Assembly: GCA_002238505.1 (NCBI GenBank)
Contig: MPMM01000001.1
Coordinates: forward strand, 434,001-498,000
Direction of reading: 5' to 3'
DNA: 64,000 bases
Source: SAR202 cluster bacterium bin22
GTDB taxonomy: Bacteria > Chloroflexota > Dehalococcoidia > Lucifugimonadales > UBA3495
Shown here one piece after another: positions 1-64,000 of the stretch. The notes under the pieces are model-generated. The model saw only the letters and a program-made list of their open reading frames with translations. It made no database searches and was not told the DNA's origin. Position numbers and translations under genes: made by a program. Position 1 is the first letter of the stretch. Every line of letters starts with the position of its first letter.

Positions 1-388
1 CGTTGGCAAAACATATGGGGCAGTTAAGGTTGCAGTTGGTGTTGACTTCGATAAGCCCCAGGCAGATGTGCTGCTTGTGTTCAGGGCAAAGGCCGCAGTC
101 CAGGGGGCAGCCCCTGTCCACTTCGGTGCTGAAGTCCAGGGGAATAGTTCCGGGTTTGTTAAAGCCAATAGAGTCCACGTACATCTTCGCGTCGGAACTG
201 ATAATCCCTTCAAACCATCCGTGGTCTGGACAGCGCTTTCGCATGTACACCCGGTTATCCCGCAGGATTATCTGGGCGTCAATAACGGCTTTACACTCAG
301 GGCAAATGCTTCGCGTTAATTCATGGAAAATGTAGTCAGCGTCCTGCTTGACCCGGGGAGTTTCCACTGGACGGTTGGTTTCTGTCAT
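1..388 (-). CDS. Radical SAM protein, Tes/MJ0619-like, partial (continues past left edge)
   Basis: Manual reverse-strand translation from ATG at 388: MTETNRPVETPRVKQDADYIFHELTRSICPECKAVIDAQIILRDNRVYMRKRCPDHGWFEGIISSDAKMYVDSIGFNKPGTIPLDFSTEVDRGCPLDCGLCPEHKQHICLGLIEVNTNCNLNCPICFAN; N-terminal CPEC...CPDHG zinc-type motif and CNLNCPIC (CX3CX2C). Not in ORF track because it runs off the edge. Confidence 0.8.
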   Translation of the reverse strand, partial: MTETNRPVETPRVKQDADYIFHELTRSICPECKAVIDAQIILRDNRVYMRKRCPDHGWFEGIISSDAKMYVDSIGFNKPGTIPLDFSTEVDRGCPLDCGLCPEHKQHICLGLIEVNTNCNLNCPICFAN

Positions 389-581
389 CGGCTCTCCAGC
401 TAAGAATTGTTCAATTTGCGGGCGACACCTGTGTGTCACAGGGCGCCCTTCAATTCAATTGTAAACCAGGACGATGAAAAGCGTTTCTCCTTCGGGGTAA
501 GTTATACTCCAGGGTACGTTGTGTGCACCGGAAGGAACGGATCTTCATGTCCTTCGGGCGCCGGATTGGAGTACCAGAACT

Positions 582-1787
582 ATGAACAATGGCAAGCTGC
601 CCCTTGAAGGCATGACAGTCCTTGACCTGACCCAGATTATGGCCGGCCCAGTATGCACAATGCTTTTGGCGGATATGGGCGCCGACGTCATCAAGATTGA
701 GAAACCCAACGGTGGCGACGATACGCGCAGGATGGGGCCGCCATTCACGGGGGAATGGGCCTCGGGATTTCTGGCCCTGAATCGAAACAAGCGCAGCCTG
801 GCCCTGAACTTGCGGGAGGAACCAGGGCGGGAGGTCTTTAAACGACTGTTGCTGGATTCCGACGTTGTGGTGGAGAACTTCAGGCCAGGCGTGATGGACC
901 GGCTGGGACTGGGGTACTCCAGCTTGTCTGAGATTAAGCCTGGACTGATTTACTGCTGCATCTCCGGATTTGGCGCCACCGGTCCCTATCGCAATCGCGG
1001 GGGTTTTGACCTGGTGGCCCAGGGTATGAGCGGTTTAATGAGCATCACCGGGTTTCCGGATGGTCCTCCCGCCAAGGTGGGAGTGCCCATAACCGACATT
1101 TCAGCGGGAACCCAGGCAGCCTTCGGTATTCTCAGCGCCTATATCCATGCTCTCAAGACGGGTCAGGGGCAAATGGTGGACGCATCTTTGTTGGAGGCGG
1201 GAATTTTCTACACAATCTGGGAATCGTCCCTGTATTTCTCGGAGGGCGAGATACCAGGCCCGCTGGGCTCTGCTCACCGGGTTTCGGCCCCCTACCAGGC
1301 CCTGCGTACCAGCGATGGGTACATCAACATTGGCGCGGCTACACAAGCAACCTGGGAGCAATTTTGCCGGGCCACCGGGCTGGAAGACCTGATAGAAGAC
1401 GAGAGATTTCACAGACCTGGAGACAGGAAGTCAAGAGAAAAAGAACTGGCGGAGTTGCTGGAAATAACCCTCTCCCAGCAATCCACCGGCTACTGGCTGG
1501 ACCTCCTTGAACAGGCTGGGGTAGTGGCCGGTCCGATCTACAATATGGAGCAGGTCTATGATGACCCCCAGGTACATGCCAGGGATATGGTGGTGAACCT
1601 GGAGGATAAGGAATTGGGAACCCTGCGCCATATCGGGGTGCCGGTCAAATTGTCTGAGACACCTGGTGGTGTCAGGCAAAGAGCGCCGGCTCTGGGCGAA
1701 CACAGCAAGGAAATCTTGTCCAACGCGGGGTACATGAAGGATGAGATTGATGCGCTGTTAGAGTCCGGTGTCGTGGTTTGCCAATAA
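582..1787 (+). CDS. CaiB/BaiF family (class III) CoA-transferase
   Basis: MTVLDLTQIMAGPVCTMLLADMGADVIKIEKPNGGDDTRRMGPPF; start MNNGKLPLEGM at 582 preferred over the ORF-track start 519. Confidence 0.93.
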   Translation: MNNGKLPLEGMTVLDLTQIMAGPVCTMLLADMGADVIKIEKPNGGDDTRRMGPPFTGEWASGFLALNRNKRSLALNLREEPGREVFKRLLLDSDVVVENFRPGVMDRLGLGYSSLSEIKPGLIYCCISGFGATGPYRNRGGFDLVAQGMSGLMSITGFPDGPPAKVGVPITDISAGTQAAFGILSAYIHALKTGQGQMVDASLLEAGIFYTIWESSLYFSEGEIPGPLGSAHRVSAPYQALRTSDGYINIGAATQATWEQFCRATGLEDLIEDERFHRPGDRKSREKELAELLEITLSQQSTGYWLDLLEQAGVVAGPIYNMEQVYDDPQVHARDMVVNLEDKELGTLRHIGVPVKLSETPGGVRQRAPALGEHSKEILSNAGYMKDEIDALLESGVVVCQ

Positions 1788-2068
1788 TCTCAGGGGTAGC
1801 TTCTCCGAGCTTGACCTGGAGGTCATTCTGGGAAGTCCAGTGGGGTATCTTTTGGGCCCAAGCGGGTAAGGGCCCGAGTGGGGGAGTCTTGTCCACCCGG
1901 TAAGACTTCGTGCAAGGTGAAGCGACTTGGCCGTAGAGGAGTTGCCTCCGGTCAGGGCAGTCGGGCGGTAAGACTCCGGTCAGCAACAGGGTGCATTATT
2001 CTGCAAGAGCCCTCACCAACCATACCAATGCCTTGACGGAGCGATGGAATCAAACGAGGGCCCAGGCG

Positions 2069-2896
2069 TCAGCCTTGCCGCCAGGGAAGCCCGTCGGTGG
2101 CCTCCAGAAAACGGTTGATGAGGCGCTGGCTGGAAACTATTACGCTGGGCGTGAAGAGATTTGCGTCATTCCCTTGGCGGTCCACCACATTCCCTCCGGC
2201 TTCCCGGGCCAGCAGCAGTCCGCTGGCGCTGTCCCATGGTGAAAGGGAGTGGTGAAAGTAAAGGTCTACCCGGCCCGCCGCTGCGTAGGCCATCCCCAGT
2301 GCCGACGATCCCAGCAGCCGCATTGTTTGGAACCCCGGCCAGAGGTGCCGGATCATGTCCAGGGCCGTGGCGGCCTTGTCGTCGTAGTACCCCAGGTCGA
2401 AGCTCAGAACGCAGTCGGGAATCTCCTGGCGGTCGGAGACTGACATTGGTTCACCGTTGAGGTAGGCTCCCTGCCCTGCTTCAGCAGTAAAGATTTCTTC
2501 CTTTATGGGGTCGTAAGTTACGCCCAGCACAGTTTGGTCGCCCTTTGCCAGGGCCACGACAACGCAAAAATGGGGTATTCCTTCAGCGAAATTGCGGGTT
2601 CCGTCTATGGGGTCTATCACCCACCGGTAGGGCGAGCCGGTTTCCACCGGACTGGACTCTTCCGAGAGGATGCTGAAGTCCGGGTACTCGCCTTGAACCA
2701 GGTCTAGAATGATTCTTTCGGCTGCCAGGTCAACATCGGTAACGATGTCGGCCCGTCCTTTGAACCTTACTTCCTTTTCGGTGAGGAACCGTTCCTTGAC
2801 TAATTCGCCGGCGGCACGGGCAGCCTCAACGGAAACGTCCAATGCTGAACGTCCGCTTCTGGACTGTGGAACAGGATCGCTAACTGGCTGGTTCAT
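2069..2896 (-). CDS. Inositol monophosphatase family protein
   Basis: ILSEESSPVETGSPYRWVIDPIDGTRNFAEGIPHF and WDSASGLLLAREAGG IMPase motifs. Confidence 0.93.
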   Translation of the reverse strand: MNQPVSDPVPQSRSGRSALDVSVEAARAAGELVKERFLTEKEVRFKGRADIVTDVDLAAERIILDLVQGEYPDFSILSEESSPVETGSPYRWVIDPIDGTRNFAEGIPHFCVVVALAKGDQTVLGVTYDPIKEEIFTAEAGQGAYLNGEPMSVSDRQEIPDCVLSFDLGYYDDKAATALDMIRHLWPGFQTMRLLGSSALGMAYAAAGRVDLYFHHSLSPWDSASGLLLAREAGGNVVDRQGNDANLFTPSVIVSSQRLINRFLEATDGLPWRQG

Positions 2897-2977
2897 AAGT
2901 GGTTCCTGACGGGCCAGGCAGGCATTGAATAGCCCGACTGTTCATTGGATAAAGAAGCCGGGGCACCGGAATGGACG

Positions 2978-4012
2978 CTAAACCGGTTTACCCAACCCCA
3001 TCTTTTCGTAAACTTCGGCGATGGTCTCGCGAGCGATAGCGCGGGCCCTCTTGCCACCCTCGAAGAGGACTTCTCTCACATAGTCGGGTTTTTCTTCCAA
3101 CTCGCGGCGGCGTTCCCTCAATGGTTCAAGGAAGTCATTAACGCTGCCGGCCAGGTGACGCTTACAGTCCACGCAACCGCGCTGGGCGGTCGTACATTCG
3201 GAATAGACCTGGGCGACATCCTTTTCGGAACTGAATATCTTGTGCAGGGAATAAACGTTGCATACCTCGGGGCGGCCTGGGTCGCTGCGGCGCTGGCGCT
3301 GGGGATCAGTGAACGCTGTCAGTACCCGCTGGGTAGTCTCTTCCGATGTTGATGCCAGGTCAATGTGGTTGTCCAGGGACTTGCTCATCTTTTGCTGGCC
3401 TTCCAGGCCCAGGATGAGCGGAGCCTCGGTCAGCTTTGCCTGGGGCTCGGGAAAAGTATCCCCGAAACGGTAATTGAAACGCCGCACGATCTCCCTCGCC
3501 AGTTCCAGGTGAGGCAACTGGTCCTGGCCAACGGGAACCGTGTCCGCCTTGTAAATTATGATGTCTGCGGTCTGCAGCACCGGGTAACCCACCAGACCGT
3601 AATTGACGCTCTCTTCCGTCTCGTCCATCTGCCGCACTTTTTCCTTGAAAGTGGGCACTCTCATCAGCCAGCCCAAAGGCGTCACCATGCTGAGCAGGGT
3701 ATGCAAGGTCATTACTTCGGGGACGTGGGACTGAATAAAAACCGTGCTTTGTTCTGGATCTACCCCTGCTGCCAGCCAGTCCAGAGCCATTTCGTGGATG
3801 TTGGGCTGAATGTTGGCAACCTCGGCCGGATCCTCAATTGTGGTGAGGGCGTGGATGTCAACGATGCTGTATATGCATTCGTAGTCGTTCTGAAGCCTTA
3901 CCCAGTTATCCAGGGCTCCCAGGTAATTTCCCAGGTGCAACTTGCCTGTGGGCCTCATTCCCGACAGGATAGTGCCACGAGCAGTGGTAGAGGCTTCGCC
4001 TTGTGAAACCAT
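2978..4012 (-). CDS. trpS: Tryptophanyl-tRNA synthetase
   Basis: GMRPTGKLHLGNYLGAL (HIGH-like), GLEGQQKMSKSLDN (KMSKS). Confidence 0.97.
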   Translation of the reverse strand: MVSQGEASTTARGTILSGMRPTGKLHLGNYLGALDNWVRLQNDYECIYSIVDIHALTTIEDPAEVANIQPNIHEMALDWLAAGVDPEQSTVFIQSHVPEVMTLHTLLSMVTPLGWLMRVPTFKEKVRQMDETEESVNYGLVGYPVLQTADIIIYKADTVPVGQDQLPHLELAREIVRRFNYRFGDTFPEPQAKLTEAPLILGLEGQQKMSKSLDNHIDLASTSEETTQRVLTAFTDPQRQRRSDPGRPEVCNVYSLHKIFSSEKDVAQVYSECTTAQRGCVDCKRHLAGSVNDFLEPLRERRRELEEKPDYVREVLFEGGKRARAIARETIAEVYEKMGLGKPV

Positions 4013-4499
4013 ATTTTCGTTCCCGTAACGGTGAATTTACCTTATGAATCTGGAAATGATGGTTACGATTTTCGCAACTAACATCGCTGAAAGTCTAGCA
4101 CGGTGATTCAGAAAGGGGCAACACAAGCGTGGACCATTATTGGCACTGCGCCACCGCACTTCAACCCTCATTCTCCCTGGCTCTATTTGAGTTCGCGCCA
4201 CTGACATTCTCCCCTTCCCATATTGCATTGATCTCGTCTACCATTGGGATAGCTTGACTGGAAATCAGAAAGACCCTGGCAGGCGCCGTACATAACACTT
4301 CCCGGAGTCCGAAACCTCGGGATAAAGGCAGTAGGGCCCTTGCCACGGGATTCCTGGACCGCCAGAAAGAAGTGCCAAAGTACAAGTAAGCTCAATTGAG
4401 GTGAAATGGCAGGAGAAATCTATTTTCCGCATGTCTGCTTCCGTGCCATGAGGTTCGATTGTCCTGATTAAGGTTACCAAATACCTTTCGGCTTAAAAG

Positions 4500-4943
4500 G
4501 TGGGTGTGTATACTTGGTACGTGACCCAGGAACTTGGAAGGCCGCTGGTGGGCGTGGGTGTGGTTTTTGTGAGGGAAGACCGGGTCTTCCTGGCCAGGCG
4601 GAGTGGCGCCCATGGAGAAGGTACCTGGGCTTCCGCCGGTGGCCACCTGGAATGGGGTGAGACCCTGGAGGAGTGTGCGCGGCGGGAGGCACTGGAAGAG
4701 CTCGGGTTGATTGTGGGCGACCTGAAGTTCCTCTGCATCAGCAACATAATTGCCTACGATCGGCACTACGTGGACGTGGAGTTTCTGGCGGATATCGGCG
4801 AGCAGGAGCCACGACTCGCCGAGCCTGAAGCCTTTTCCCATTCGGGATGGTTCCCCCTGGATGATTTGCCCCAACCCCTTTTTCAGGCTGTAACACTTGC
4901 CCTGGAAAGCTACCGCTCCGGAACCCACTACTTTTCCAGTTGA
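4500..4943 (+). CDS. NUDIX hydrolase
   Basis: GGHLEWGETLEECARREALEELGL Nudix box. Confidence 0.92.
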   Translation: MGVYTWYVTQELGRPLVGVGVVFVREDRVFLARRSGAHGEGTWASAGGHLEWGETLEECARREALEELGLIVGDLKFLCISNIIAYDRHYVDVEFLADIGEQEPRLAEPEAFSHSGWFPLDDLPQPLFQAVTLALESYRSGTHYFSS

Positions 4944-5098
4944 AAGAGGTGAGCGCTTCCAAAGCTGGTTCAGGTCGGGAATCCTGGCGTTTTCCGGTGG
5001 GATACTCTTCTCCAGTGGCAGGCGCCGCTCTAGTCAGGAATCAGGGTTGCGTCATGGGCGGCAGTCGTATCTGGAGGAGAGCCAATCAGATACGATTG

Positions 5099-5107
5099 TG
5101 GTATAAT
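5099..5107 (+). promoter_or_regulatory. Extended -10 promoter element upstream of gyrB
   Basis: TGGTATAAT. Confidence 0.5.
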
Positions 5108-5224
5108 GAAACAAATCACAAATTATCAACCACGGCAAATCTACACCATTTGATAGATAGCTCATCCTAATTTGTTTGCTCCGGCCTCAATCGGACCAAC
5201 TATTCCGGCAATTCAACAGTCTGA

Positions 5225-7351
<2,127 letters not shown>

Positions 7352-7400
7352 TTTTGGCATTGAATGTCGAGCTCATTGCCGGCAGTTTCGGGGCCCTCGT

Positions 7401-7429
7401 TTGGAAAAAGGTCGCCAATGCCTTATAAT
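7401..7429 (+). promoter_or_regulatory. Sigma70-type promoter of rpsT
   Basis: TTGGAA-N17-TATAAT. Confidence 0.6.
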
Positions 7430-7482
7430 ATCGGTTCGACAGTTACTGTCTGCATTTAGTTCATAATTGACGGAGGAATCAG

Positions 7483-7737
7483 TTGCCAGCCAAGAAGGCC
7501 GCTCGCCAGTCTGTAAAACGTGCCCAGCGAAACCAAAGTGTTCGAAGGACCACCCGTAGTGCAATAGCCGGCGCTCGCCGTGCGGTAAGGTCAGGTGATA
7601 CCGAGGTTGCCGAGCCCGCGATTCGCCACGCCATCAGTTTGCTGGATAAGGCGGTCAAGAAGGGCATTCTGCACAAGAACAACGCCTCCCGCCGCAAGTC
7701 AAGGCTGGCTGCCAGGTTAAACCAGCTGACGAACTGA
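7483..7737 (+). CDS. rpsT: 30S ribosomal protein S20 (TTG start)
   Basis: PAKKAARQSVKRAQRNQSVRRTTRSAI...HKNNASRRKSRLAARLN; GGAGG SD upstream. Confidence 0.95.
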   Translation: MPAKKAARQSVKRAQRNQSVRRTTRSAIAGARRAVRSGDTEVAEPAIRHAISLLDKAVKKGILHKNNASRRKSRLAARLNQLTN

Positions 7738-7766
7738 TTCCCACAATACTTCCCTTGTTAATCGCG

Positions 7767-7793
7767 AAGCCGGGCAGTTGTGCCCGGCTTTTC
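7767..7793 (+). terminator. Intrinsic terminator after rpsT
   Basis: AAGCCGGGCA-GTTG-TGCCCGGCTTTT. Confidence 0.85.
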
Positions 7794-7886
7794 ATTGTTT
7801 ACGAGTATAGGAGCACTGTTGCTGGGGAGTTGAGGCACCTGTTGGCGAGCTGTCATGAATTGCGACGCCTGGCTGACAGTATTAAA

Positions 7887-7926
7887 TTGACATAAATGTT
7901 CTCATTTGATACTCTTTTGAGAACAT
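7887..7926 (+). promoter_or_regulatory. lexA promoter overlapped by inverted-repeat operator
   Basis: TTGACA-N17-TACTCT; perfect 9-bp inverted repeat ATGTTCTCA (7896-7904) / TGAGAACAT (7918-7926). Confidence 0.65.
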
Positions 7927-7944
7927 AAGTTTTAAAGGTGTGTA

Positions 7945-8598
7945 ATGACGCTGAACAAGAAGCTGCCAATTCGACGGCAACGAATCCTGGACTTTATTCA
8001 AACTTTCATCGAAGAAAACGGCCTGCCCCCAACGGTGCGAGATATACAGAAGGCTTGCGAAATCAGTTCCACGTCGGTAGTGGATTACAATCTCAGAATT
8101 TTGGACCGGGATGGCTTCTTGAATCGGCGCCCGGACGTGGCCAGGGGAATTGAATTGCTGGATGATGCGGGTCAACCCATGGGTACAGTGCCCCGGGTGC
8201 AGATCGTAGGCCGGATTGCCGCAGGGTCCCCGCTGCCCGCTTTCTCGGCGGAGGGGAACGCCGCCAGCCAGGAATTTGAAACTATTGAGGTTGCGCCGGA
8301 TCTTCCCAAGAGGCACGGTCGTCTATTCGCTTTGGAAGTTCAGGGTCAATCAATGATTGATGCCCTGATAGACGATGGTGACGTTGTGGTTATCAAGCCT
8401 TCCCACCAGGCAGAACAAGGTGAAATGGTTGTAGCGTGGTTGAAGGAAGAAGAGGAAGCCACCCTGAAGAAATTCTATCCTGAAGGTAATCAGGTCAGGT
8501 TGCAACCGGCCAACAGCAGTATGGATCCCATATATTGCTCTGCCGACAATGTGGAGATCCGTGGAAAGGTCGTCAGCGTGATCAGGAAGTTCGTTTAG
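7945..8598 (+). CDS. lexA: LexA repressor
   Basis: RQRILDFIQTFIEENGLPPTVRDIQKACEISSTSVVDYNL HTH; GRIAAGSP, ALEVQGQSMIDALIDDGDVVVI S24 peptidase motifs. Confidence 0.95.
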   Translation: MTLNKKLPIRRQRILDFIQTFIEENGLPPTVRDIQKACEISSTSVVDYNLRILDRDGFLNRRPDVARGIELLDDAGQPMGTVPRVQIVGRIAAGSPLPAFSAEGNAASQEFETIEVAPDLPKRHGRLFALEVQGQSMIDALIDDGDVVVIKPSHQAEQGEMVVAWLKEEEEATLKKFYPEGNQVRLQPANSSMDPIYCSADNVEIRGKVVSVIRKFV

Positions 8599-8627
8599 AC
8601 GAATCGGCCGACAGTTTAAGCGTGGAC

Positions 8628-8662
8628 AACGCTCCACCTCCTCACGAGGTGGAGCGTTTCTT
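8628..8662. terminator. Terminator between convergent lexA and NrtS-like gene
   Basis: AACGCTCCACCTC-CTCAC-GAGGTGGAGCGTTTCTT, 13-bp stem. Confidence 0.85.
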
Positions 8663-9080
8663 ATCTGCGACTATTGGTCAGGGCGCCGTAGGTGGCTACC
8701 AGGAAGGGAACGCAATAGGTTAGCGGAATCTTCCAGTACAGGGAGCCATTAACTTGTCCTGTTAACAGAAGGTCCCCCTGGTTAAGGGCTGTCAAAATGC
8801 TGCCTACGACCACTGCTGCAATGGCAGACCGTTTCAGCATCGGCCGGTGAATCAAACTGCACGCTAGGCATTTTGTAGAGCCCGACGCCGGGCCTGCTCC
8901 AGCTCCGTGTTCCAGAGTCTGTCTGGGTTGCCCGAAAGTAAAGGAAAGGGATCCCTGCAGGGCCTTTCCGCACCTTCCACAGGTGTCTTGTTCCGTGTTT
9001 GTATTCAAGAATCCAATTCCGCCCCAAGTGAAATACTTGTCGCTATTTTGGGAGGCCTCGAAACGACTCGCATCCGGCAT
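8661..9080 (-). CDS. NrtS-like (nitrate/nitrite transporter) membrane protein with N-terminal zinc-ribbon-like cysteines; start uncertain
   Basis: CGRCGK...KCLACSLIHRPMLKRSAIAAVVVGSILTALNQGDLLLTGQVNGSLYWKIPLTYCVPFLVATYGALTNSRR; ORF track start 9122 overlaps a hairpin. Confidence 0.65.
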   Translation of the reverse strand: MPDASRFEASQNSDKYFTWGGIGFLNTNTEQDTCGRCGKALQGSLSFTFGQPRQTLEHGAGAGPASGSTKCLACSLIHRPMLKRSAIAAVVVGSILTALNQGDLLLTGQVNGSLYWKIPLTYCVPFLVATYGALTNSRR

Positions 9081-9113
9081 ACCGATGGAGTTTGCCGTCG
9101 GTCTAAAAGGCCG

Positions 9114-9147
9114 AAGGCGCAACCATCCGACATGGATGTTGCGCCTT
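9114..9147 (-). terminator. Hairpin downstream of the DUF5679-like gene, possible terminator
   Basis: AAGGCGCAACCATCC-GACAT-GGATGTTGCGCCTT (one bulge); on the minus strand followed by CGGCCTTTTAG. Confidence 0.45.
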
Positions 9148-9258
9148 CACAGAAAGTGCCGACCGCTCCTGGCTTCACTTTTTCTTGCTCGCCCTGGCAA
9201 GGGGCCACATGCTTCGGTGTGTAAACCAGCTTCTGGCTTACCCCGATTCGCCAGCGAA

Positions 9259-9402
9259 TTAGCTGGACTTGCCGATACGGAAAACCTTCGTGCCACACTC
9301 GGGGCAAGTTCCATGCGTGGCCGGTCGGCCGTTCTTTAACGTTACTTCTTCCGGGTTATTAATCTCCCGCTTGCTGCGGCATTTGAAGCAATAAGCTTCC
9401 AT
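9259..9402 (-). CDS. DUF5679-like 47-aa zinc-ribbon protein
   Basis: Manual translation: MEAYCFKCRSKREINNPEEVTLKNGRPATHGTCPECGTKVFRIGKSS*; CX2C...CX2C; below ORF-track length cutoff. Confidence 0.8.
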   Translation of the reverse strand: MEAYCFKCRSKREINNPEEVTLKNGRPATHGTCPECGTKVFRIGKSS

Positions 9403-9701
9403 CCTCCTCTCCCTCCAATAAAAAGTTTCTTTAGCAGATTCTCAGGAACCCTGCGTGGTTCAATTGATTTGTCTTCCCAAACTGGCCCCTGTCACGGTGA
9501 AGCTGTCGGCCGTGCCCCCGGTCGGCGCGCCCTTGTCGAATTGCAGGATGGTGCGTGCCTGTGAGGCTTAAGTTTCTGCTACATTATGTAATACAAAAAT
9601 CGGGCGGTGTTTGTCAAGGCAGATAGGGGTTGTATCTAGCAGATTCGGTAGTAAAGTGCGAAATTAGTGGCCTAAATGCCAGAAACAGGGTTGATAAGCC
9701 C

Positions 9702-10739
9702 TTATTGGGGTGTTTTGGTCCTGGGGTGGTACCCGGTGTTCCCGGAAGCGCTGACCATAGAATCCGAGGCGAAAGGTGACGGGGCATCCATTTGGAAGAC
9801 TTTGACGGGTTGCCAGGTATTTTCCTGCCGGTCATACCGGACCAGGGCGATGAACCTTCCATCGTTCCCGTAAGCCCGAAACTGTTCCAGGTAGCCTGCA
9901 TCGGATGGAATTCTTCCTGCTGAAACGGCCTGACCATTGCTAATCAATTTGTCGGCGGCCTCACCCAACCTGATAGCCCGGTATTGACGGAGCACGTGGT
10001 CAATCGGGTGGACGTAATCAAGCCAGGCATCACGTCCATCTGGCTGGCTGACGGTAGTTTCCAACTGGGAAGGGGTTATTCCGTCTGAACTGTCAAATCC
10101 GGCGCAATATTGACGCTCAAGATCTGTAACATAGCCTCCACAACCGAGGGCCTGGCCCAGGTCATGGGCCAGCGACCTCATGTAAACGCCCCTGCCGCAC
10201 TTCACATCGAGGGTAATGTCTGGAAGGTGAAATTCCAGCAGTTCAATTTCAAAGATCTCTACTGGCCTGGCCTCCCGGTCGACTTCAACTCCGGCACGGG
10301 CCAGCTTGTAAAGCCTCTGTCCATCTATCTTTACAGCGCTGAACATGGGGGGCTTCTGGTCGATAGAACCAATGAAAGGCTGGCAGGCTTCGATCACCAT
10401 TTCGGGCGTAACGTAGCCTGGCTCCCGCACCGGCTCAACTTCTCCTTCAGAGTCGTAAGTCTGGGTAGTTGCACCCAGTCTTACCACCATGCGGTATCGT
10501 TTTGTCCCGTCTACAACGTATTCCATCAGCCTGGTTGCCTGACCGAAGCAAACGGGCAACACCCCTCGAGCGAGTGGGTCCATGGTACCGGCGTGACCTA
10601 CTTTCCGGCGTACGCCGGTAATACGTTTAACCTGGCGCAGGGCGTCCATAGAGGTGATTCCCAGCGGCTTGTAGAGGTTCATGAAGCCGTTGATGGTTGG
10701 TGCAGATGCCTGGTTAGAATTTGACCGGCCGCGAGCCAT
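9702..10739 (-). CDS. truB: tRNA pseudouridine(55) synthase
   Basis: GFMNLYKPLGITSMDALRQVKR..KVGHAGTMDPLARGVLPVCFGQATRL. Confidence 0.96.
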   Translation of the reverse strand: MARGRSNSNQASAPTINGFMNLYKPLGITSMDALRQVKRITGVRRKVGHAGTMDPLARGVLPVCFGQATRLMEYVVDGTKRYRMVVRLGATTQTYDSEGEVEPVREPGYVTPEMVIEACQPFIGSIDQKPPMFSAVKIDGQRLYKLARAGVEVDREARPVEIFEIELLEFHLPDITLDVKCGRGVYMRSLAHDLGQALGCGGYVTDLERQYCAGFDSSDGITPSQLETTVSQPDGRDAWLDYVHPIDHVLRQYRAIRLGEAADKLISNGQAVSAGRIPSDAGYLEQFRAYGNDGRFIALVRYDRQENTWQPVKVFQMDAPSPFASDSMVSASGNTGYHPRTKTPQ

Positions 10740-10745
10740 AAGGGA

Positions 10746-11159
10746 TCAGCTCCGTCGAGGAAAGGAAAGGGGACCAGAGTAGGTGGGAAGTGTTTCCGGT
10801 TCAACCGGTTCAGGCAAGGGGTCCTGGAACTGGTCCATCAGGCGCAGAACGGCGTCGGCATCCTCCATGTTCTCGTCCAGGGCAAACTTCAGAAAGGGAA
10901 CGTAACGGAGCTTCAACCGGTCGCGAAGAGAACGGCGCAGGAACGTGGCCGCCGATTGGATACCTTCCAGGGCGGCATCCTTCGCTTCCTGTTCTCCCAT
11001 CACGCTGATGAATACCCGGGCGTTACGAAGGTCGGCGGTGGTTTCTACCTTGGTAATGCTGATGACGCCATTGAGCCGCGGGTCCTTAATTTCCCGGGAA
11101 AGAAGGACGCTGATTTCCTGGCGCAGGAGCACATTAATGCGGTCTCCGCGTCGACTCAT
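10746..11159 (-). CDS. rbfA: 30S ribosome-binding factor A
   Basis: MSRRGDRINVLLRQEISVLLSREIKDPRLNGVISITKVETTADLRNARVFISV; ORF-track start 11297 is likely too far upstream. Confidence 0.93.
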   Translation of the reverse strand: MSRRGDRINVLLRQEISVLLSREIKDPRLNGVISITKVETTADLRNARVFISVMGEQEAKDAALEGIQSAATFLRRSLRDRLKLRYVPFLKFALDENMEDADAVLRLMDQFQDPLPEPVEPETLPTYSGPLSFPRRS

Positions 11160-11250
11160 GGCAAACTCCGGAACGAAAAGTATTGGGAGGAAATAACTGC
11201 GCCAGGCTGCTATACAGAAACAGCCTGGACAGCGGTGAACCCACCGGCAA

Positions 11251-13056
11251 TTAACGCTGAGCACGCTCCTGTCGGTGGGCCTGCAGGACATCCCCAAGTT
11301 CTAAGTCGTTAAAGTCATCAAGCAAGATGCCGCAGTCCATACCGTTAGTGACTTCGTTGACTTCATCGCGGAAATGACGCAGGCTGGCGAGACTGGTCTC
11401 TTTCTGCAGTTCGCCTTCTCGCATTACCCGTATTGAGGATCCCCTGGTCATTCTGCCGCTGGTCACGCGGCAACCGGCAATGTTAATGCCGCGTCGCGAG
11501 GGGAATATCTCCCTGATTTCTGCTTCGCCAATGACCACGTCGGTGAATGCGGGTTCAAGCATGCCGTGCAGGGCCTGCTCAATGTCGTCAATCATCTGGT
11601 AGATGATATCGTAGTGGCGAACTTCTACACCCATCCGTTCGGACACCCGTTCCACGCCAATCTCATCTCCAACGGCGAAAGCCACTATGATGGCATCGGA
11701 TGCGCTGGCCAGGAGGATGTCTGATTCGGTAACGTTCCCGCTGCCCGCGTGCAGGATACGCACCCTGGCCTCAGCCTCCGTCAGCCGCTCCAGGGACTGT
11801 CTGACCGCCTCCACGCTTCCCTGGACATCCGCCTTCAGCACCAGGTTTAATTCCTTCACATCCCCTGCGTCGATTTGCTTTACCACTTCCTCCAGGGTCA
11901 ACGCCCTCACCTGCGATTGCTGGATGGACTTCTCCCTCTCGCTCCCCCGGGCCATGGCCCTTGCAGTCCTCTCGTTGGGCGTAACGGTCATCAGATCGCC
12001 GGCGTCTGGTATGGTCCCAAAGGCAAGAAGCTCGGCCGGTCCTCCTGGCACCACTTCCTTGATAGCCTTTCCCCGATCGTCTGTAATGGCTTTGACTCTT
12101 CCCCAGGCTGTACCGGCTACCACGTAGTCGCCCACATTTAGGGTGCCGTTCTGTATCAGGACGGTGGCAACTGGGCCCCGTTTTCGGTCCAGCTTGGCTT
12201 CTATTACCACCCCGGAAGCTGGCCGATTGGGATTTGCCCTGAAATCTGAGACTTCCGAGAGGATGATGATATTTTCCAGGAGGTCGTCTATTCCCTCTCC
12301 GGTGCGGGCTGAAACGGGAACCGAAATAATGTCGCCACCCCAGTCTTCGACCAGGAGGTTGTGCTGACTCAATTGCCGCTTTACGCGCTCCGGGTCGGCG
12401 CCGGGCAGGTCCATCTTGTTTATGGCTATAACTATAGGCACTTCCGCCGCACGGGCGTGGTCTATTGCCTCTTCGGTCTGGGGCATAATCCCGTCGTCAG
12501 CCGCGACCACCAGAATAGCAATGTCAGTCACCCGAGCCCCTCGTGAACGTATGGAGGTGAAGGCCTCGTGTCCCGGAGTGTCCAGGAAAGTTATTTTCTG
12601 TCCCTCATGGTCCACCTGGTATGCGCCAATGTGCTGGGTTATACCTCCGACTTCCCGGTCTGCTACGTGGGCCTTACGTATGGAGTCGAGCAGGCTGGTT
12701 TTGCCGTGGTCAACGTGCCCCAGAATTGTAACTACCGGAGGACGCAATTCAAGATTTTCCGTCGATTCGGGCGCAGTTCCCGGTTCAGCGCCGGAACTTT
12801 GCAGGGCGCCCGTCTCCGCAACCTGCTCGGCCACCCGGGTTCGGATGCCGTAGGCCGCGGTAACAAGAGACGCAACCTCATGGTCTATCAGCTGGTTCAT
12901 GGAAACCATGATGCCATTTCGCATCAGCTGCTTGATGACATCCACAGGGCTCTGGTCAACCAGTTCCGAGAGGTGCTTAACGGTTAGGGTCTGGGGTAAT
13001 ACCAGTGTTCGAGAAGGGCCGCGTCGGCCGCTTCGTGTTTGTCCTTCTGTAGTCAT
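11251..13056 (-). CDS. infB: Translation initiation factor IF-2
   Basis: [23 protein letters not shown]...[12 protein letters not shown]...[18 protein letters not shown]...NKMDLPGAD. Confidence 0.97.
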
Positions 13057-13057
13057 A

Positions 13058-13375
13058 TCATGCCTCCAATGGGGCTTCCTGTGCCACCTGGGACCGGTAA
13101 TAATCGAGCAGCTTGACGCGATCGTCCCGGGAGATGGTTATCTGAAGGCTGCGTTCCAGGCTTCCCTTGCTGATACCCTTATCCCAGCAATCACCGGAAC
13201 TGCACAAGTAACCGCCACGCCCTGAGGCCTTGCCTGTGGCATCTGCCATTACCGTGCCTTCAGGGGTACGTACGATGCGGGTGAACTGTCTCTTGGGCGC
13301 CCTTTGCCCGCAGGCAACACACCTGCGTTCAGGGACATGTCGGGCCTTGGCCAACCTGCGCGCCTCCTTCCTCAC
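13058..13375 (-). CDS. ylxR: YlxR/DUF448 family RNA-binding protein
   Basis: HVPERRCVACGQRAPKRQFTRIVRTPEGTVMADATGKASGRGGYLCSSGDCW; between nusA and infB. Confidence 0.92.
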   Translation of the reverse strand: MRKEARRLAKARHVPERRCVACGQRAPKRQFTRIVRTPEGTVMADATGKASGRGGYLCSSGDCWDKGISKGSLERSLQITISRDDRVKLLDYYRSQVAQEAPLEA

Positions 13376-13409
13376 AAGGAGGATAAGAAATCAAGGAAAG
13401 AGGTCGCTG

Positions 13410-15020
13410 CTACCTGCCTCCACCCCTTCGAGCGCCTCTGCCGGCTCCGCCACCTGTGTTGCGTCGGGCGCGGCGTCCCCCGCGTCCTCCACCACGGGTC
13501 TCGCCAACCAGGTCTTCGGCGAATCTAATCTTTCCGGCGTCGGGAGTAAGTATGGGAACTTCAGGCAAATCTGGGAAGATTTCCTCTTCCTCTTCTTCGT
13601 CTTCGTCAATTACGTCGTCCAGGGTGAAGTCAGCGAGGTCGTCCACGCTGAGACTCTCTTCAGCTTCCGATTCGGATGGCTGGGAGTCTTCTTCATCCCG
13701 GATCATGGCTTCGAGCAGAGCCTCTTCGTCAATGGCCCCTGCCTCGGCTATGACAGTGTCCTCGGTCTCTGCCACTGTGGGTTCAGCGGGCTCACCGGAG
13801 ACTGGAACAGCTTCCTCAACCTGTGACTGGTCAGCAACAATAGCTTCGGCTTCGGCCACTGCTTCCAGGACCTCGGCTTCAGATGCTGCGGTTTCAGTGG
13901 GTTTGCTTGCAGCTTCCAGGGCAGCCAATCTGCGCTGTTCTTCCAGTTCGCGCAGCCGCGTTTCCTTGATTTCCTCCCATTCGGACAAGCCCTTGATGTC
14001 CAGGCGCCAGCCTACCAGCCTGGCGGCCAGACGGGCGTTTTGTCCTTCCTTGCCTATGGCCAGGGACAACTGCCGGTCGGGCACAACAACGATAGCCGTC
14101 TGTTCTTGCTGGCTGAGTTCAACTTCCACGACTTCGGAGGGGCTGATTGCCCTGGCTATGAATCCCTTGGGATCAGGGTCCCAGGGTACAACGTCGATTT
14201 TCTCGCCCTGCAATTCGTTGACTATGCTCTGGATACGATTGCCACGTAGCCCAATGCAGGCCCCTACGGGGTCCACGCCATCCTGCGTGGAGTGCACGGC
14301 GACCTTGCTGCGGAAACCTGCGTCCCGTGAAATGGCCTTGATTTCTACTGTACCGTTATAGACTTCCGGAACCTCGATTTCGAACAACCGCTTCAGCATG
14401 TCGCGGTCACTGCGGGATACAAGGATCTCTGGACCTTTGGGTCCGTTGCGGACATCCAGCACGAAAACCTTGATTCTCTGTCCCTTCTTGTAGCGCTCCG
14501 TCGGGACCTGTTCATCGTAGGGCATAATTGCCTGGGCTCGTCCCATGTCCAGCGTGACTGTCCGGTTGGACTCCAGCTGTTCCACTATGCCGGTGATAAT
14601 GTCCTGGCGATGCTGAAGGAATTCTTCGTAAAGCAGTTCCCGCTCAGCCTCACGCAAACGCTGCAGCACTACCTGTTTGGCAGTCTGTGCAGCTATGCGG
14701 CTGGCGTTATGCGGCAAAGGCTCCGCCGCCGCAACTTCTTCACCAAGCTCCGCGTTTCTCCTGATGGCTACTGCTTCCTGAAGGGATATTTCCCTGGTCG
14801 GGTCTTCAACCTCTTCGACAACGGTCTTCAGGGCAAAGACGCTTACATCCCCCGTATTCGGGTTGAGGGTAACGGTAATATTCTGGCCAGCTACCGGATT
14901 GTCTTTCTTAAAGGCAGACGCCAAGGCAACTTCAATGGCCTGAAGCACCTGCTCCTTGGGCAAATGACGTTCGGCGGCCAACTGGGTTAACGCAATCAAA
15001 AAGTCGCTTTTCACTGCCAC
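13410..15020 (-). CDS. nusA: Transcription termination/antitermination protein NusA with acidic and RG-rich C-terminal extension
   Basis: [81 protein letters not shown]. Confidence 0.96.
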
Positions 15021-15242
15021 CCTCCCAAGCGAATTTCAACCTGTAATTCAGACTATTTACAAATAAACATTGTGCTAACTAGCAAGAAAGCGGGTTACAC
15101 CCGCTCCCTGCAAAAAGCACATGGGCAGTATAACATTGACCGATTTTCCTTTCAACTTTGAAGCTGCCGGAGGGGTATTTTCAGATCTTCTCACCAAGGC
15201 TACAAATGACCGGAGGAAGCTGCGGTATTCGGGCCAAATAAT

Positions 15243-15280
15243 AGAGCAGGTGCGGGTTACCCATGCACACCTGCTCTTTT
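15243..15280. terminator. Hairpin terminator between nusA and cysM
   Basis: AGAGCAGGTG ... CACCTGCTCTTTTT-type 10-bp stem. Confidence 0.75.
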
Positions 15281-15364
15281 GGCCTGGCTGTCTAATGCCT
15301 GTGTTGCTCTGCTAGTAGGGCTATGACACTAACTTTCTGATGTCGCGCCTCTGGTCACCCTCAG

Positions 15365-16303
15365 CTACCACCAGATTTTGCCCTGGACGTCATCCTCCAG
15401 CTCTTCGTATTCCTTTGTCCATAAACTGGTGCTGAGGTATTTCCAGCCACCATCGGCCAGCAGGCAAACGATGTTGCCACTGTCCATACGTTCAGCTTGC
15501 CGCATAGCTCCGTAAACCACCGAGCCGGAGGAAATACCGGCAAAAATGCCTTCCTCGTGCAGTAGTTCCTTGGTGGTGCGGAAGGCGGGCAGGCTGCCTA
15601 CCAGGAGTCGGGAATCCAGCAAGTTGATGTCCAGGATGGGCGGGATATATCCGTCTTCCAATCGCCGGAGGCCGGATATGAAGTCGTCGGGTTCCGGTGC
15701 TACCGCAACAATGCGCACGTCAGCATTGTGCTCTCTCAGACTTCGGGCGACCCCCATGAGGGTTCCGCCGGTGCCCAGTCCGGCCACAAAAGTTGTGACA
15801 TCAGGAACGGCTTCGATGATTTCGGGGCCGGTAGTTTCATAGTGGGCGTCAGGGTTGCCCCGGTTGCCGTACTGGTACATCAAAAGGTAATCATGGGGAT
15901 TTTGCGCGGCCATTTCCTGGGCCACTTCAATGGACCCGTTGCTACCCTTTTCGCCATCCGAGAAAACTATCTCCGCGCCATAGGCATAAAGCAACTGGCT
16001 ACGCTCCTCGCTGACATTCTCGGGCATGACTACTTTGACCTTGTAGCCCTTCAGGCGACCAATCATGGCAAGCGAAATGCCGGTATTTCCGCTGGTTGGT
16101 TCCAGTATCGTTCGGCTGGAGGAAATCTCCCCGTCGGCCTCGGCTCGCTCAATCATTTTGAGGGCGATCCGATCCTTGACGCTGCCCGTTGGGTTCTGGC
16201 CTTCCAGCTTGGCAAAGATACGCACCTCAGGTTTGGGACTGAGGTGCTGTAACTCCACCATTGGAGTATTGCCTATGGTGGCCAGAATGCCCTTGTATGC
16301 CAT
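15365..16303 (-). CDS. cysM: Cysteine synthase, CysM-like
   Basis: GILATIGNTPMVELQ, EGQNPTGSVKDRIA, EPTSGNTGISLAMI, GLGTGGTLMGV; C-terminus ADGGWKYLST...QGKIWW resembles mycobacterial CysM tail. Confidence 0.92.
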   Translation of the reverse strand: MAYKGILATIGNTPMVELQHLSPKPEVRIFAKLEGQNPTGSVKDRIALKMIERAEADGEISSSRTILEPTSGNTGISLAMIGRLKGYKVKVVMPENVSEERSQLLYAYGAEIVFSDGEKGSNGSIEVAQEMAAQNPHDYLLMYQYGNRGNPDAHYETTGPEIIEAVPDVTTFVAGLGTGGTLMGVARSLREHNADVRIVAVAPEPDDFISGLRRLEDGYIPPILDINLLDSRLLVGSLPAFRTTKELLHEEGIFAGISSGSVVYGAMRQAERMDSGNIVCLLADGGWKYLSTSLWTKEYEELEDDVQGKIWW

Positions 16304-16368
16304 GCGAGTAACCAAATGCCTTGCTATTCCCTGCCTTCTACTGCCTGGTTGAGGTAATCTCCGGAGCT

Positions 16369-17211
16369 CTAATTGTCGGCGACTCCCGCAACCTCTGGAG
16401 CTTCCAGTCCGCAGAAGATTTCGTAGTCAATCAATTCGGTTACCGTGGGGTTGTCACCGCACAGAGGGCAGGCCGGATTGCGCTTCAACTTGACCTCTCG
16501 GAAGGTCATGCTCAAGGCGTCAACCAGCAGTAACCTGGAGGTCAGGCTCTCGCCAATACCGAGGAAATGCTTGAGAGCCTCGGTAGCCTGAATGCTTCCT
16601 ACCAGTCCGGTCAGGGCTCCCAGCACACCGGCTTCTGCGCAGTTGGGCACCATGCCCGGGGGAGGCGGAGACGGAAACAGACAGCGGTAGCATCCCTGTC
16701 CTGGTTGGAACACGGTGGCCTGGCCGTCGAAGATAAGTATGCTGCCGTCCACCAGGGTCTTGTTCAGCAGGTAGCAGGCGTCGTTGACGAGATAACGAGT
16801 GGCGAAGTTATCGGCGCCATTAATCACCAGGTCGTACTGGCTGATAATGTCCATGGCGTTGTCCGACTCCAGCCGCTCCTCGTGGGGAATAACATTTACG
16901 TCTGGATTGTAGGCGTGAATATTGTCGATGGCCGACTGGAGCTTCGGCCTGCCAATGTCGCCGGTATGGTGGAGGATCTGACGCTGAAGATTGGAAATCT
17001 CCACGACGTCAAAATCCACTATTCCTACCGTACCTACACCGGCCAGCGCCAGGTATATGGCGGAAGGTGAACCCAGCCCACCGGCGCCCACAATCAGGGC
17101 CTTGGACTGCATCAGTCTGCGTTGTCCGGCGCTGCCTACGTCGCCCATTATTATGTGGCGGCTGTAGCGCTTTACTTGTTCGGGAGTCAATGCAAGAGGT
17201 TGCTGAGTCAT
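16369..17211 (-). CDS. moeB: ThiF/MoeB family adenylyltransferase (E1-like)
   Basis: RYSRHIIMGDVGSAGQRRLMQSKALIVGAGGLGSPSAIYLALAGVGTVGIVDFDVVEISNLQRQILH; CYRCLFP; CPLCG. Confidence 0.93.
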   Translation of the reverse strand: MTQQPLALTPEQVKRYSRHIIMGDVGSAGQRRLMQSKALIVGAGGLGSPSAIYLALAGVGTVGIVDFDVVEISNLQRQILHHTGDIGRPKLQSAIDNIHAYNPDVNVIPHEERLESDNAMDIISQYDLVINGADNFATRYLVNDACYLLNKTLVDGSILIFDGQATVFQPGQGCYRCLFPSPPPPGMVPNCAEAGVLGALTGLVGSIQATEALKHFLGIGESLTSRLLLVDALSMTFREVKLKRNPACPLCGDNPTVTELIDYEIFCGLEAPEVAGVADN

Positions 17212-17332
17212 ATGGACTTTTTCCTCCTAATGTCGGGGTCTGTACGCCCTGTCCAATTCTCCAGGGAGTCGGATAACCCCGGACTGGTTATAGAGTGTCG
17301 CCTTGCCCACAGGTGATGTAATTTGGGCCAAC

Positions 17333-17379
17333 AAAAAACCCGCACCCCAAGTGGGCTGCCCGTTATGGGCGGGTGCAGG
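17333..17379 (-). terminator. Intrinsic terminator in moeB-cysM leader (attenuator candidate)
   Basis: Minus strand CCTGCACCC-GCCCATAACGGGCAGCCCACTTG-GGGTGCGGGTTTTTT; located upstream of the moeB start codon. Confidence 0.8.
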
Positions 17380-17406
17380 CTTCGTTAATTAGCGTCAGCC
17401 AGCCCC

Positions 17407-17430
17407 CTATGTGCGGGGACAGGTACACAT
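17407..17430 (-). CDS. Putative cysteine leader peptide MCTCPRT*
   Basis: ATG TGT ACC TGT CCC CGC ACA TAG between promoter and terminator of moeB-cysM. Confidence 0.5.
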   Translation of the reverse strand: MCTCPRT

Positions 17431-17471
17431 GCAAATTCGTTCTTTCCGGATAGGATTCATTACTGCGCTAG

Positions 17472-17500
17472 AGTCTATTCTGGGGCGACTTCATTGTCAA
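17472..17500 (-). promoter_or_regulatory. Promoter of moeB-cysM leader
   Basis: Minus strand TTGACA-N17-TAGACT. Confidence 0.65.
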
Positions 17501-17597
17501 CCTGTCAGGTATGGGGGAACTAGTGTGTTTAAACGAAATCGGGGCGCCGGTATTGCCAGGGAGCATGCCAAAACCGTTGTGGGTATTTCAGAAGCAA

Positions 17598-18026
17598 TTA
17601 AACATTCTGCGCTGAAAGATACATCTGCCTCTGTGCCAGGTGTTCAAGAGTAATGTTCGCGAGAACGTTCTCAATGGCTTCTTCAACCGACTTCCAGATT
17701 TCCTGCTGGGCGCAGGAATCAGCGAAAATGCAGTCGGTAGCGTAGGAAAGGCAGTCCAGGGGGGACGAGTTGTTATCCAGCGTCGTCATGATCATGTGGA
17801 GGTTTATGGTCGCGGGGTCCATCGCTAGTTTGTGACCGCCCTGGGGGCCCCTGCGACTTTCAACAAAGCCAAAACGGTTCAAAGTCGTCATCAACTGAAC
17901 CAGGTAGGATTCAGGGATTCCCTGCTTGGAGGCGATATCGGAGGTGTGCACCTGCCCTTCTCCGTAGTGCATTGCCAGTTCCACCAGGGCACGGACGCCA
18001 TAGTCCACTTTCATGGGAATTTTCAT
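17598..18026 (-). CDS. Rrf2 family transcriptional regulator
   Basis: MKVDYGVRALVELAMHYGEGQVHTSDIASKQGIPESYLVQLMTTLNRFGFVESRRGPQGGHKLA; C-X6-C-X5-C. Confidence 0.92.
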   Translation of the reverse strand: MKIPMKVDYGVRALVELAMHYGEGQVHTSDIASKQGIPESYLVQLMTTLNRFGFVESRRGPQGGHKLAMDPATINLHMIMTTLDNNSSPLDCLSYATDCIFADSCAQQEIWKSVEEAIENVLANITLEHLAQRQMYLSAQNV

Positions 18027-18130
18027 GACGTTTACCTCCTACCCTCTAAGCCCTTTGAATTATAGCACCAACTATTACGTGGGAAAAGGAACACGGTCTT
18101 TTGATTGTATGGGTGCAGACTCTTCCTCAG

Positions 18131-18148
18131 TTCGCCCTGAGCCTGTCG
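18131..18148. repeat. Intergenic repeat copy 1 (TTCGCCCTGAGCCTGTCG)
   Basis: Exact match to 18569-18586. Confidence 0.6.
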
Positions 18149-18542
18149 TGGAGCCCACCACCACCGGTTTCCGGCAAAGGCCATCAATAACCGCCCGTCC
18201 CTTTGGATAGCCACCTTCCCTTGACACCACCCCCTTCCCACCCTGGATAACCCGCCCCTAACATTAAGAGACAATACCAGGAAACGACCAGCGACCCGGG
18301 CACAAACCCTGTCGCCAGGAACCCCTGTCATCCTGGGCAAAACCGGAGAATCTAGAAGCCATGCCAGAAACCATGTCCCGTCAACCCCAGTCATAATTCC
18401 CCCCTCGCCTATTGGGAAAGGGACAGTCGGTGAGGGAAACACCCTTTCATCAACCTGTAATCTGCCCCCATCCCCAGCTACAAAACAACGGGAAATGAAA
18501 GGAAATAACCGGAGAAAACAAAATTCACCCTTTTTCACGTAA

Positions 18543-18563
18543 GGGCGGGTTTCAAACCCGCCC
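18543..18563. repeat. Intergenic palindrome GGGCGGGTTTCAAACCCGCCC
   Basis: Perfect 10-bp arms around one central base. Confidence 0.7.
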
Positions 18564-18568
18564 CACCG

Positions 18569-18586
18569 TTCGCCCTGAGCCTGTCG
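18569..18586. repeat. Intergenic repeat copy 2 (TTCGCCCTGAGCCTGTCG)
   Basis: Exact match to 18131-18148. Confidence 0.6.
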
Positions 18587-18748
18587 AAGGGCCGCCCGGA
18601 ATGGTTCTCCAAGCTCACCACGAACGGACTTGAGGAGTTGCCACCGACAATCGAAAGGCCCTGGGAAAAGGAATGGCTTTCATTACAAAGCCCAATAGCT
18701 GTGTTAGAATTTTTACCGTTTGGCCAAACGTGCTCAAATTGAGGATTC

Positions 18749-19138
18749 ATGCTGGTAGGTGTACTGATCGGGCTTGCCATAATGGTGGGGTGCTTTCTCA
18801 TCCCAATAGCCCATTTTGTGCTTGCGCCGGCGGGGCCCTTTATTGCGGGTTACTGGGGCATCCAGTACGCTCCCAATCCTGGACGCCACTACGCCATGCA
18901 TGGACTAATTTTTGGGTCATTGTTGGGCTTGTTTATGGGCATTGTACTTTCGGGGATGGCTTTTCTTCTTACGGCTTTGTTTGACGATTCGAGGGTTGCC
19001 GTTCTGGCCTGGTTGGGAACGGGAGTTTTCACCCTCTATACGGGTAGTATGGGCACCATGGGCGCCATGTTCTACACTCTGCGGGACCAGCAGCGTGCAC
19101 AGCAGGCGGCGGAGCAACAGTCCGAGCCAGGTGGTTAG
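18749..19138 (+). CDS. Small multi-pass membrane protein of unknown function
   Basis: Three or four hydrophobic segments (LVGVLIGLAIMVGCFLIPIAHFVL, LIFGSLLGLFMGIVLSGMAFLL, VAVLAWLGTGVFTLYTG). Confidence 0.7.
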   Translation: MLVGVLIGLAIMVGCFLIPIAHFVLAPAGPFIAGYWGIQYAPNPGRHYAMHGLIFGSLLGLFMGIVLSGMAFLLTALFDDSRVAVLAWLGTGVFTLYTGSMGTMGAMFYTLRDQQRAQQAAEQQSEPGG

Positions 19139-19217
19139 GTTCGTGTTGCTAGGTATTAATTTCGACGGCGAAATCATTATGGGGCATATGACTGGCAGGC
19201 AGGCATAACGTAGATTC

Positions 19218-19979
19218 ATGGCCCAGTATTCGGCAATGCTGGTTGACCTGGACGGCACCCTGATGGCAGCCGACATAATTTCCGACAGGGTTGCGGATGC
19301 GGTCAGGCAGGTTGAGCGGATAATACCAGTGTCCATCGCCACTGGTCGCCGCGCCTCTGATGTACAACAGTACGCCAATTACCTGGGCCTGAAGGCGCCG
19401 CAGATCTGTAACGGTGGCGCCACCATCCTGGATCCGTTTTCAGGCCAGCAGATCTGGAACAGCCACATGCCCGAAGGCCACGCAAGATCGATAATAGATT
19501 TGCTTGACCGGAATGGCATTCCTTTTATCGCCACCCATCCCCTGGGAGACGCCGAGTCCGTTTCAGCTATTTCCCACTGGGATTTGACCAGGATTTCGGG
19601 AATGGATATTCCTGAGTCGAAGGCCGATGAAATTTTAGAAGCCTTTGACTGTTATGATGACCTTTACCTCGTCAAAGTGTATTTGCACTACAATGGCTGG
19701 TGGGCCGTCGACTTTACGGCTTCGGGTGTCCACAAGGGCAGGTCAGCCCAGGAACTGGCAAGATCGATGGGCGTGGAAACCAGCGATTTCATTGCTGCCG
19801 GAGACAGCTTCAACGATTACCCGATGCTTAAGGTTTCGGGCTATCGCATAGCAATGGCCTCTGCCCCCCCGGAGATGAAGGCGATAGCACACTACATCGC
19901 TCCCAGGGTGGAAGAAGATGGACTGGCAGTTGCAATCGAAGAAGTTGTGCTGCCCAGGCTGCAGTCCAGCGAGGTTTAG
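19218..19979 (+). CDS. Cof-type HAD-superfamily hydrolase
   Basis: MLVDLDGTLMAAD, IATGR, FIAAGDSFNDYPMLK. Confidence 0.92.
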   Translation: MAQYSAMLVDLDGTLMAADIISDRVADAVRQVERIIPVSIATGRRASDVQQYANYLGLKAPQICNGGATILDPFSGQQIWNSHMPEGHARSIIDLLDRNGIPFIATHPLGDAESVSAISHWDLTRISGMDIPESKADEILEAFDCYDDLYLVKVYLHYNGWWAVDFTASGVHKGRSAQELARSMGVETSDFIAAGDSFNDYPMLKVSGYRIAMASAPPEMKAIAHYIAPRVEEDGLAVAIEEVVLPRLQSSEV

Positions 19980-20087
19980 CTCGCCTACGCTTAGGATATT
20001 TCGGGCGTCTCGGTGGCACTTGTCTATTAAGATCGAGATGTTTTCCTGAGTTGCTCCTGGATATCTAGAATTCTGCATTAGAGTGAC

Positions 20088-20840
20088 ATGCTTGTTTCTG
20101 AATTGCGTAAAAGGCTTGAAAAACTGCGGCAGGGTGACAGCAGTGTAGAGGACGTGCTGGATTACTTGCGTGACTACCCATATCAGGACCTGGACTTCGC
20201 CAAGATTGATCATCACAGGCCACTGCGTACCGGATTTCCGGAAGTCGTGCTGGGACGAGGAAAGACTCCGCAACAAGTGGCGGCCATTGTGAAGTCGCTG
20301 GTGGGGCGAGGGAATCCGGTATTAGTAACTAAGACTGACGAAATAACCCAACAAACCGTGGCGGAAATAACCCCCGAAGCGATCTACCATCCTCTATCAG
20401 GGACGATTGTCGTTCCAGTCGATGACCCTCCCGCGGCGACCGATGGCGTCCAAATCGTGACTGCTGGTACCGCCGACCTCCCCGTAGCTGAAGAGGCTCA
20501 GATCACAGCAACTCTAATGGGCTGCCCTCCCCGGATGACAAGTGACGTGGGTGTTGCCGGGCTGCACCGGTTGCTCGATTCCCTGGAACAGTTGCGAAAG
20601 GCCCGGGTGATCGTAGTTGTTGCCGGAATGGAAGCTGCCCTGGCCAGCGTATTAGCAGGCCTGGTGTCTGCCCCCGTTGTAGCGGTCCCCACAAGTGTGG
20701 GATATGGAGCCAACTTTGAAGGCCTTTCGGCCCTGCTGGGAATGTTAAACAGCTGCGCTCCAGGTGTGGCTACAGTCAACATAGACAACGGATTCGGGGC
20801 AGGTTATCTGGCTGCCCAGATCAATCTAATGGGTAGCTGA
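20088..20840 (+). CDS. larB: NPN cofactor biosynthesis protein LarB
   Basis: FAKIDHHRPLRTGFPEVVLGRGKTPQQ; VVVAGMEAALASVLAGLVSAPVVAVPTSVGYGANFEGLSALLGMLNSCAPGVATVNIDNGFGA. Confidence 0.93.
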   Translation: MLVSELRKRLEKLRQGDSSVEDVLDYLRDYPYQDLDFAKIDHHRPLRTGFPEVVLGRGKTPQQVAAIVKSLVGRGNPVLVTKTDEITQQTVAEITPEAIYHPLSGTIVVPVDDPPAATDGVQIVTAGTADLPVAEEAQITATLMGCPPRMTSDVGVAGLHRLLDSLEQLRKARVIVVVAGMEAALASVLAGLVSAPVVAVPTSVGYGANFEGLSALLGMLNSCAPGVATVNIDNGFGAGYLAAQINLMGS

Positions 20841-20841
20841 A

Positions 20842-21837
20842 ATGGGCGTTGGCAGGAAGCTCTTCCTGGTGGGACTGCTGGCCTGCCTGGTGTTTGCTGC
20901 TCTGGCTGGCTACGGGGACTTTCGGGAGGTTGGTACCCTTCTGGTTCAGTTTCCAGTCACCTATTTGCTGGCAGCCCTTGGGTTGGCGCTGGTCAACTAC
21001 TTTCTGAGGTTTCTGCGCTGGGCCTTCTACCTGAAAACTCTGGATATTGACGTGCCCATTGCCGTGAGTTTTCTGATCTTCCTGAGTGGACTGGCGATGA
21101 CTATTACCCCTGGAAAAGTGGGAGAACTGGTCAAGTGCTATCTCCTTAGGGACCGAATCGGCGTTCCTGTAACTCGTTCGGTTCCGGTTGTGCTAATGGA
21201 AAGGCTCACAGACCTGTTGTCCATTGTCCTGATGGGGCTCATTGGGGTCGCACTGCTCCCTCCCCTGGTCTCTGTTTCGTTGGGCGTGACACTGGCAGTG
21301 CTTGCCGGAGGGCTATATTTCCTCACCAACAGGCACACCGACCGCTTGATTCACCTTCCGATAATTCGGAGGTGGGCTGACCAGGTCCGGGAGGCTCGAG
21401 AGGGAATGAGAGTCTTGTCCAGGCCCGGTCCCATGACGGTAGCTGTAACCCTGGGACTGGTGTCATGGATCAGTGAAGGCGTGGCCCTGTGGGTGGTACT
21501 CAAGGGCCTGGGGGCAGACATTGGCATTGTTCTCTCCATGCCGATTTACGGGGGCTCTGTGCTGGCCGGGGCCGCAACAACTCTTCCCGGAGGCCTGGTG
21601 GGTACGGAAGGCGCAATGGTGGCGCTATTGCAGCAGAGTGGATCAAGTCGGGACGTGGCGGCTACCGGAACCTTGCTGGTGAGAGTGGCTACACTGTGGT
21701 TTGCGGTAGCAGTAGGGCTGGCCGCACTGGCGTGGTTCCACTGGTTTCTCCCCAACAGTAGAGCGACTGTCGTAAAGCCTGAAAATGCTGAGCCGCCGGC
21801 GGAATGTACGGCGGAGAAGGGCCGCGCAGATGGTTAA
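20842..21837 (+). CDS. Lysylphosphatidylglycerol synthase TM / UPF0104 family (flippase-like) membrane protein
   Basis: FLIFLSGLAMTITPGKVGELVKCYLLRDRIGVPVTRSVPVVLMERLTDLLSIVL; GGSVLAGAATTLPGGLVGTEGAMVALL. Confidence 0.85.
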   Translation: MGVGRKLFLVGLLACLVFAALAGYGDFREVGTLLVQFPVTYLLAALGLALVNYFLRFLRWAFYLKTLDIDVPIAVSFLIFLSGLAMTITPGKVGELVKCYLLRDRIGVPVTRSVPVVLMERLTDLLSIVLMGLIGVALLPPLVSVSLGVTLAVLAGGLYFLTNRHTDRLIHLPIIRRWADQVREAREGMRVLSRPGPMTVAVTLGLVSWISEGVALWVVLKGLGADIGIVLSMPIYGGSVLAGAATTLPGGLVGTEGAMVALLQQSGSSRDVAATGTLLVRVATLWFAVAVGLAALAWFHWFLPNSRATVVKPENAEPPAECTAEKGRADG

Positions 21838-22774
21838 GCCCGGGAAGGGTCCTTCTCCATCCCCTGCAGGTTCAACGGCGTTGGCACTCATCCGCGCGTT
21901 GAGGCCCCGGCAATGGATCAAGAACGTCCTGGTCTTCCTTCCCTTCCTGTTCGCGGTTGACCTGGCCTGGTCACCCGGTGACCTCACCACCCTTCGAGAA
22001 CCTCTGGTCCGTCTCCTTCTCATGGGAGTGTCATTTTGCGCGCTCTCAGCCTCAGTTTACCTGTTGAATGATCTTCAGGATCGTGAGGCAGACCGAAATC
22101 ACCCGTCGAAACGCTTCAGACCCCTGGCGTCAGGTCAGGTGGGCACATCCCTCGCTGTAGGGGCATTAACTGTCCTGGCGACGGCAGGGCTCGCTATCTC
22201 CACTTTCATAGACCCGCTGATGGGGGGAATCGGAGCGCTGTACCTGGCATTGAACCTGGGGTATTCCTTGGGTCTGAAGAGAGTCGTGATTGTTGATGTG
22301 TTGTTGGTGGCCAGCGGCTATGTCATCAGGACTGTCGCGGGAGCCCTGGTTATTGGCGTAGTGCCTTCGCCCTGGCTTTACACTACTACGGGGGCCGCTG
22401 CGCTGTTCATTGTGTTGGGGAAGCGATTTGCCGAGGTCAGGCTGGCCGCCGACTCAACCGGAAACCAGCGGCCCGTTTTGCTCCAATATCCAGCCGCATT
22501 TGTGGGCCAGCTTCTGAACATCAGCGCGGCCACGGCCCTGGTCAGCTACTCCCTCTATACGATTGAGGCGGCTAACCTGCCAGCCAACAACGCCATGCTG
22601 CTAACGATTCCGCTGGTAGCCTTTGGTCTCTTTCGGTTCCTTTATCTGGTCCACACCAATGCCGACGCCGAATATCCGGAACTCCTGATTGCTAGAGACT
22701 TGCCTATGGTAATATCGATAGTCGTGTGGCTGGCTACCGCAGGAATTATACTGGTTATAGACGGCTTGGCCTGA
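21830..22774 (+). CDS. UbiA-family prenyltransferase, decaprenyl-phosphate phosphoribosyltransferase-like
   Basis: LIRALRPRQWIKNVLVFLPFLFA; SVYLLNDLQDREADRNHPSKRFRPLASGQV; start at MVKPGKGP overlaps preceding gene by 8 nt. Confidence 0.88.
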   Translation: MVKPGKGPSPSPAGSTALALIRALRPRQWIKNVLVFLPFLFAVDLAWSPGDLTTLREPLVRLLLMGVSFCALSASVYLLNDLQDREADRNHPSKRFRPLASGQVGTSLAVGALTVLATAGLAISTFIDPLMGGIGALYLALNLGYSLGLKRVVIVDVLLVASGYVIRTVAGALVIGVVPSPWLYTTTGAAALFIVLGKRFAEVRLAADSTGNQRPVLLQYPAAFVGQLLNISAATALVSYSLYTIEAANLPANNAMLLTIPLVAFGLFRFLYLVHTNADAEYPELLIARDLPMVISIVVWLATAGIILVIDGLA

Positions 22775-22792
22775 GCCTCCCGTCCCAAGAGG

Positions 22793-23944
22793 TTGGCAAT
22801 GCAGGATGAGCGATATTTCACCCCGGTCCCGGCGCAGGATCCGGGAAAGGGAAATACGAAACCCACGGGTCGGTCTGTAGTTGCAGTCGTCGCAACCCGC
22901 CCTGAAACCGTGCTGGAAGACGTGGGACAGGCCATGGGGATGGCCGGAGTCCAGGAGGTTCTTTCTCCCGAACTGGCGACGCTGCTGAAGATTAACATCT
23001 CCTGGCAACATTGGTACCCGGGCTGTTCCACTACTCCCTGGCAACTTGAAGGCGTAGTAAAGGCCCTGCAAGGACTGGGCCATCAGGATCTGATTGCAGC
23101 CCACAACGGGACAGTTGTGGTGGATTCCTTTGAGGGAGAGGAGAACAACAAGCACAAGTCAGTGCAGGACAAATACCACCTGCCCACCGTTCACCTGGAT
23201 ACTCCTCCCAACGTCTGGATTGACTACAAACCCCGGGCCGAAATGCTTGTCCTCAACGACATTTTTCCCGAGGGTATCCAGATTCCCGAAATTTTCCCTG
23301 GCAAGAACATCATCCAGTTGCCGACCATGAAGACCCACGTTTTTACCACCATGACCGGCGCGATGAAAAACGCTTTTGGTGGTTTGTTGCACCGTAAGCG
23401 CCACTGGACTCACTCCGTTATTCATGAAACGCTGGTTGACCTTCTTGCCATACAGCAGGAAATCCATCCAGGAATCTTTGCGGTGATGGACGGTACGTTT
23501 GCCGGCGATGGTCCGGGCCCCCGGGCGATGCGCTGGCACATTAAGGACCGCATCCTGGCCAGCGCAGACCAGGTTGCCATAGATGCAGTGGCGGCTCACA
23601 TGATGGGATTTGACCCCATGAAGCTGAAGTTTATTCGCCTGGCCCATGAAAGAGGTCTGGGGTGCGGCGACATTTCCCAGATCGACGTAGTGGGAGAGGA
23701 TATAAGCCAGGTTAACTGGAAATTTACGGGGACGGAGAACACCTTCGCCAGCCGGGGGCAGAAGCTTATCTACTGGGGTCCCCTGAAGCCACTGGAGAAT
23801 TTCTTGCTGCGTAGTCCCTTGGCGTCTTGGGCATACATGGCTTCCAACCTGTACCACAATGGCTACTGGCTGAACACCCATGGAAAAGGGAGAATAAATG
23901 CCGCGCTAAAGACCGAGTGGGGAAGACTTTTCGAGTCCTATTAG
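22793..23944 (+). CDS. DUF362 domain-containing protein
   Basis: IKINISWQHWYPGCSTTPWQLEGVV-type; NIIQLPTMKTHVFTTMTGAMKNAFGGLLHRKRHWTHSVIHETLVDL. Confidence 0.85.
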   Translation: MAMQDERYFTPVPAQDPGKGNTKPTGRSVVAVVATRPETVLEDVGQAMGMAGVQEVLSPELATLLKINISWQHWYPGCSTTPWQLEGVVKALQGLGHQDLIAAHNGTVVVDSFEGEENNKHKSVQDKYHLPTVHLDTPPNVWIDYKPRAEMLVLNDIFPEGIQIPEIFPGKNIIQLPTMKTHVFTTMTGAMKNAFGGLLHRKRHWTHSVIHETLVDLLAIQQEIHPGIFAVMDGTFAGDGPGPRAMRWHIKDRILASADQVAIDAVAAHMMGFDPMKLKFIRLAHERGLGCGDISQIDVVGEDISQVNWKFTGTENTFASRGQKLIYWGPLKPLENFLLRSPLASWAYMASNLYHNGYWLNTHGKGRINAALKTEWGRLFESY

Positions 23945-23974
23945 GCGGAGCAGGCGAAATCCGCCTGCGGGTTG

Positions 23975-25180
23975 CTAAAGGAAATTGTCTCGCGCTACCG
24001 ACTCGGCCATACGAAAGACTTCCTGAAAAGGACGGCCTGTTTCCTGGGCAATACGGCGGCAATCTTCGTATTCCGGGGATGCGGCGACAACCTGGCCTGA
24101 CAGGTACTTAAGCTTCACTCTGACCCTGCCGACTTCGGTCTCAACTTCCTCGATGTCCCGCCGGGCAGCATACCTCTCCACTGGACGGCTGCGGACCCCC
24201 AGTGTGGGCGTCTCCCGAAGTATTACCTCAACTCCCGAATCCTCTAGATGTTCGGGAAGTAGCGCCGAGAGGATTACCCCTGGGCGATTCTTCTTCATCT
24301 GGATGGGCGTGTGCCACACATCCAGCGCCCCTATTTCGAACAGCTTCTCCTGGGCGTATCCAAGCACCTCGCCGGTTACGTCGTCCAGATTGGTCTCAAG
24401 CAGCACGATTCCCTGTTGCTTTGGTGCGATGCCGTTTGTAGATGCTGTCAGGTCTGTTGTCTTACCCAGCCAGATTCTCAGGGCGTTCGGAAAAGCCTCC
24501 GGGTCCTTGTTGCCCAGACCGACGCCAATGGCTTCTACCGACATGGGTGGCCTGCCGAAGTTTGCCAGAGATGTGATGATGGCGGCTCCGGTGGGTGTCG
24601 TGAGTTCGCCCGCCCCCTGGTGAATTGACAGTTCGGATGTTACGGGAGCCTCCGCCATGGCGACCAGTTCCAGTGTTGCAGGAGCGGGGTTGGAATACCC
24701 GCCTGGCCAGCGGGGAGGAGAAGCGGCGCCCAGCACCAGCGGCGCTGAATAGACTTTCCCGACACCCAGGAAGTGGAGTCCGTAAGCAAAACCAACGACG
24801 TCCACCAAAGTATCAACAGTTCCCAGTTCCTCCAGTTCCAGAACATCGGGTCCTTCCCCGTGAACCCGGCACTCGGCCTGCCAGAGGTTGTGGAGGACTT
24901 GTTCTGCCTGTCGCTTAACCTGGTCCGGCAAGGCGCTGCTGGAGACTATCTCAGACAATTCCCGGGGCGTGTATTTGTACCCGTCTTGGCACGCCACAGC
25001 CAGGTTTGTCCCTCGAACTTCGCAGCGGCGCTCTATGGTGCAGGAAAGTTCAAATCCGCTTACATCCAGGAGCGCGAGCCCCCGGCGCAGATCTTCCAGC
25101 GTCAGGCCTAAATCCAGCAAGGCGCCTAGCAGCATGTCGCCGCTGGCGCCGCCAATGGATTGTATGTAGGCTATTTTCAT
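23975..25180 (-). CDS. larC: Nickel insertion protein LarC
   Basis: AYIQSIGGASGDMLLGALLDLG; HQGAGELTTPTGAAIITSL; LLETNLDDVTGEVLGYAQEKLFEIGALDVWHTPIQMKKNRPGVILSAL. Confidence 0.94.
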   Translation of the reverse strand: MKIAYIQSIGGASGDMLLGALLDLGLTLEDLRRGLALLDVSGFELSCTIERRCEVRGTNLAVACQDGYKYTPRELSEIVSSSALPDQVKRQAEQVLHNLWQAECRVHGEGPDVLELEELGTVDTLVDVVGFAYGLHFLGVGKVYSAPLVLGAASPPRWPGGYSNPAPATLELVAMAEAPVTSELSIHQGAGELTTPTGAAIITSLANFGRPPMSVEAIGVGLGNKDPEAFPNALRIWLGKTTDLTASTNGIAPKQQGIVLLETNLDDVTGEVLGYAQEKLFEIGALDVWHTPIQMKKNRPGVILSALLPEHLEDSGVEVILRETPTLGVRSRPVERYAARRDIEEVETEVGRVRVKLKYLSGQVVAASPEYEDCRRIAQETGRPFQEVFRMAESVARDNFL

Positions 25181-26052
25181 CGCTGCTGGTCAATAGTTTC
25201 CCGGGATGGCCCGCGCTTAACCTGCGCTCCCAACTGGTCATTCAGACTTCCAGAACGCAGGCCTGACAGGTCAAGGGACACCCACAAATAGCCGATATTC
25301 TTGAGGTTGTCGGATATTTCCTTGCGGTGAGCAAAGGCCAGTTCCATTTCCGACTCTCCCACCTCAACCCGGCAGTGGTTATTGTGGTGGCGGGCCCGCA
25401 CTTCACGCAGCCCCAGGCTCTTCAGGAATGTCTCGGCCTGCTCAATCCTGGAAAGATTCTCGACAGTCACTGGGGTTCCGTATGGAATCCTGGAAGAGAG
25501 GCAAGGTTGGGCAGGTTTATCCCAGACGGGCAGATCCAGGTACCTGGCAATTTGCCGGACTGCTGCCTTATCGAGTTGAGCCTCCACCAGGGGGCTGCGG
25601 ACGCGGTTTTCTGAGGCGGCCACCAGGCCAGGCCGGTAATCGCCAAGGTCGTCCAGGTTGGCCCCGTTGGCTACCCATGCAAAACCCTCCGATTCAGCCA
25701 GTTTACATAATTCCCCATAGAGTTCGGTTTTGCAGAAATAGCAGCGGTTGGGAGCGTTGGTGACGTAGCCTTCCGACTCCATCTCAGCAGTCTTGATGGT
25801 GCTGTGGGCAAACCCAAAAGACCCGGCTAGTTCCCTGGCCTCCTGCAATTCTCGCTTCGCCACTGCAGGGGAAATCGCCGTTACCGCCAGCGCTCTGTCC
25901 CCCAGCGCCCGGTGGCCTGCCACCGCTAGCAATGCACTGTCCACGCCACCGGAATAGGCAACGACCACCGATCCCATGTCCCTGAGGATCTCTTCCAGCC
26001 GGTTCAGAGCATTTTCTGGAGTTGAGTCTGACTGAGCTTCAAGTTTTGCCAT
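25177..26052 (-). CDS. larE: ATP-dependent sulfur transferase LarE
   Basis: VVVAYSGGVDSALLAVAG; NRCYFCKTELYGEL; KPAQPCLSSRIPYGTPVT; overlaps larC by 4 nt. Confidence 0.94.
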   Translation of the reverse strand: MAKLEAQSDSTPENALNRLEEILRDMGSVVVAYSGGVDSALLAVAGHRALGDRALAVTAISPAVAKRELQEARELAGSFGFAHSTIKTAEMESEGYVTNAPNRCYFCKTELYGELCKLAESEGFAWVANGANLDDLGDYRPGLVAASENRVRSPLVEAQLDKAAVRQIARYLDLPVWDKPAQPCLSSRIPYGTPVTVENLSRIEQAETFLKSLGLREVRARHHNNHCRVEVGESEMELAFAHRKEISDNLKNIGYLWVSLDLSGLRSGSLNDQLGAQVKRGPSRETIDQQR

Positions 26053-26141
26053 AGATTTGGCCTGTTTGCTACCATGAAAGGGAGGAATTCGCTTTGCGTG
26101 CTGGCGTTATTATACCAGCGAGTTTCTGAAGGAAGTGAAGG

Positions 26142-26507
26142 TTGACGGTCCAGAGCATTAGCGCCATTACCCTTGCGGTTCACGACATGGCAAGATCAGT
26201 AATATTTTATAGGGACCGCATCGGGCTGGCCATGTTGTACGGGGGAGAGAATTCAGGATTCACCAGCTTTCAGGTGGGCACTAGTTACCTCAATCTAATC
26301 TCTACAGAGAAACCACTTGCATGGTGGGGAAGGTCGATCTTCTACGTAGATGACGTGGATAAAATGCACCTAAAGCTGGTGGAAAAGGGGATAAATACGG
26401 ACTCCGAACCTGCCGATGCCCCATGGGGAGAGCGATACTTTCACGTTACGGACCCGGACGGGCACGAACTCAGCTTCGCCAAACCCTTGGACGGGACTGG
26501 TCACTGA
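26142..26507 (+). CDS. VOC/glyoxalase family protein (TTG start)
   Basis: ITLAVHDMARSVIFYRDRIGLAM...YFHVTDPDGHELSFAKPL. Confidence 0.88.
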   Translation: MTVQSISAITLAVHDMARSVIFYRDRIGLAMLYGGENSGFTSFQVGTSYLNLISTEKPLAWWGRSIFYVDDVDKMHLKLVEKGINTDSEPADAPWGERYFHVTDPDGHELSFAKPLDGTGH

Positions 26508-26998
26508 CTAGTCTCTTCCAGATCCTTGCTGAAGTGGAGTACTGTCACCGAGCCATAATGGCCCTGACCGGTTTGGCAGTATCCAGAGTCCTGGTACATT
26601 TGGATCGCCGGCTTTAGAGGTGTTACGGTGGAAAGGCGGAGTCTGGTATAGCCCTGCCGCCGACAATATTCCTCCGCAGTTTTAAGTAGCCGCCGCGCGA
26701 TTCCCTGTCTTCGCCAGTTGATGTCAACTCCCATACGGCGCAATTCTCCGGTATGAGTGTCTCGTCGTTGAATCCCCACCATCCCAACCACCTTGCCGTT
26801 CACTGTCGCCACCCAGAAACAGCTCCCGGCTGGTTCAATGTAGTGATGTTGGATGTCTGCCAGGTCGGCCTGGAGGCTCTCCCTGGTGTAAGCCTCGAAA
26901 TCTTCCTCAAAGCCGGCAGCAAACTGGGATTGCCCCTCCGTGAAAAGCCGCCTGACTTCGTCAGCGTCTTCAGATCTGAATTTCCGGATAGTGACCAT
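26501..26998 (-). CDS. GNAT family N-acetyltransferase
   Basis: GELRRMGVDINWRRQGIARRLLKTAEEYCRRQGYTRLRLST. Confidence 0.9.
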   Translation of the reverse strand: MVTIRKFRSEDADEVRRLFTEGQSQFAAGFEEDFEAYTRESLQADLADIQHHYIEPAGSCFWVATVNGKVVGMVGIQRRDTHTGELRRMGVDINWRRQGIARRLLKTAEEYCRRQGYTRLRLSTVTPLKPAIQMYQDSGYCQTGQGHYGSVTVLHFSKDLEETSQ

Positions 26999-27023
26999 AG
27001 GCAGGTTGCTGCGGCGACCGGGC

Positions 27024-28115
27024 TTACACGTTCACCAGGAAATTAATGACGTCTCCGTCCCTTACCTGGTAGGTCTTGCCCTCTGAGCGCAACGCTCCCT
27101 CTTTGCGGCTCTGGGCAATGTTGCCGCACCGGCAAAGATCGTCGTAAGGGACCACCTCCGCCCGGATGAAGCCCCGTACGAAATCGGAGTGAATGGTCCC
27201 CGCTGCTTCCTGGGCGGGCAGGCCATCGGGAACACTCCAGGCCCGCACTTCGTCAGGACCTACGGTGAGGAAGGAAATGAGCCCAAGGGTGCTGTAGCTG
27301 GAGCGAATTACCCGGGTCATAGCCGATTCGTCCAGTCCCAGGTCATTTCGAAATTCCTCCGCCTCTTCTTCGGACATCAGAGCCAATTCCGCTTCCAGAC
27401 TGGCGCTGAGGCAAACTTCACCCACCGACTCTGCACCAGGGATTTCCATTCCCAGATCTTCCAGACTCGGTTCGGGCCCGTCTTCGCCAGTGTTAAAGCC
27501 AACGATTAATGGCTTGCCCGTCAAAAGCTGGTAGTTTACCAGGATTGCCTGCTCTGATTCGGTGACCTGTTGCGCCCTGAGGGGGATTCCATCTTCAAGG
27601 CCCGCTTTGACCTTCCTGATGGTTTCCAATTGACGGGTCAGGGCTGGACGCTCTGCCGGCTTCGCCTTTTTCATTCCGTCTTCCAGACGCTCCACTGCCC
27701 GATCCGCTACCTCGAGGTCGGCGAAGGTAAGTTCGCCCAGCATAGTTTCCAAATCCCGGCCGGGGTCAATGGTCATCAATGGGTGGACAACAGCGGGATT
27801 GTCGAAAGCGCGGATCACCACAAGGAATGCATCAGCGCCCTGCAGAATGTTGCGGTATTTGCCAACTATGCCCTGGGACTTGGCCAGTGATTCGGGGCCG
27901 GGAACATCCCAGTACTTAATCTCCGCCGGCACAACCCGCTTCGGGTTGTACATGCCCGAAAGAACTTCAAGCCTTTGGTCGGGCACCTTGACGACGCCGA
28001 GGTGCATTTCAGTAGCAGACCCGCTGGCGCCGCTGGTGTCAGCATTGCCGCGGGTCAGTGCGTTGAAAACCGTGGTCTTCCCCGACTGGGGAAGACCGAT
28101 TATTCCTATATCCAT
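27024..28115 (-). CDS. ychF: Redox-regulated ATPase YchF
   Basis: MDIGIIGLPQSGKTTVFNALTRG; C-terminal ADSDFVRGFIRAEVVPYDDL-like and GKTYQVRDGDVINFLVNV TGS domain. Confidence 0.94.
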   Translation of the reverse strand: MDIGIIGLPQSGKTTVFNALTRGNADTSGASGSATEMHLGVVKVPDQRLEVLSGMYNPKRVVPAEIKYWDVPGPESLAKSQGIVGKYRNILQGADAFLVVIRAFDNPAVVHPLMTIDPGRDLETMLGELTFADLEVADRAVERLEDGMKKAKPAERPALTRQLETIRKVKAGLEDGIPLRAQQVTESEQAILVNYQLLTGKPLIVGFNTGEDGPEPSLEDLGMEIPGAESVGEVCLSASLEAELALMSEEEAEEFRNDLGLDESAMTRVIRSSYSTLGLISFLTVGPDEVRAWSVPDGLPAQEAAGTIHSDFVRGFIRAEVVPYDDLCRCGNIAQSRKEGALRSEGKTYQVRDGDVINFLVNV

Positions 28116-28155
28116 GGGTTGCTATTCCTGAAGTCTAATTTTCCTGGCAGTCAGG

Positions 28156-29328
28156 CTAGTCCCTGCCCAGGATTACCGTGCCGGTGGAAGACAAGGAACC
28201 TCCGGTGCCATTCACCAGGGAAATCTTCGGGGAGTCACTGCCGTCCTTGGCCTTGACTTGACGCTCTCCACACTCTCCCCGCAATTGCCGGACCGACTCC
28301 ACCAAGAGGAAACTGCCGTACATGCCCGGGTGCGTATAAGACAGTCCGCCTCCTGCCGTATTCAAAGGGAAGTCGCCACCGGGCGCGGTACGTTGGTCGG
28401 CGACAAAATCGGGAGCCTCTCCCGGTCCGCAAAAGCCCAACCCCTCCAGTGACAGCATAACGGTGTAGGTGAAGGAGTCGTAGATGAGGGTTACATCTAC
28501 GTCATCGTGGGTGACGCCAGCTCTTCCCAGAGCATTGGGGCCAGTCTCCCGGGCAATCAGGGAAGTGTAGGAAGGCATGGCGCTAATCAGGTTGTGGTCG
28601 TGGCCTTCGGCGGCTCCCAGCAGCCAAACGGGGGCCTTGCGGCAGTTGGCGGCCTTCTCCGCAGTAGTAACAACGATAGCCGCTCCCGAATCGGTAACCA
28701 GGCAGCAGTCAAAGAGATGGAAGGGCCAGGACACCCAGCGGGAATTATGGTAGTCATCAAAGGACATGGGTGTTTCGTGCATGACCGCTTTGGGGTTGAG
28801 ATTGGCCCATTTGCGGGTGGAGACGGCGAGTTCCGCCATGGCCTGTCGGGTCCGGTCTTCCCCGTATTCGTGCATGTAACGGGTACAGGCCATGGAATAG
28901 TTGATGGGTTGGCCAATCAGACCGTAGGGCGATTCGTACTGGGAAACAGGCAGGTTGGGGTCCGCTGGCACTCGTGCGCGGGTGGACCTCCCCGCCTGCC
29001 CATGGGTTATCAGAACAGTGTCGCAGTAACCGGCGCGGATGGCCGCGGCCGCGTGGGCAACGTGAATCACGAAAGACGAGCCACCAACGGAAGTATTGTC
29101 GGTAAAGCCGGGCTGTATGCCCATGTATTCGGCCGTTGCTAGGGTCGAGAATCCGGCGGTCAACAGTCCGTTTACTTCAGACTTGGCGATGCCGGCATCT
29201 TCCAGTGCATTGTAGGCGGCTTCGGCGTGGTGCTGGAGGGACGACTTGTTGGGCACCGTGCCCATTTCATCCGACTCAGCTACACCGACAATCGCAATAT
29301 CTCTTTCTCGGGTTGAACTTGACGTCAT
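28156..29328 (-). CDS. Thiolase domain-containing protein (SCP2-type thiolase)
   Basis: IAIVGVAESDEMG; GLLTAGFSTLATAEYMGIQPGFTDNTSVGGSSFVIHVAHAAAAIRAG; NTAGGGLSYTHPGMYG. Confidence 0.9.
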   Translation of the reverse strand: MTSSSTRERDIAIVGVAESDEMGTVPNKSSLQHHAEAAYNALEDAGIAKSEVNGLLTAGFSTLATAEYMGIQPGFTDNTSVGGSSFVIHVAHAAAAIRAGYCDTVLITHGQAGRSTRARVPADPNLPVSQYESPYGLIGQPINYSMACTRYMHEYGEDRTRQAMAELAVSTRKWANLNPKAVMHETPMSFDDYHNSRWVSWPFHLFDCCLVTDSGAAIVVTTAEKAANCRKAPVWLLGAAEGHDHNLISAMPSYTSLIARETGPNALGRAGVTHDDVDVTLIYDSFTYTVMLSLEGLGFCGPGEAPDFVADQRTAPGGDFPLNTAGGGLSYTHPGMYGSFLLVESVRQLRGECGERQVKAKDGSDSPKISLVNGTGGSLSSTGTVILGRD

Positions 29329-29520
29329 GTTGAGCTATTCCTCCTGGCCAACCCACTGCGTGTAGGGCAGCGACATTGGGGAAGATGTTACACTAATTCG
29401 GTTACAATGGACAATGTCAGAAAGCTCCTGGTGGACGATAGTCCTCCGGCTCTTGCAACTGGGGCTGGAGTCATAAGAGGGTGACCTTGCTGGACCCCAG
29501 GCATATAGGTGAGGAAAAAT

Positions 29521-30144
29521 ATGCCCCGTAACTTCTGGATGATTACCTGCAACGAAGAGAACTTCAACATTACCCGTGAAATGGACTTCACCAGGCAGGG
29601 TTTGAAGTCGGAATACCGCAGAAAGGTGCAAAGGGTCGAGAAAGATGACCGTCTGCTCTTCTACGTGATGGGCATTCGCAAGTTTACCGCCACAGCAACC
29701 GTTACAGCTTCCTACAAGGAAGAGGACCCGGGATTCTGGAAGAACGAAGGAAGCGCCACCTGGCCCTATCTAATTGGAATCAAGCCGGAACTGGTTCTGG
29801 ATGAAGAACAGTATATTGAGGCCGGCCTGTTGGCCCACCGCCTGGACTATATACGAAGGTGGCCTCCCGAGAACTGGTATATGGCCTTCCAGGGGAACCT
29901 TCATCTCCTGCCGAAGGGAGACTTCTTCCTGATTGAGGAAGAGATGAAGAAGCTCAAGTTTGGGCGAGCTTACCTGGACGAAGCGCCTGCCCAGCCAGCC
30001 CCGGTTACCCGTTCCCGAAAATCCCGCCGTTCGGGCGGAAGGAGGGAATCGCAACCCAGGGGCGAGGCTAACCAGGACCAGGAACCTTCAGAAGCTCAAG
30101 ATTCGGGAGAACTTCGGAAGGCAGAGAAGACAGAGTCGGATTAG
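29521..30144 (+). CDS. EVE/PUA-like domain protein with basic low-complexity C-terminus
   Basis: MPRNFWMITCNEENFNITREMDFTRQGL...VEKDDRLLFYVMGIRKFTATATVTASYKEED; tail RSRKSRRSGGRRESQPRG. Confidence 0.75.
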   Translation: MPRNFWMITCNEENFNITREMDFTRQGLKSEYRRKVQRVEKDDRLLFYVMGIRKFTATATVTASYKEEDPGFWKNEGSATWPYLIGIKPELVLDEEQYIEAGLLAHRLDYIRRWPPENWYMAFQGNLHLLPKGDFFLIEEEMKKLKFGRAYLDEAPAQPAPVTRSRKSRRSGGRRESQPRGEANQDQEPSEAQDSGELRKAEKTESD

Positions 30145-30245
30145 CTCATCGACTCCTGCACTGCCTGAATCCTGGCCTCGGTCCGGGTCCGTCCGCAGCC
30201 TGGTCGGTTCGAGGGTGGAGCAAGGCACCCCGAAAAGTTAGTGCG

Positions 30246-31427
30246 TTATGCTGGGCACTTGCCCAGGGCCAGTGAGATCTCTTCCAGTACTTCTGGTTCC
30301 ATTTCCTTTGCTAGTGCCTCTTGCAGTGCGGCTATTGCTGCCTCGTTTCCTGTCTCGCCCAGCGCCCACGCCGCGTGGCTTCTGACCAGCGGAACACCTG
30401 CAGCCAGCGCCCCAGCTAATGCTGGCACGGCGTCGGGATTCTTAAGGTTTCCCAGGGCCACACAGGCATTTCGCTGCATACCGGTGTGCCGGGCGCGCAT
30501 AATGGGAGTACCAGCGAACCTCGCACGAAATTGCTCCTCGGTTAGGTCCAGCAACCCTATCAGGTCTGCAAATGCCAGCCCACGCCGCCCAAACTCCGGC
30601 TCCCGGGCAGGAGTTTCCTTTCGATTGACCGGACAGACTTCCTGGCAAATGTCGCAGCCAAAAACCCAGTCAAGCATGAGCGGCCTGATAGCCCTGGGTA
30701 TAGGGCCCCGATTCTCGATGGTTTGGTAGGAAATGCAGCGGACGTTATCAATAACATAAGGGGCTACAATAGCGCCCGTGGGGCAGGCGTCTATGCAACT
30801 GACGCAGTTGCCGCAAGTCTTTTTGACCGGAGTATCAGGTTCCAGTTCCAGGTCGGTAATGATCTGGCCCAGAAAAAGCCACGATCCCAGTTCGCTGGAA
30901 AGAATGTTAGTGTTCTTGCCAAACCACCCCAGACCTGCCCTGGCCGCTGCCGCGCGGTCCAGCATTGGGCCATCATCTACGTACCACCTGGCGGATATTT
31001 CCGCGCCAAACTGCTGCGAAAGGTCCTCCACCAGCGCTTTCATTTTGCGCTTCATTACCCGGTGGTAGTCCCGTCCTCTCGCGTAACGTGCTATTTTGCC
31101 GACCAGTGGCGAAACGCCTTCGTGGTAATGATGGTCCCCGGCATCTGAATCAGCGTGGCCCTGATCCTCGGTGAAGTAGTTCAGGCCCAGGCAGATGATT
31201 GATCGGGCCCCGGGAACTAATTCCTGAGGTGAAGTGCCCCGGGTGACCCTGGCAGGGTTGTACCAGGGAAGGCCGTCCATCAAACCCTGTTCAATGCGTT
31301 TCAGGGCCACTTCCCGGTCGGCAACGAATTCTTCTGCTGTCGTGACACGCACCAGGTCAAACCCCCCAAGTCCGGCTCGCTCCTTAACCAGTCTAGTGGC
31401 CATCTGAGTGTCAGTTACCGTACTCAT
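30246..31427 (-). CDS. queG: Epoxyqueuosine reductase with C-terminal HEAT repeats
   Basis: KTCGNCVSCIDACPTGAI; FGCDICQEVCPVNRK; ARYARGRDYHRVMKRKMKAL. Confidence 0.95.
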   Translation of the reverse strand: MSTVTDTQMATRLVKERAGLGGFDLVRVTTAEEFVADREVALKRIEQGLMDGLPWYNPARVTRGTSPQELVPGARSIICLGLNYFTEDQGHADSDAGDHHYHEGVSPLVGKIARYARGRDYHRVMKRKMKALVEDLSQQFGAEISARWYVDDGPMLDRAAAARAGLGWFGKNTNILSSELGSWLFLGQIITDLELEPDTPVKKTCGNCVSCIDACPTGAIVAPYVIDNVRCISYQTIENRGPIPRAIRPLMLDWVFGCDICQEVCPVNRKETPAREPEFGRRGLAFADLIGLLDLTEEQFRARFAGTPIMRARHTGMQRNACVALGNLKNPDAVPALAGALAAGVPLVRSHAAWALGETGNEAAIAALQEALAKEMEPEVLEEISLALGKCPA

Positions 31428-31957
31428 GGTCGTTCGTCCTGGTAGCGGCCGCTGTACCCCTCAGCCGTGGGGTTGGACAGGCGGAAAAAGACCATCTGCA
31501 TGAGGCGGGAGTACTGTTGAATCATGTACCCGGAGGGATTGTGGACCGTCAGCAATGCCTGCGACCGACCGCGATAACCCGGGTCCCAGACCGCGGTATA
31601 GAGGCCGACACCGCTGCGAAGCAGGCTGGAACGGGGTAGCGCCAGCGCCATCAGGTCCAGTGGCATGTTGACAACTTCACAAAGTGTAACCAGGTAAGAA
31701 CCTGCCTCCAGAAACACCCAGCCGTTGTCTTCAAACTCCATCGATTCGTTTTCTGGAAGTATCCTGTCGTCGGCACTGCTTCCCATCCGGCCCGCAGTCA
31801 ACAGCCGGTAAACCCTGAGCAACCGAAAGTCGAAGCCGCTGGCTTGAACCTGCTCGTCCAGGGATGCCCAACCTTCGACCAGCGGAAGTTGACCCTCAGT
31901 AGGTGTGAGGATCAGTTCTCGAATACTGCCGCTGTTCAGTACGGCGCCGTTTAACAT
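31424..31957 (-). CDS. dCTP deaminase/dUTPase family protein
   Basis: ALALPRSSLLRSGVGLYTAVWDPGYRGRSQALLTVHN; overlaps queG by 4 nt. Confidence 0.82.
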   Translation of the reverse strand: MLNGAVLNSGSIRELILTPTEGQLPLVEGWASLDEQVQASGFDFRLLRVYRLLTAGRMGSSADDRILPENESMEFEDNGWVFLEAGSYLVTLCEVVNMPLDLMALALPRSSLLRSGVGLYTAVWDPGYRGRSQALLTVHNPSGYMIQQYSRLMQMVFFRLSNPTAEGYSGRYQDERP

Positions 31958-31975
31958 AAGCTTCCAGATAAGGGA

Positions 31976-32009
31976 AACGGGGAGCCAGCTTTCCAGGAGG
32001 CTCCCCGTT
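31976..32009 (-). terminator. Terminator downstream of groEL
   Basis: AACGGGGAGCC ... GGCTCCCCGTT, 11-bp stem. Confidence 0.75.
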
Positions 32010-32059
32010 CCATTTGTCGAATATGGTTATCGGCCAAAGTTGGTTAACAACCCGATACG

Positions 32060-33685
32060 CTAGTCGTGCATGAAATCCTGAACGTCAGCAGGCAAGGGCT
32101 TGTATACAGGAATTTCCGCCACCACCGCCTGGGTGGTGAGCAGCATTCCGGCGATGCTGCCAGCGTTCTGCAGGGCCGAACGGGTTACTTTGGCCGGATC
32201 GATTATGCCCGCCTGTATCAGGTGGGTGAATTCTCCCTTCTCTGCGTCGAATCCCCAGTCGCCTTCGCCATTCCGGACCTTGTCCAGCACCACTTGCCCG
32301 GGGTGGCCTGCGTTTGCCGAGATGAGTTCCAACGGGGCGGAAAGAGCGTGGCGGATGAGGCGCACACCCAAAGCTTCGTCGCCTGACAGGGAGTTCTGGA
32401 GGTCCTCGAGAGCTTGTTCGGCGCGAACCAGGGTGACACCGCCACCAGGAACGATACCTTCCTCTACAGCAGCCCGGGTGGCGGAGAGGGCGTCTTCAGT
32501 CCGGGATTTCCTTTCGTTCAATTCCGGCTCAGTGGCGGCCCCCACGCGAATAACGGCTACGCCTCCAACCAGTGCGGCCAGGCGCTCCTGGAGCTTCTCC
32601 CGGTCGTAATCGGAAGTAGTCTCTTCCACCTGAACACGGATCTGGGCGACGCGGGCCTCGGTGGCCTCCGGCGCTCCGTGCCCTTCAACAATAGTGGTCT
32701 CGTCCTTCAAGGCCAGGATCCGGCGCGCGGAACCCAGGTGTTCGAACTCTACGGCGTCCAGGGAAAGCCCGGTATCATTACTGATCACCGTAGCGCCAGT
32801 CATGATGGCGATGTCTTCCAGCAGAGCCTTGCGACGGTCGCCGAACCCCGGGGCCTTGATGGCTACGCAACTGATTGTTCCCCGCAGCTTGTTGACCACC
32901 AGGGTGGCCAGGGCTTCGCCATCCACGTCTTCCGCGATGATGGCCAGGGGCCGGCCTCCGGCCTGTGACACTTTTTCCAGGGTGGGAACTATGTCGTTGA
33001 CCGAGGAAACCTTGGTATCGGTTATGAGAACCAGGGGCTGCTCCAATGTGACTTCCATTCGCTGGGCGTCCGTCACGAAATGAGGCGAGAGGTAACCACG
33101 GTCCAGGCGCATACCCTCAACAAAGTCCAACTCGTCGGTCATGCTCTTGGACTCCTCGATGGTGATTACACCCTCGCGGCCTACCTTGTCCATGGCTTCA
33201 GCGATTAGGTCAGCGATGCTTTCCTCATGGGCCGAAAGGGCCGCAACCCTGGCGACCTGCTCCCGGTTTTCCACGGGAAGGGAGATGCCGCTGATCTCGC
33301 TCACCACAGCCCTCACGGCCTTGTCCATGCCGGACTTTAGGCTCATACCATTGGCTCCGGCGGCGATGTTCATGAAGCCTTCTCGTACCATTGACCGGGT
33401 CAGAACAACCGAAGTAGTAGTACCGTCGCCGACCACGTCATTGGTCTTGGCGGCGGCCTCCTTTACCAATTGGGCACCCATGTTCTCGTACACGTCAGGT
33501 AGTTCAACCTCTTTGGCAATAGTCACCCCGTCGCTGCAGACGACGGGCAGTGACCACATACGGTTGAGCAACACGTTACGGCCACTGGGGCCAAGGGTTA
33601 GTCCAACTACCCTGCCCAGCTCTTCCACGCCGCGCATGAGGCTGGCCCGGGCCTGATCATCAAAGATTAGCTGCTTGTCTGCCAT
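32060..33685 (-). CDS. groEL: Chaperonin GroEL (start MADKQLIF preferred; ORF-track start is 33736)
   Basis: [58 protein letters not shown]; no GGM tail. Confidence 0.95.
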
Positions 33686-33805
33686 TCCTGTCTTAACCTC
33701 CGTTATACCTGTGTCGCTCGCCTTGGGCTGCGGCACTTTTCTTTAGGGGAAGCAAATTGCACAACGAAACCCTCGTCGCGTTGCGACGAAATCTGCGCAA
33801 CCTAA

Positions 33806-33834
33806 AATATGCGTTAGCGTCAGCCGATTGTCAA
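33806..33834 (-). promoter_or_regulatory. Putative groEL promoter
   Basis: Minus strand TTGACA-N17-CATATT. Confidence 0.45.
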
Positions 33835-33894
33835 CTGTCCCTCCAAGCGGGATCGGGGTGATCACCCTGGGACCCTTTAATTCGACCCGTATCC

Positions 33895-34422
33895 TTAAAC
33901 CTGGAATGTTTCAGGCCAGAGTGTAACTCCGTCCAACCCATCTACGGACGCAGCCAAGTCTGCGATTTGCGAATTGCTGATTGGGTGGAGAAGGGCCCCG
34001 GCTATTTCAGCCAGGGGTACCAATACGAAAGCGCGTTCTCGCATGCGGGGATGGGGTATCTGCAAGTCCGGTGTTGACCAGTCAATAACCAGATCGCCAT
34101 AAAGAAGGATGTCGATATCAATAGAGCGGGGACCGTAACGTACGGTTGGTATTCGCCCGATTTCCTGCTCGATACCCTTGGCCACGTCCAGCAGCGTGGC
34201 GGGTTCGAGGGAGGTCTGGACTCCCACGGCGATGTTCAGGAAGTTGGGCTGGTCAAGAAGCCCCCAGGGTTTGGTCTCGTAAGTGGAAGAAACAGCAACC
34301 ACGCTTAAGTTTGGCTCTGAATCGAGAAAGGCCAGCGCTTGTCGGATGTTTCCCGCGCGGTCGCCCAGGTTGGATCCCAAACTCAGGTAGGCGTTAACTT
34401 GCTGAGTCACCGGTGTTCCCAT
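33895..34422 (-). CDS. folK: 2-amino-4-hydroxy-6-hydroxymethyldihydropteridine pyrophosphokinase
   Basis: AYLSLGSNLGDRAGNIRQAL; YETKPWG; RYGPRSIDIDILLYGD. Confidence 0.95.
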   Translation of the reverse strand: MGTPVTQQVNAYLSLGSNLGDRAGNIRQALAFLDSEPNLSVVAVSSTYETKPWGLLDQPNFLNIAVGVQTSLEPATLLDVAKGIEQEIGRIPTVRYGPRSIDIDILLYGDLVIDWSTPDLQIPHPRMRERAFVLVPLAEIAGALLHPISNSQIADLAASVDGLDGVTLWPETFQV

Positions 34423-35276
34423 CCCTCGGGTCTCCAGCCTCGCACTACGGAGTCAGTCATGCGGCATACCCGAACCATTTGCTTAACTTCGTGCACCCTT
34501 ACGATGTCTGCTCCTCCGGCGATGGAGAGAGCCACGGTGGCTGCGGTTCCCTCAACTCGCTGGTCAACTGGCAATTCCAGGACAAACCCAATTGTAGATT
34601 TGCGGGAGGTCCCAACCAGTAGAGGAAAACCCATCTCTTTGAATTCAGACAGCCTGCCCAGAATTTCCAGATTGTGGTCAGGGGTTTTTCCGAATCCAAT
34701 ACCTGGGTCCAGGATAATGTTCTCGGCGGGAACGCCTGCGTGAATAGATGCCTGGACAGATGCTTTCAGGCTGCAAATAACATCGGGCACCAAATCGTTG
34801 TACCGCCGCCCTTCCTGGTTGTGCATCAATACGATTGGAACTCCGGCTTCTGCTGCCACTTCTGCCAGAGCAGGGTCCGACTTCAGTCCCCATACGTCGT
34901 TAATTATTGATGCGCCAGCCTCAATCGCATACCGGGCAACCGGGGCCTTATAGGTATCTACGCTGACCGGGACTTGGGCCACATCAGACAATGCCTCAAG
35001 AGCAGGAACCAGCCGCCGGATTTCCTCTTCAGCCGAGATGGGAGAAGAGCCGGGGCGGGTGGACTCGGCGCCGACATCCAGGAAATCTGCCCCTTCTTCC
35101 TGAAAGCGAAGCGCCTGTTCCACGATGGCAGGAATGTCGGCGCCCAGACCGTCTCCGGAGAAGGAGTCCTTGCTCAGGTTGATTATGCCCATGACGTAAG
35201 TCCGGCGCCCCCATACCAGGGGCTGACCCTGGGCAACGGTCATTTTGGTCAACTGTTCGGTCCGCAAGCGAGTCAC
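34407..35276 (-). CDS. folP: Dihydropteroate synthase
   Basis: YVMGIINLSKDSFSGDG; DFLDVGAESTRPGS; ILDPGIGFGKTPDHNLEIL. Confidence 0.95.
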   Translation of the reverse strand: MTRLRTEQLTKMTVAQGQPLVWGRRTYVMGIINLSKDSFSGDGLGADIPAIVEQALRFQEEGADFLDVGAESTRPGSSPISAEEEIRRLVPALEALSDVAQVPVSVDTYKAPVARYAIEAGASIINDVWGLKSDPALAEVAAEAGVPIVLMHNQEGRRYNDLVPDVICSLKASVQASIHAGVPAENIILDPGIGFGKTPDHNLEILGRLSEFKEMGFPLLVGTSRKSTIGFVLELPVDQRVEGTAATVALSIAGGADIVRVHEVKQMVRVCRMTDSVVRGWRPEGWEHR

Positions 35277-35442
35277 CCGAATGCGTAGCTATTCTTTGCC
35301 CTTGTCAACAAATGTGTGATGCTCCGAGAGGATCAATCTCAACAAATATTATATCCCGGTATGGGTTATAATGGGCCAAACCTGAGAGAGCCCTTTCGCA
35401 CGCCGAAAGTGAGGCTTATGTCCGAGTTTGTCAGGAGTGCCA

Positions 35443-37041
35443 GTGACGACGGAAAAGCGGGTTATCGACCAGAAAATTGAAACCTTGCAGGAGATGCGAG
35501 GCCGTTCCCGTTTAGGGGGTGGGCAGCAGCGGGTTGAACAGCAGCACAGTCGCGGCAAGCTTACCGCGCGTGAACGTCTTACGCGCTTGATGGATGAGGG
35601 AACCTTCCAGGAGATTGACTCCTTTGTGACCCATCGAACGACCGATTTTGGGTTGGCCGATCGCAAATTCCTGGGTGACGCAGTGGTCACAGGTTACGGC
35701 AAGGTAAACGGCCGACAGGTGTTTGCCTATGCCCAGGACTTTACCGTTTTTGGCGGTTCCCTTTCCGAAGTGGTGGGCGAAAAAATCTGCAAGGTGATGG
35801 ACATGGCTGGGAAGACGGGGTGTCCGGTTGTGGGCATCAACGACTCCGGCGGCGCGCGAATCCAGGAAGGAGTCATGAGCCTGGGGGCCTATGGGGATAT
35901 ATTCTTGCGAAATACGCTCTATTCGGGAGTAGTGCCCCAGATTTCGGTGATCATGGGGCCCTCCGCCGGGGGAGCCGTATATTCCCCCGCAATTACCGAT
36001 TTTATTTTCATGGTAAAGGGTACCGGCCAGATGTATATCACTGGCCCAGACGTGGTCAAGGCCGTGACGGGAGCCGAGGTAACCCACGAGGAACTGGGCG
36101 GGGCAGTTTCCCACGCCACGCGCAGCGGAGTGGCTCATTTTGTTCATAACAGCGAGGACGAATGTCTGGCAGAGGTAAGACGGCTGTTGGGCTTCCTGCC
36201 ATCCAACAATCTGGCCGACCCTCCATTGCTGCCCCAGGGTGACCCGGTGAATCGGATCGACCCCGATCTCAGGTACCTCGTCCCGGATGAGCCAAACCGG
36301 CCCTACGACATACGGGACATCATTTACCGCATCGTGGACATTGGGGGCGAAGAGGAACTGGAAGAGGTGCCCATCGAGGAGTTTATGGAGGTGCAGCCCG
36401 ACTTCTCACCCAATGTTGTGGTGGGGTTCGGGCGCTTTAACGGGAGTACGGTCGGAATCATTGGCAACCAGCCTTCCTATTTGGCTGGGGTGCTGGACAT
36501 TGACGCTTCGGCCAAGGCGGCCCGCTTCGTGCGCTTCTGCGACTGTTTCAATATTCCCCTGGTAACGCTGGTTGATGTTCCGGGGTTCATGCCCGGTGTG
36601 GACCAGGAATACGGCGGAATAATCCGCCACGGAGCCAAGCTGATTTACGCCTATGCTGAGGCCACAGTCCCAAAGATCAGTGTCATAATTCGCAAGGCCT
36701 ATGGCGGGGCTTACATTGTAATGAGCAGCAAGCACTTGCGCTCGGATATTAACCTGGCCTGGCCGTCAGCGGAGATCGCCGTGATGGGTCCAGACGGCGC
36801 CGTGAACATTATCTATCGCGAGGAAATATCCCAGTCCGACGACCCTGATGCCAAGAGAGCGGAATTGATAGCCGACTACCAGGTAAAGTTCACCAACCCT
36901 TACATCGCCGCCGGCCAGGGCTTTCTCGATGACGTGATTGACCCGGCGGAGACCCGTTCCCGTATTATTGGGGCCCTGGATATGCTGCGTAACAAGCGAG
37001 ACAGTATGCCCGCCAAAAAGCACGGGAACATACCCCTCTGA
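35443..37041 (+). CDS. Acyl-CoA carboxylase carboxyltransferase subunit (propionyl/methylmalonyl type)
   Basis: GGGQQRVEQQHSRGKLTARERLTRLMDEGTFQEID; GINDSGGARIQEGV; VDVPGFMPGVDQEYGGIIRHGAKL; GTG start with AGGAG SD. Confidence 0.95.
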   Translation: MTTEKRVIDQKIETLQEMRGRSRLGGGQQRVEQQHSRGKLTARERLTRLMDEGTFQEIDSFVTHRTTDFGLADRKFLGDAVVTGYGKVNGRQVFAYAQDFTVFGGSLSEVVGEKICKVMDMAGKTGCPVVGINDSGGARIQEGVMSLGAYGDIFLRNTLYSGVVPQISVIMGPSAGGAVYSPAITDFIFMVKGTGQMYITGPDVVKAVTGAEVTHEELGGAVSHATRSGVAHFVHNSEDECLAEVRRLLGFLPSNNLADPPLLPQGDPVNRIDPDLRYLVPDEPNRPYDIRDIIYRIVDIGGEEELEEVPIEEFMEVQPDFSPNVVVGFGRFNGSTVGIIGNQPSYLAGVLDIDASAKAARFVRFCDCFNIPLVTLVDVPGFMPGVDQEYGGIIRHGAKLIYAYAEATVPKISVIIRKAYGGAYIVMSSKHLRSDINLAWPSAEIAVMGPDGAVNIIYREEISQSDDPDAKRAELIADYQVKFTNPYIAAGQGFLDDVIDPAETRSRIIGALDMLRNKRDSMPAKKHGNIPL

Positions 37042-37143
37042 TTGAACTACGAAGGCTAAAAGGGAGCTAACTAATAGCCGCGTGACAGAACGGGGTACGA
37101 TGTAGTTTTAGTAAGCTTCCCCACATCCAGCCAGGAGCCATCG

Positions 37144-38157
37144 ATGGAATTTGGAATCTTCTACCAGCTTCCCTGCGCCGACGAACAGTCACCGGCAGAC
37201 AGGTACGCAGACACCATTTCACAGGCCCAGTTGGCCGACGAACTGGGTTACGACTCTGTGTGGCTGGCGGAAGTGCACTTCAATCCACGGTTTTCGGTCC
37301 TGCCAGCGCCTCTGCTGCTGGGCTCAGCCATAGCCCAGACTACAAAGAAGCTAAAGATAGCCACTGCCGTCAACCTTATGCCGCTACACCATCCCGTGCG
37401 GCTGGCGGAGGAATTTGCCACCCTTGATGTGATTTCCCGGGGGCGCGCTATCCTCGGAACAGGCCGAGGAGCCATGCTGCGGCAGTACCAGGGTTATGGT
37501 GTGGACGTGGATGAAGGAAGGGAGAGGTTCGTTGAAGGTCTGGATATGGTCCTCAAGGCTTGGACATCCGACGAGTTGAACTATGATGGCAAGTACTACC
37601 AGGTCTCCGGTGTCCGGGTGGTTCCCAAGCCCTACCAGGAACCCCATCCCCCGGTATACATCGCGTCCAACAGCGTGGACACTTTCCCATTGGTGGGTGA
37701 ACTGGGGCACAACATTCTGATAGCGCCGATTGTGGTCAGTCTCGACGGCGCGAAATCCGGCCTGGGCGAATACCGGCATGAGCTTAAAGCCCACGGTCAC
37801 GATCCGGCTACCAGGAAAGTAAACGTCAACGTGCTGATTCATGCCACCAAGGATGAGTCGGGACCTTCATCCCAGAGCTTCGAGAACAGTGTGCGCAATT
37901 ACCTTTCCAATCTGCAGGTCAATAGGTCGCGCGTAATTACCGGCCGGACCCGCAATCTGTCCTATGAGCATGTTTCCACGGAGCTTTCGGCTATAGGGAG
38001 CCCGGAACGAATCATCGACAGGCTGGAATCAATCATTGAAATGCTCGGTGCGGATGAAATCATGTGCTGGTTCGCCACTGGTGGCCTGGTGCCCAATGAG
38101 GAAGTCCACGCGTCCATGCGACTCTTTGCCGAAGAGGTAATTCCTCACTTCAAGTAG
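37144..38157 (+). CDS. LLM-class flavin-dependent oxidoreductase
   Basis: MEFGIFYQLPCADEQSPADRYADTISQAQLADELGYDSVWLAEVHF; NLMPLHHPVRLAEEFATLDVISRGRAILGTGRGA. Confidence 0.92.
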   Translation: MEFGIFYQLPCADEQSPADRYADTISQAQLADELGYDSVWLAEVHFNPRFSVLPAPLLLGSAIAQTTKKLKIATAVNLMPLHHPVRLAEEFATLDVISRGRAILGTGRGAMLRQYQGYGVDVDEGRERFVEGLDMVLKAWTSDELNYDGKYYQVSGVRVVPKPYQEPHPPVYIASNSVDTFPLVGELGHNILIAPIVVSLDGAKSGLGEYRHELKAHGHDPATRKVNVNVLIHATKDESGPSSQSFENSVRNYLSNLQVNRSRVITGRTRNLSYEHVSTELSAIGSPERIIDRLESIIEMLGADEIMCWFATGGLVPNEEVHASMRLFAEEVIPHFK

Positions 38158-38163
38158 GCGATA

Positions 38164-39522
38164 TTGACCAGTTCCGACTCACTTTTTGAATTTGGTCGGC
38201 AGCAGCGGTCTGCCGCGGTGGCGCCGCTGGCAGAGCGGATGCGCCCCCGGTCCTTTGACCAGTTTGTGGGGCAGGAGCACATACTGGCTCCAGACCGAGT
38301 CTTACGCCGGTCAATGGCTGCGGACCGGCTGCCCTCATTCATCCTCTGGGGACCGCCCGGCAGTGGCAAGACCACCCTGGCCCGCCTGGTGGCTACAGTA
38401 ACGGAAGCCCATTTCGAACCTGTCAGTGCCGTTACGTCCGGAGTTGCCGACCTGCGCCGGATTGTGGCAGAGGCGGGGGAACGACAGGGTATGTATCAGC
38501 GGCGAACGATTCTGTTCGTTGATGAGATTCACCGATTCAACAAGGCTCAGCAGGACGTTATTCTGCCCCACGTGGAAGACGGCACGGTGACTTTCATAGG
38601 GGCCACTACGGAGAATCCATCCTTCGAGGTCAACGCTCCGCTGCTGTCGCGCTGCCGGGTCTTTACGCTTAACTCCCTCACAGAGGAGCAGGTTGGCAGC
38701 ATCGTGGATGGAGCCATGGTTGACAGCGACAGAGGGCTGGGTGGACTGCGCCTTACGCTGGAGTCCGAGGCGCGGGCTCACCTGGTTAACATTGCCAATG
38801 GCGACGCTCGCGTTGCCCTCAATGCCCTTGAAACTGCCGCGTACGCAATTGGTTCGCAGGACAGTGGCGACGGCCTCATCACCGTTGACATAATCTCCGA
38901 TGCCCTGCAGCGGCGCTCTCCGCTCTACGACAAGGCGGGGGAAGGGCACTACGACACCATTTCCGCTTTCATCAAGTCGGTGCGAGGTTCATCGCCTGAT
39001 GGGGCCCTTTACTGGCTGGCCCGAATGCTGGAATCAGGGGAAGACCCTCTGTTCATCGCCCGTCGGCTGGTGATTCTGGCGTCGGAGGACATCGGGCTGG
39101 CGGAACCGCAGGCTTTGCCAGTGGCGGTGGCGGCGCAGCAGGCGGTACATTTCCTGGGAATGCCTGAGGGGCGTATTCCCCTGGCCGAGGCCACGGTTTA
39201 CCTGGCGACCGCGCCAAAGAGCAACACAGCGTACATGGCGCTGGAGCGGGCGCTGGACGACGTGCGCAAGATGCCTAATGACCCGGTGCCGCTGCACCTG
39301 CGCAATGCGGTCACAGGCATGATGCGGGCAATGGACTATGGCAAGGGCTACCAATACGCCCATGACCATCCCGGGCATTTCGTTGAGCAGGAGTACTTGC
39401 CCGAGTCGGTTCGGGATGCCCGCTACTACTTCCCTTCAGTGGAGGGGAAGGAGAAGGAAATTGAGGAGCGCCTTCGCACCTGGTGGGCAGTTGATGGACA
39501 GGATCAGGCCGATAGAGCCTGA
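38164..39522 (+). CDS. rarA: Replication-associated recombination protein A (TTG start)
   Basis: PLAERMRPRSFDQFVGQEHIL; LWGPPGSGKTTLARLVA; LFVDEIHRFNKAQQD; GATTENPSFEVNAPLLSRCRVF. Confidence 0.95.
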   Translation: MTSSDSLFEFGRQQRSAAVAPLAERMRPRSFDQFVGQEHILAPDRVLRRSMAADRLPSFILWGPPGSGKTTLARLVATVTEAHFEPVSAVTSGVADLRRIVAEAGERQGMYQRRTILFVDEIHRFNKAQQDVILPHVEDGTVTFIGATTENPSFEVNAPLLSRCRVFTLNSLTEEQVGSIVDGAMVDSDRGLGGLRLTLESEARAHLVNIANGDARVALNALETAAYAIGSQDSGDGLITVDIISDALQRRSPLYDKAGEGHYDTISAFIKSVRGSSPDGALYWLARMLESGEDPLFIARRLVILASEDIGLAEPQALPVAVAAQQAVHFLGMPEGRIPLAEATVYLATAPKSNTAYMALERALDDVRKMPNDPVPLHLRNAVTGMMRAMDYGKGYQYAHDHPGHFVEQEYLPESVRDARYYFPSVEGKEKEIEERLRTWWAVDGQDQADRA

Positions 39523-40091
39523 ATCACATCAGCCGACTGAACAACGTCTGCCTGCCTGGGGAAGATACGCTGGGTCAGGAACTCGTGGACATCAGGGTCC
39601 TGGTCGGAACAGCAGTCTTCAACGATGATGAGTTTGAAATCAGCGTCGGCTGCGTAGCGGGTGGTGGACAGCACCACGCCGCTGGTGGCGTACCCGAGCA
39701 TTATTAGTGTCTCAATATTGTTTGCCCTCAGCGACATTTCCAGATCAGTGCCAAACATGGCGTTGACCCGGTGCTTGCCCGCAACGACTTCCCCTTCAAT
39801 CGGCCTGACCGCTTCGTGAATCACCTGGATCGGATCGCTGATCGCAGGCAGCCCCGATGCCTTGCGCTGACTGAAGGTCTTGTTTCGTTCGCTTATTTCC
39901 GGGTACTTGGGCCGAAACACGGTGGCGGAGTAGCAAACCATGATGCCGGCGTCTCTGGCCGCCTGCTGGAGGGCCTGGGTTTTAGCCACCACGCCCCGGT
40001 CTACTGCGTGGGGAATAGAACTCATCATGTCGGCGTAAAAGTCGGCAATTAGCAGGGCAGTCGTGGATTTGTCCAGTACGATAGTGGCCAT
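39504..40091 (-). CDS. Isochorismatase-family cysteine hydrolase
   Basis: TALLIADFYADMMS; LIMLGYATSGVVLSTTRYAADADFKLIIVEDCCSD. Confidence 0.88.
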   Translation of the reverse strand: MATIVLDKSTTALLIADFYADMMSSIPHAVDRGVVAKTQALQQAARDAGIMVCYSATVFRPKYPEISERNKTFSQRKASGLPAISDPIQVIHEAVRPIEGEVVAGKHRVNAMFGTDLEMSLRANNIETLIMLGYATSGVVLSTTRYAADADFKLIIVEDCCSDQDPDVHEFLTQRIFPRQADVVQSADVIQALSA

Positions 40092-40264
40092 AGGTAGCGC
40101 TCCGGTCTTTCGCAGTTAATTGGATCCAGCAGTAGTCATCTACTGGAAGCTGTTTCAATGATCAGCCCGCAGGCTGGCAGTTGAGTCCAGAGGCGTGCCC
40201 TGAAAGGGAGTCACCTCCTTCATAGCCCTTTCCCGTCGAGGAGGAAGGGATTTTGAAGCACTTG

Positions 40265-41314
40265 CTAAGAGGCGTTTGCCTTCCTCATTTCGGCTACCAC
40301 ATTGCCTACCCGGGACAAGGCCTCATCCACTTCGGCGCTGCCGATGTGGCGGTGAGTGACCATCCGAAGGGTCTGGGCCCGGGAGGGGGTAACTTTAACG
40401 CCAGCCTCGGAAAGGGCGGCCAGAACCTCGGGCGCACTGCCTACGGAAGGATCAATCTCAAATATCACGATGTTGGTTTGAATGCTGTCCGGGTCCACGT
40501 TCAAGCCTTCGATGCTGGCCAGGCGGCGGGCATTGGCGTGGTCGTCGGCCAGGCGTTCGATCATGGTGTCCAGGGCAACCAAACCGGCGGAGGCCAGCAC
40601 CCCGGCCTGGCGCATGCCGCCACCGATCATTTTTCGCCACCGTCGGGCCTCGCCGATAAATTCCTCGGAGCCACAAAGGACCGAACCTACCGGACAGCTG
40701 AGGGCCTTTGACAGGCAAAAGGAGATGTCGTCCACGTCCTTGACCAGTTCACTGGGGGGGACTTCCAGGGCTACGGCGGCATTAAAGATGCGGGCGCCGT
40801 CCATGTGGACGCTGGCCCCGTCCTCGTGGGCAATGTCGGCCACCCTCTTGGTGTCCTGAGGAGTCAGGGCAGCGCCGCTGCAGCGGTTGTGGGTGTTTTC
40901 CAAACACACCATTGTAGTGGGGGGCATGTGCACGTTGCCCCGGGGTCGAATTGCGGCAGTCAGGTCCTGGGGGTCAATGCGTCCCTGTTCGTCGTTTGGC
41001 ACCAGCCTGACCTGGGCGCCGGCCAGGGCGGAGACGCCGGCCGATTCGTTCCAGAACATGTGGGCCTGGTCGCCCATGATGATCTCGTCACCCCGGTGGC
41101 AATAAGTCAGGGCTGCCACCAGGTTGCTCATGGTGCCGCTGGCGGTCAGCAGTCCCGCCTCCTTTCCAAGCAGGTCGGCGGCGCGTTGCTCCAGCATGTT
41201 GATGGAGGGGTCCTCCCCGTAAACATCGTCCCCCACCTCGGCGTCGGCCATGGCCCGGCGCATCTCGTCGGTGGGGTGGGTGATTGTATCGCTTCGCATA
41301 TCTATGACATTCAT
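40265..41314 (-). CDS. Threonine aldolase family (GntG/LtaE-like) PLP enzyme
   Basis: [61 protein letters not shown]. Confidence 0.92.
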
Positions 41315-41634
41315 TTGTTGACTCCCACTGGGATGATGACCGGTATTCTAGCACAGGCTACTCGCGCGCGAGCCTGGAGCGAAGGGGAGGCCGCAGGGCC
41401 ACACCCGCCCCATCAAAGGGCTGATTCAAAGTCATCAAAAGCATTGCGCAATGAGTCTCTCTGGATTCCGGTTAATCGTCCAAGTCTTGATCTTATTGTT
41501 CAGAGCTGGATGTCTTTGCCACCTCTGCAAGCCTGGGCTGATGCCTCATCCTGTGCCTGGTTGCTGGAACGCATTACTGCCGCCTTGATTTCACTGACTT
41601 GATTCTGCTGGAGCCTTCCACCGGCCTGGTGAGA

Positions 41635-42849
41635 TCACCTGAGGTCAAACCATACAGGTTTGGGGGTGGGCCATTCGTCCCAGAACATGACGAGAGTGGA
41701 GAGGTCAGCTGTGGCGATGTGCCAGCACACGTTCAGCTCGAATTCCCCTTCCGGAAAGACCTCCCTTGAGTTGGAGCCGGGGAAAACTCCGCAGCTGTCG
41801 CCGCTGGTTGTATATACCCAGCCTACTGCCCGGCCCGTTGTTTTCACGTAATCTACGAAGAAGCCTCTCTGTTCGCCCACGTTTTTGACTCTGAGCCGGA
41901 GCAAGTAGAACTGCTTGCCTTCGCCCGGGGGCTTATTGAAGCTGTTCTCCTCTCGTATTATGTCCCAGGCGTCGGGGGTAATGTCGACGACTGAGACTTC
42001 CCAGTGGGTCTGGTGGTCCTGCACGATTCCCTTTTGGCCCAGGGGTACCGGGTTGTTCCTGGAACTCCCTCTAGGCTGTTCGGTTGGTGTGGCCGCAGGA
42101 CTGGGTGTGACGGTTGCAGCTGGTGTTGGAGCGACGGTCGGCAACAAGGGTTCGGGCCGGGGCGCCGGCTCAACGCTGGGCTCAGGAGACCTTGCGTTCT
42201 CCGGCGCCTCTCCGACTCCGGTGGGGGTGGTCTGATCGCTGGTCAGGACTGCCTCGGAGCCGTCCGTGGCCTCGCCAACGGCACTCCCTGGTTGGGTGAT
42301 GATGCTTACGCCCGGTCCGTCTGAGCCCGTCTGAGTGTCTTGCGGAGGGGAGCCTGCTGCCTCTGTAGTCAGATTCGCGCTGGCATTTGGGGCTGGGGTG
42401 GACCGGGGCGTGGGGCCCGGTTGCTGCATTGCTTCGACAGTGGCGGACACCATGGCCTGGACGGTAGCCTCCAGGTTCGGGGCTGCCGTCGTCGGCTCGT
42501 TAATCAGGGGAACAAGTTCTGCCCGGGGCGTGGCGGTTGGCAGGTCCTGTTGGACTGGAGTCGGAGAACTGGAGAAAGCCGGTGGCGACTGGGTGGGGAC
42601 TGATGTGCCGCACGCCGACGCTACAGTGAGCAGCAAAGCCGTGAGGCCAACCGTAAAGCCGGGATTCCGGATGAAAAAATGCTTGAATCTTGGGGACACG
42701 CTGTGGCTCCTGTCGGCAGAGTCGTGTGTTGCCGCATTAGGTGGCGCCTGAGGCGATTCATTGCCCAGAATCGCTTTAATTTTGTGGGAGTTATGATTCA
42801 TTGTGCAGGGCCACCGAGAAAATCTTTTTTCCCAGTCAATGCCAGTCAT
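41635..42849 (-). CDS. Lipoprotein with Pro/Thr-rich linker and C-terminal DUF4352-like domain
   Basis: FTVGLTALLLTVASACGTS lipobox; long P/T/A-rich linker; LRLRVKNVGEQRGFFVDYVKTTG C-terminal domain; true start uncertain. Confidence 0.65.
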   Translation of the reverse strand: MTGIDWEKRFSRWPCTMNHNSHKIKAILGNESPQAPPNAATHDSADRSHSVSPRFKHFFIRNPGFTVGLTALLLTVASACGTSVPTQSPPAFSSSPTPVQQDLPTATPRAELVPLINEPTTAAPNLEATVQAMVSATVEAMQQPGPTPRSTPAPNASANLTTEAAGSPPQDTQTGSDGPGVSIITQPGSAVGEATDGSEAVLTSDQTTPTGVGEAPENARSPEPSVEPAPRPEPLLPTVAPTPAATVTPSPAATPTEQPRGSSRNNPVPLGQKGIVQDHQTHWEVSVVDITPDAWDIIREENSFNKPPGEGKQFYLLRLRVKNVGEQRGFFVDYVKTTGRAVGWVYTTSGDSCGVFPGSNSREVFPEGEFELNVCWHIATADLSTLVMFWDEWPTPKPVWFDLR

Positions 42850-43521
42850 CTCCTGTCACTCTATATCTGGAGACTTCAGGGTTGTGACGGGGATTTGGGG
42901 CCGCATGACAGGATTGCCCGCCACCGCCTATTGAAGGGTGTCATTTGGCGAGACAGGGGCGACAGTACCCCTCCTGAAATTTATTGGTTTAGATGCCGGT
43001 GTTGCAAGTTAGCGAGCAGGCAGATACCCAGACATGCCCCAGCGTGGGAATATCCGGACCACCTGAATTGGGTCGTAACCAGAAGGACCCAGGGTTCTCT
43101 ATTGCACTATTTCTATAGTAGGCAACGGTCAGGCAGCAAGGGAAGGCGAAAGTGTCAGCGTGGTCGGCTGTTGGCAGAATTGCCATCAATTCAGATGATG
43201 ATGTTCACTCGCCCAATGCAAGACAGTCAGGAGTCAACTGAACGGCATTTGGATTCCTCCGGCAATCGCGGCTTGAAATTCGGCAATGCATCGAGGCACA
43301 AATCCGTTATTACATGGCTGGTTCCCGTGTGACGGCATCCAGCAAGCAATTCGGGCCTTTCGGCAGGATCAGGGCGGCATGAATTTGATTGGTGGATTTT
43401 CTGGACTTGGACGTACAATTTAGGGCGCGATTGCCCCCTCCCCCGGCGGGATTTCTTGCCAAACTCCATATAGTCTTCTAATATGGGTAAAGCTACCGGA
43501 GAGCAAGGTGGAGGTTGGCAA

Positions 43522-44163
43522 ATGCGACAGAGCGCGGTCAGTTTCAAGGCCAAGGGCTTGAACTTCGAAGGGATAGTTGCCACGCCTGACGACGTTGGAA
43601 GCACCGTCCCCGGCATAGTCATCTGTCATCCCCACCCGCTTTTTGGCGGAAACATGGACAACAACGTGGTGTTGGCGCTTTCCTTTTCGCTGGTAGAGCA
43701 GGGGTTCGCCACCGTCCGGTTCAATTTCCGTGGCGTGGGCAACAGCGAAGGCGAGCACTCCAAAGGTGAGAACGAATACCAGGAAGTTCTGGCCGCCTTT
43801 GATTTGATGAAGGCCTGGAATGGTGTGGACGGCCGCAAGCTCGGCCTCGCCGGCTATTCCTTCGGGACTTCGGTGATTCTGGGCAGTAAGGACGTTCAAA
43901 AGAAGGCCAAGTCCATTGCCCTGGTGTCACCCAACATACGCGCCATTTCGGATACGCCCCTGAAGAAGTCCAAGACTCCCACGATGATTATCACTGGCAG
44001 CCGTGACAAGCTGGTGGAGGCGGAGAATCTTCAGGAAAACCTGGATGCCTTTGAGCTCTCGCCCAAGTTTGAGGTAGTTAACGGGGCGGACCACTTCTGG
44101 GGAGGAATGGAAAACAAGCTGATAGGCCCGGTGGCAGAGTTCTTTGCCGAGAACCTGAAGTAG
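43522..44163 (+). CDS. Alpha/beta hydrolase
   Basis: GIVICHPHPLFGGNMDNNVVLALSFSLVEQGFATVRFNFRGVGNSEG; LAGYSFGTSVIL. Confidence 0.93.
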   Translation: MRQSAVSFKAKGLNFEGIVATPDDVGSTVPGIVICHPHPLFGGNMDNNVVLALSFSLVEQGFATVRFNFRGVGNSEGEHSKGENEYQEVLAAFDLMKAWNGVDGRKLGLAGYSFGTSVILGSKDVQKKAKSIALVSPNIRAISDTPLKKSKTPTMIITGSRDKLVEAENLQENLDAFELSPKFEVVNGADHFWGGMENKLIGPVAEFFAENLK

Positions 44164-44170
44164 CCATCCG

Positions 44171-45016
44171 ATGGAGACCCCGGAGAACCGCGAGACAAGT
44201 CCTGAAGACTGCCCACACAGTTCAGCCTCGATAGAAGAAACCTTAACCTCCCAGCCGTCTTTCCCTGAGATGCCTGAAGGCAGCGCAGGGGGGGAAGCGG
44301 AAGAACCAGTTCAACCCGTGACTGCCGCAGGTTCGGCGGTGGCTTCCGAAGGGCTGTCCCCCAAACCCCAGCCTGAGGCCGAGGCTACTTACCGCAAACG
44401 GCCTATATTTCTGGACTTTGACCTGCTGCAACTGGCAGGAATTTTTCTGATCCTGGATCAGCTGACCAAGTTCCTGGTGCGGGCGTACTTGCCCTTTGGC
44501 CAATCGTACCCGGCGAGGGGCTTCTTTCGTTTCACCCACGCGGAGAACACCGGGAGCGCCTTCGGAATTCTGCAGGGTTATAACACCCCCCTGATAGCTG
44601 TGTCCTTCGTGGGCATTATCGTGCTGGCTTTCATTTACCAGAGCCAGCCCCGCCCCACAAATCTGCTGCGTTTGAGCCTGGGCCTCCAAATAGGAGGCGC
44701 AATAGGCAATCTGCTGGACCGATTCCGGCTGGGCGCGGTAACCGACTTCATAGATGTGGGACCCTGGCCCATATTCAACCTGGCCGATGCTTCAATTATT
44801 TCGGGGCTGGCCCTTTTGGGGTGGATTCTCCTGTGGCCAGGTGGCAGGGATGCTGCGCCGGCGATGGCCACCGCCGGGGACAGAGATTACTCGCTCAAGC
44901 GAAGGGGTCGGTGCGTCCGATGTGGCCGCTTCCATTCGGGACGGCGGAGCGGTTGCCGCGCCGTTGCGCCGCCAGGCATTGGGCGAAGATTGTCCAGGCG
45001 GGCAGCCCGAAGGTAA
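44171..45016 (+). CDS. lspA: Signal peptidase II with N- and C-terminal extensions
   Basis: LILDQLTKFLVRAYLPFGQ; FTHAENTGSAFGILQG; GGAIGNLLDRFRLGAVTDFIDVGPWPIFNLADASI. Confidence 0.93.
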   Translation: METPENRETSPEDCPHSSASIEETLTSQPSFPEMPEGSAGGEAEEPVQPVTAAGSAVASEGLSPKPQPEAEATYRKRPIFLDFDLLQLAGIFLILDQLTKFLVRAYLPFGQSYPARGFFRFTHAENTGSAFGILQGYNTPLIAVSFVGIIVLAFIYQSQPRPTNLLRLSLGLQIGGAIGNLLDRFRLGAVTDFIDVGPWPIFNLADASIISGLALLGWILLWPGGRDAAPAMATAGDRDYSLKRRGRCVRCGRFHSGRRSGCRAVAPPGIGRRLSRRAARR

Positions 45017-45025
45017 TGGGGCGGG

Positions 45026-45949
45026 ATGAGCAGCAGTTTGAAATCCAAAGTCAGGGAACTGGTTGCGGCAGGCGACTCGCCCAGGCTGGACCGGTTTCTT
45101 GCGGAACGTGAAAGAGGACTTACGCGGAGCCGTATTCATTCCCTGATAGGCGAGGGTTGGGTGACATTGAATGGCCAGGTGGCGCGCCCAGCACAAAGGG
45201 TAAGAACCGGCGACCGGGTTATCCTGACGATTCCCCCCGTACGTGAATCTGACCTGATACCCCAGGACATCCCGCTGCAGGTCATCTACCAGGACTCCGA
45301 GATAGTCGTAATAGACAAACCTGCCGGCCTCTCGGTTCACCCAGGCCCCGGGCATCCGGATGGAACGCTGGTGAACGCCCTGCTGGCCCGGTGCCCGGAT
45401 ATACAGGGTGTTGGCGGAGTTCACCGCCCCGGAATAGTGCACCGGCTGGACAAGGATACGTCGGGCCTGATAGTGGTAGCCAAGACGGAAAAGGCGCATC
45501 ACGATATTTCCGCCCAGATTAAGGGCCGGGAGGTACACAAGGGATACCTGGCTTTGACGGTTGGGGTGCCGCCCCAGGATTCGGGTACGGTGGATGCCCC
45601 CATAGCCCGAGATCCCAGGCACCGCCAGCGCATGGCTGTGGTTCTGGGAGGGAGAGAGTCCCGAACCCACTACCGGGTGGTGAAGGAGTTGGACGGCCAT
45701 GCCCTGCTCTCCCTTGCCCTGGAGACGGGCAGAACCCACCAGATACGGGTACACCTGGCTTACCTGGGATACCCCATTTTTGGCGATGAAGTTTACGGCC
45801 GCCGCAGTTCAGCGCTTCCCCGACAGTTCCTGCACGCCAACTCACTTGAGCTTCGCCATCCCCAAACGGGAGAGCATATGTCGTTTCGTTCAGACCTGCC
45901 CAGTGACCTGAAAGAGGCGATGGAATCCCTGAACAATACCAGTAATTAA
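45026..45949 (+). CDS. rluD: RluA/RluD family pseudouridine synthase
   Basis: PGIVHRLDKDTSGLIVVAKTEKAH; ALETGRTHQIRVHLAYLGYPIFGDEVYG. Confidence 0.94.
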   Translation: MSSSLKSKVRELVAAGDSPRLDRFLAERERGLTRSRIHSLIGEGWVTLNGQVARPAQRVRTGDRVILTIPPVRESDLIPQDIPLQVIYQDSEIVVIDKPAGLSVHPGPGHPDGTLVNALLARCPDIQGVGGVHRPGIVHRLDKDTSGLIVVAKTEKAHHDISAQIKGREVHKGYLALTVGVPPQDSGTVDAPIARDPRHRQRMAVVLGGRESRTHYRVVKELDGHALLSLALETGRTHQIRVHLAYLGYPIFGDEVYGRRSSALPRQFLHANSLELRHPQTGEHMSFRSDLPSDLKEAMESLNNTSN

Positions 45950-46105
45950 TCCCCATCAATTCTCAATACACTGCCACTTTTCGTAATAATTTCTCCGAGT
46001 TCCCTATTATCGGTGACAGCGGGGCGTGCTAAAATAGCCCTGCGGCCAGCAATGTGGCGGCGTCCAATTCTGCCCAGAAATTGCCAATAAGAGGAATCAA
46101 CCAGA

Positions 46106-47815
46106 ATGACCTCCCCGGAAAATGCCGCGACCGATTTTATTCGCACAATTGTGCAGGAAGACCTCAAGTCAAACAAATACGAAGGCAGAGTGGTTACGCG
46201 CTTTCCGCCGGAGCCCAATGGCTATCTGCACATTGGCCATGCCAAGTCCATTTGCCTCAATTTTGGGGTGGCTTCCGAGTATTCCGGGGGAGTATGCCAC
46301 CTGCGGTTTGACGACACAAACCCGTTGCGGGAGGACATCGAGTATATTCACTCCATCCAGGAAGATGTCCGCTGGCTGGGGTTCGACTGGGGACAGCATC
46401 TCTACTACGCTTCGGACTACTTTGACGCCCTTTACGACTTTGCCGAGCAGTTGATACTGGACGGAAAGGCCTACGTGGACAGCCTCACAGCCGATGAAAT
46501 CCGCGAGTACCGAGGCACTCTCACCGAGTCCGGGAGGGAAAGCCCTTATCGGGAACGTTCGGCGGAGGAGAGTCTGGACCTGTTCCGCCGAATGCGGGAC
46601 GGCGAGTTTGAAGACGGCGCCCACGTGCTGCGGGCGAAGATAGATATGGCTTCGCCCAACCTGAATATGCGGGACCCGACCATTTACCGCATCCGACGGG
46701 CGCACCACCACCGGACGGGGGACAAGTGGTGCATCTACCCCATGTATGACTACGCCCACGCGCTGTCCGACTCCATTGAGCACATAACCCATTCGCTGTG
46801 TACCCTGGAGTTTGAGGACCACCGCCCCCTGTATGACTGGACACTTGAGGTCCTGGATGTTTACCGGTCCCAGCAGATCGAGTTTGCGCGTCTTAACCTG
46901 ACCAATACCGTTATGAGCAAGAGGCGCCTGTTGCAGCTGGTGGAGGGGGGATACGTTTCCGGCTGGGATGACCCCAGGATGCCCACCATCAGCGGCCTGC
47001 GCCGCAGGGGATACACCCCGGAAGCCATAAAGACCTTTTGCGAGCACGTTGGCATTTCCAAGAGGGACACAGTTGTAAACATGGCCCTGCTGGAACACTG
47101 CATTCGGGAAGACCTGAACCAGCACGCGCCCAGGGTTATGGCTGTGCTCAATCCCCTGAAGGTCGTAATAACCAATTACCCGGAGGGCCAGGTCCAGGAG
47201 TTTGACGCGGTTAACAACCCGGAAGACCCGGCAATGGGAACCCGCAAGGTGCCCTTCTCCCGGGAGGTTTACATTGAGCGGGACGACTTCCGGGAAGACC
47301 CGCCGTCGCGCTTCTTCAGGCTGGCGCCCGGTCGGGAAGTCAGGCTCAGGTATGCGTGCTACATAACCTGCCAGGAAGTAATCAAAGACCCCGAGACGGG
47401 GGAAATCGTTGAGCTTCGCTGCACCTATGACCCGGAATCGGTGGGAGGCTCCACGCCGGATGGTCGACGGGTGCGCGGCACCCTGCACTGGGTGTCTGCT
47501 CCCCATGCTCGTGAAGCGGAAGTCAGGTTGTATGATTACCTGATGCGGGACACAGACGATGAAGGCGAGGAAGACAGCGGGGATTTTATTGCGCGACTGA
47601 ACGCGGATTCCCTGCAGGTTCTGTCCGGCTGCCGGGTTGAGCCCTGCCTGGCTGAGGCTGGACCGGGAGACCGGTTCCAGTTTGAGAGGCAAGGTTATTT
47701 CTGCGTTGATACCCGGGACTCCAGTCCTGGCGCGCCCGTGTTTAATCGGACGGTGTCGCTCAGGGACTCGTGGGCCAGGATTGAGCAGTCCCAGGGGCAA
47801 GGCGGAGCCGGTTAA
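46106..47815 (+). CDS. glnS: Glutaminyl-tRNA synthetase
   Basis: [73 protein letters not shown]. Confidence 0.97.
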
Positions 47816-47923
47816 GCGCAAAAGGGATTCCCTTTTCGCGGTTTGCATTGGAAGAATGGAATCAATTCGATTCCGGGCGCCAATACAGCGTCAACCCAGT
47901 GGAAAAGTCAGGGGAGGTAAGAT

Positions 47924-49384
47924 TTGGCCAGTGAAGTCCGCGTCAGGTATGCGCCCAGTCCCACAGGTCTGCCCCACATAGGCAACATTCGGACTGCCAT
48001 GTTTAACTGGCTTTTTGCCCGCCATCACGGCGGCAAGTTTGTGGTCCGCATAGAGGACACTGACCAGGGGAGGCTGGTGCCCGGGGCCGTGGACGGCATT
48101 CTGGACGGGCTGGAGTGGCTGGACATTGACTGGGACGAGGGCCCCCGGGTGGGTGGGGATTTCGGGTCATATTTCCAGTCGGAGAGGCTTCCCCTTTACC
48201 ATGCCGAGGCTGAACGATTGATCAACCAGGGAGATGCCTACCGCTGCTACTGCACCCGGGAGAGGTTAACTGAACTCAGGCAGGAACAGGAAAGGAACAA
48301 GCAGGCCCTGGGCTACGACGGGTATTGCAAACGCCTGGGCGATGGGGAACGGCGTACCCTTGAGGAGGAAGGCGCTCCCTGCGTGGTGCGGTTCTCCATG
48401 CCTGATTCCGGCGTTACCAGGCTGCATGACTTAATCCGGGACGACGTGGAATGGCAGAATGAGCTGGTGGATGACTTCGTACTGCTGAAGTCCGACGGAT
48501 TTCCCACGTACCACCTGGCGGTAGTAACCGACGATCACTACATGCAGATCAGCCACGTGCTTCGGGCTGAAGAGTGGCTTTCCAGCGCTCCCCGCCACCT
48601 GCAACTGTATCGTGCCCTGGGCTACACGCCCCCTGAGCACGGGCACCTGCCCATGATTCTGGGCCCGGACCGGGCAAAGCTGTCAAAGCGGCACGGCGCG
48701 ACTTCAATCCTGGAGTACCGGGACGATGGCTTCCTGCCTGATGCACTGCGTAATTTCATGGTGTTGCTGGGGTGGTCGCTGGACGACAAGACCGAGGTCA
48801 TGCACATCGAGACCATCCAGCAGCACTTTACGCTGGACCGGGTAGGGAAGCCGGCCGCCATCTTTGACGTGGAAAAACTGTCCTGGATGAACGGCGTTTA
48901 CATTCGGGAGATGTCGGCGGAGGCCCTGGCAGAGGCAATTATGCCATTCCTTGAGAAGGGCCTGGACCCCAGCCTGTTGCCGGTAGACCGGGACTATTTG
49001 CTGAGAATTGTTCCTCTCATCCAGGAGAGGTTGAAGGTGCTGACCGAGGCTCCGGAAATGGTTTCCTACTTCTTTGAGGAACAGCCTGTTTACGACCCGG
49101 CAAACCTGGTCCAGCGGGGGATGTCGGACGAAGAGACGGTTGCGGCTTTGGAGAAGGCGTTGCCGGCCCTCGAGGGCTGCGAGTTCCGGACTGAAGCTCT
49201 GGAGAATCGATTGAGGGAACTGGGCGAAGAACTGGAACTGACACCGCGCCGATTCTTCGGAACTTTGCGATGGGCGGTGACCGGACGAAACGTTTCTCCA
49301 CCCTTGTTCGAGACTATGGAAGTCCTTGGCTGGGACCGGGTTATTGCCCGGCTCAATTGGGCCTTAACTCAGTTGTCCGGCTAG
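47924..49384 (+). CDS. gltX: Glutamyl-tRNA synthetase
   Basis: VRYAPSPTGLPHIGNIRTAMFNWLFARHHGGKFVVRIEDTDQ; DRAKLSKRHGATSI. Confidence 0.97.
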   Translation: MASEVRVRYAPSPTGLPHIGNIRTAMFNWLFARHHGGKFVVRIEDTDQGRLVPGAVDGILDGLEWLDIDWDEGPRVGGDFGSYFQSERLPLYHAEAERLINQGDAYRCYCTRERLTELRQEQERNKQALGYDGYCKRLGDGERRTLEEEGAPCVVRFSMPDSGVTRLHDLIRDDVEWQNELVDDFVLLKSDGFPTYHLAVVTDDHYMQISHVLRAEEWLSSAPRHLQLYRALGYTPPEHGHLPMILGPDRAKLSKRHGATSILEYRDDGFLPDALRNFMVLLGWSLDDKTEVMHIETIQQHFTLDRVGKPAAIFDVEKLSWMNGVYIREMSAEALAEAIMPFLEKGLDPSLLPVDRDYLLRIVPLIQERLKVLTEAPEMVSYFFEEQPVYDPANLVQRGMSDEETVAALEKALPALEGCEFRTEALENRLRELGEELELTPRRFFGTLRWAVTGRNVSPPLFETMEVLGWDRVIARLNWALTQLSG

Positions 49385-49439
49385 CGCCCGACCCCCAGGA
49401 ACAGTCTCCTTGCGGTCAGGGGATAACCGGTCAGGAAAG

Positions 49440-49464
49440 AACAGCGCTCCGGCGCTGTTTTTTT
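49440..49464 (+). terminator. Intrinsic terminator after gltX
   Basis: AACAGCGC-TCCG-GCGCTGTTTTTTT. Confidence 0.9.
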
Positions 49465-49494
49465 CTTTGACCCCTGGCCGGCGGCAAACCCGCT

Positions 49495-50301
49495 TTACTC
49501 GTCATCAATCAACAGCCCGCAATGAGGGCAGACGCGTCCTTCCTGATCCCTCTTCTGTATCTCCGCCAGAAAGCCGGAACCCAGAATTCCGGCCGGCAGT
49601 GCAAACATACCGATACCCATTACCGCGATAACGCCGGCCATGAACTTGCCGAGGGGTGTCACGGGCGATACGTCGCCATAGCCAACGGTGGTAAGCGTGA
49701 TGATGCTCCACCACATTGATTCGGGAATACTGCCAAACGCCTCAGGCTGGGCATGGTGCTCAGCGTAATACATCATCGCCGAAGCCAGTATCAGCATTAC
49801 CGCCAGCACAAGCACCACAGTCATCAGTTCAAGAGCCTTGCTTTGAAGAACCTTGCCCAGGGTGCGTATCCCCTCAAAATACCGTCCCAGGCGGGCGGCC
49901 CAGGCCAGCAATCGCAGGGCCCGCAGGGTCCGCAGATCTTCCATTCCCAGGAATGGCAGATAGAAGGGAGCCAGGGCCAGAAAATCTATTAGCAGAAGTG
50001 GGGTAACAGCGAATCTCAGACGCCCGAATACCGGGTGGGCATAACGGGTTTCAGCCGTGCATGACCAGATGCGAAGCACGTATTCGACGGTAAAAATCAC
50101 CATCGAGACTATTTCCAGGGTGGAGAAGAACCAGGGAACAGCATCGTACACCGCGTCCACGGTTTCCAGGATCTGGGCCGCGGTGTTGACGACAATCAAG
50201 GAAATAATAAAGAAATCGAAGGCCTTGTCCCAAAAGGCCCCGGCTTGTCCAACTTCCAGAAGCTGATGGACTTTGTGCTGGATTCTCGAGACGGATGTAA
50301 T
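49495..50301 (-). CDS. Voltage-gated-type K+ channel with C-terminal CPHCG motif; apparent ATT start
   Basis: TLTTVGYGDVSPVTPLGK filter; manual N-terminal extension (M)TSVSRIQHKVHQLLEVGQAGAFWDKAFDFFIISLIVVNTAAQILETVD; GAGGAG SD 6 nt before ATT at 50301. Confidence 0.85.
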   Translation of the reverse strand: MTSVSRIQHKVHQLLEVGQAGAFWDKAFDFFIISLIVVNTAAQILETVDAVYDAVPWFFSTLEIVSMVIFTVEYVLRIWSCTAETRYAHPVFGRLRFAVTPLLLIDFLALAPFYLPFLGMEDLRTLRALRLLAWAARLGRYFEGIRTLGKVLQSKALELMTVVLVLAVMLILASAMMYYAEHHAQPEAFGSIPESMWWSIITLTTVGYGDVSPVTPLGKFMAGVIAVMGIGMFALPAGILGSGFLAEIQKRDQEGRVCPHCGLLIDDE

Positions 50302-50427
50302 TTCTATCTCCTCAACTGGCGAGACCGGCGGTCAATTGATTGTCCTGACGAGGATAAGGGACAACCTTTTGAGGGTTTGCAAGCAAATGCAATTTTTTTC
50401 ATTTCTTAAAAAAGTCTAAAATCTGCC

Positions 50428-50456
50428 TTGACAACCCCATATGGGTGGCCTCTTAA
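50428..50456 (+). promoter_or_regulatory. Putative promoter with palindrome in spacer
   Basis: TTGACA-N17-TCTTAA; CCCATATGGG at 50436-50445. Confidence 0.35.
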
Positions 50457-50814
50457 CCTGTAACCGTCGGAGAATTGTCACCCTCTGCCGGGGACTCTGC
50501 TCCAGGGCCCTACAAGGCAACAACTCAGCCGACATGTATCCAGCAATTAGCGAGTGTCCGTCCATAAGCCAGACAAAGTGTGGCCTTAGGTAGGCCTCTT
50601 CACAAAGAAAATTCTTACAGAAGCAGGTTGGGCCAAGTAGGCGAGAGTGAGCCCGATAGCTGACTAAACCCGGTGCTTCTGATCATAAAATGCTCGATAC
50701 CGTACCCTTGCGACCGTATATGCGCCATTGATGGAGAAATATTAGCGAAATTTATAGATGTGGACATTGCTGGAAGTAAGCGGTTTCGGCGGAATTTGGA
50801 AGTGAGGTGGGCTT

Positions 50815-51663
50815 ATGGCATTAACCAGAGCGAACATTCTTTGCGACGGTACCTTCAAAATTGATGGGGGTGCATTGTTTGGCCAACTCGCCAAGACTGT
50901 CTGGGAAACAATGGCCTCTACGGACCGAAAGAACCGTGTAACGCTTGGCCTCAACTGCTGGTTGCTCCAGGTTGCAGACGAGTGGATCCTGGTGGATACC
51001 GGGGCCGGAACCAATCACGCGGAACATGACCGGGACCACTACGGTCTGGGTCCCAGCCGACTCTTCAAGGAACTGAAGATTGCCGGTCTCACCCCTAAAG
51101 ACATCAGCAAGGTTGTCCTGACCCATATGAATTTCGAGCATAGCGGCGGTTGCACCCGAATGGACCGCACCGGCGCAATAGTACCAACATTCTCCCGGGC
51201 CAAGTACTATGTGCAGCGGGCGTCGTGGGAGGAAGCCCAGGAACCCAGCGAACGAGGCAGATACGCTTACCGGGCCAGCAACTTCATGCCGGTGGCTGAC
51301 CGGGGACAACTCGAACTGCTGGACGGCGACACAGAAATACTTCCGGGACTCCAGGTAATCCAGTGTGACGGCCCGGCCAGGGGACACCAGCTAATTCTTT
51401 TCAACCACGGCGGTGAAAGGCTGGTCATCCTGGGAGACCTGGTACCTACCCCTTTCCATCTTAATTTACCCGTTATTTCAGCTTTTGATTATTCTCCCCA
51501 GGACACACTGGAACAAAAACGCGAAATCCTGTCTGACGCTGAGCGGCAGGGTTGGCTGCTGGGCTTCTCCCACGGTCATGATGTGAAGAACGGATACCTG
51601 GAGAGGCGCGGCGAAATGGTTTACGTTACCCCGGTAGATATGACGTTTGGCAATCTCAGCTAA
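50815..51663 (+). CDS. MBL-fold metallo-hydrolase-like protein with altered HxHxDH motif
   Basis: WILVDTGAGTNH; VVLTHMNFEHSGGCTRMD; LGDLVPTPFHLNLPV. Confidence 0.88.
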   Translation: MALTRANILCDGTFKIDGGALFGQLAKTVWETMASTDRKNRVTLGLNCWLLQVADEWILVDTGAGTNHAEHDRDHYGLGPSRLFKELKIAGLTPKDISKVVLTHMNFEHSGGCTRMDRTGAIVPTFSRAKYYVQRASWEEAQEPSERGRYAYRASNFMPVADRGQLELLDGDTEILPGLQVIQCDGPARGHQLILFNHGGERLVILGDLVPTPFHLNLPVISAFDYSPQDTLEQKREILSDAERQGWLLGFSHGHDVKNGYLERRGEMVYVTPVDMTFGNLS

Positions 51664-51706
51664 TTTGCTGGCATATTCCTGACAATCCAAGGCACAATGA
51701 ACTGGT

Positions 51707-51729
51707 GGCCCCGGTGATTCACCGGGGCC
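51707..51729. terminator. Hairpin between convergent MBL gene and mtaB
   Basis: GGCCCCGGTG-ATT-CACCGGGGCC. Confidence 0.6.
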
Positions 51730-51780
51730 GCCCGCCTTTGCAATTATTCCGGTTGGCTGCCGGGACAAGGGCAGCCCCGA

Positions 51781-53187
51781 CTATCGCGTAGCGGGAATTG
51801 TCACGACGACTTCACCCTTAAGCTCGACGAGTCTGGCCTGGGTAATGGTATGAGGCAAGTCAGATTGACTGTCGAGCGCATCCGTCAGCGGGGTCGAAAC
51901 CCGGATGTAATTGTCGGTCAGCCCCTTCAGGTTATCGCCCTGCTCTGGGTCGCCGGTCCCCTCCCAGAGCACCGGGCGTGTGGAGCCAAGCTGCCTGGTT
52001 CGGAACAGGTCGAAGGAATGCCTGGCAACCTGCAGGGCGCGCCCCACCCTTTCGCGCTTTTCCGGTCCGGTTACGTGGCCTTCCAGATAGACCGCCGAAG
52101 TCCCGGGGCGCGTGGAATAGGGAAAGATGTGCATGTCACTGAAAGCCATATCCGCCACAAAAGCCAGGCTTTCCTCGAAGGCCTGCTCACTTTCACCGGG
52201 AAACCCCACGATCAGATCTGCGGTTATCCCTGCGTCCGGGATTGCCTGCCGGATAGCTTGCACGGTCCGGGCAAACTGGCTGGTGTCGTATCGGCGACGC
52301 ATCGCATTGAGGGTTGCGTCGCACCCACTCTGAAGGGGAACATGGAAATGCGGGCACAGCCTGTCATAGTCCAGCCAAAGCCCGAGCAGTTCCTGGTCAA
52401 TTTCCTGCGGCTGAAGAGATGAAACCCGCAGCCTGGGAACTTCGGTTTCATCCAGAATGCGTTGGATGAGGCCCTTGAGGCTGGAGTCGGGCAGGTCAAA
52501 ACCATAGGTTCCCAACTGAGTGCCGGTAAGGGTAACTTCCTTGCAACCGTCGTTGAGCCTCTGCTGGACCTGGCGGACTATTTCTGCGGGGGGAATGCTG
52601 CGTTCCCTGCCCCTCACCCTGGGAACGATGCAATAGGCGCAAACCTGGTCGCAGCCCTCCTGGATTTTCACCATACCTCGAGTGCGGCCGGGTAGATTCC
52701 CAGTGACCTCCTCTTCGGTCAGCAGGCTGTCGGCGTCCTCCGCCGGGTCAGGGTCCAGCCCAAGCCTGGCGCGGTGAGCGGCAACGGCCAGGGACGCCAG
52801 GCGGTGTTTGTCCTCATTTCCAACTACCAGGGAGACGGTGGGCATCTGGTGCAGGTCTTCGGCGGCTCGCTGAGGATAGCAACCTGCGGCAACCACTACC
52901 GCAGCCGGGTTTGCCCTGCTGGCGGCCCGCAGGGAGCGCCGGGCCTTGGAATCGGCCGTGGAAGTGACAGTGCAGGTATTGAGTACAAAGATATCCGCAT
53001 CCCTGACGTCGTTTACGAGGATGTAACCCGCCTGACGGAACTGGCGGGCGAGCATGCTGCTGTCAGCCTGGTTCAATTTGCAGCCGTGGGTGTGGATAAC
53101 CACTTTGCCCGCAACGGCCGCCGGAGCGTCGTTTGCACTCTGGGGCAGGAGGAGTTCCAGGGGAGTTCCAGGTGGTTGGGTGGACAT
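51781..53187 (-). CDS. mtaB: tRNA t6A37 methylthiotransferase MtaB
   Basis: VIHTHGCKLNQADSSMLARQFRQAGY; VKIQEGCDQVCAYCIVPRVRGRERS radical SAM CX3CX2C. Confidence 0.94.
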   Translation of the reverse strand: MSTQPPGTPLELLLPQSANDAPAAVAGKVVIHTHGCKLNQADSSMLARQFRQAGYILVNDVRDADIFVLNTCTVTSTADSKARRSLRAASRANPAAVVVAAGCYPQRAAEDLHQMPTVSLVVGNEDKHRLASLAVAAHRARLGLDPDPAEDADSLLTEEEVTGNLPGRTRGMVKIQEGCDQVCAYCIVPRVRGRERSIPPAEIVRQVQQRLNDGCKEVTLTGTQLGTYGFDLPDSSLKGLIQRILDETEVPRLRVSSLQPQEIDQELLGLWLDYDRLCPHFHVPLQSGCDATLNAMRRRYDTSQFARTVQAIRQAIPDAGITADLIVGFPGESEQAFEESLAFVADMAFSDMHIFPYSTRPGTSAVYLEGHVTGPEKRERVGRALQVARHSFDLFRTRQLGSTRPVLWEGTGDPEQGDNLKGLTDNYIRVSTPLTDALDSQSDLPHTITQARLVELKGEVVVTIPATR

Positions 53188-53190
53188 GGG

Positions 53191-53604
53191 CTATTCTGCG
53201 GTTTCCTGCGGTGCCAGGTTATTTTCAACCAAGTCCCACAGCCTCTCCACAGCACCGCTGATGTCGTCCAGGGAACGGAACACACCCTCGACCCGCCGGC
53301 GGGACTCCCTGGCCCGTTCCAGTGCAACGCTCAGGTTCCCAAGTTGTTCAAAGGCCTCCCGCACCCGCCTGTCCCGAAGGTCTGAGCCCAGTTGGTGGGC
53401 ATAAGCTCTGACCGACTGATCGTCTTCGACAGAATCACCCCGACTCAGAGCCGCGCCCTTCACGGCCAGGGTGAGGCTGCCCCACAACATCTCCTCAGAA
53501 CGGGTCCATCTCCCCGCTCGAAGTTCAGACACGGCATTTTCCAGGAGACGCAGGCTCTGGCTTCGGTAACGGTCTATTCTGGATTGATCGGGGCTGGTAA
53601 CCAT
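53191..53604 (-). CDS. Helical PaREP1/HEPN-like small protein
   Basis: LLENAVSELRAGRWTRSEEMLWGSLTLAVKGAALSRG pattern resembles PaREP1-type proteins. Confidence 0.5.
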   Translation of the reverse strand: MVTSPDQSRIDRYRSQSLRLLENAVSELRAGRWTRSEEMLWGSLTLAVKGAALSRGDSVEDDQSVRAYAHQLGSDLRDRRVREAFEQLGNLSVALERARESRRRVEGVFRSLDDISGAVERLWDLVENNLAPQETAE

Positions 53605-53667
53605 AGTGCTGTGCTCGAGTCCTGTACTGGCTCAGGGTTAGCAGGAAACCATTTTAGCACTGCGACC

Positions 53668-55320
53668 TTACCCTATCACCGCATCCAACCCGTGGGGCGG
53701 GGTCTGGAAGGGGGGACGCAGGTTTGGCATTGGTACTTCTATAACTGCCGGCCTGTTGGCTGCCAGGGCATCGCGGAGGGCGGGACCTAGTTCCCGGCGG
53801 TCGCTCAGCTTGATACCGAGGGCCCCGTACACCTCGGCTAACTGGGCAAAGTCGGGATTATGCAGTTCCGTGCCGATGGTCCGGCCGTGGTACCGATTCA
53901 TCTGGTCTGCCCGGGAGGCGCCGAGCAGGCCATTGTTGAAGACCAGCGTGACGACGTTGATGCCTTCCTGAACCGCGGTGGAAAGCTCGCTGTTGGCATA
54001 CATGAAGCCGCCGTCTCCGATGGTGGCCACAACCTGCCGGTGGGGATTGCCCACCTTGGCGCCCAGGGCGGTGGGGAAGGCGTAACCCAGGGTGGCAAAG
54101 TAGCTGGATGTCAGATAGGACCGGTGTTTCAGGACGGGAAAGGTCAGATGGCCCCAATAGGCGATTTCAGTGGTTCCCGCCACCATGATGGCGTCGTCAT
54201 CAAGTTCAGCCCTAATGGTTTCGGCCAGTTCCATTTGCAGCGGCGCCAGAGCGCGGAGGTCCTCGGTGGTCTTTTGGCGGATGTCTTCCAACTCATCGTT
54301 CTTCCACTGGCTGGCCGATGTGGAGCCACCCAGCTCCGCAAGGAGGTCGTTGATGCCCAGTCTGGCGTCCGCCACCATTCCAACCCGGGGTTGCAGAAGC
54401 CGGTCTAATTCCTCAGGGTCGGCATCAATGCGGATAACGGTTTGATCCGGGCGGAGGGACCAGGGGGTTCGGGGGTTAAGGTTCATCCTGGAGCCTATGG
54501 CCAGGATTACGTCGGACTGAGGCAGGGTATGGTACGCGGGGCCGTGCCCGTAGTAGAAAGTGCCCACGGATAATGGATGATTTTCCGGGATGGAGCCCTT
54601 GCCTTCCGGTGTGGTGATTACCGGTGCGTTAAGCGCTTCCGCCAACTGGGCCAGTTCCGTGGTTACGTCCGCCTCCCGGCAGCCCCCACCGGCCCAGATG
54701 AGGGGCCGTTCGGCTTTGGCCAGCAATTCTGCTGCCTCCTTCACTTTTGCGGGGTCAGGCGACTGCTTAACTGTTCCCTCTCGTTCCAGCAATTCTATAT
54801 CTGACGTTGCCGGCAGGATGTCGAAAGGTACCTCAATCTCCGCAGGCCTGGGGCGGCCGTCAAGTACCTGCTGCATGGCCATGTGAACCATGTTAGGAAT
54901 CTCCTCGGGCCGAGTGGTGCGGGCATTCCACTTGGTAATTGGCTTGAAAACGTCCAACTGGTCGTTGATCTCGTGCAAGGCTCCCCGGTTCTGGCCCAGG
55001 CTTGCGCTGTCTATTTGACCGGAAACCAGCAATACAGGGGAGGACGAAGCATAGGCGGTGCCCACGGCCGCCGCGGCATTCAGCGCTCCGGGACCGGGAA
55101 CAACCAGCGCCACGCCTACCCGACCGGTAGTGCGGGCGTAACCATCCGCCATGTAGCCGGCCGTCTGCTCGTGGCGCACCGTGATAAGCCGGATGCCGGG
55201 TTGTTCGTAAAGGGCGTCAAATGCCTCCATGATCTGGACGCCCGGCAGGGCAAAGACTACTTCTACGCCCTCCCTGGCCAGAGACTGTATCAATGCCTGG
55301 GCGCCCGTCATTGTTGCCAT
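53668..55320 (-). CDS. Thiamine pyrophosphate-dependent enzyme (acetolactate synthase-like)
   Basis: FALPGVQIMEAFDALY; RHEQTAGYMADGYARTTGRVGVALVVPGPGALNAAAAVGTAYASSSPVLLVSGQ; GDGGFMYANSELSTAVQEGINVVTLVFNN. Confidence 0.93.
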   Translation of the reverse strand: MATMTGAQALIQSLAREGVEVVFALPGVQIMEAFDALYEQPGIRLITVRHEQTAGYMADGYARTTGRVGVALVVPGPGALNAAAAVGTAYASSSPVLLVSGQIDSASLGQNRGALHEINDQLDVFKPITKWNARTTRPEEIPNMVHMAMQQVLDGRPRPAEIEVPFDILPATSDIELLEREGTVKQSPDPAKVKEAAELLAKAERPLIWAGGGCREADVTTELAQLAEALNAPVITTPEGKGSIPENHPLSVGTFYYGHGPAYHTLPQSDVILAIGSRMNLNPRTPWSLRPDQTVIRIDADPEELDRLLQPRVGMVADARLGINDLLAELGGSTSASQWKNDELEDIRQKTTEDLRALAPLQMELAETIRAELDDDAIMVAGTTEIAYWGHLTFPVLKHRSYLTSSYFATLGYAFPTALGAKVGNPHRQVVATIGDGGFMYANSELSTAVQEGINVVTLVFNNGLLGASRADQMNRYHGRTIGTELHNPDFAQLAEVYGALGIKLSDRRELGPALRDALAANRPAVIEVPMPNLRPPFQTPPHGLDAVIG

Positions 55321-55785
55321 TGCTCACCTCGGTCTGGTCTAAGTGTATTTGGGGCTATGATGATGAGTTAAAGCTGCGCATGTCAATGGTGGAAGGTCAA
55401 CCCGGCGGGGCAGTCGTATCGCAGGATGTAAATGCAATCGTGAGAATTAAGAAACTATTCTTCGCGCAATTTGACCTCATCTGACCTCATTTTGTACTTG
55501 GGAGCTATATCTCTGGATTGGGGAATGCCCCTGGTTCAGGAAGTCCGTGCAGTCATCCCAATGTGGTTTTGCCCTGGAAAATCCCATTGTTCTGTCCAGG
55601 CAATTTCTTTCTGTGCTCCTACCAGTTTATTTCATGGCAGGTGGGGCTCAAGCAGTATGAGCAGGGAATGATGTCGGCGGGCAGGAATTGGGTGTGGCAA
55701 TGGGGCTAAGCTGAAGCCAGGGTGAAAGCTACACCGAGGATACCTAGACTTGCAGTAGTAGCGGCCCAGATTTTCCCCGAATCGC

Positions 55786-55809
55786 AGGGGCGCACGGCCG
55801 TGCGCCCCT
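55786..55809. repeat. Perfect 24-bp palindrome AGGGGCGCACGGCCGTGCGCCCCT
   Basis: Direct reading; intergenic. Confidence 0.8.
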
Positions 55810-56067
55810 ACCCGGGGCCATACCAAATTGGGCTTAAGCGTCATGCCTTCATAGAGGGCATGCCATAGTCGATATAACGGAAATGAACTTTCCACTTTGG
55901 CTTAGGACTATTTGCGGGTGAAAGTGCATTAGTCCTGTTCAACAGGGGCTGTTGAGCTTGGCGCAGCGGGTTGTTGGCAGGGTGTACGCATACCGCCTCA
56001 AGGGTGTTTGTGGTATAACATTGGGTGTTTTAATGTCCGCCAGTTTCAAGCGAAGAGGATAGCTGGA

Positions 56068-57618
56068 ATGAAATACGACGTGATAATAGTTGGGGCCGGT
56101 GCGGCCGGCTGCGTGCTGGCTGCCCGACTGTCCGAAGATCCGGAGCGTTCAGTGCTGCTCCTGGAAGCCGGGCCGGATTACCCAGATTTCGACCAACTGC
56201 CGGTGGACCTGAAGGAAGGCAACAACATGTGGCGGTCGGCTTACGGCCCCCATAACTGGGGTTATACGGCTACCGGGACGCCGCTTCAGACTGAACAGGT
56301 GCAAATCCCCCGCGGCCGGGCTATTGGCGGCTCAACGTCGATAAATGGCCAGGTGCTGTTTCGGGGAGTGCCGGGCGACTACGATAACTGGGCGGCATGG
56401 GGAAATGACGAGTGGGACTACCTGAGGGTATTGCCCTATTTCCGCAAGCTGGAGACGGACCTGGACTTCCCGGGCGACGACTTCCACGGCAGCAACGGTC
56501 CCATACCGGTGCGGCGGTACAAGCGGGATGAATGGCTTCCCCATGCTACCGCCTTTTATGACGCATGTGTCGACCTGGGCTTCCGACAGGACCCGGACCA
56601 GAACCACCCCGACTCCGGCGGTATCGCGGCGCGCCCCCTTAATAACATTGACGGCGTGCGCATGAGTACCGCCATAACCTACTTGAACCCGGTCAGAAAC
56701 CGGCTGAACCTGACAGTTCGCGGCAACGTCACCGTGCGCCGGGTGATTTTTGATGGCAAGCGGGCAGTGGGTATTGAGGCGGAAAGCGGCGGCGAAGCTT
56801 TTGTGCTGGACGGCGAGCAGATCATTGTTAGCAGCGGCGCAATAGCATCTCCCCAAGTGCTGCTACTGTCGGGAGTTGGGCCGGCGGACCACCTGCAGGA
56901 AATGGGAATTGAGGTGGTGCATGAGCTTCTTGGGGTGGGCGATAATCTGCGCGATCATCCCTCATGCTTCACCCTGTTCAAGGGTACAGGGGATCCACCC
57001 GAAGAACTGGCGCCCAGCATCCAGGTTGGGCTGCGTTTCAGCCTGGAAGATTCCCCCACCGTTGGAGACATTCAGCTGGCGCCCATATTGATGAACAGCG
57101 AGCACCGGCCAGCCAATGTGGTGATTGAGGAAGATGGATTTCACTTTGGCTTCAGCGCCGCCATCCAGAACGCGGTAAGCGCCGGACGACTGAGGCTGGC
57201 ATCCACTGACCCCAAAGACCAGCCGGAGTTGAATTACGATTATCTTTCCAGTCCCTATGACCGGGCGCGCATGCGGGGAGCTATCCGAACTGGTCTCCGT
57301 ATCGCTGACCACCCGTTGTTCAAGGACGTTATAGTGGAGCGGTTGAATCCAGCCGATGCTGACCTGGAGTCGGACGAGGCACTGGACAACTGGATGCTGC
57401 GCAACGTGGGTACTCAGCACCACTCGTCGGGCACCTGCAAGATGGGCCCCGCCGATGATCCGATGGCCGTGGTTGACCAGTATTGCCGGGTGCATGGTAT
57501 GGAGGGACTCCGGGTGGTAGATGCGTCGGTGATGCCCGACGTAATTCGGGCCAACACCAACGCCACTACCATAATGATTGGAGAGAGAGTGGCCGATTGG
57601 ATAAGGGAAGGAAAGTAG
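56068..57618 (+). CDS. GMC-family oxidoreductase (choline dehydrogenase-like)
   Basis: MKYDVIIVGAGAAGCVLAARLSEDPERSVLLLEAGPDY; GRAIGGSTSINGQVLFRG; HHSSGTCKMGPADDPMAVVD. Confidence 0.95.
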   Translation: MKYDVIIVGAGAAGCVLAARLSEDPERSVLLLEAGPDYPDFDQLPVDLKEGNNMWRSAYGPHNWGYTATGTPLQTEQVQIPRGRAIGGSTSINGQVLFRGVPGDYDNWAAWGNDEWDYLRVLPYFRKLETDLDFPGDDFHGSNGPIPVRRYKRDEWLPHATAFYDACVDLGFRQDPDQNHPDSGGIAARPLNNIDGVRMSTAITYLNPVRNRLNLTVRGNVTVRRVIFDGKRAVGIEAESGGEAFVLDGEQIIVSSGAIASPQVLLLSGVGPADHLQEMGIEVVHELLGVGDNLRDHPSCFTLFKGTGDPPEELAPSIQVGLRFSLEDSPTVGDIQLAPILMNSEHRPANVVIEEDGFHFGFSAAIQNAVSAGRLRLASTDPKDQPELNYDYLSSPYDRARMRGAIRTGLRIADHPLFKDVIVERLNPADADLESDEALDNWMLRNVGTQHHSSGTCKMGPADDPMAVVDQYCRVHGMEGLRVVDASVMPDVIRANTNATTIMIGERVADWIREGK

Positions 57619-57698
57619 GCTGAACAGCATTGCTTCTCCCATCCTGAAGGCCAGGCAGCCTGAAGGTCAGACAGAATTAGCAGGACGGTAAATCGAGA

Positions 57699-59120
57699 AT
57701 GACAGCCAGTAACCCAAACGTAAGAATTGAACGGGACTCCATGGGCCAGATGGAGGTGCCGGCGGATGCTCTTTATGGAGCTTCCACCATGCGGGCAGTG
57801 TTGAACTTTCCCATCAGCGATTTGAGATTCCCCAGGACCTTCATACGGGCATTGGGATTGGTCAAGCAGTCAGCCGCCAAGACCAACATGTCCCTGGGAG
57901 TGCTTGACGAAACCATCGGGAACGCCATCATCGAAGCAGCCCAGGAAGTGATCGACGGCAAGCTGGACAGCCACTTCGTGCTGGATGTGTTTCAGACAGG
58001 ATCGGGCACCTCTACCAACACCAATGCCAACGAAGTCATCGCCAACCGGGCTTCGCAAATTCTGGGAGGAGACCTGGGTTCGCGGATTGTTCATCCCAAC
58101 GACAACGTCAACCTGGGGCAATCGTCAAACGACGTAATTCCCACAACGATTCACTTGGCAGCCTTGATTGCCATCAAGGAAGACCTCATTCCTGGCCTAG
58201 AGTTTTTGCGGGACGAGCTTCAGCAGAAGTCCGACGAGTTCTGGCCGGTTATCAAAACGGGGCGTACTCATCTTCAGGATGCTACGCCGGTTCGGCTGGG
58301 CCAGGAGTTTCTGGGCTATGCCGGCCAGGCTGAGAATGGTATTCGCCGATTACAGCGGGCGCAGGAGGCGCTGGCAGAGGTGGCCCTGGGCGGGACGGCT
58401 GTAGGGACCGGCGTCAATACGCATCCCGAGTTTTCGGGCCGCACCTGTCGGACGATTTCCGAAGTTGCCGGGGTCAACGTGAGGGAAACTGAGAACCACT
58501 TCCAGGCCCAGGCCACACTGGACGGCATTGTTGAGGCCAGCGGGGAGCTTCGTACCATTGCCATCAGCCTCCACAAGATTGCCAATGACATCCGCTTCAT
58601 AGCCTGCGGCCCCCGCGCCGGACTGGGTGAGATAACGGTTCCGGAAGTGCAACCAGGAAGTTCAATAATGCCTGGCAAGGTCAACCCGGTGATATCGGAG
58701 TCGGTGATTCAGGTAGCAGCCCACGTGGTGGGCAACGATGCTGCGGTAACCCTGGCCGGCCAGGGCGGCTACTTCGAACTCAACACAATGATGCCGGTGG
58801 CAGCCTACAATCTTTTGCAGTCCATCTCCCTACTGGCGTCCTCGGCAAACAATTTCGCTGAGCAGTGTGTCAAAGGCATTGAGGCCACCGATGTGGGTCC
58901 GGCCATGGTGGAAAAGGGCTTGATGCTGGGCACGGCCCTGGCGCCGGCCATTGGCTACGATGCTGCCGCGGCAATTGCCAAGGAAGCGTCCTATACCGGG
59001 CAGACCATACGCGAGGTGGCCATGCTTCGCACCGAAATTACCGAAGACCAGCTTGACGAACTGCTCAATCCGGAAGATATGACCAAACCCAGCCTCGAGG
59101 TCAGGGGTGGTGGTGGCTAG
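57699..59120 (+). CDS. fumC: Class II fumarate hydratase
   Basis: RIERDSMGQMEVPADALYGASTMRAVLNFPI; VFQTGSGTSTNTNANEVIANRA; PGSSIMPGKVNPV. Confidence 0.95.
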   Translation: MTASNPNVRIERDSMGQMEVPADALYGASTMRAVLNFPISDLRFPRTFIRALGLVKQSAAKTNMSLGVLDETIGNAIIEAAQEVIDGKLDSHFVLDVFQTGSGTSTNTNANEVIANRASQILGGDLGSRIVHPNDNVNLGQSSNDVIPTTIHLAALIAIKEDLIPGLEFLRDELQQKSDEFWPVIKTGRTHLQDATPVRLGQEFLGYAGQAENGIRRLQRAQEALAEVALGGTAVGTGVNTHPEFSGRTCRTISEVAGVNVRETENHFQAQATLDGIVEASGELRTIAISLHKIANDIRFIACGPRAGLGEITVPEVQPGSSIMPGKVNPVISESVIQVAAHVVGNDAAVTLAGQGGYFELNTMMPVAAYNLLQSISLLASSANNFAEQCVKGIEATDVGPAMVEKGLMLGTALAPAIGYDAAAAIAKEASYTGQTIREVAMLRTEITEDQLDELLNPEDMTKPSLEVRGGGG

Positions 59121-59231
59121 GGGAGCCACGACACGCTATCGTCCGATTAAGCCACAGCGATAACCGGAACCCAGGTAGTCCTTTGCAGTTAGATCCCGGA
59201 GGGCCCAAATTCAGAACTTAGGAGAAGGAAT

Positions 59232-59576
59232 ATGGCACTGGTAAGATGCGTAACAGAAATGGGAATGGGCGTTGACGTACACGGCTTGGACTACACCAAT
59301 GCGGCCAAGCGGGCCGTTTTTGATGCGCTGCACCACAGCAGCCTGGGTTTTCAGCGGCTTCTGGGCAAAACCGCCGACGATATGCGGGTAGATGTGACCA
59401 TCGGCGTCCCTGAGCCCGGGGCGGTGGATGGCGACGCCGTTGTAGCCACTTTGCCTCACGGGACCGGTTATATAAACGTAGTGCAAGGTGGGCTTCAGGT
59501 TCTGAATGACGAGGGGACTGACGGTACCCTGATAGCCAACGCGATAGTCATTGTCAGTTTCGACGACGGCAATTAG
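59232..59576 (+). CDS. Lin0512 family protein
   Basis: MALVRCVTEMGMGVDVHGLDYTNAAKRAVFDALHHSSL; DVTIGVPEPGAVDGDAVVATLPHG. Confidence 0.85.
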   Translation: MALVRCVTEMGMGVDVHGLDYTNAAKRAVFDALHHSSLGFQRLLGKTADDMRVDVTIGVPEPGAVDGDAVVATLPHGTGYINVVQGGLQVLNDEGTDGTLIANAIVIVSFDDGN

Positions 59577-59673
59577 AGGACTGCGATTAGGGTTAGAAGG
59601 GGTCGGCGGGATTCGTCGCCCGGGTAATCCGTAAGCACAAGCTAGCGGCGCGCCAATCAGATGAGACACGAGA

Positions 59674-59707
59674 AAGGGCCCCGGCAACGAGCCGGGGCCC
59701 TTAAGTT
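59674..59707. terminator. Strong terminator between Lin0512 gene and 80-aa ORF
   Basis: AAGGGCCCCGGC-AACGA-GCCGGGGCCCTTAAGTTTTT, 12-bp stem. Confidence 0.85.
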
Positions 59708-59736
59708 TTTCCTCTTTGACTACGGAATTCGGTCTA

Positions 59737-59979
59737 TTATTCGCCTTCGGGAGCCCGGGTGCCAAACACCTTTTGTCCCTTGACGAAGATGCACCTGCGA
59801 ATGTTGTTTTCCAGTTCGGTGGGGTCTTCCACCGCGGGATATCGCTCGCGGGCTGCAGGGGTGCGCAAGTATTCATATACCTTACCCAGCACCTCGTCCT
59901 CGGAGTCACCCGTGATGATCGTCTTGTCCCGCGAGTCGGACAGGAAATTACTTGGCCTCACGTAGTAAACGTCTGGCAT
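59737..59979 (-). CDS. 80-aa protein of unknown function
   Basis: MPDVYYVRPSNFLSDSRDKTIITGDSEDEVLGKVYEYLRTPAARERYPAVEDPTELENNIRRCIFVKGQKVFGTRAPEGE; bounded by terminator, plausible composition. Confidence 0.6.
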   Translation of the reverse strand: MPDVYYVRPSNFLSDSRDKTIITGDSEDEVLGKVYEYLRTPAARERYPAVEDPTELENNIRRCIFVKGQKVFGTRAPEGE

Positions 59980-60105
59980 AATACCTCCTCCATTATCACC
60001 AGTGATTTCGGCCCCTATGCCGAACTATTATATGCGGTAGGAAATCTATACACTAATGCGAGCCGCCTTGTCAATGCTGGGCGACAGCTAAAGCCGGTAA
60101 TAAGG

Positions 60106-61698
60106 CTATTTCCCCTCTGAGGGCGCGCCCCATCCTCCGCCCCCTGGCGTGCGAATGCTGAGGATATCGCCGGCCTCCACGTCCAGGGTCTCCTTACCTG
60201 CCAGATGGACCTCTTCGTAGCCTCCCTTTAACAGCACGTTTTCTCCCGATTCACCGTGATGGCCGCCATGGAACCCCGGCGGGTGAAACTTCCGTCGTTC
60301 CGACAGGATTGTGACCCTGGCGGGACTAAGAAACTCCACATCCCTGACCAGACCGTCGCCGCCCTTGTGGAGCCCGTCACCGCCGGAGCCTCGCCGCAGG
60401 GCGTAGCGCTTGAGGCGCAGGGGAAAGGCGAATTCCAGGGCCTCGACTGGCGTATTCATGGTGTTGGTCATGTGGGTATGAATTCCGGAAATGCCGTCCT
60501 TGGTGGGGCGGCCGCCCATGCCGCCGCCAATGGTCTCGTAATAGACGAATGGCCGGTCACGGTCGAGGTCGTGCCCCCCTATAAGCAGATTGTTCATGGT
60601 TCCCTGGCTGGCGGCGGGAATCAGTTCCGGAAGGGCCTGGGCCATTGCCGTGAGCAGAACGTCGGTAATGCGCTGGGAAGTTTCCACGTTGCCGCCGGCC
60701 ACGCCCCGCTGGGGCTCGGGGTTGACCAGAGTGCCCCTGGGAGTGATTACCTCCACCGGCCTCAGGCAGCCCTGATTGGCCGGAGCATCATCACCCACGA
60801 CGCACCGCACCATGTAGAGGCTGGCCGACATGGTTACCGCCTGGGGCGCATTAATGCAGCCGGGACGCTGGGGTGAGGTTCCGGTGAAATCAATTTTCAT
60901 GGAGTCGCCGGCGACGGTGATGGCAACGGCGATAGGAACGGGTTCTTCGGTCAGGCCGTCGTCGTCCATGTAGTCCAATACCCGGTAGGTGCCGTCAGGA
61001 ATCTGGCTGATGGCGCTGCGGGTCACCCGCTCCGAGTAGTCGAGCAGCGCGTCCATGTGCTCGCGGGTTTCAGTGACGCCGTACCGTTCCACCACTTCCT
61101 GCAGTCGTTTCTCACCTACTCGAATTGATGCAATCTGGGCCGCCAGGTCGCCGCGCCGTTCTTCGGGGGTACGGGAGTTGCGGCAAATCAGTTGCACCAC
61201 TTCCTGGTTGAGCCGGCCCCGGCGGGCCAGCTTGATTGGTGGGAGGATCAGGCCCTCCTGGTAAAGCTCGGTGGACAGAGGGAGGGACCCAGGAGTCATC
61301 CCACCTACGTCGGCGTGGTGACCACGGTTCGATACGAAGCCGACAAGTTCATTCTCGCCATCCCGAGTCACGAATACAGGAGCTACCAGGGTAATGTCCG
61401 GCAGGTGAGTGCCGCCCAGATAGGGGTCATTAAGGATAACCATGTCGCCGGGCCGCAACGAATTGGGGAAGGTATCCAGCGCTGCCTGAACCGAGGCCGG
61501 CATGGCGCCAAGGTGAACGGGTTGATGCGCTGCCTGGGCCACCATCTGACCTGGGGGGTCAAATATGGCGCAGGAAAAGTCGCGCCGTTCCTTAATGTTG
61601 GGGGAATAAGCGGTCCTGAGGAGCGCCACGCCCATTTCCTCGGAAACCGAGATGAACATATTCTTGAAGACTTCAAGGCTGATTGCATCAACAGGCAT
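60106..61698 (-). CDS. hyuB: Hydantoinase B/oxoprolinase family protein
   Basis: DAISLEVFKNMFISVSEEMGVALLRTAYSPNIKERRDFSCAIFDPPGQMVAQAAHQPVHLGAMPASV; NDPYLGGTHLPDITLVAPVF. Confidence 0.95.
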   Translation of the reverse strand: MPVDAISLEVFKNMFISVSEEMGVALLRTAYSPNIKERRDFSCAIFDPPGQMVAQAAHQPVHLGAMPASVQAALDTFPNSLRPGDMVILNDPYLGGTHLPDITLVAPVFVTRDGENELVGFVSNRGHHADVGGMTPGSLPLSTELYQEGLILPPIKLARRGRLNQEVVQLICRNSRTPEERRGDLAAQIASIRVGEKRLQEVVERYGVTETREHMDALLDYSERVTRSAISQIPDGTYRVLDYMDDDGLTEEPVPIAVAITVAGDSMKIDFTGTSPQRPGCINAPQAVTMSASLYMVRCVVGDDAPANQGCLRPVEVITPRGTLVNPEPQRGVAGGNVETSQRITDVLLTAMAQALPELIPAASQGTMNNLLIGGHDLDRDRPFVYYETIGGGMGGRPTKDGISGIHTHMTNTMNTPVEALEFAFPLRLKRYALRRGSGGDGLHKGGDGLVRDVEFLSPARVTILSERRKFHPPGFHGGHHGESGENVLLKGGYEEVHLAGKETLDVEAGDILSIRTPGGGGWGAPSEGK

Positions 61699-61916
61699 AG
61701 TTCACACTCCGGGTTTCCTCTTAGGGTAGGGCTTGAAAGACCAGCAGGCCAACAGGTCTGAAATGATGACTGCTAATTCTGTATCGTCATGCCGGCCTTG
61801 AGCCAGAATCCAGGCAGGTTGCGAAAGGTCAACTGCATATTACAAGAGGGCCACTGGATTCCGGCTATCGCCGGACAGACGGTTAAACCCCCAACCATCA
61901 TTACTATGCTGTTGAG

Positions 61917-62783
61917 CTACTGGAGACTGGCCACAAAGTCGGTTCCGGAAGCCATCCCGTAAGGTTCTACCAGTGCATAGTACTCTTTTGCCATGATGTC
62001 CCGCATCATGTCTTCGGGCAACTGGGAGAAGGGGCCGTTGGGATCAATCTGCGTGCGGTGGCAATTAAGGGAAGCTATCTTGGTGTCAACGTAGTGGCCG
62101 ATGTCCAGCACAGTTGTTACTTCCTCGTCGGGCGTTCCGACCAGATCGATGTCCTGGCTGGCGAAGGGCGGCGTTATCTCCATTTCTAACATGGTACGCC
62201 ACATGCGCTGGAAATTGCTGCGGGGGAAGCAAACGTAGTAGAGGTACTCGGGTGGCCATACGGTATCGGCCTGGCCTTGTTGCTTGCCTGCATCTTCGCT
62301 GCTTCCTACCAATTTAAAGGCCTCGGTGGTGTGACGGCACATGGCTCGATGGTCGGGATGACCGTAACCGCCTGAAGGGTCGTGGGTGATGACCACCTGC
62401 GGGCGGATTTCCTTCATGATGTCCACCAGCGCCTGAATTACTGCCCTGGAATCCGCCTGGTGGAGACAATTGGGATTTTCGTTGTCATCGGTGCCGGCCA
62501 TGCCCGAGTCGCGGTAATTAAGGAACCGGACGTCGCTGACGCCGGTAACGTCCATGGCATTGCGCAATTCCTGCTGGCGTACCTGGGCAAGGGTCTCCTG
62601 GGTTGCCAGGGACGGGTCGCTGATTTCGCCCACGTCTCCATTGGTTCCGCAAACCAGGGTAACTGCAGCGCCCCGGGCGACCAACATGGCCAACGTGCCG
62701 CCAGAGCCAAATCCCTCATCGTCAGGGTGAGCAAATGCGGCGAGAAGCCGCAGGCCAGTTAAGTCCTGGTCAAGCGAAGGCAT
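61917..62783 (-). CDS. PIG-L family deacetylase
   Basis: LLAAFAHPDDEGFGSGGTLAMLVARGAAVTLVCGTNGDVGEI; HDPSGGYGHPDHRAM. Confidence 0.94.
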   Translation of the reverse strand: MPSLDQDLTGLRLLAAFAHPDDEGFGSGGTLAMLVARGAAVTLVCGTNGDVGEISDPSLATQETLAQVRQQELRNAMDVTGVSDVRFLNYRDSGMAGTDDNENPNCLHQADSRAVIQALVDIMKEIRPQVVITHDPSGGYGHPDHRAMCRHTTEAFKLVGSSEDAGKQQGQADTVWPPEYLYYVCFPRSNFQRMWRTMLEMEITPPFASQDIDLVGTPDEEVTTVLDIGHYVDTKIASLNCHRTQIDPNGPFSQLPEDMMRDIMAKEYYALVEPYGMASGTDFVASLQ

Positions 62784-62824
62784 GGAATTATTCTCCAGAG
62801 GTTAGAGATTGGTAGAAGGTGTGG

Positions 62825-64000
62825 TTATTGCTGTGGTTCAAGGATCAGGTTTCCGAATGAATCCACCGTGCCGTTCCAGCCGGGAGGCACCACGATAGTT
62901 GTGTCCAGTTGCAACAGAAGAGCCGGACCGCTAATCCGGTTTCCCGGCTGCAGCAGGTCACGGTCGTAAAGGGTAGTGGGGAGCGCCCCCTGTTTGAACA
63001 CCACCGGTTCCTCGCCAATGCGGGCCTGGGCGGCATCGTCATGGCCTACTTCCCTTACCTGGATTGATGGCTTTTCCACCGCCAGTTCCAGTTTAAGGCG
63101 CAGGTTGACGATTTCCACGGCCTCGTTTCGGTTGGCATACCCGAAGCGTTGCAGATGGGCCCGGTAAAAGCTGTTGGAAATGGCACGCTGCAGGTCGGTG
63201 CGCCGGGTGGCGGAAGGATAGTCGATGGTCAATTCGAAAGACTGACCGACGTACCGCGCGTCCACGTAACGTCGGGATGTCATCTGGTCTCCCGGCAGGC
63301 CCTCAGACCGCAATTCGGACCGAGCCTGGTTTTCCATGCCGTGGAATTCTTCGTCCAGTCGAACCTGGTTGACGTCCTCTCCCCGCAACATGACGGTCCT
63401 GGAGTAGTCCTTTACGATGTCGGCAATGGCGACTCCCAGGGCTGAGAGAATTCCCGGGTGGGTAGGAATCAGCACCCTGGGAATTCCCAACTCCTGGGCA
63501 AGTTCGCAGCTGTGCATGGGGCCGGCGCCGCCGAAGGGGACCAGGGTAAAGAGGCGCGGGTCATAACCCCTTTCCAGGGAAATGGTCCGGATGGCCCGTT
63601 CCATGTTGGCATTTACCACGCGAATAATGCCCATGGCGGTTTCTTCCGTCGTGGCGCCCACTTCCAGCGCCAGTTCTTCAATCAGCCGCACTGAGCGCTC
63701 ACGGTCCAGGGTCAACCTGCCTCCCAGAAACTGGGCGGGACGCAGCCGACCCAGGGCCAGGTTAGCGTCTGTCACGGTGATTCGGTAGCCCCGTCCGTAG
63801 CAAGCTGGTCCTGGGTCGGCGCCGGCCGACTCGGGTCCCACCACCAGGGCGCCTCCGGTGTCAACGCGTGCAATGGAACCACCGCCAGCCCCCACGGTAT
63901 GGATTTCGATCATGGGCACGCTGATGGGGTAACCTCCGAGAGTGGCGGAAGTGGTTTCCTTGATTCTGCCGGGGCAAAGGGAAACGTCGGTGGAGGTGCC
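62825..64000 (-). CDS. hyuA: Hydantoinase A/oxoprolinase family protein, partial (runs off right edge)
   Basis: Manual extension GTSTDVSLCPGRIKETTSATLGGYPISVPMIEIHTVGAGGGSIARVDTGGALVVGPESAGADPGPACYGRG; in frame to base 64000. Confidence 0.94.
   Translation of the reverse strand, partial: GTSTDVSLCPGRIKETTSATLGGYPISVPMIEIHTVGAGGGSIARVDTGGALVVGPESAGADPGPACYGRGYRITVTDANLALGRLRPAQFLGGRLTLDRERSVRLIEELALEVGATTEETAMGIIRVVNANMERAIRTISLERGYDPRLFTLVPFGGAGPMHSCELAQELGIPRVLIPTHPGILSALGVAIADIVKDYSRTVMLRGEDVNQVRLDEEFHGMENQARSELRSEGLPGDQMTSRRYVDARYVGQSFELTIDYPSATRRTDLQRAISNSFYRAHLQRFGYANRNEAVEIVNLRLKLELAVEKPSIQVREVGHDDAAQARIGEEPVVFKQGALPTTLYDRDLLQPGNRISGPALLLQLDTTIVVPPGWNGTVDSFGNLILEPQQ

Follow-up and report, generated by a model that had tools for sequence, protein, structure and literature searches.

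A candidate cysteine-responsive transcription attenuator upstream of moeB-cysM in a SAR202 cluster bacterium of the Chloroflexota

Background

The classical attenuators of the trp/his type follow a four-segment logic, in which a 1:2 helix, a 2:3 helix and a 3:4 helix compete in the leader RNA. With respect to cysteine, an upstream ORF carrying Cys codons and followed by a terminator has been predicted before cysS in Rhodobacterales (the uORFC-8-2 motif, PMC8632094). In addition, a 2005 study predicted leader ORFs with Cys codons, but with no obvious terminators, for Mycobacterium and its relatives (PMC1262725), and two later papers describe the polycysteine leaderless ORFs of mycobacteria as attenuators of translation (PMC13236596 and PMC9094748, citing Canestrari 2020).

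The leader studied here resembles each of these systems in part. As in the trp/his attenuators, the regulatory codons overlap segment 1 and the stop codon lies at the edge of segment 2; unlike in those attenuators, the regulatory amino acid is Cys, the phylum is a different one, and the ORF appears to begin directly at the RNA 5' end or very near it, with no Shine-Dalgarno sequence. By description, the uORFC-8-2 motif likewise combines a short ORF, Cys codons within the first stem, a U-tract terminator and predicted transcription attenuation by cysteine. However, that motif precedes a tRNA synthetase gene (cysS) in alphaproteobacteria and has tandem Cys codons at about positions 14-15, whereas the present leader occurs in Chloroflexota before moeB-cysM and sulfite reductase genes, has an alternating C-x-C-x-C pattern and is near-leaderless. 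The mycobacterial polycysteine ORFs share with it a Cys-rich ORF before sulfur or cysteine genes, leaderless there and probably leaderless or nearly so here, and the occurrence of several loci per genome under what would be one cysteine signal. Their output is translation and they have no obvious terminators, whereas leaders of the present type have a conserved terminator and antiterminator; their Cys codons are consecutive, whereas the moeB leaders read C-x-C-x-C, with short runs only in some relatives.

An earlier note on this DNA had proposed a cysteine-responsive leader-peptide attenuator, and this proved to be the best-supported reading given the conserved frame, Cys codons, terminator and antiterminator. 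We estimate a probability of roughly 0.87 that the moeB-cysM leader works as a ribosome-mediated transcription attenuator with charged tRNA-Cys as the signal sensed. The principle of attenuation is already known; in the open-access literature we found no report of leader-peptide attenuation in Chloroflexi, and as far as we found, a cysteine attenuator would be new for the Chloroflexota.

Gene order and promoter

The window is the whole stretch of 64,000 nucleotides that was analysed. The relatives of its genome were assembled from metagenomes and carry the labels SAR202 cluster, Dehalococcoidia or Chloroflexi. On the minus strand, an Rrf2-family regulator gene is followed by the leader, a MoeB/ThiF-family adenylyltransferase gene, a CysM-type cysteine synthase gene, a hairpin and nusA, with the following features:

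17598..18026, minus strand: Rrf2-family regulator gene, upstream of the leader and moeB
17500-17495, minus strand: -35 box TTGACA, kept in 54 of the 55 leaders with a located promoter and start, and also in L023
17477-17472, minus strand: -10 box TAGACT, separated from the -35 box by a 17-nt spacer; relatives have TAGACT or a close variant with a spacer of 17-18
17228-17223, minus strand: Shine-Dalgarno sequence AGGAGG, preceding the moeB ATG at 17211
16369..17211, minus strand: moeB, MoeB/ThiF-family adenylyltransferase, predicted first regulated gene
15365..16315, minus strand: cysM, cysteine synthase, the next gene after moeB
15243..15277, minus strand: hairpin and T-rich stretch 3' of cysM, a probable operon end with a putative terminator role

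The promoter TTGACA-N17-TAGACT named in the earlier note is present at the place given for it on the minus strand and is the sole promoter-like site of the region (0.3 expected from shuffles); the AGGAGG, the moeB start and the position of cysM were also confirmed. Among solved structures, Mycobacterium tuberculosis CysM, whose deposition names it an O-phosphoserine sulfhydrylase, comes closest to the CysM of the window (E about 1e-97; the group that follows reaches 1e-73). M. tuberculosis CysM draws its sulfur from a ThiS-like carrier, which is loaded by a MoeB-type enzyme. In the window genome, the ThiS family and the JAB family have five matches each, and four of the JAB matches exceed the cut-off.

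The leader reading frame

Two features define the coding part of the leader:

17407..17460, minus strand: leader ORF encoding MNPIRKERICMCTCPRT and a stop, 17 codons with 3 Cys; near-leaderless, its ATG at 17460 lying 11 nt past the -10 box
17419..17433, minus strand: Cys codons TGC (17433-17431), TGT (17427-17425) and TGT (17421-17419), predicted to be regulatory

The string ATG TGT ACC TGT CCC CGC ACA TAG, which the earlier note took for a complete leader ORF of seven codons with two Cys, is indeed present at 17430-17407, but it is merely the tail of the 17-codon leader. The ATG at its head was rejected as the start, as it reads ACG, AGT, ACC, GCT and so on in relatives, and the ATG at 17460 is conserved instead.

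In aligned relatives, the conserved frame reads Cys-x-Cys-Thr/Ala-Cys-Pro-x-Thr-stop, with the first Cys found in about half of them. Among 54 leaders, whose selection rested in part on a motif containing the Cys codons, the last two Cys codons specify Cys in 54/54 and the first in 29/54. In the same motif-selected set, the frequency of Cys codons is 0.18 in frame versus 0.03 and 0.01 in the other two frames, and the 15 codons before the ORF end are free of stops in the Cys frame in all 54 leaders, while a stop is present in the other frames in 29 and 17 of the 54, respectively. Conservation of the Cys codons in relatives, suggested earlier as a check, was thus observed, with wobble variation within the codons.

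Because circularity was to be avoided, the start codon was assessed from the promoter: once the promoter had been placed, the ATG or GTG that followed it was taken whatever its frame. In 54 of 55 leaders, the first start codon past the -10 box shares the frame of the Cys codons, at distances of 27 to 69 nt, and the single out-of-frame leader, L040, has a decayed appearance. When relatives were walked upstream in frame, the start codon usually lay 8-11 nt past the -10 box. L023 has only a TTG at the start position, and a promoter was looked for in L041 and not found. Because the ATG is very close to the promoter, the leader mRNA is probably leaderless or has few untranslated bases. In an in-silico survey, leaderless genes were reported in 4 of 12 Chloroflexi genomes (PMC3160421).

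Competing RNA helices

Four conserved RNA segments can form three competing helices, namely a protector (1:2), an antiterminator (2:3) and a terminator (3:4):

17415..17424, minus strand: segment 1, ACCTGTCCCC, arm of the protector, sharing bases with the last Cys codon
17398..17407, minus strand: segment 2, GGGGGCTGGC, partner of segment 1 or segment 3, overlapping the stop codon
17380-17371, minus strand: segment 3, GCCTGCACCC, 5' arm of the terminator and partner in the antiterminator; conserved form GCCTGCGCCC
17348-17339, minus strand: segment 4, GGGGTGCGGG, 3' arm of the terminator, followed by T6 at 17338-17333

The conserved form of segment 2 is GGGGGCNGGC, which begins inside the stop codon, and that of segment 4 is GGG(N)GCGCAGG followed by U's. 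The hairpin CCCC-GCACATA-GGGG recognised earlier exists, but it is only the core of a longer helix between ACCTGTCCCC and GGGGGCNGG. The intrinsic terminator stood as described, with the arms of segments 3 and 4 and the T6 tract, and in relatives it is conserved with compensatory changes; a simple terminator scan missed it in the window because its loop is long and nested. The antiterminator had to be reassigned. The closest relative, L002, no longer has the pairing of GGGCTG with CAGCCC put forward in the earlier note, as its loop reads GGGCAACCC. What competes with the terminator in conserved form is GGGGGCNGGC, which pairs with the 5' arm of the terminator itself, GCCTGCGCCC. An antiterminator is conserved in relatives, as anticipated, but the identity of its strands differs.

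In fixed columns, covariation of helix 1:2 was marginal, partly because indels shift the register. Therefore, an exchange test was used, which set the pairing energy of each sequence's own segments against the energies reached when segments were swapped among 24 dissimilar moeB leaders. With kinship uncorrected, the within-sequence pairing was favoured for 1:2 (z=-5.6, 0/5000 exchanges as good), 2:3 (z=-3.4, 5/5000) and 3:4 (z=-3.1, 5/5000), and the control pairs 1:3, 2:4 and 1:4 were at the chance level. Column counts gave 95% of cells paired for the terminator, with a covariation score matched by 0/500 shuffles, and 93% paired for the antiterminator versus at most 54% when it was slid. Paired changes include CAC/GTG in place of CGC/GCG in the terminator and CCG/CGG in place of CCC/GGG in helix 1:2 of L023. 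Folding of the whole window leader alone gave a weak signal (z = -1.98). The evidence that appears to go beyond chance is conservation, that is, the frame in 54/55 leaders, the matched pairing and the presence of another copy elsewhere in this genome.

A structured leader with a terminator ahead of an amino-acid biosynthesis operon could also be a metabolite-binding riboswitch or a T-box that contains a small ORF by chance. However, there is no conserved aptamer-like core, since the conserved part consists only of the ORF end and the four pairing segments; the interval between segments 2 and 3 is variable, and the ORF frame is kept in 54 of 55 leaders. A search with Rfam covariance models returned no family match, only a chance isrK hit (E 0.67). 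We consider this explanation extremely improbable.

Predicted mechanism of attenuation

The locus combines codons for the product amino acid in a short ORF, a terminator between this ORF and the first gene, mutually exclusive antiterminator and protector helices (in the moeB leaders), and downstream genes that, by homology, make or supply cysteine. From these features we infer leader translation, ribosome stalling, termination in vivo and a response to cysteine, as follows. The short near-leaderless ORF would be translated behind RNA polymerase. When cysteine is ample, the ribosome would get to the stop codon and cover segment 2, so that terminator 3:4 would form and transcription would end ahead of moeB-cysM. 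When Cys-tRNA is scarce, the ribosome would stall on the Cys codons and cover segment 1; segments 2 and 3 would then pair, blocking the terminator, and the moeB-cysM operon would be read through. In the absence of translation, 1:2 would form and termination would be favoured.

The positions of the ribosome were modelled in 54 leaders for the stage before segment 4 is made, the ribosome hiding the RNA as far as 12 nt beyond the first base of its A-site codon. Helix 2:3 forms in 47/54 modelled leaders when the ribosome stands on the first invariant Cys codon and in 49/54 when it stands on the second, but in 0/54 when it stands on the stop codon, which follows from the position of the stop at the margin of segment 2. 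In every modelled leader, the terminator hairpin reaches about -15 kcal/mol or better and is accompanied by a U-tract. In ribosome-free minimum-energy folds before segment 4, 2:3 replaces 1:2 in about one-third of the leaders, and the untranslated state may therefore be leaky.

The near-leaderless Cys ORF before sulfur genes, as in mycobacteria (PMC13236596; PMC9094748), would also suit translation attenuation of the mycobacterial type, in which stalling on the leader exposes the ribosome-binding site of moeB and the hairpin with its U-tract does not function as a terminator. This scenario leaves a hairpin with a U-tract in 54/54 modelled leaders, with compensatory change, to be accounted for, and the ribosome-binding site of moeB in the window is about 105 nt past the terminator, outside the conserved structure. 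We consider it highly improbable, and control of transcription remains our preferred reading.

A second leader and a predicted small cysteine regulon

The same genome contains a second Cys leader (L142, G000:C19:4500-11200; motif at G000:C19:10483-10505, minus strand), which encodes MLVNNLRTCTCTCPPS and a stop. It has its own promoter and terminator and precedes a nitrite/sulfite reductase-family gene, which is followed after a short gap by a HemD-like gene. On the close orthologue in L143, the domains are NIR_SIR and HEM4, and the best solved relative of the L143 NIR_SIR orthologue is M. tuberculosis NirA (1zj8), which is a sulfite reductase. Since a leader of the same kind precedes both, the moeB-cysM and sulfite-reductase/hemD operons form a predicted small cysteine regulon.

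In total, 19 sulfite-reductase leaders were examined, L142 among them, with segment 3 assigned by anchoring on the terminator arm. The exchange test revealed matched change in the terminator (z=-4.9) and in 1:2 (z=-2.6); no matched change was found in 2:3 (z=+0.2), though this helix is stable. L146, L147, L157, L158 and L159 have lost the TAG, and their peptides are extended by 4 or 6 codons, which places the stop 12 or 18 nt further downstream, at the far edge of segment 2. A ribosome at the shifted stop would still cover segment 2.

PAPS reductase (PF01507) was sought in the whole window genome (G000, 97% complete) and was not found. Because there is no PF01507 match despite the presence of a sulfite reductase-like gene, this bacterium may not reduce sulfate by the usual route.

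Distribution of the element and the adjoining regulator

An RNA model built from the moeB leaders matched 46 of the 50 genomes of the family, mostly twice per genome, and also matched scattered other families of the order. Most matches in other families are Cys leaders, which lie ahead of sulfite reductase (f2, f12 and f24), ahead of PAPS reductase (f12 and f27) or, in f31, ahead of a TSUP-like exporter gene with PAPS reductase next, all of these genes being recognised from sequence. The match in L220 (G187) has no Cys ORF and was taken as a false positive, and L211, at a contig end, was left out of the Cys-leader judgement. Outside the family, the element was found upstream of moeB in G096 only. 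A scan for Cys leaders in moeB regions without the motif gave 1/43, with 0.45 expected. Upstream of sulfite reductase in samples of the class and phylum, mostly from other orders, a Cys-rich ORF was found in 3/40 regions, with 0.7 expected; because of this count, the element is taken to be largely confined to the order.

The synteny of Rrf2, moeB and cysM is broader than the leader. Many relatives keep Rrf2-moeB without the element, and in L003 (2880-3030), whose MoeB is 93% identical, the gap between Rrf2 and moeB is just 94 bp and contains no leader. On this distribution, the synteny is judged to predate the leader.

CymR and IscR act on cysteine or iron-sulfur genes. The imperfect dyad CCTGTCCCC...GGGGGCAGG could accordingly be a DNA operator for the adjoining, IscR/CymR-like Rrf2-family regulator, with the Cys codons incidental; the gene of this regulator is the immediate upstream neighbour, and its synteny with moeB-cysM recurs widely. 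However, the changes in the dyad preserve pairing and the dyad overlaps a conserved reading frame. In addition, the element also occurs before sulfite reductase, where no adjoining Rrf2 gene was recognised by inspection, and it is missing from the many relatives with Rrf2-moeB noted above. An operator would furthermore leave the terminator and antiterminator unexplained. We therefore regard it as highly improbable that an operator replaces the ribosome-mediated attenuator, and Rrf2 is possibly a second, separate control of the moeB-cysM operon.

Implications and evolution of the leader

Under the attenuator reading, the locus would provide a complete, comparatively supported cysteine transcription attenuator for biosynthesis genes, comprising sensor codons, protector, antiterminator and terminator, and would link up a small cysteine regulon in marine bacteria, most of which are uncultured. 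The reading also predicts that the NirA-like enzyme of SAR202-type bacteria is an assimilatory sulfite reductase and that their MoeB-CysM serves cysteine synthesis.

Because the near-leaderless sensor is like that of mycobacteria and the output is different, evolution between the two outputs is testable. It is conceivable, though we think it unlikely, that near-leaderless Cys-leader control is an old trait shared by Chloroflexota and Actinobacteria, with one sensor and a switched output rather than two inventions. If so, control would fall on genes of matching type in both (those for CysM, NirA-type sulfite reductase and PAPS reductase), with a terminator as the output in one phylum and exposure of the ribosome-binding site in the other.

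Conservation in some leaders appears to extend beyond the Cys codons in a way that the attenuator model leaves unexplained: an N-terminal RFxDDLFHLC, placed before the Cys codons, is common to L210, L212, L213, L214 and L218, which belong to other families and precede differing operons.
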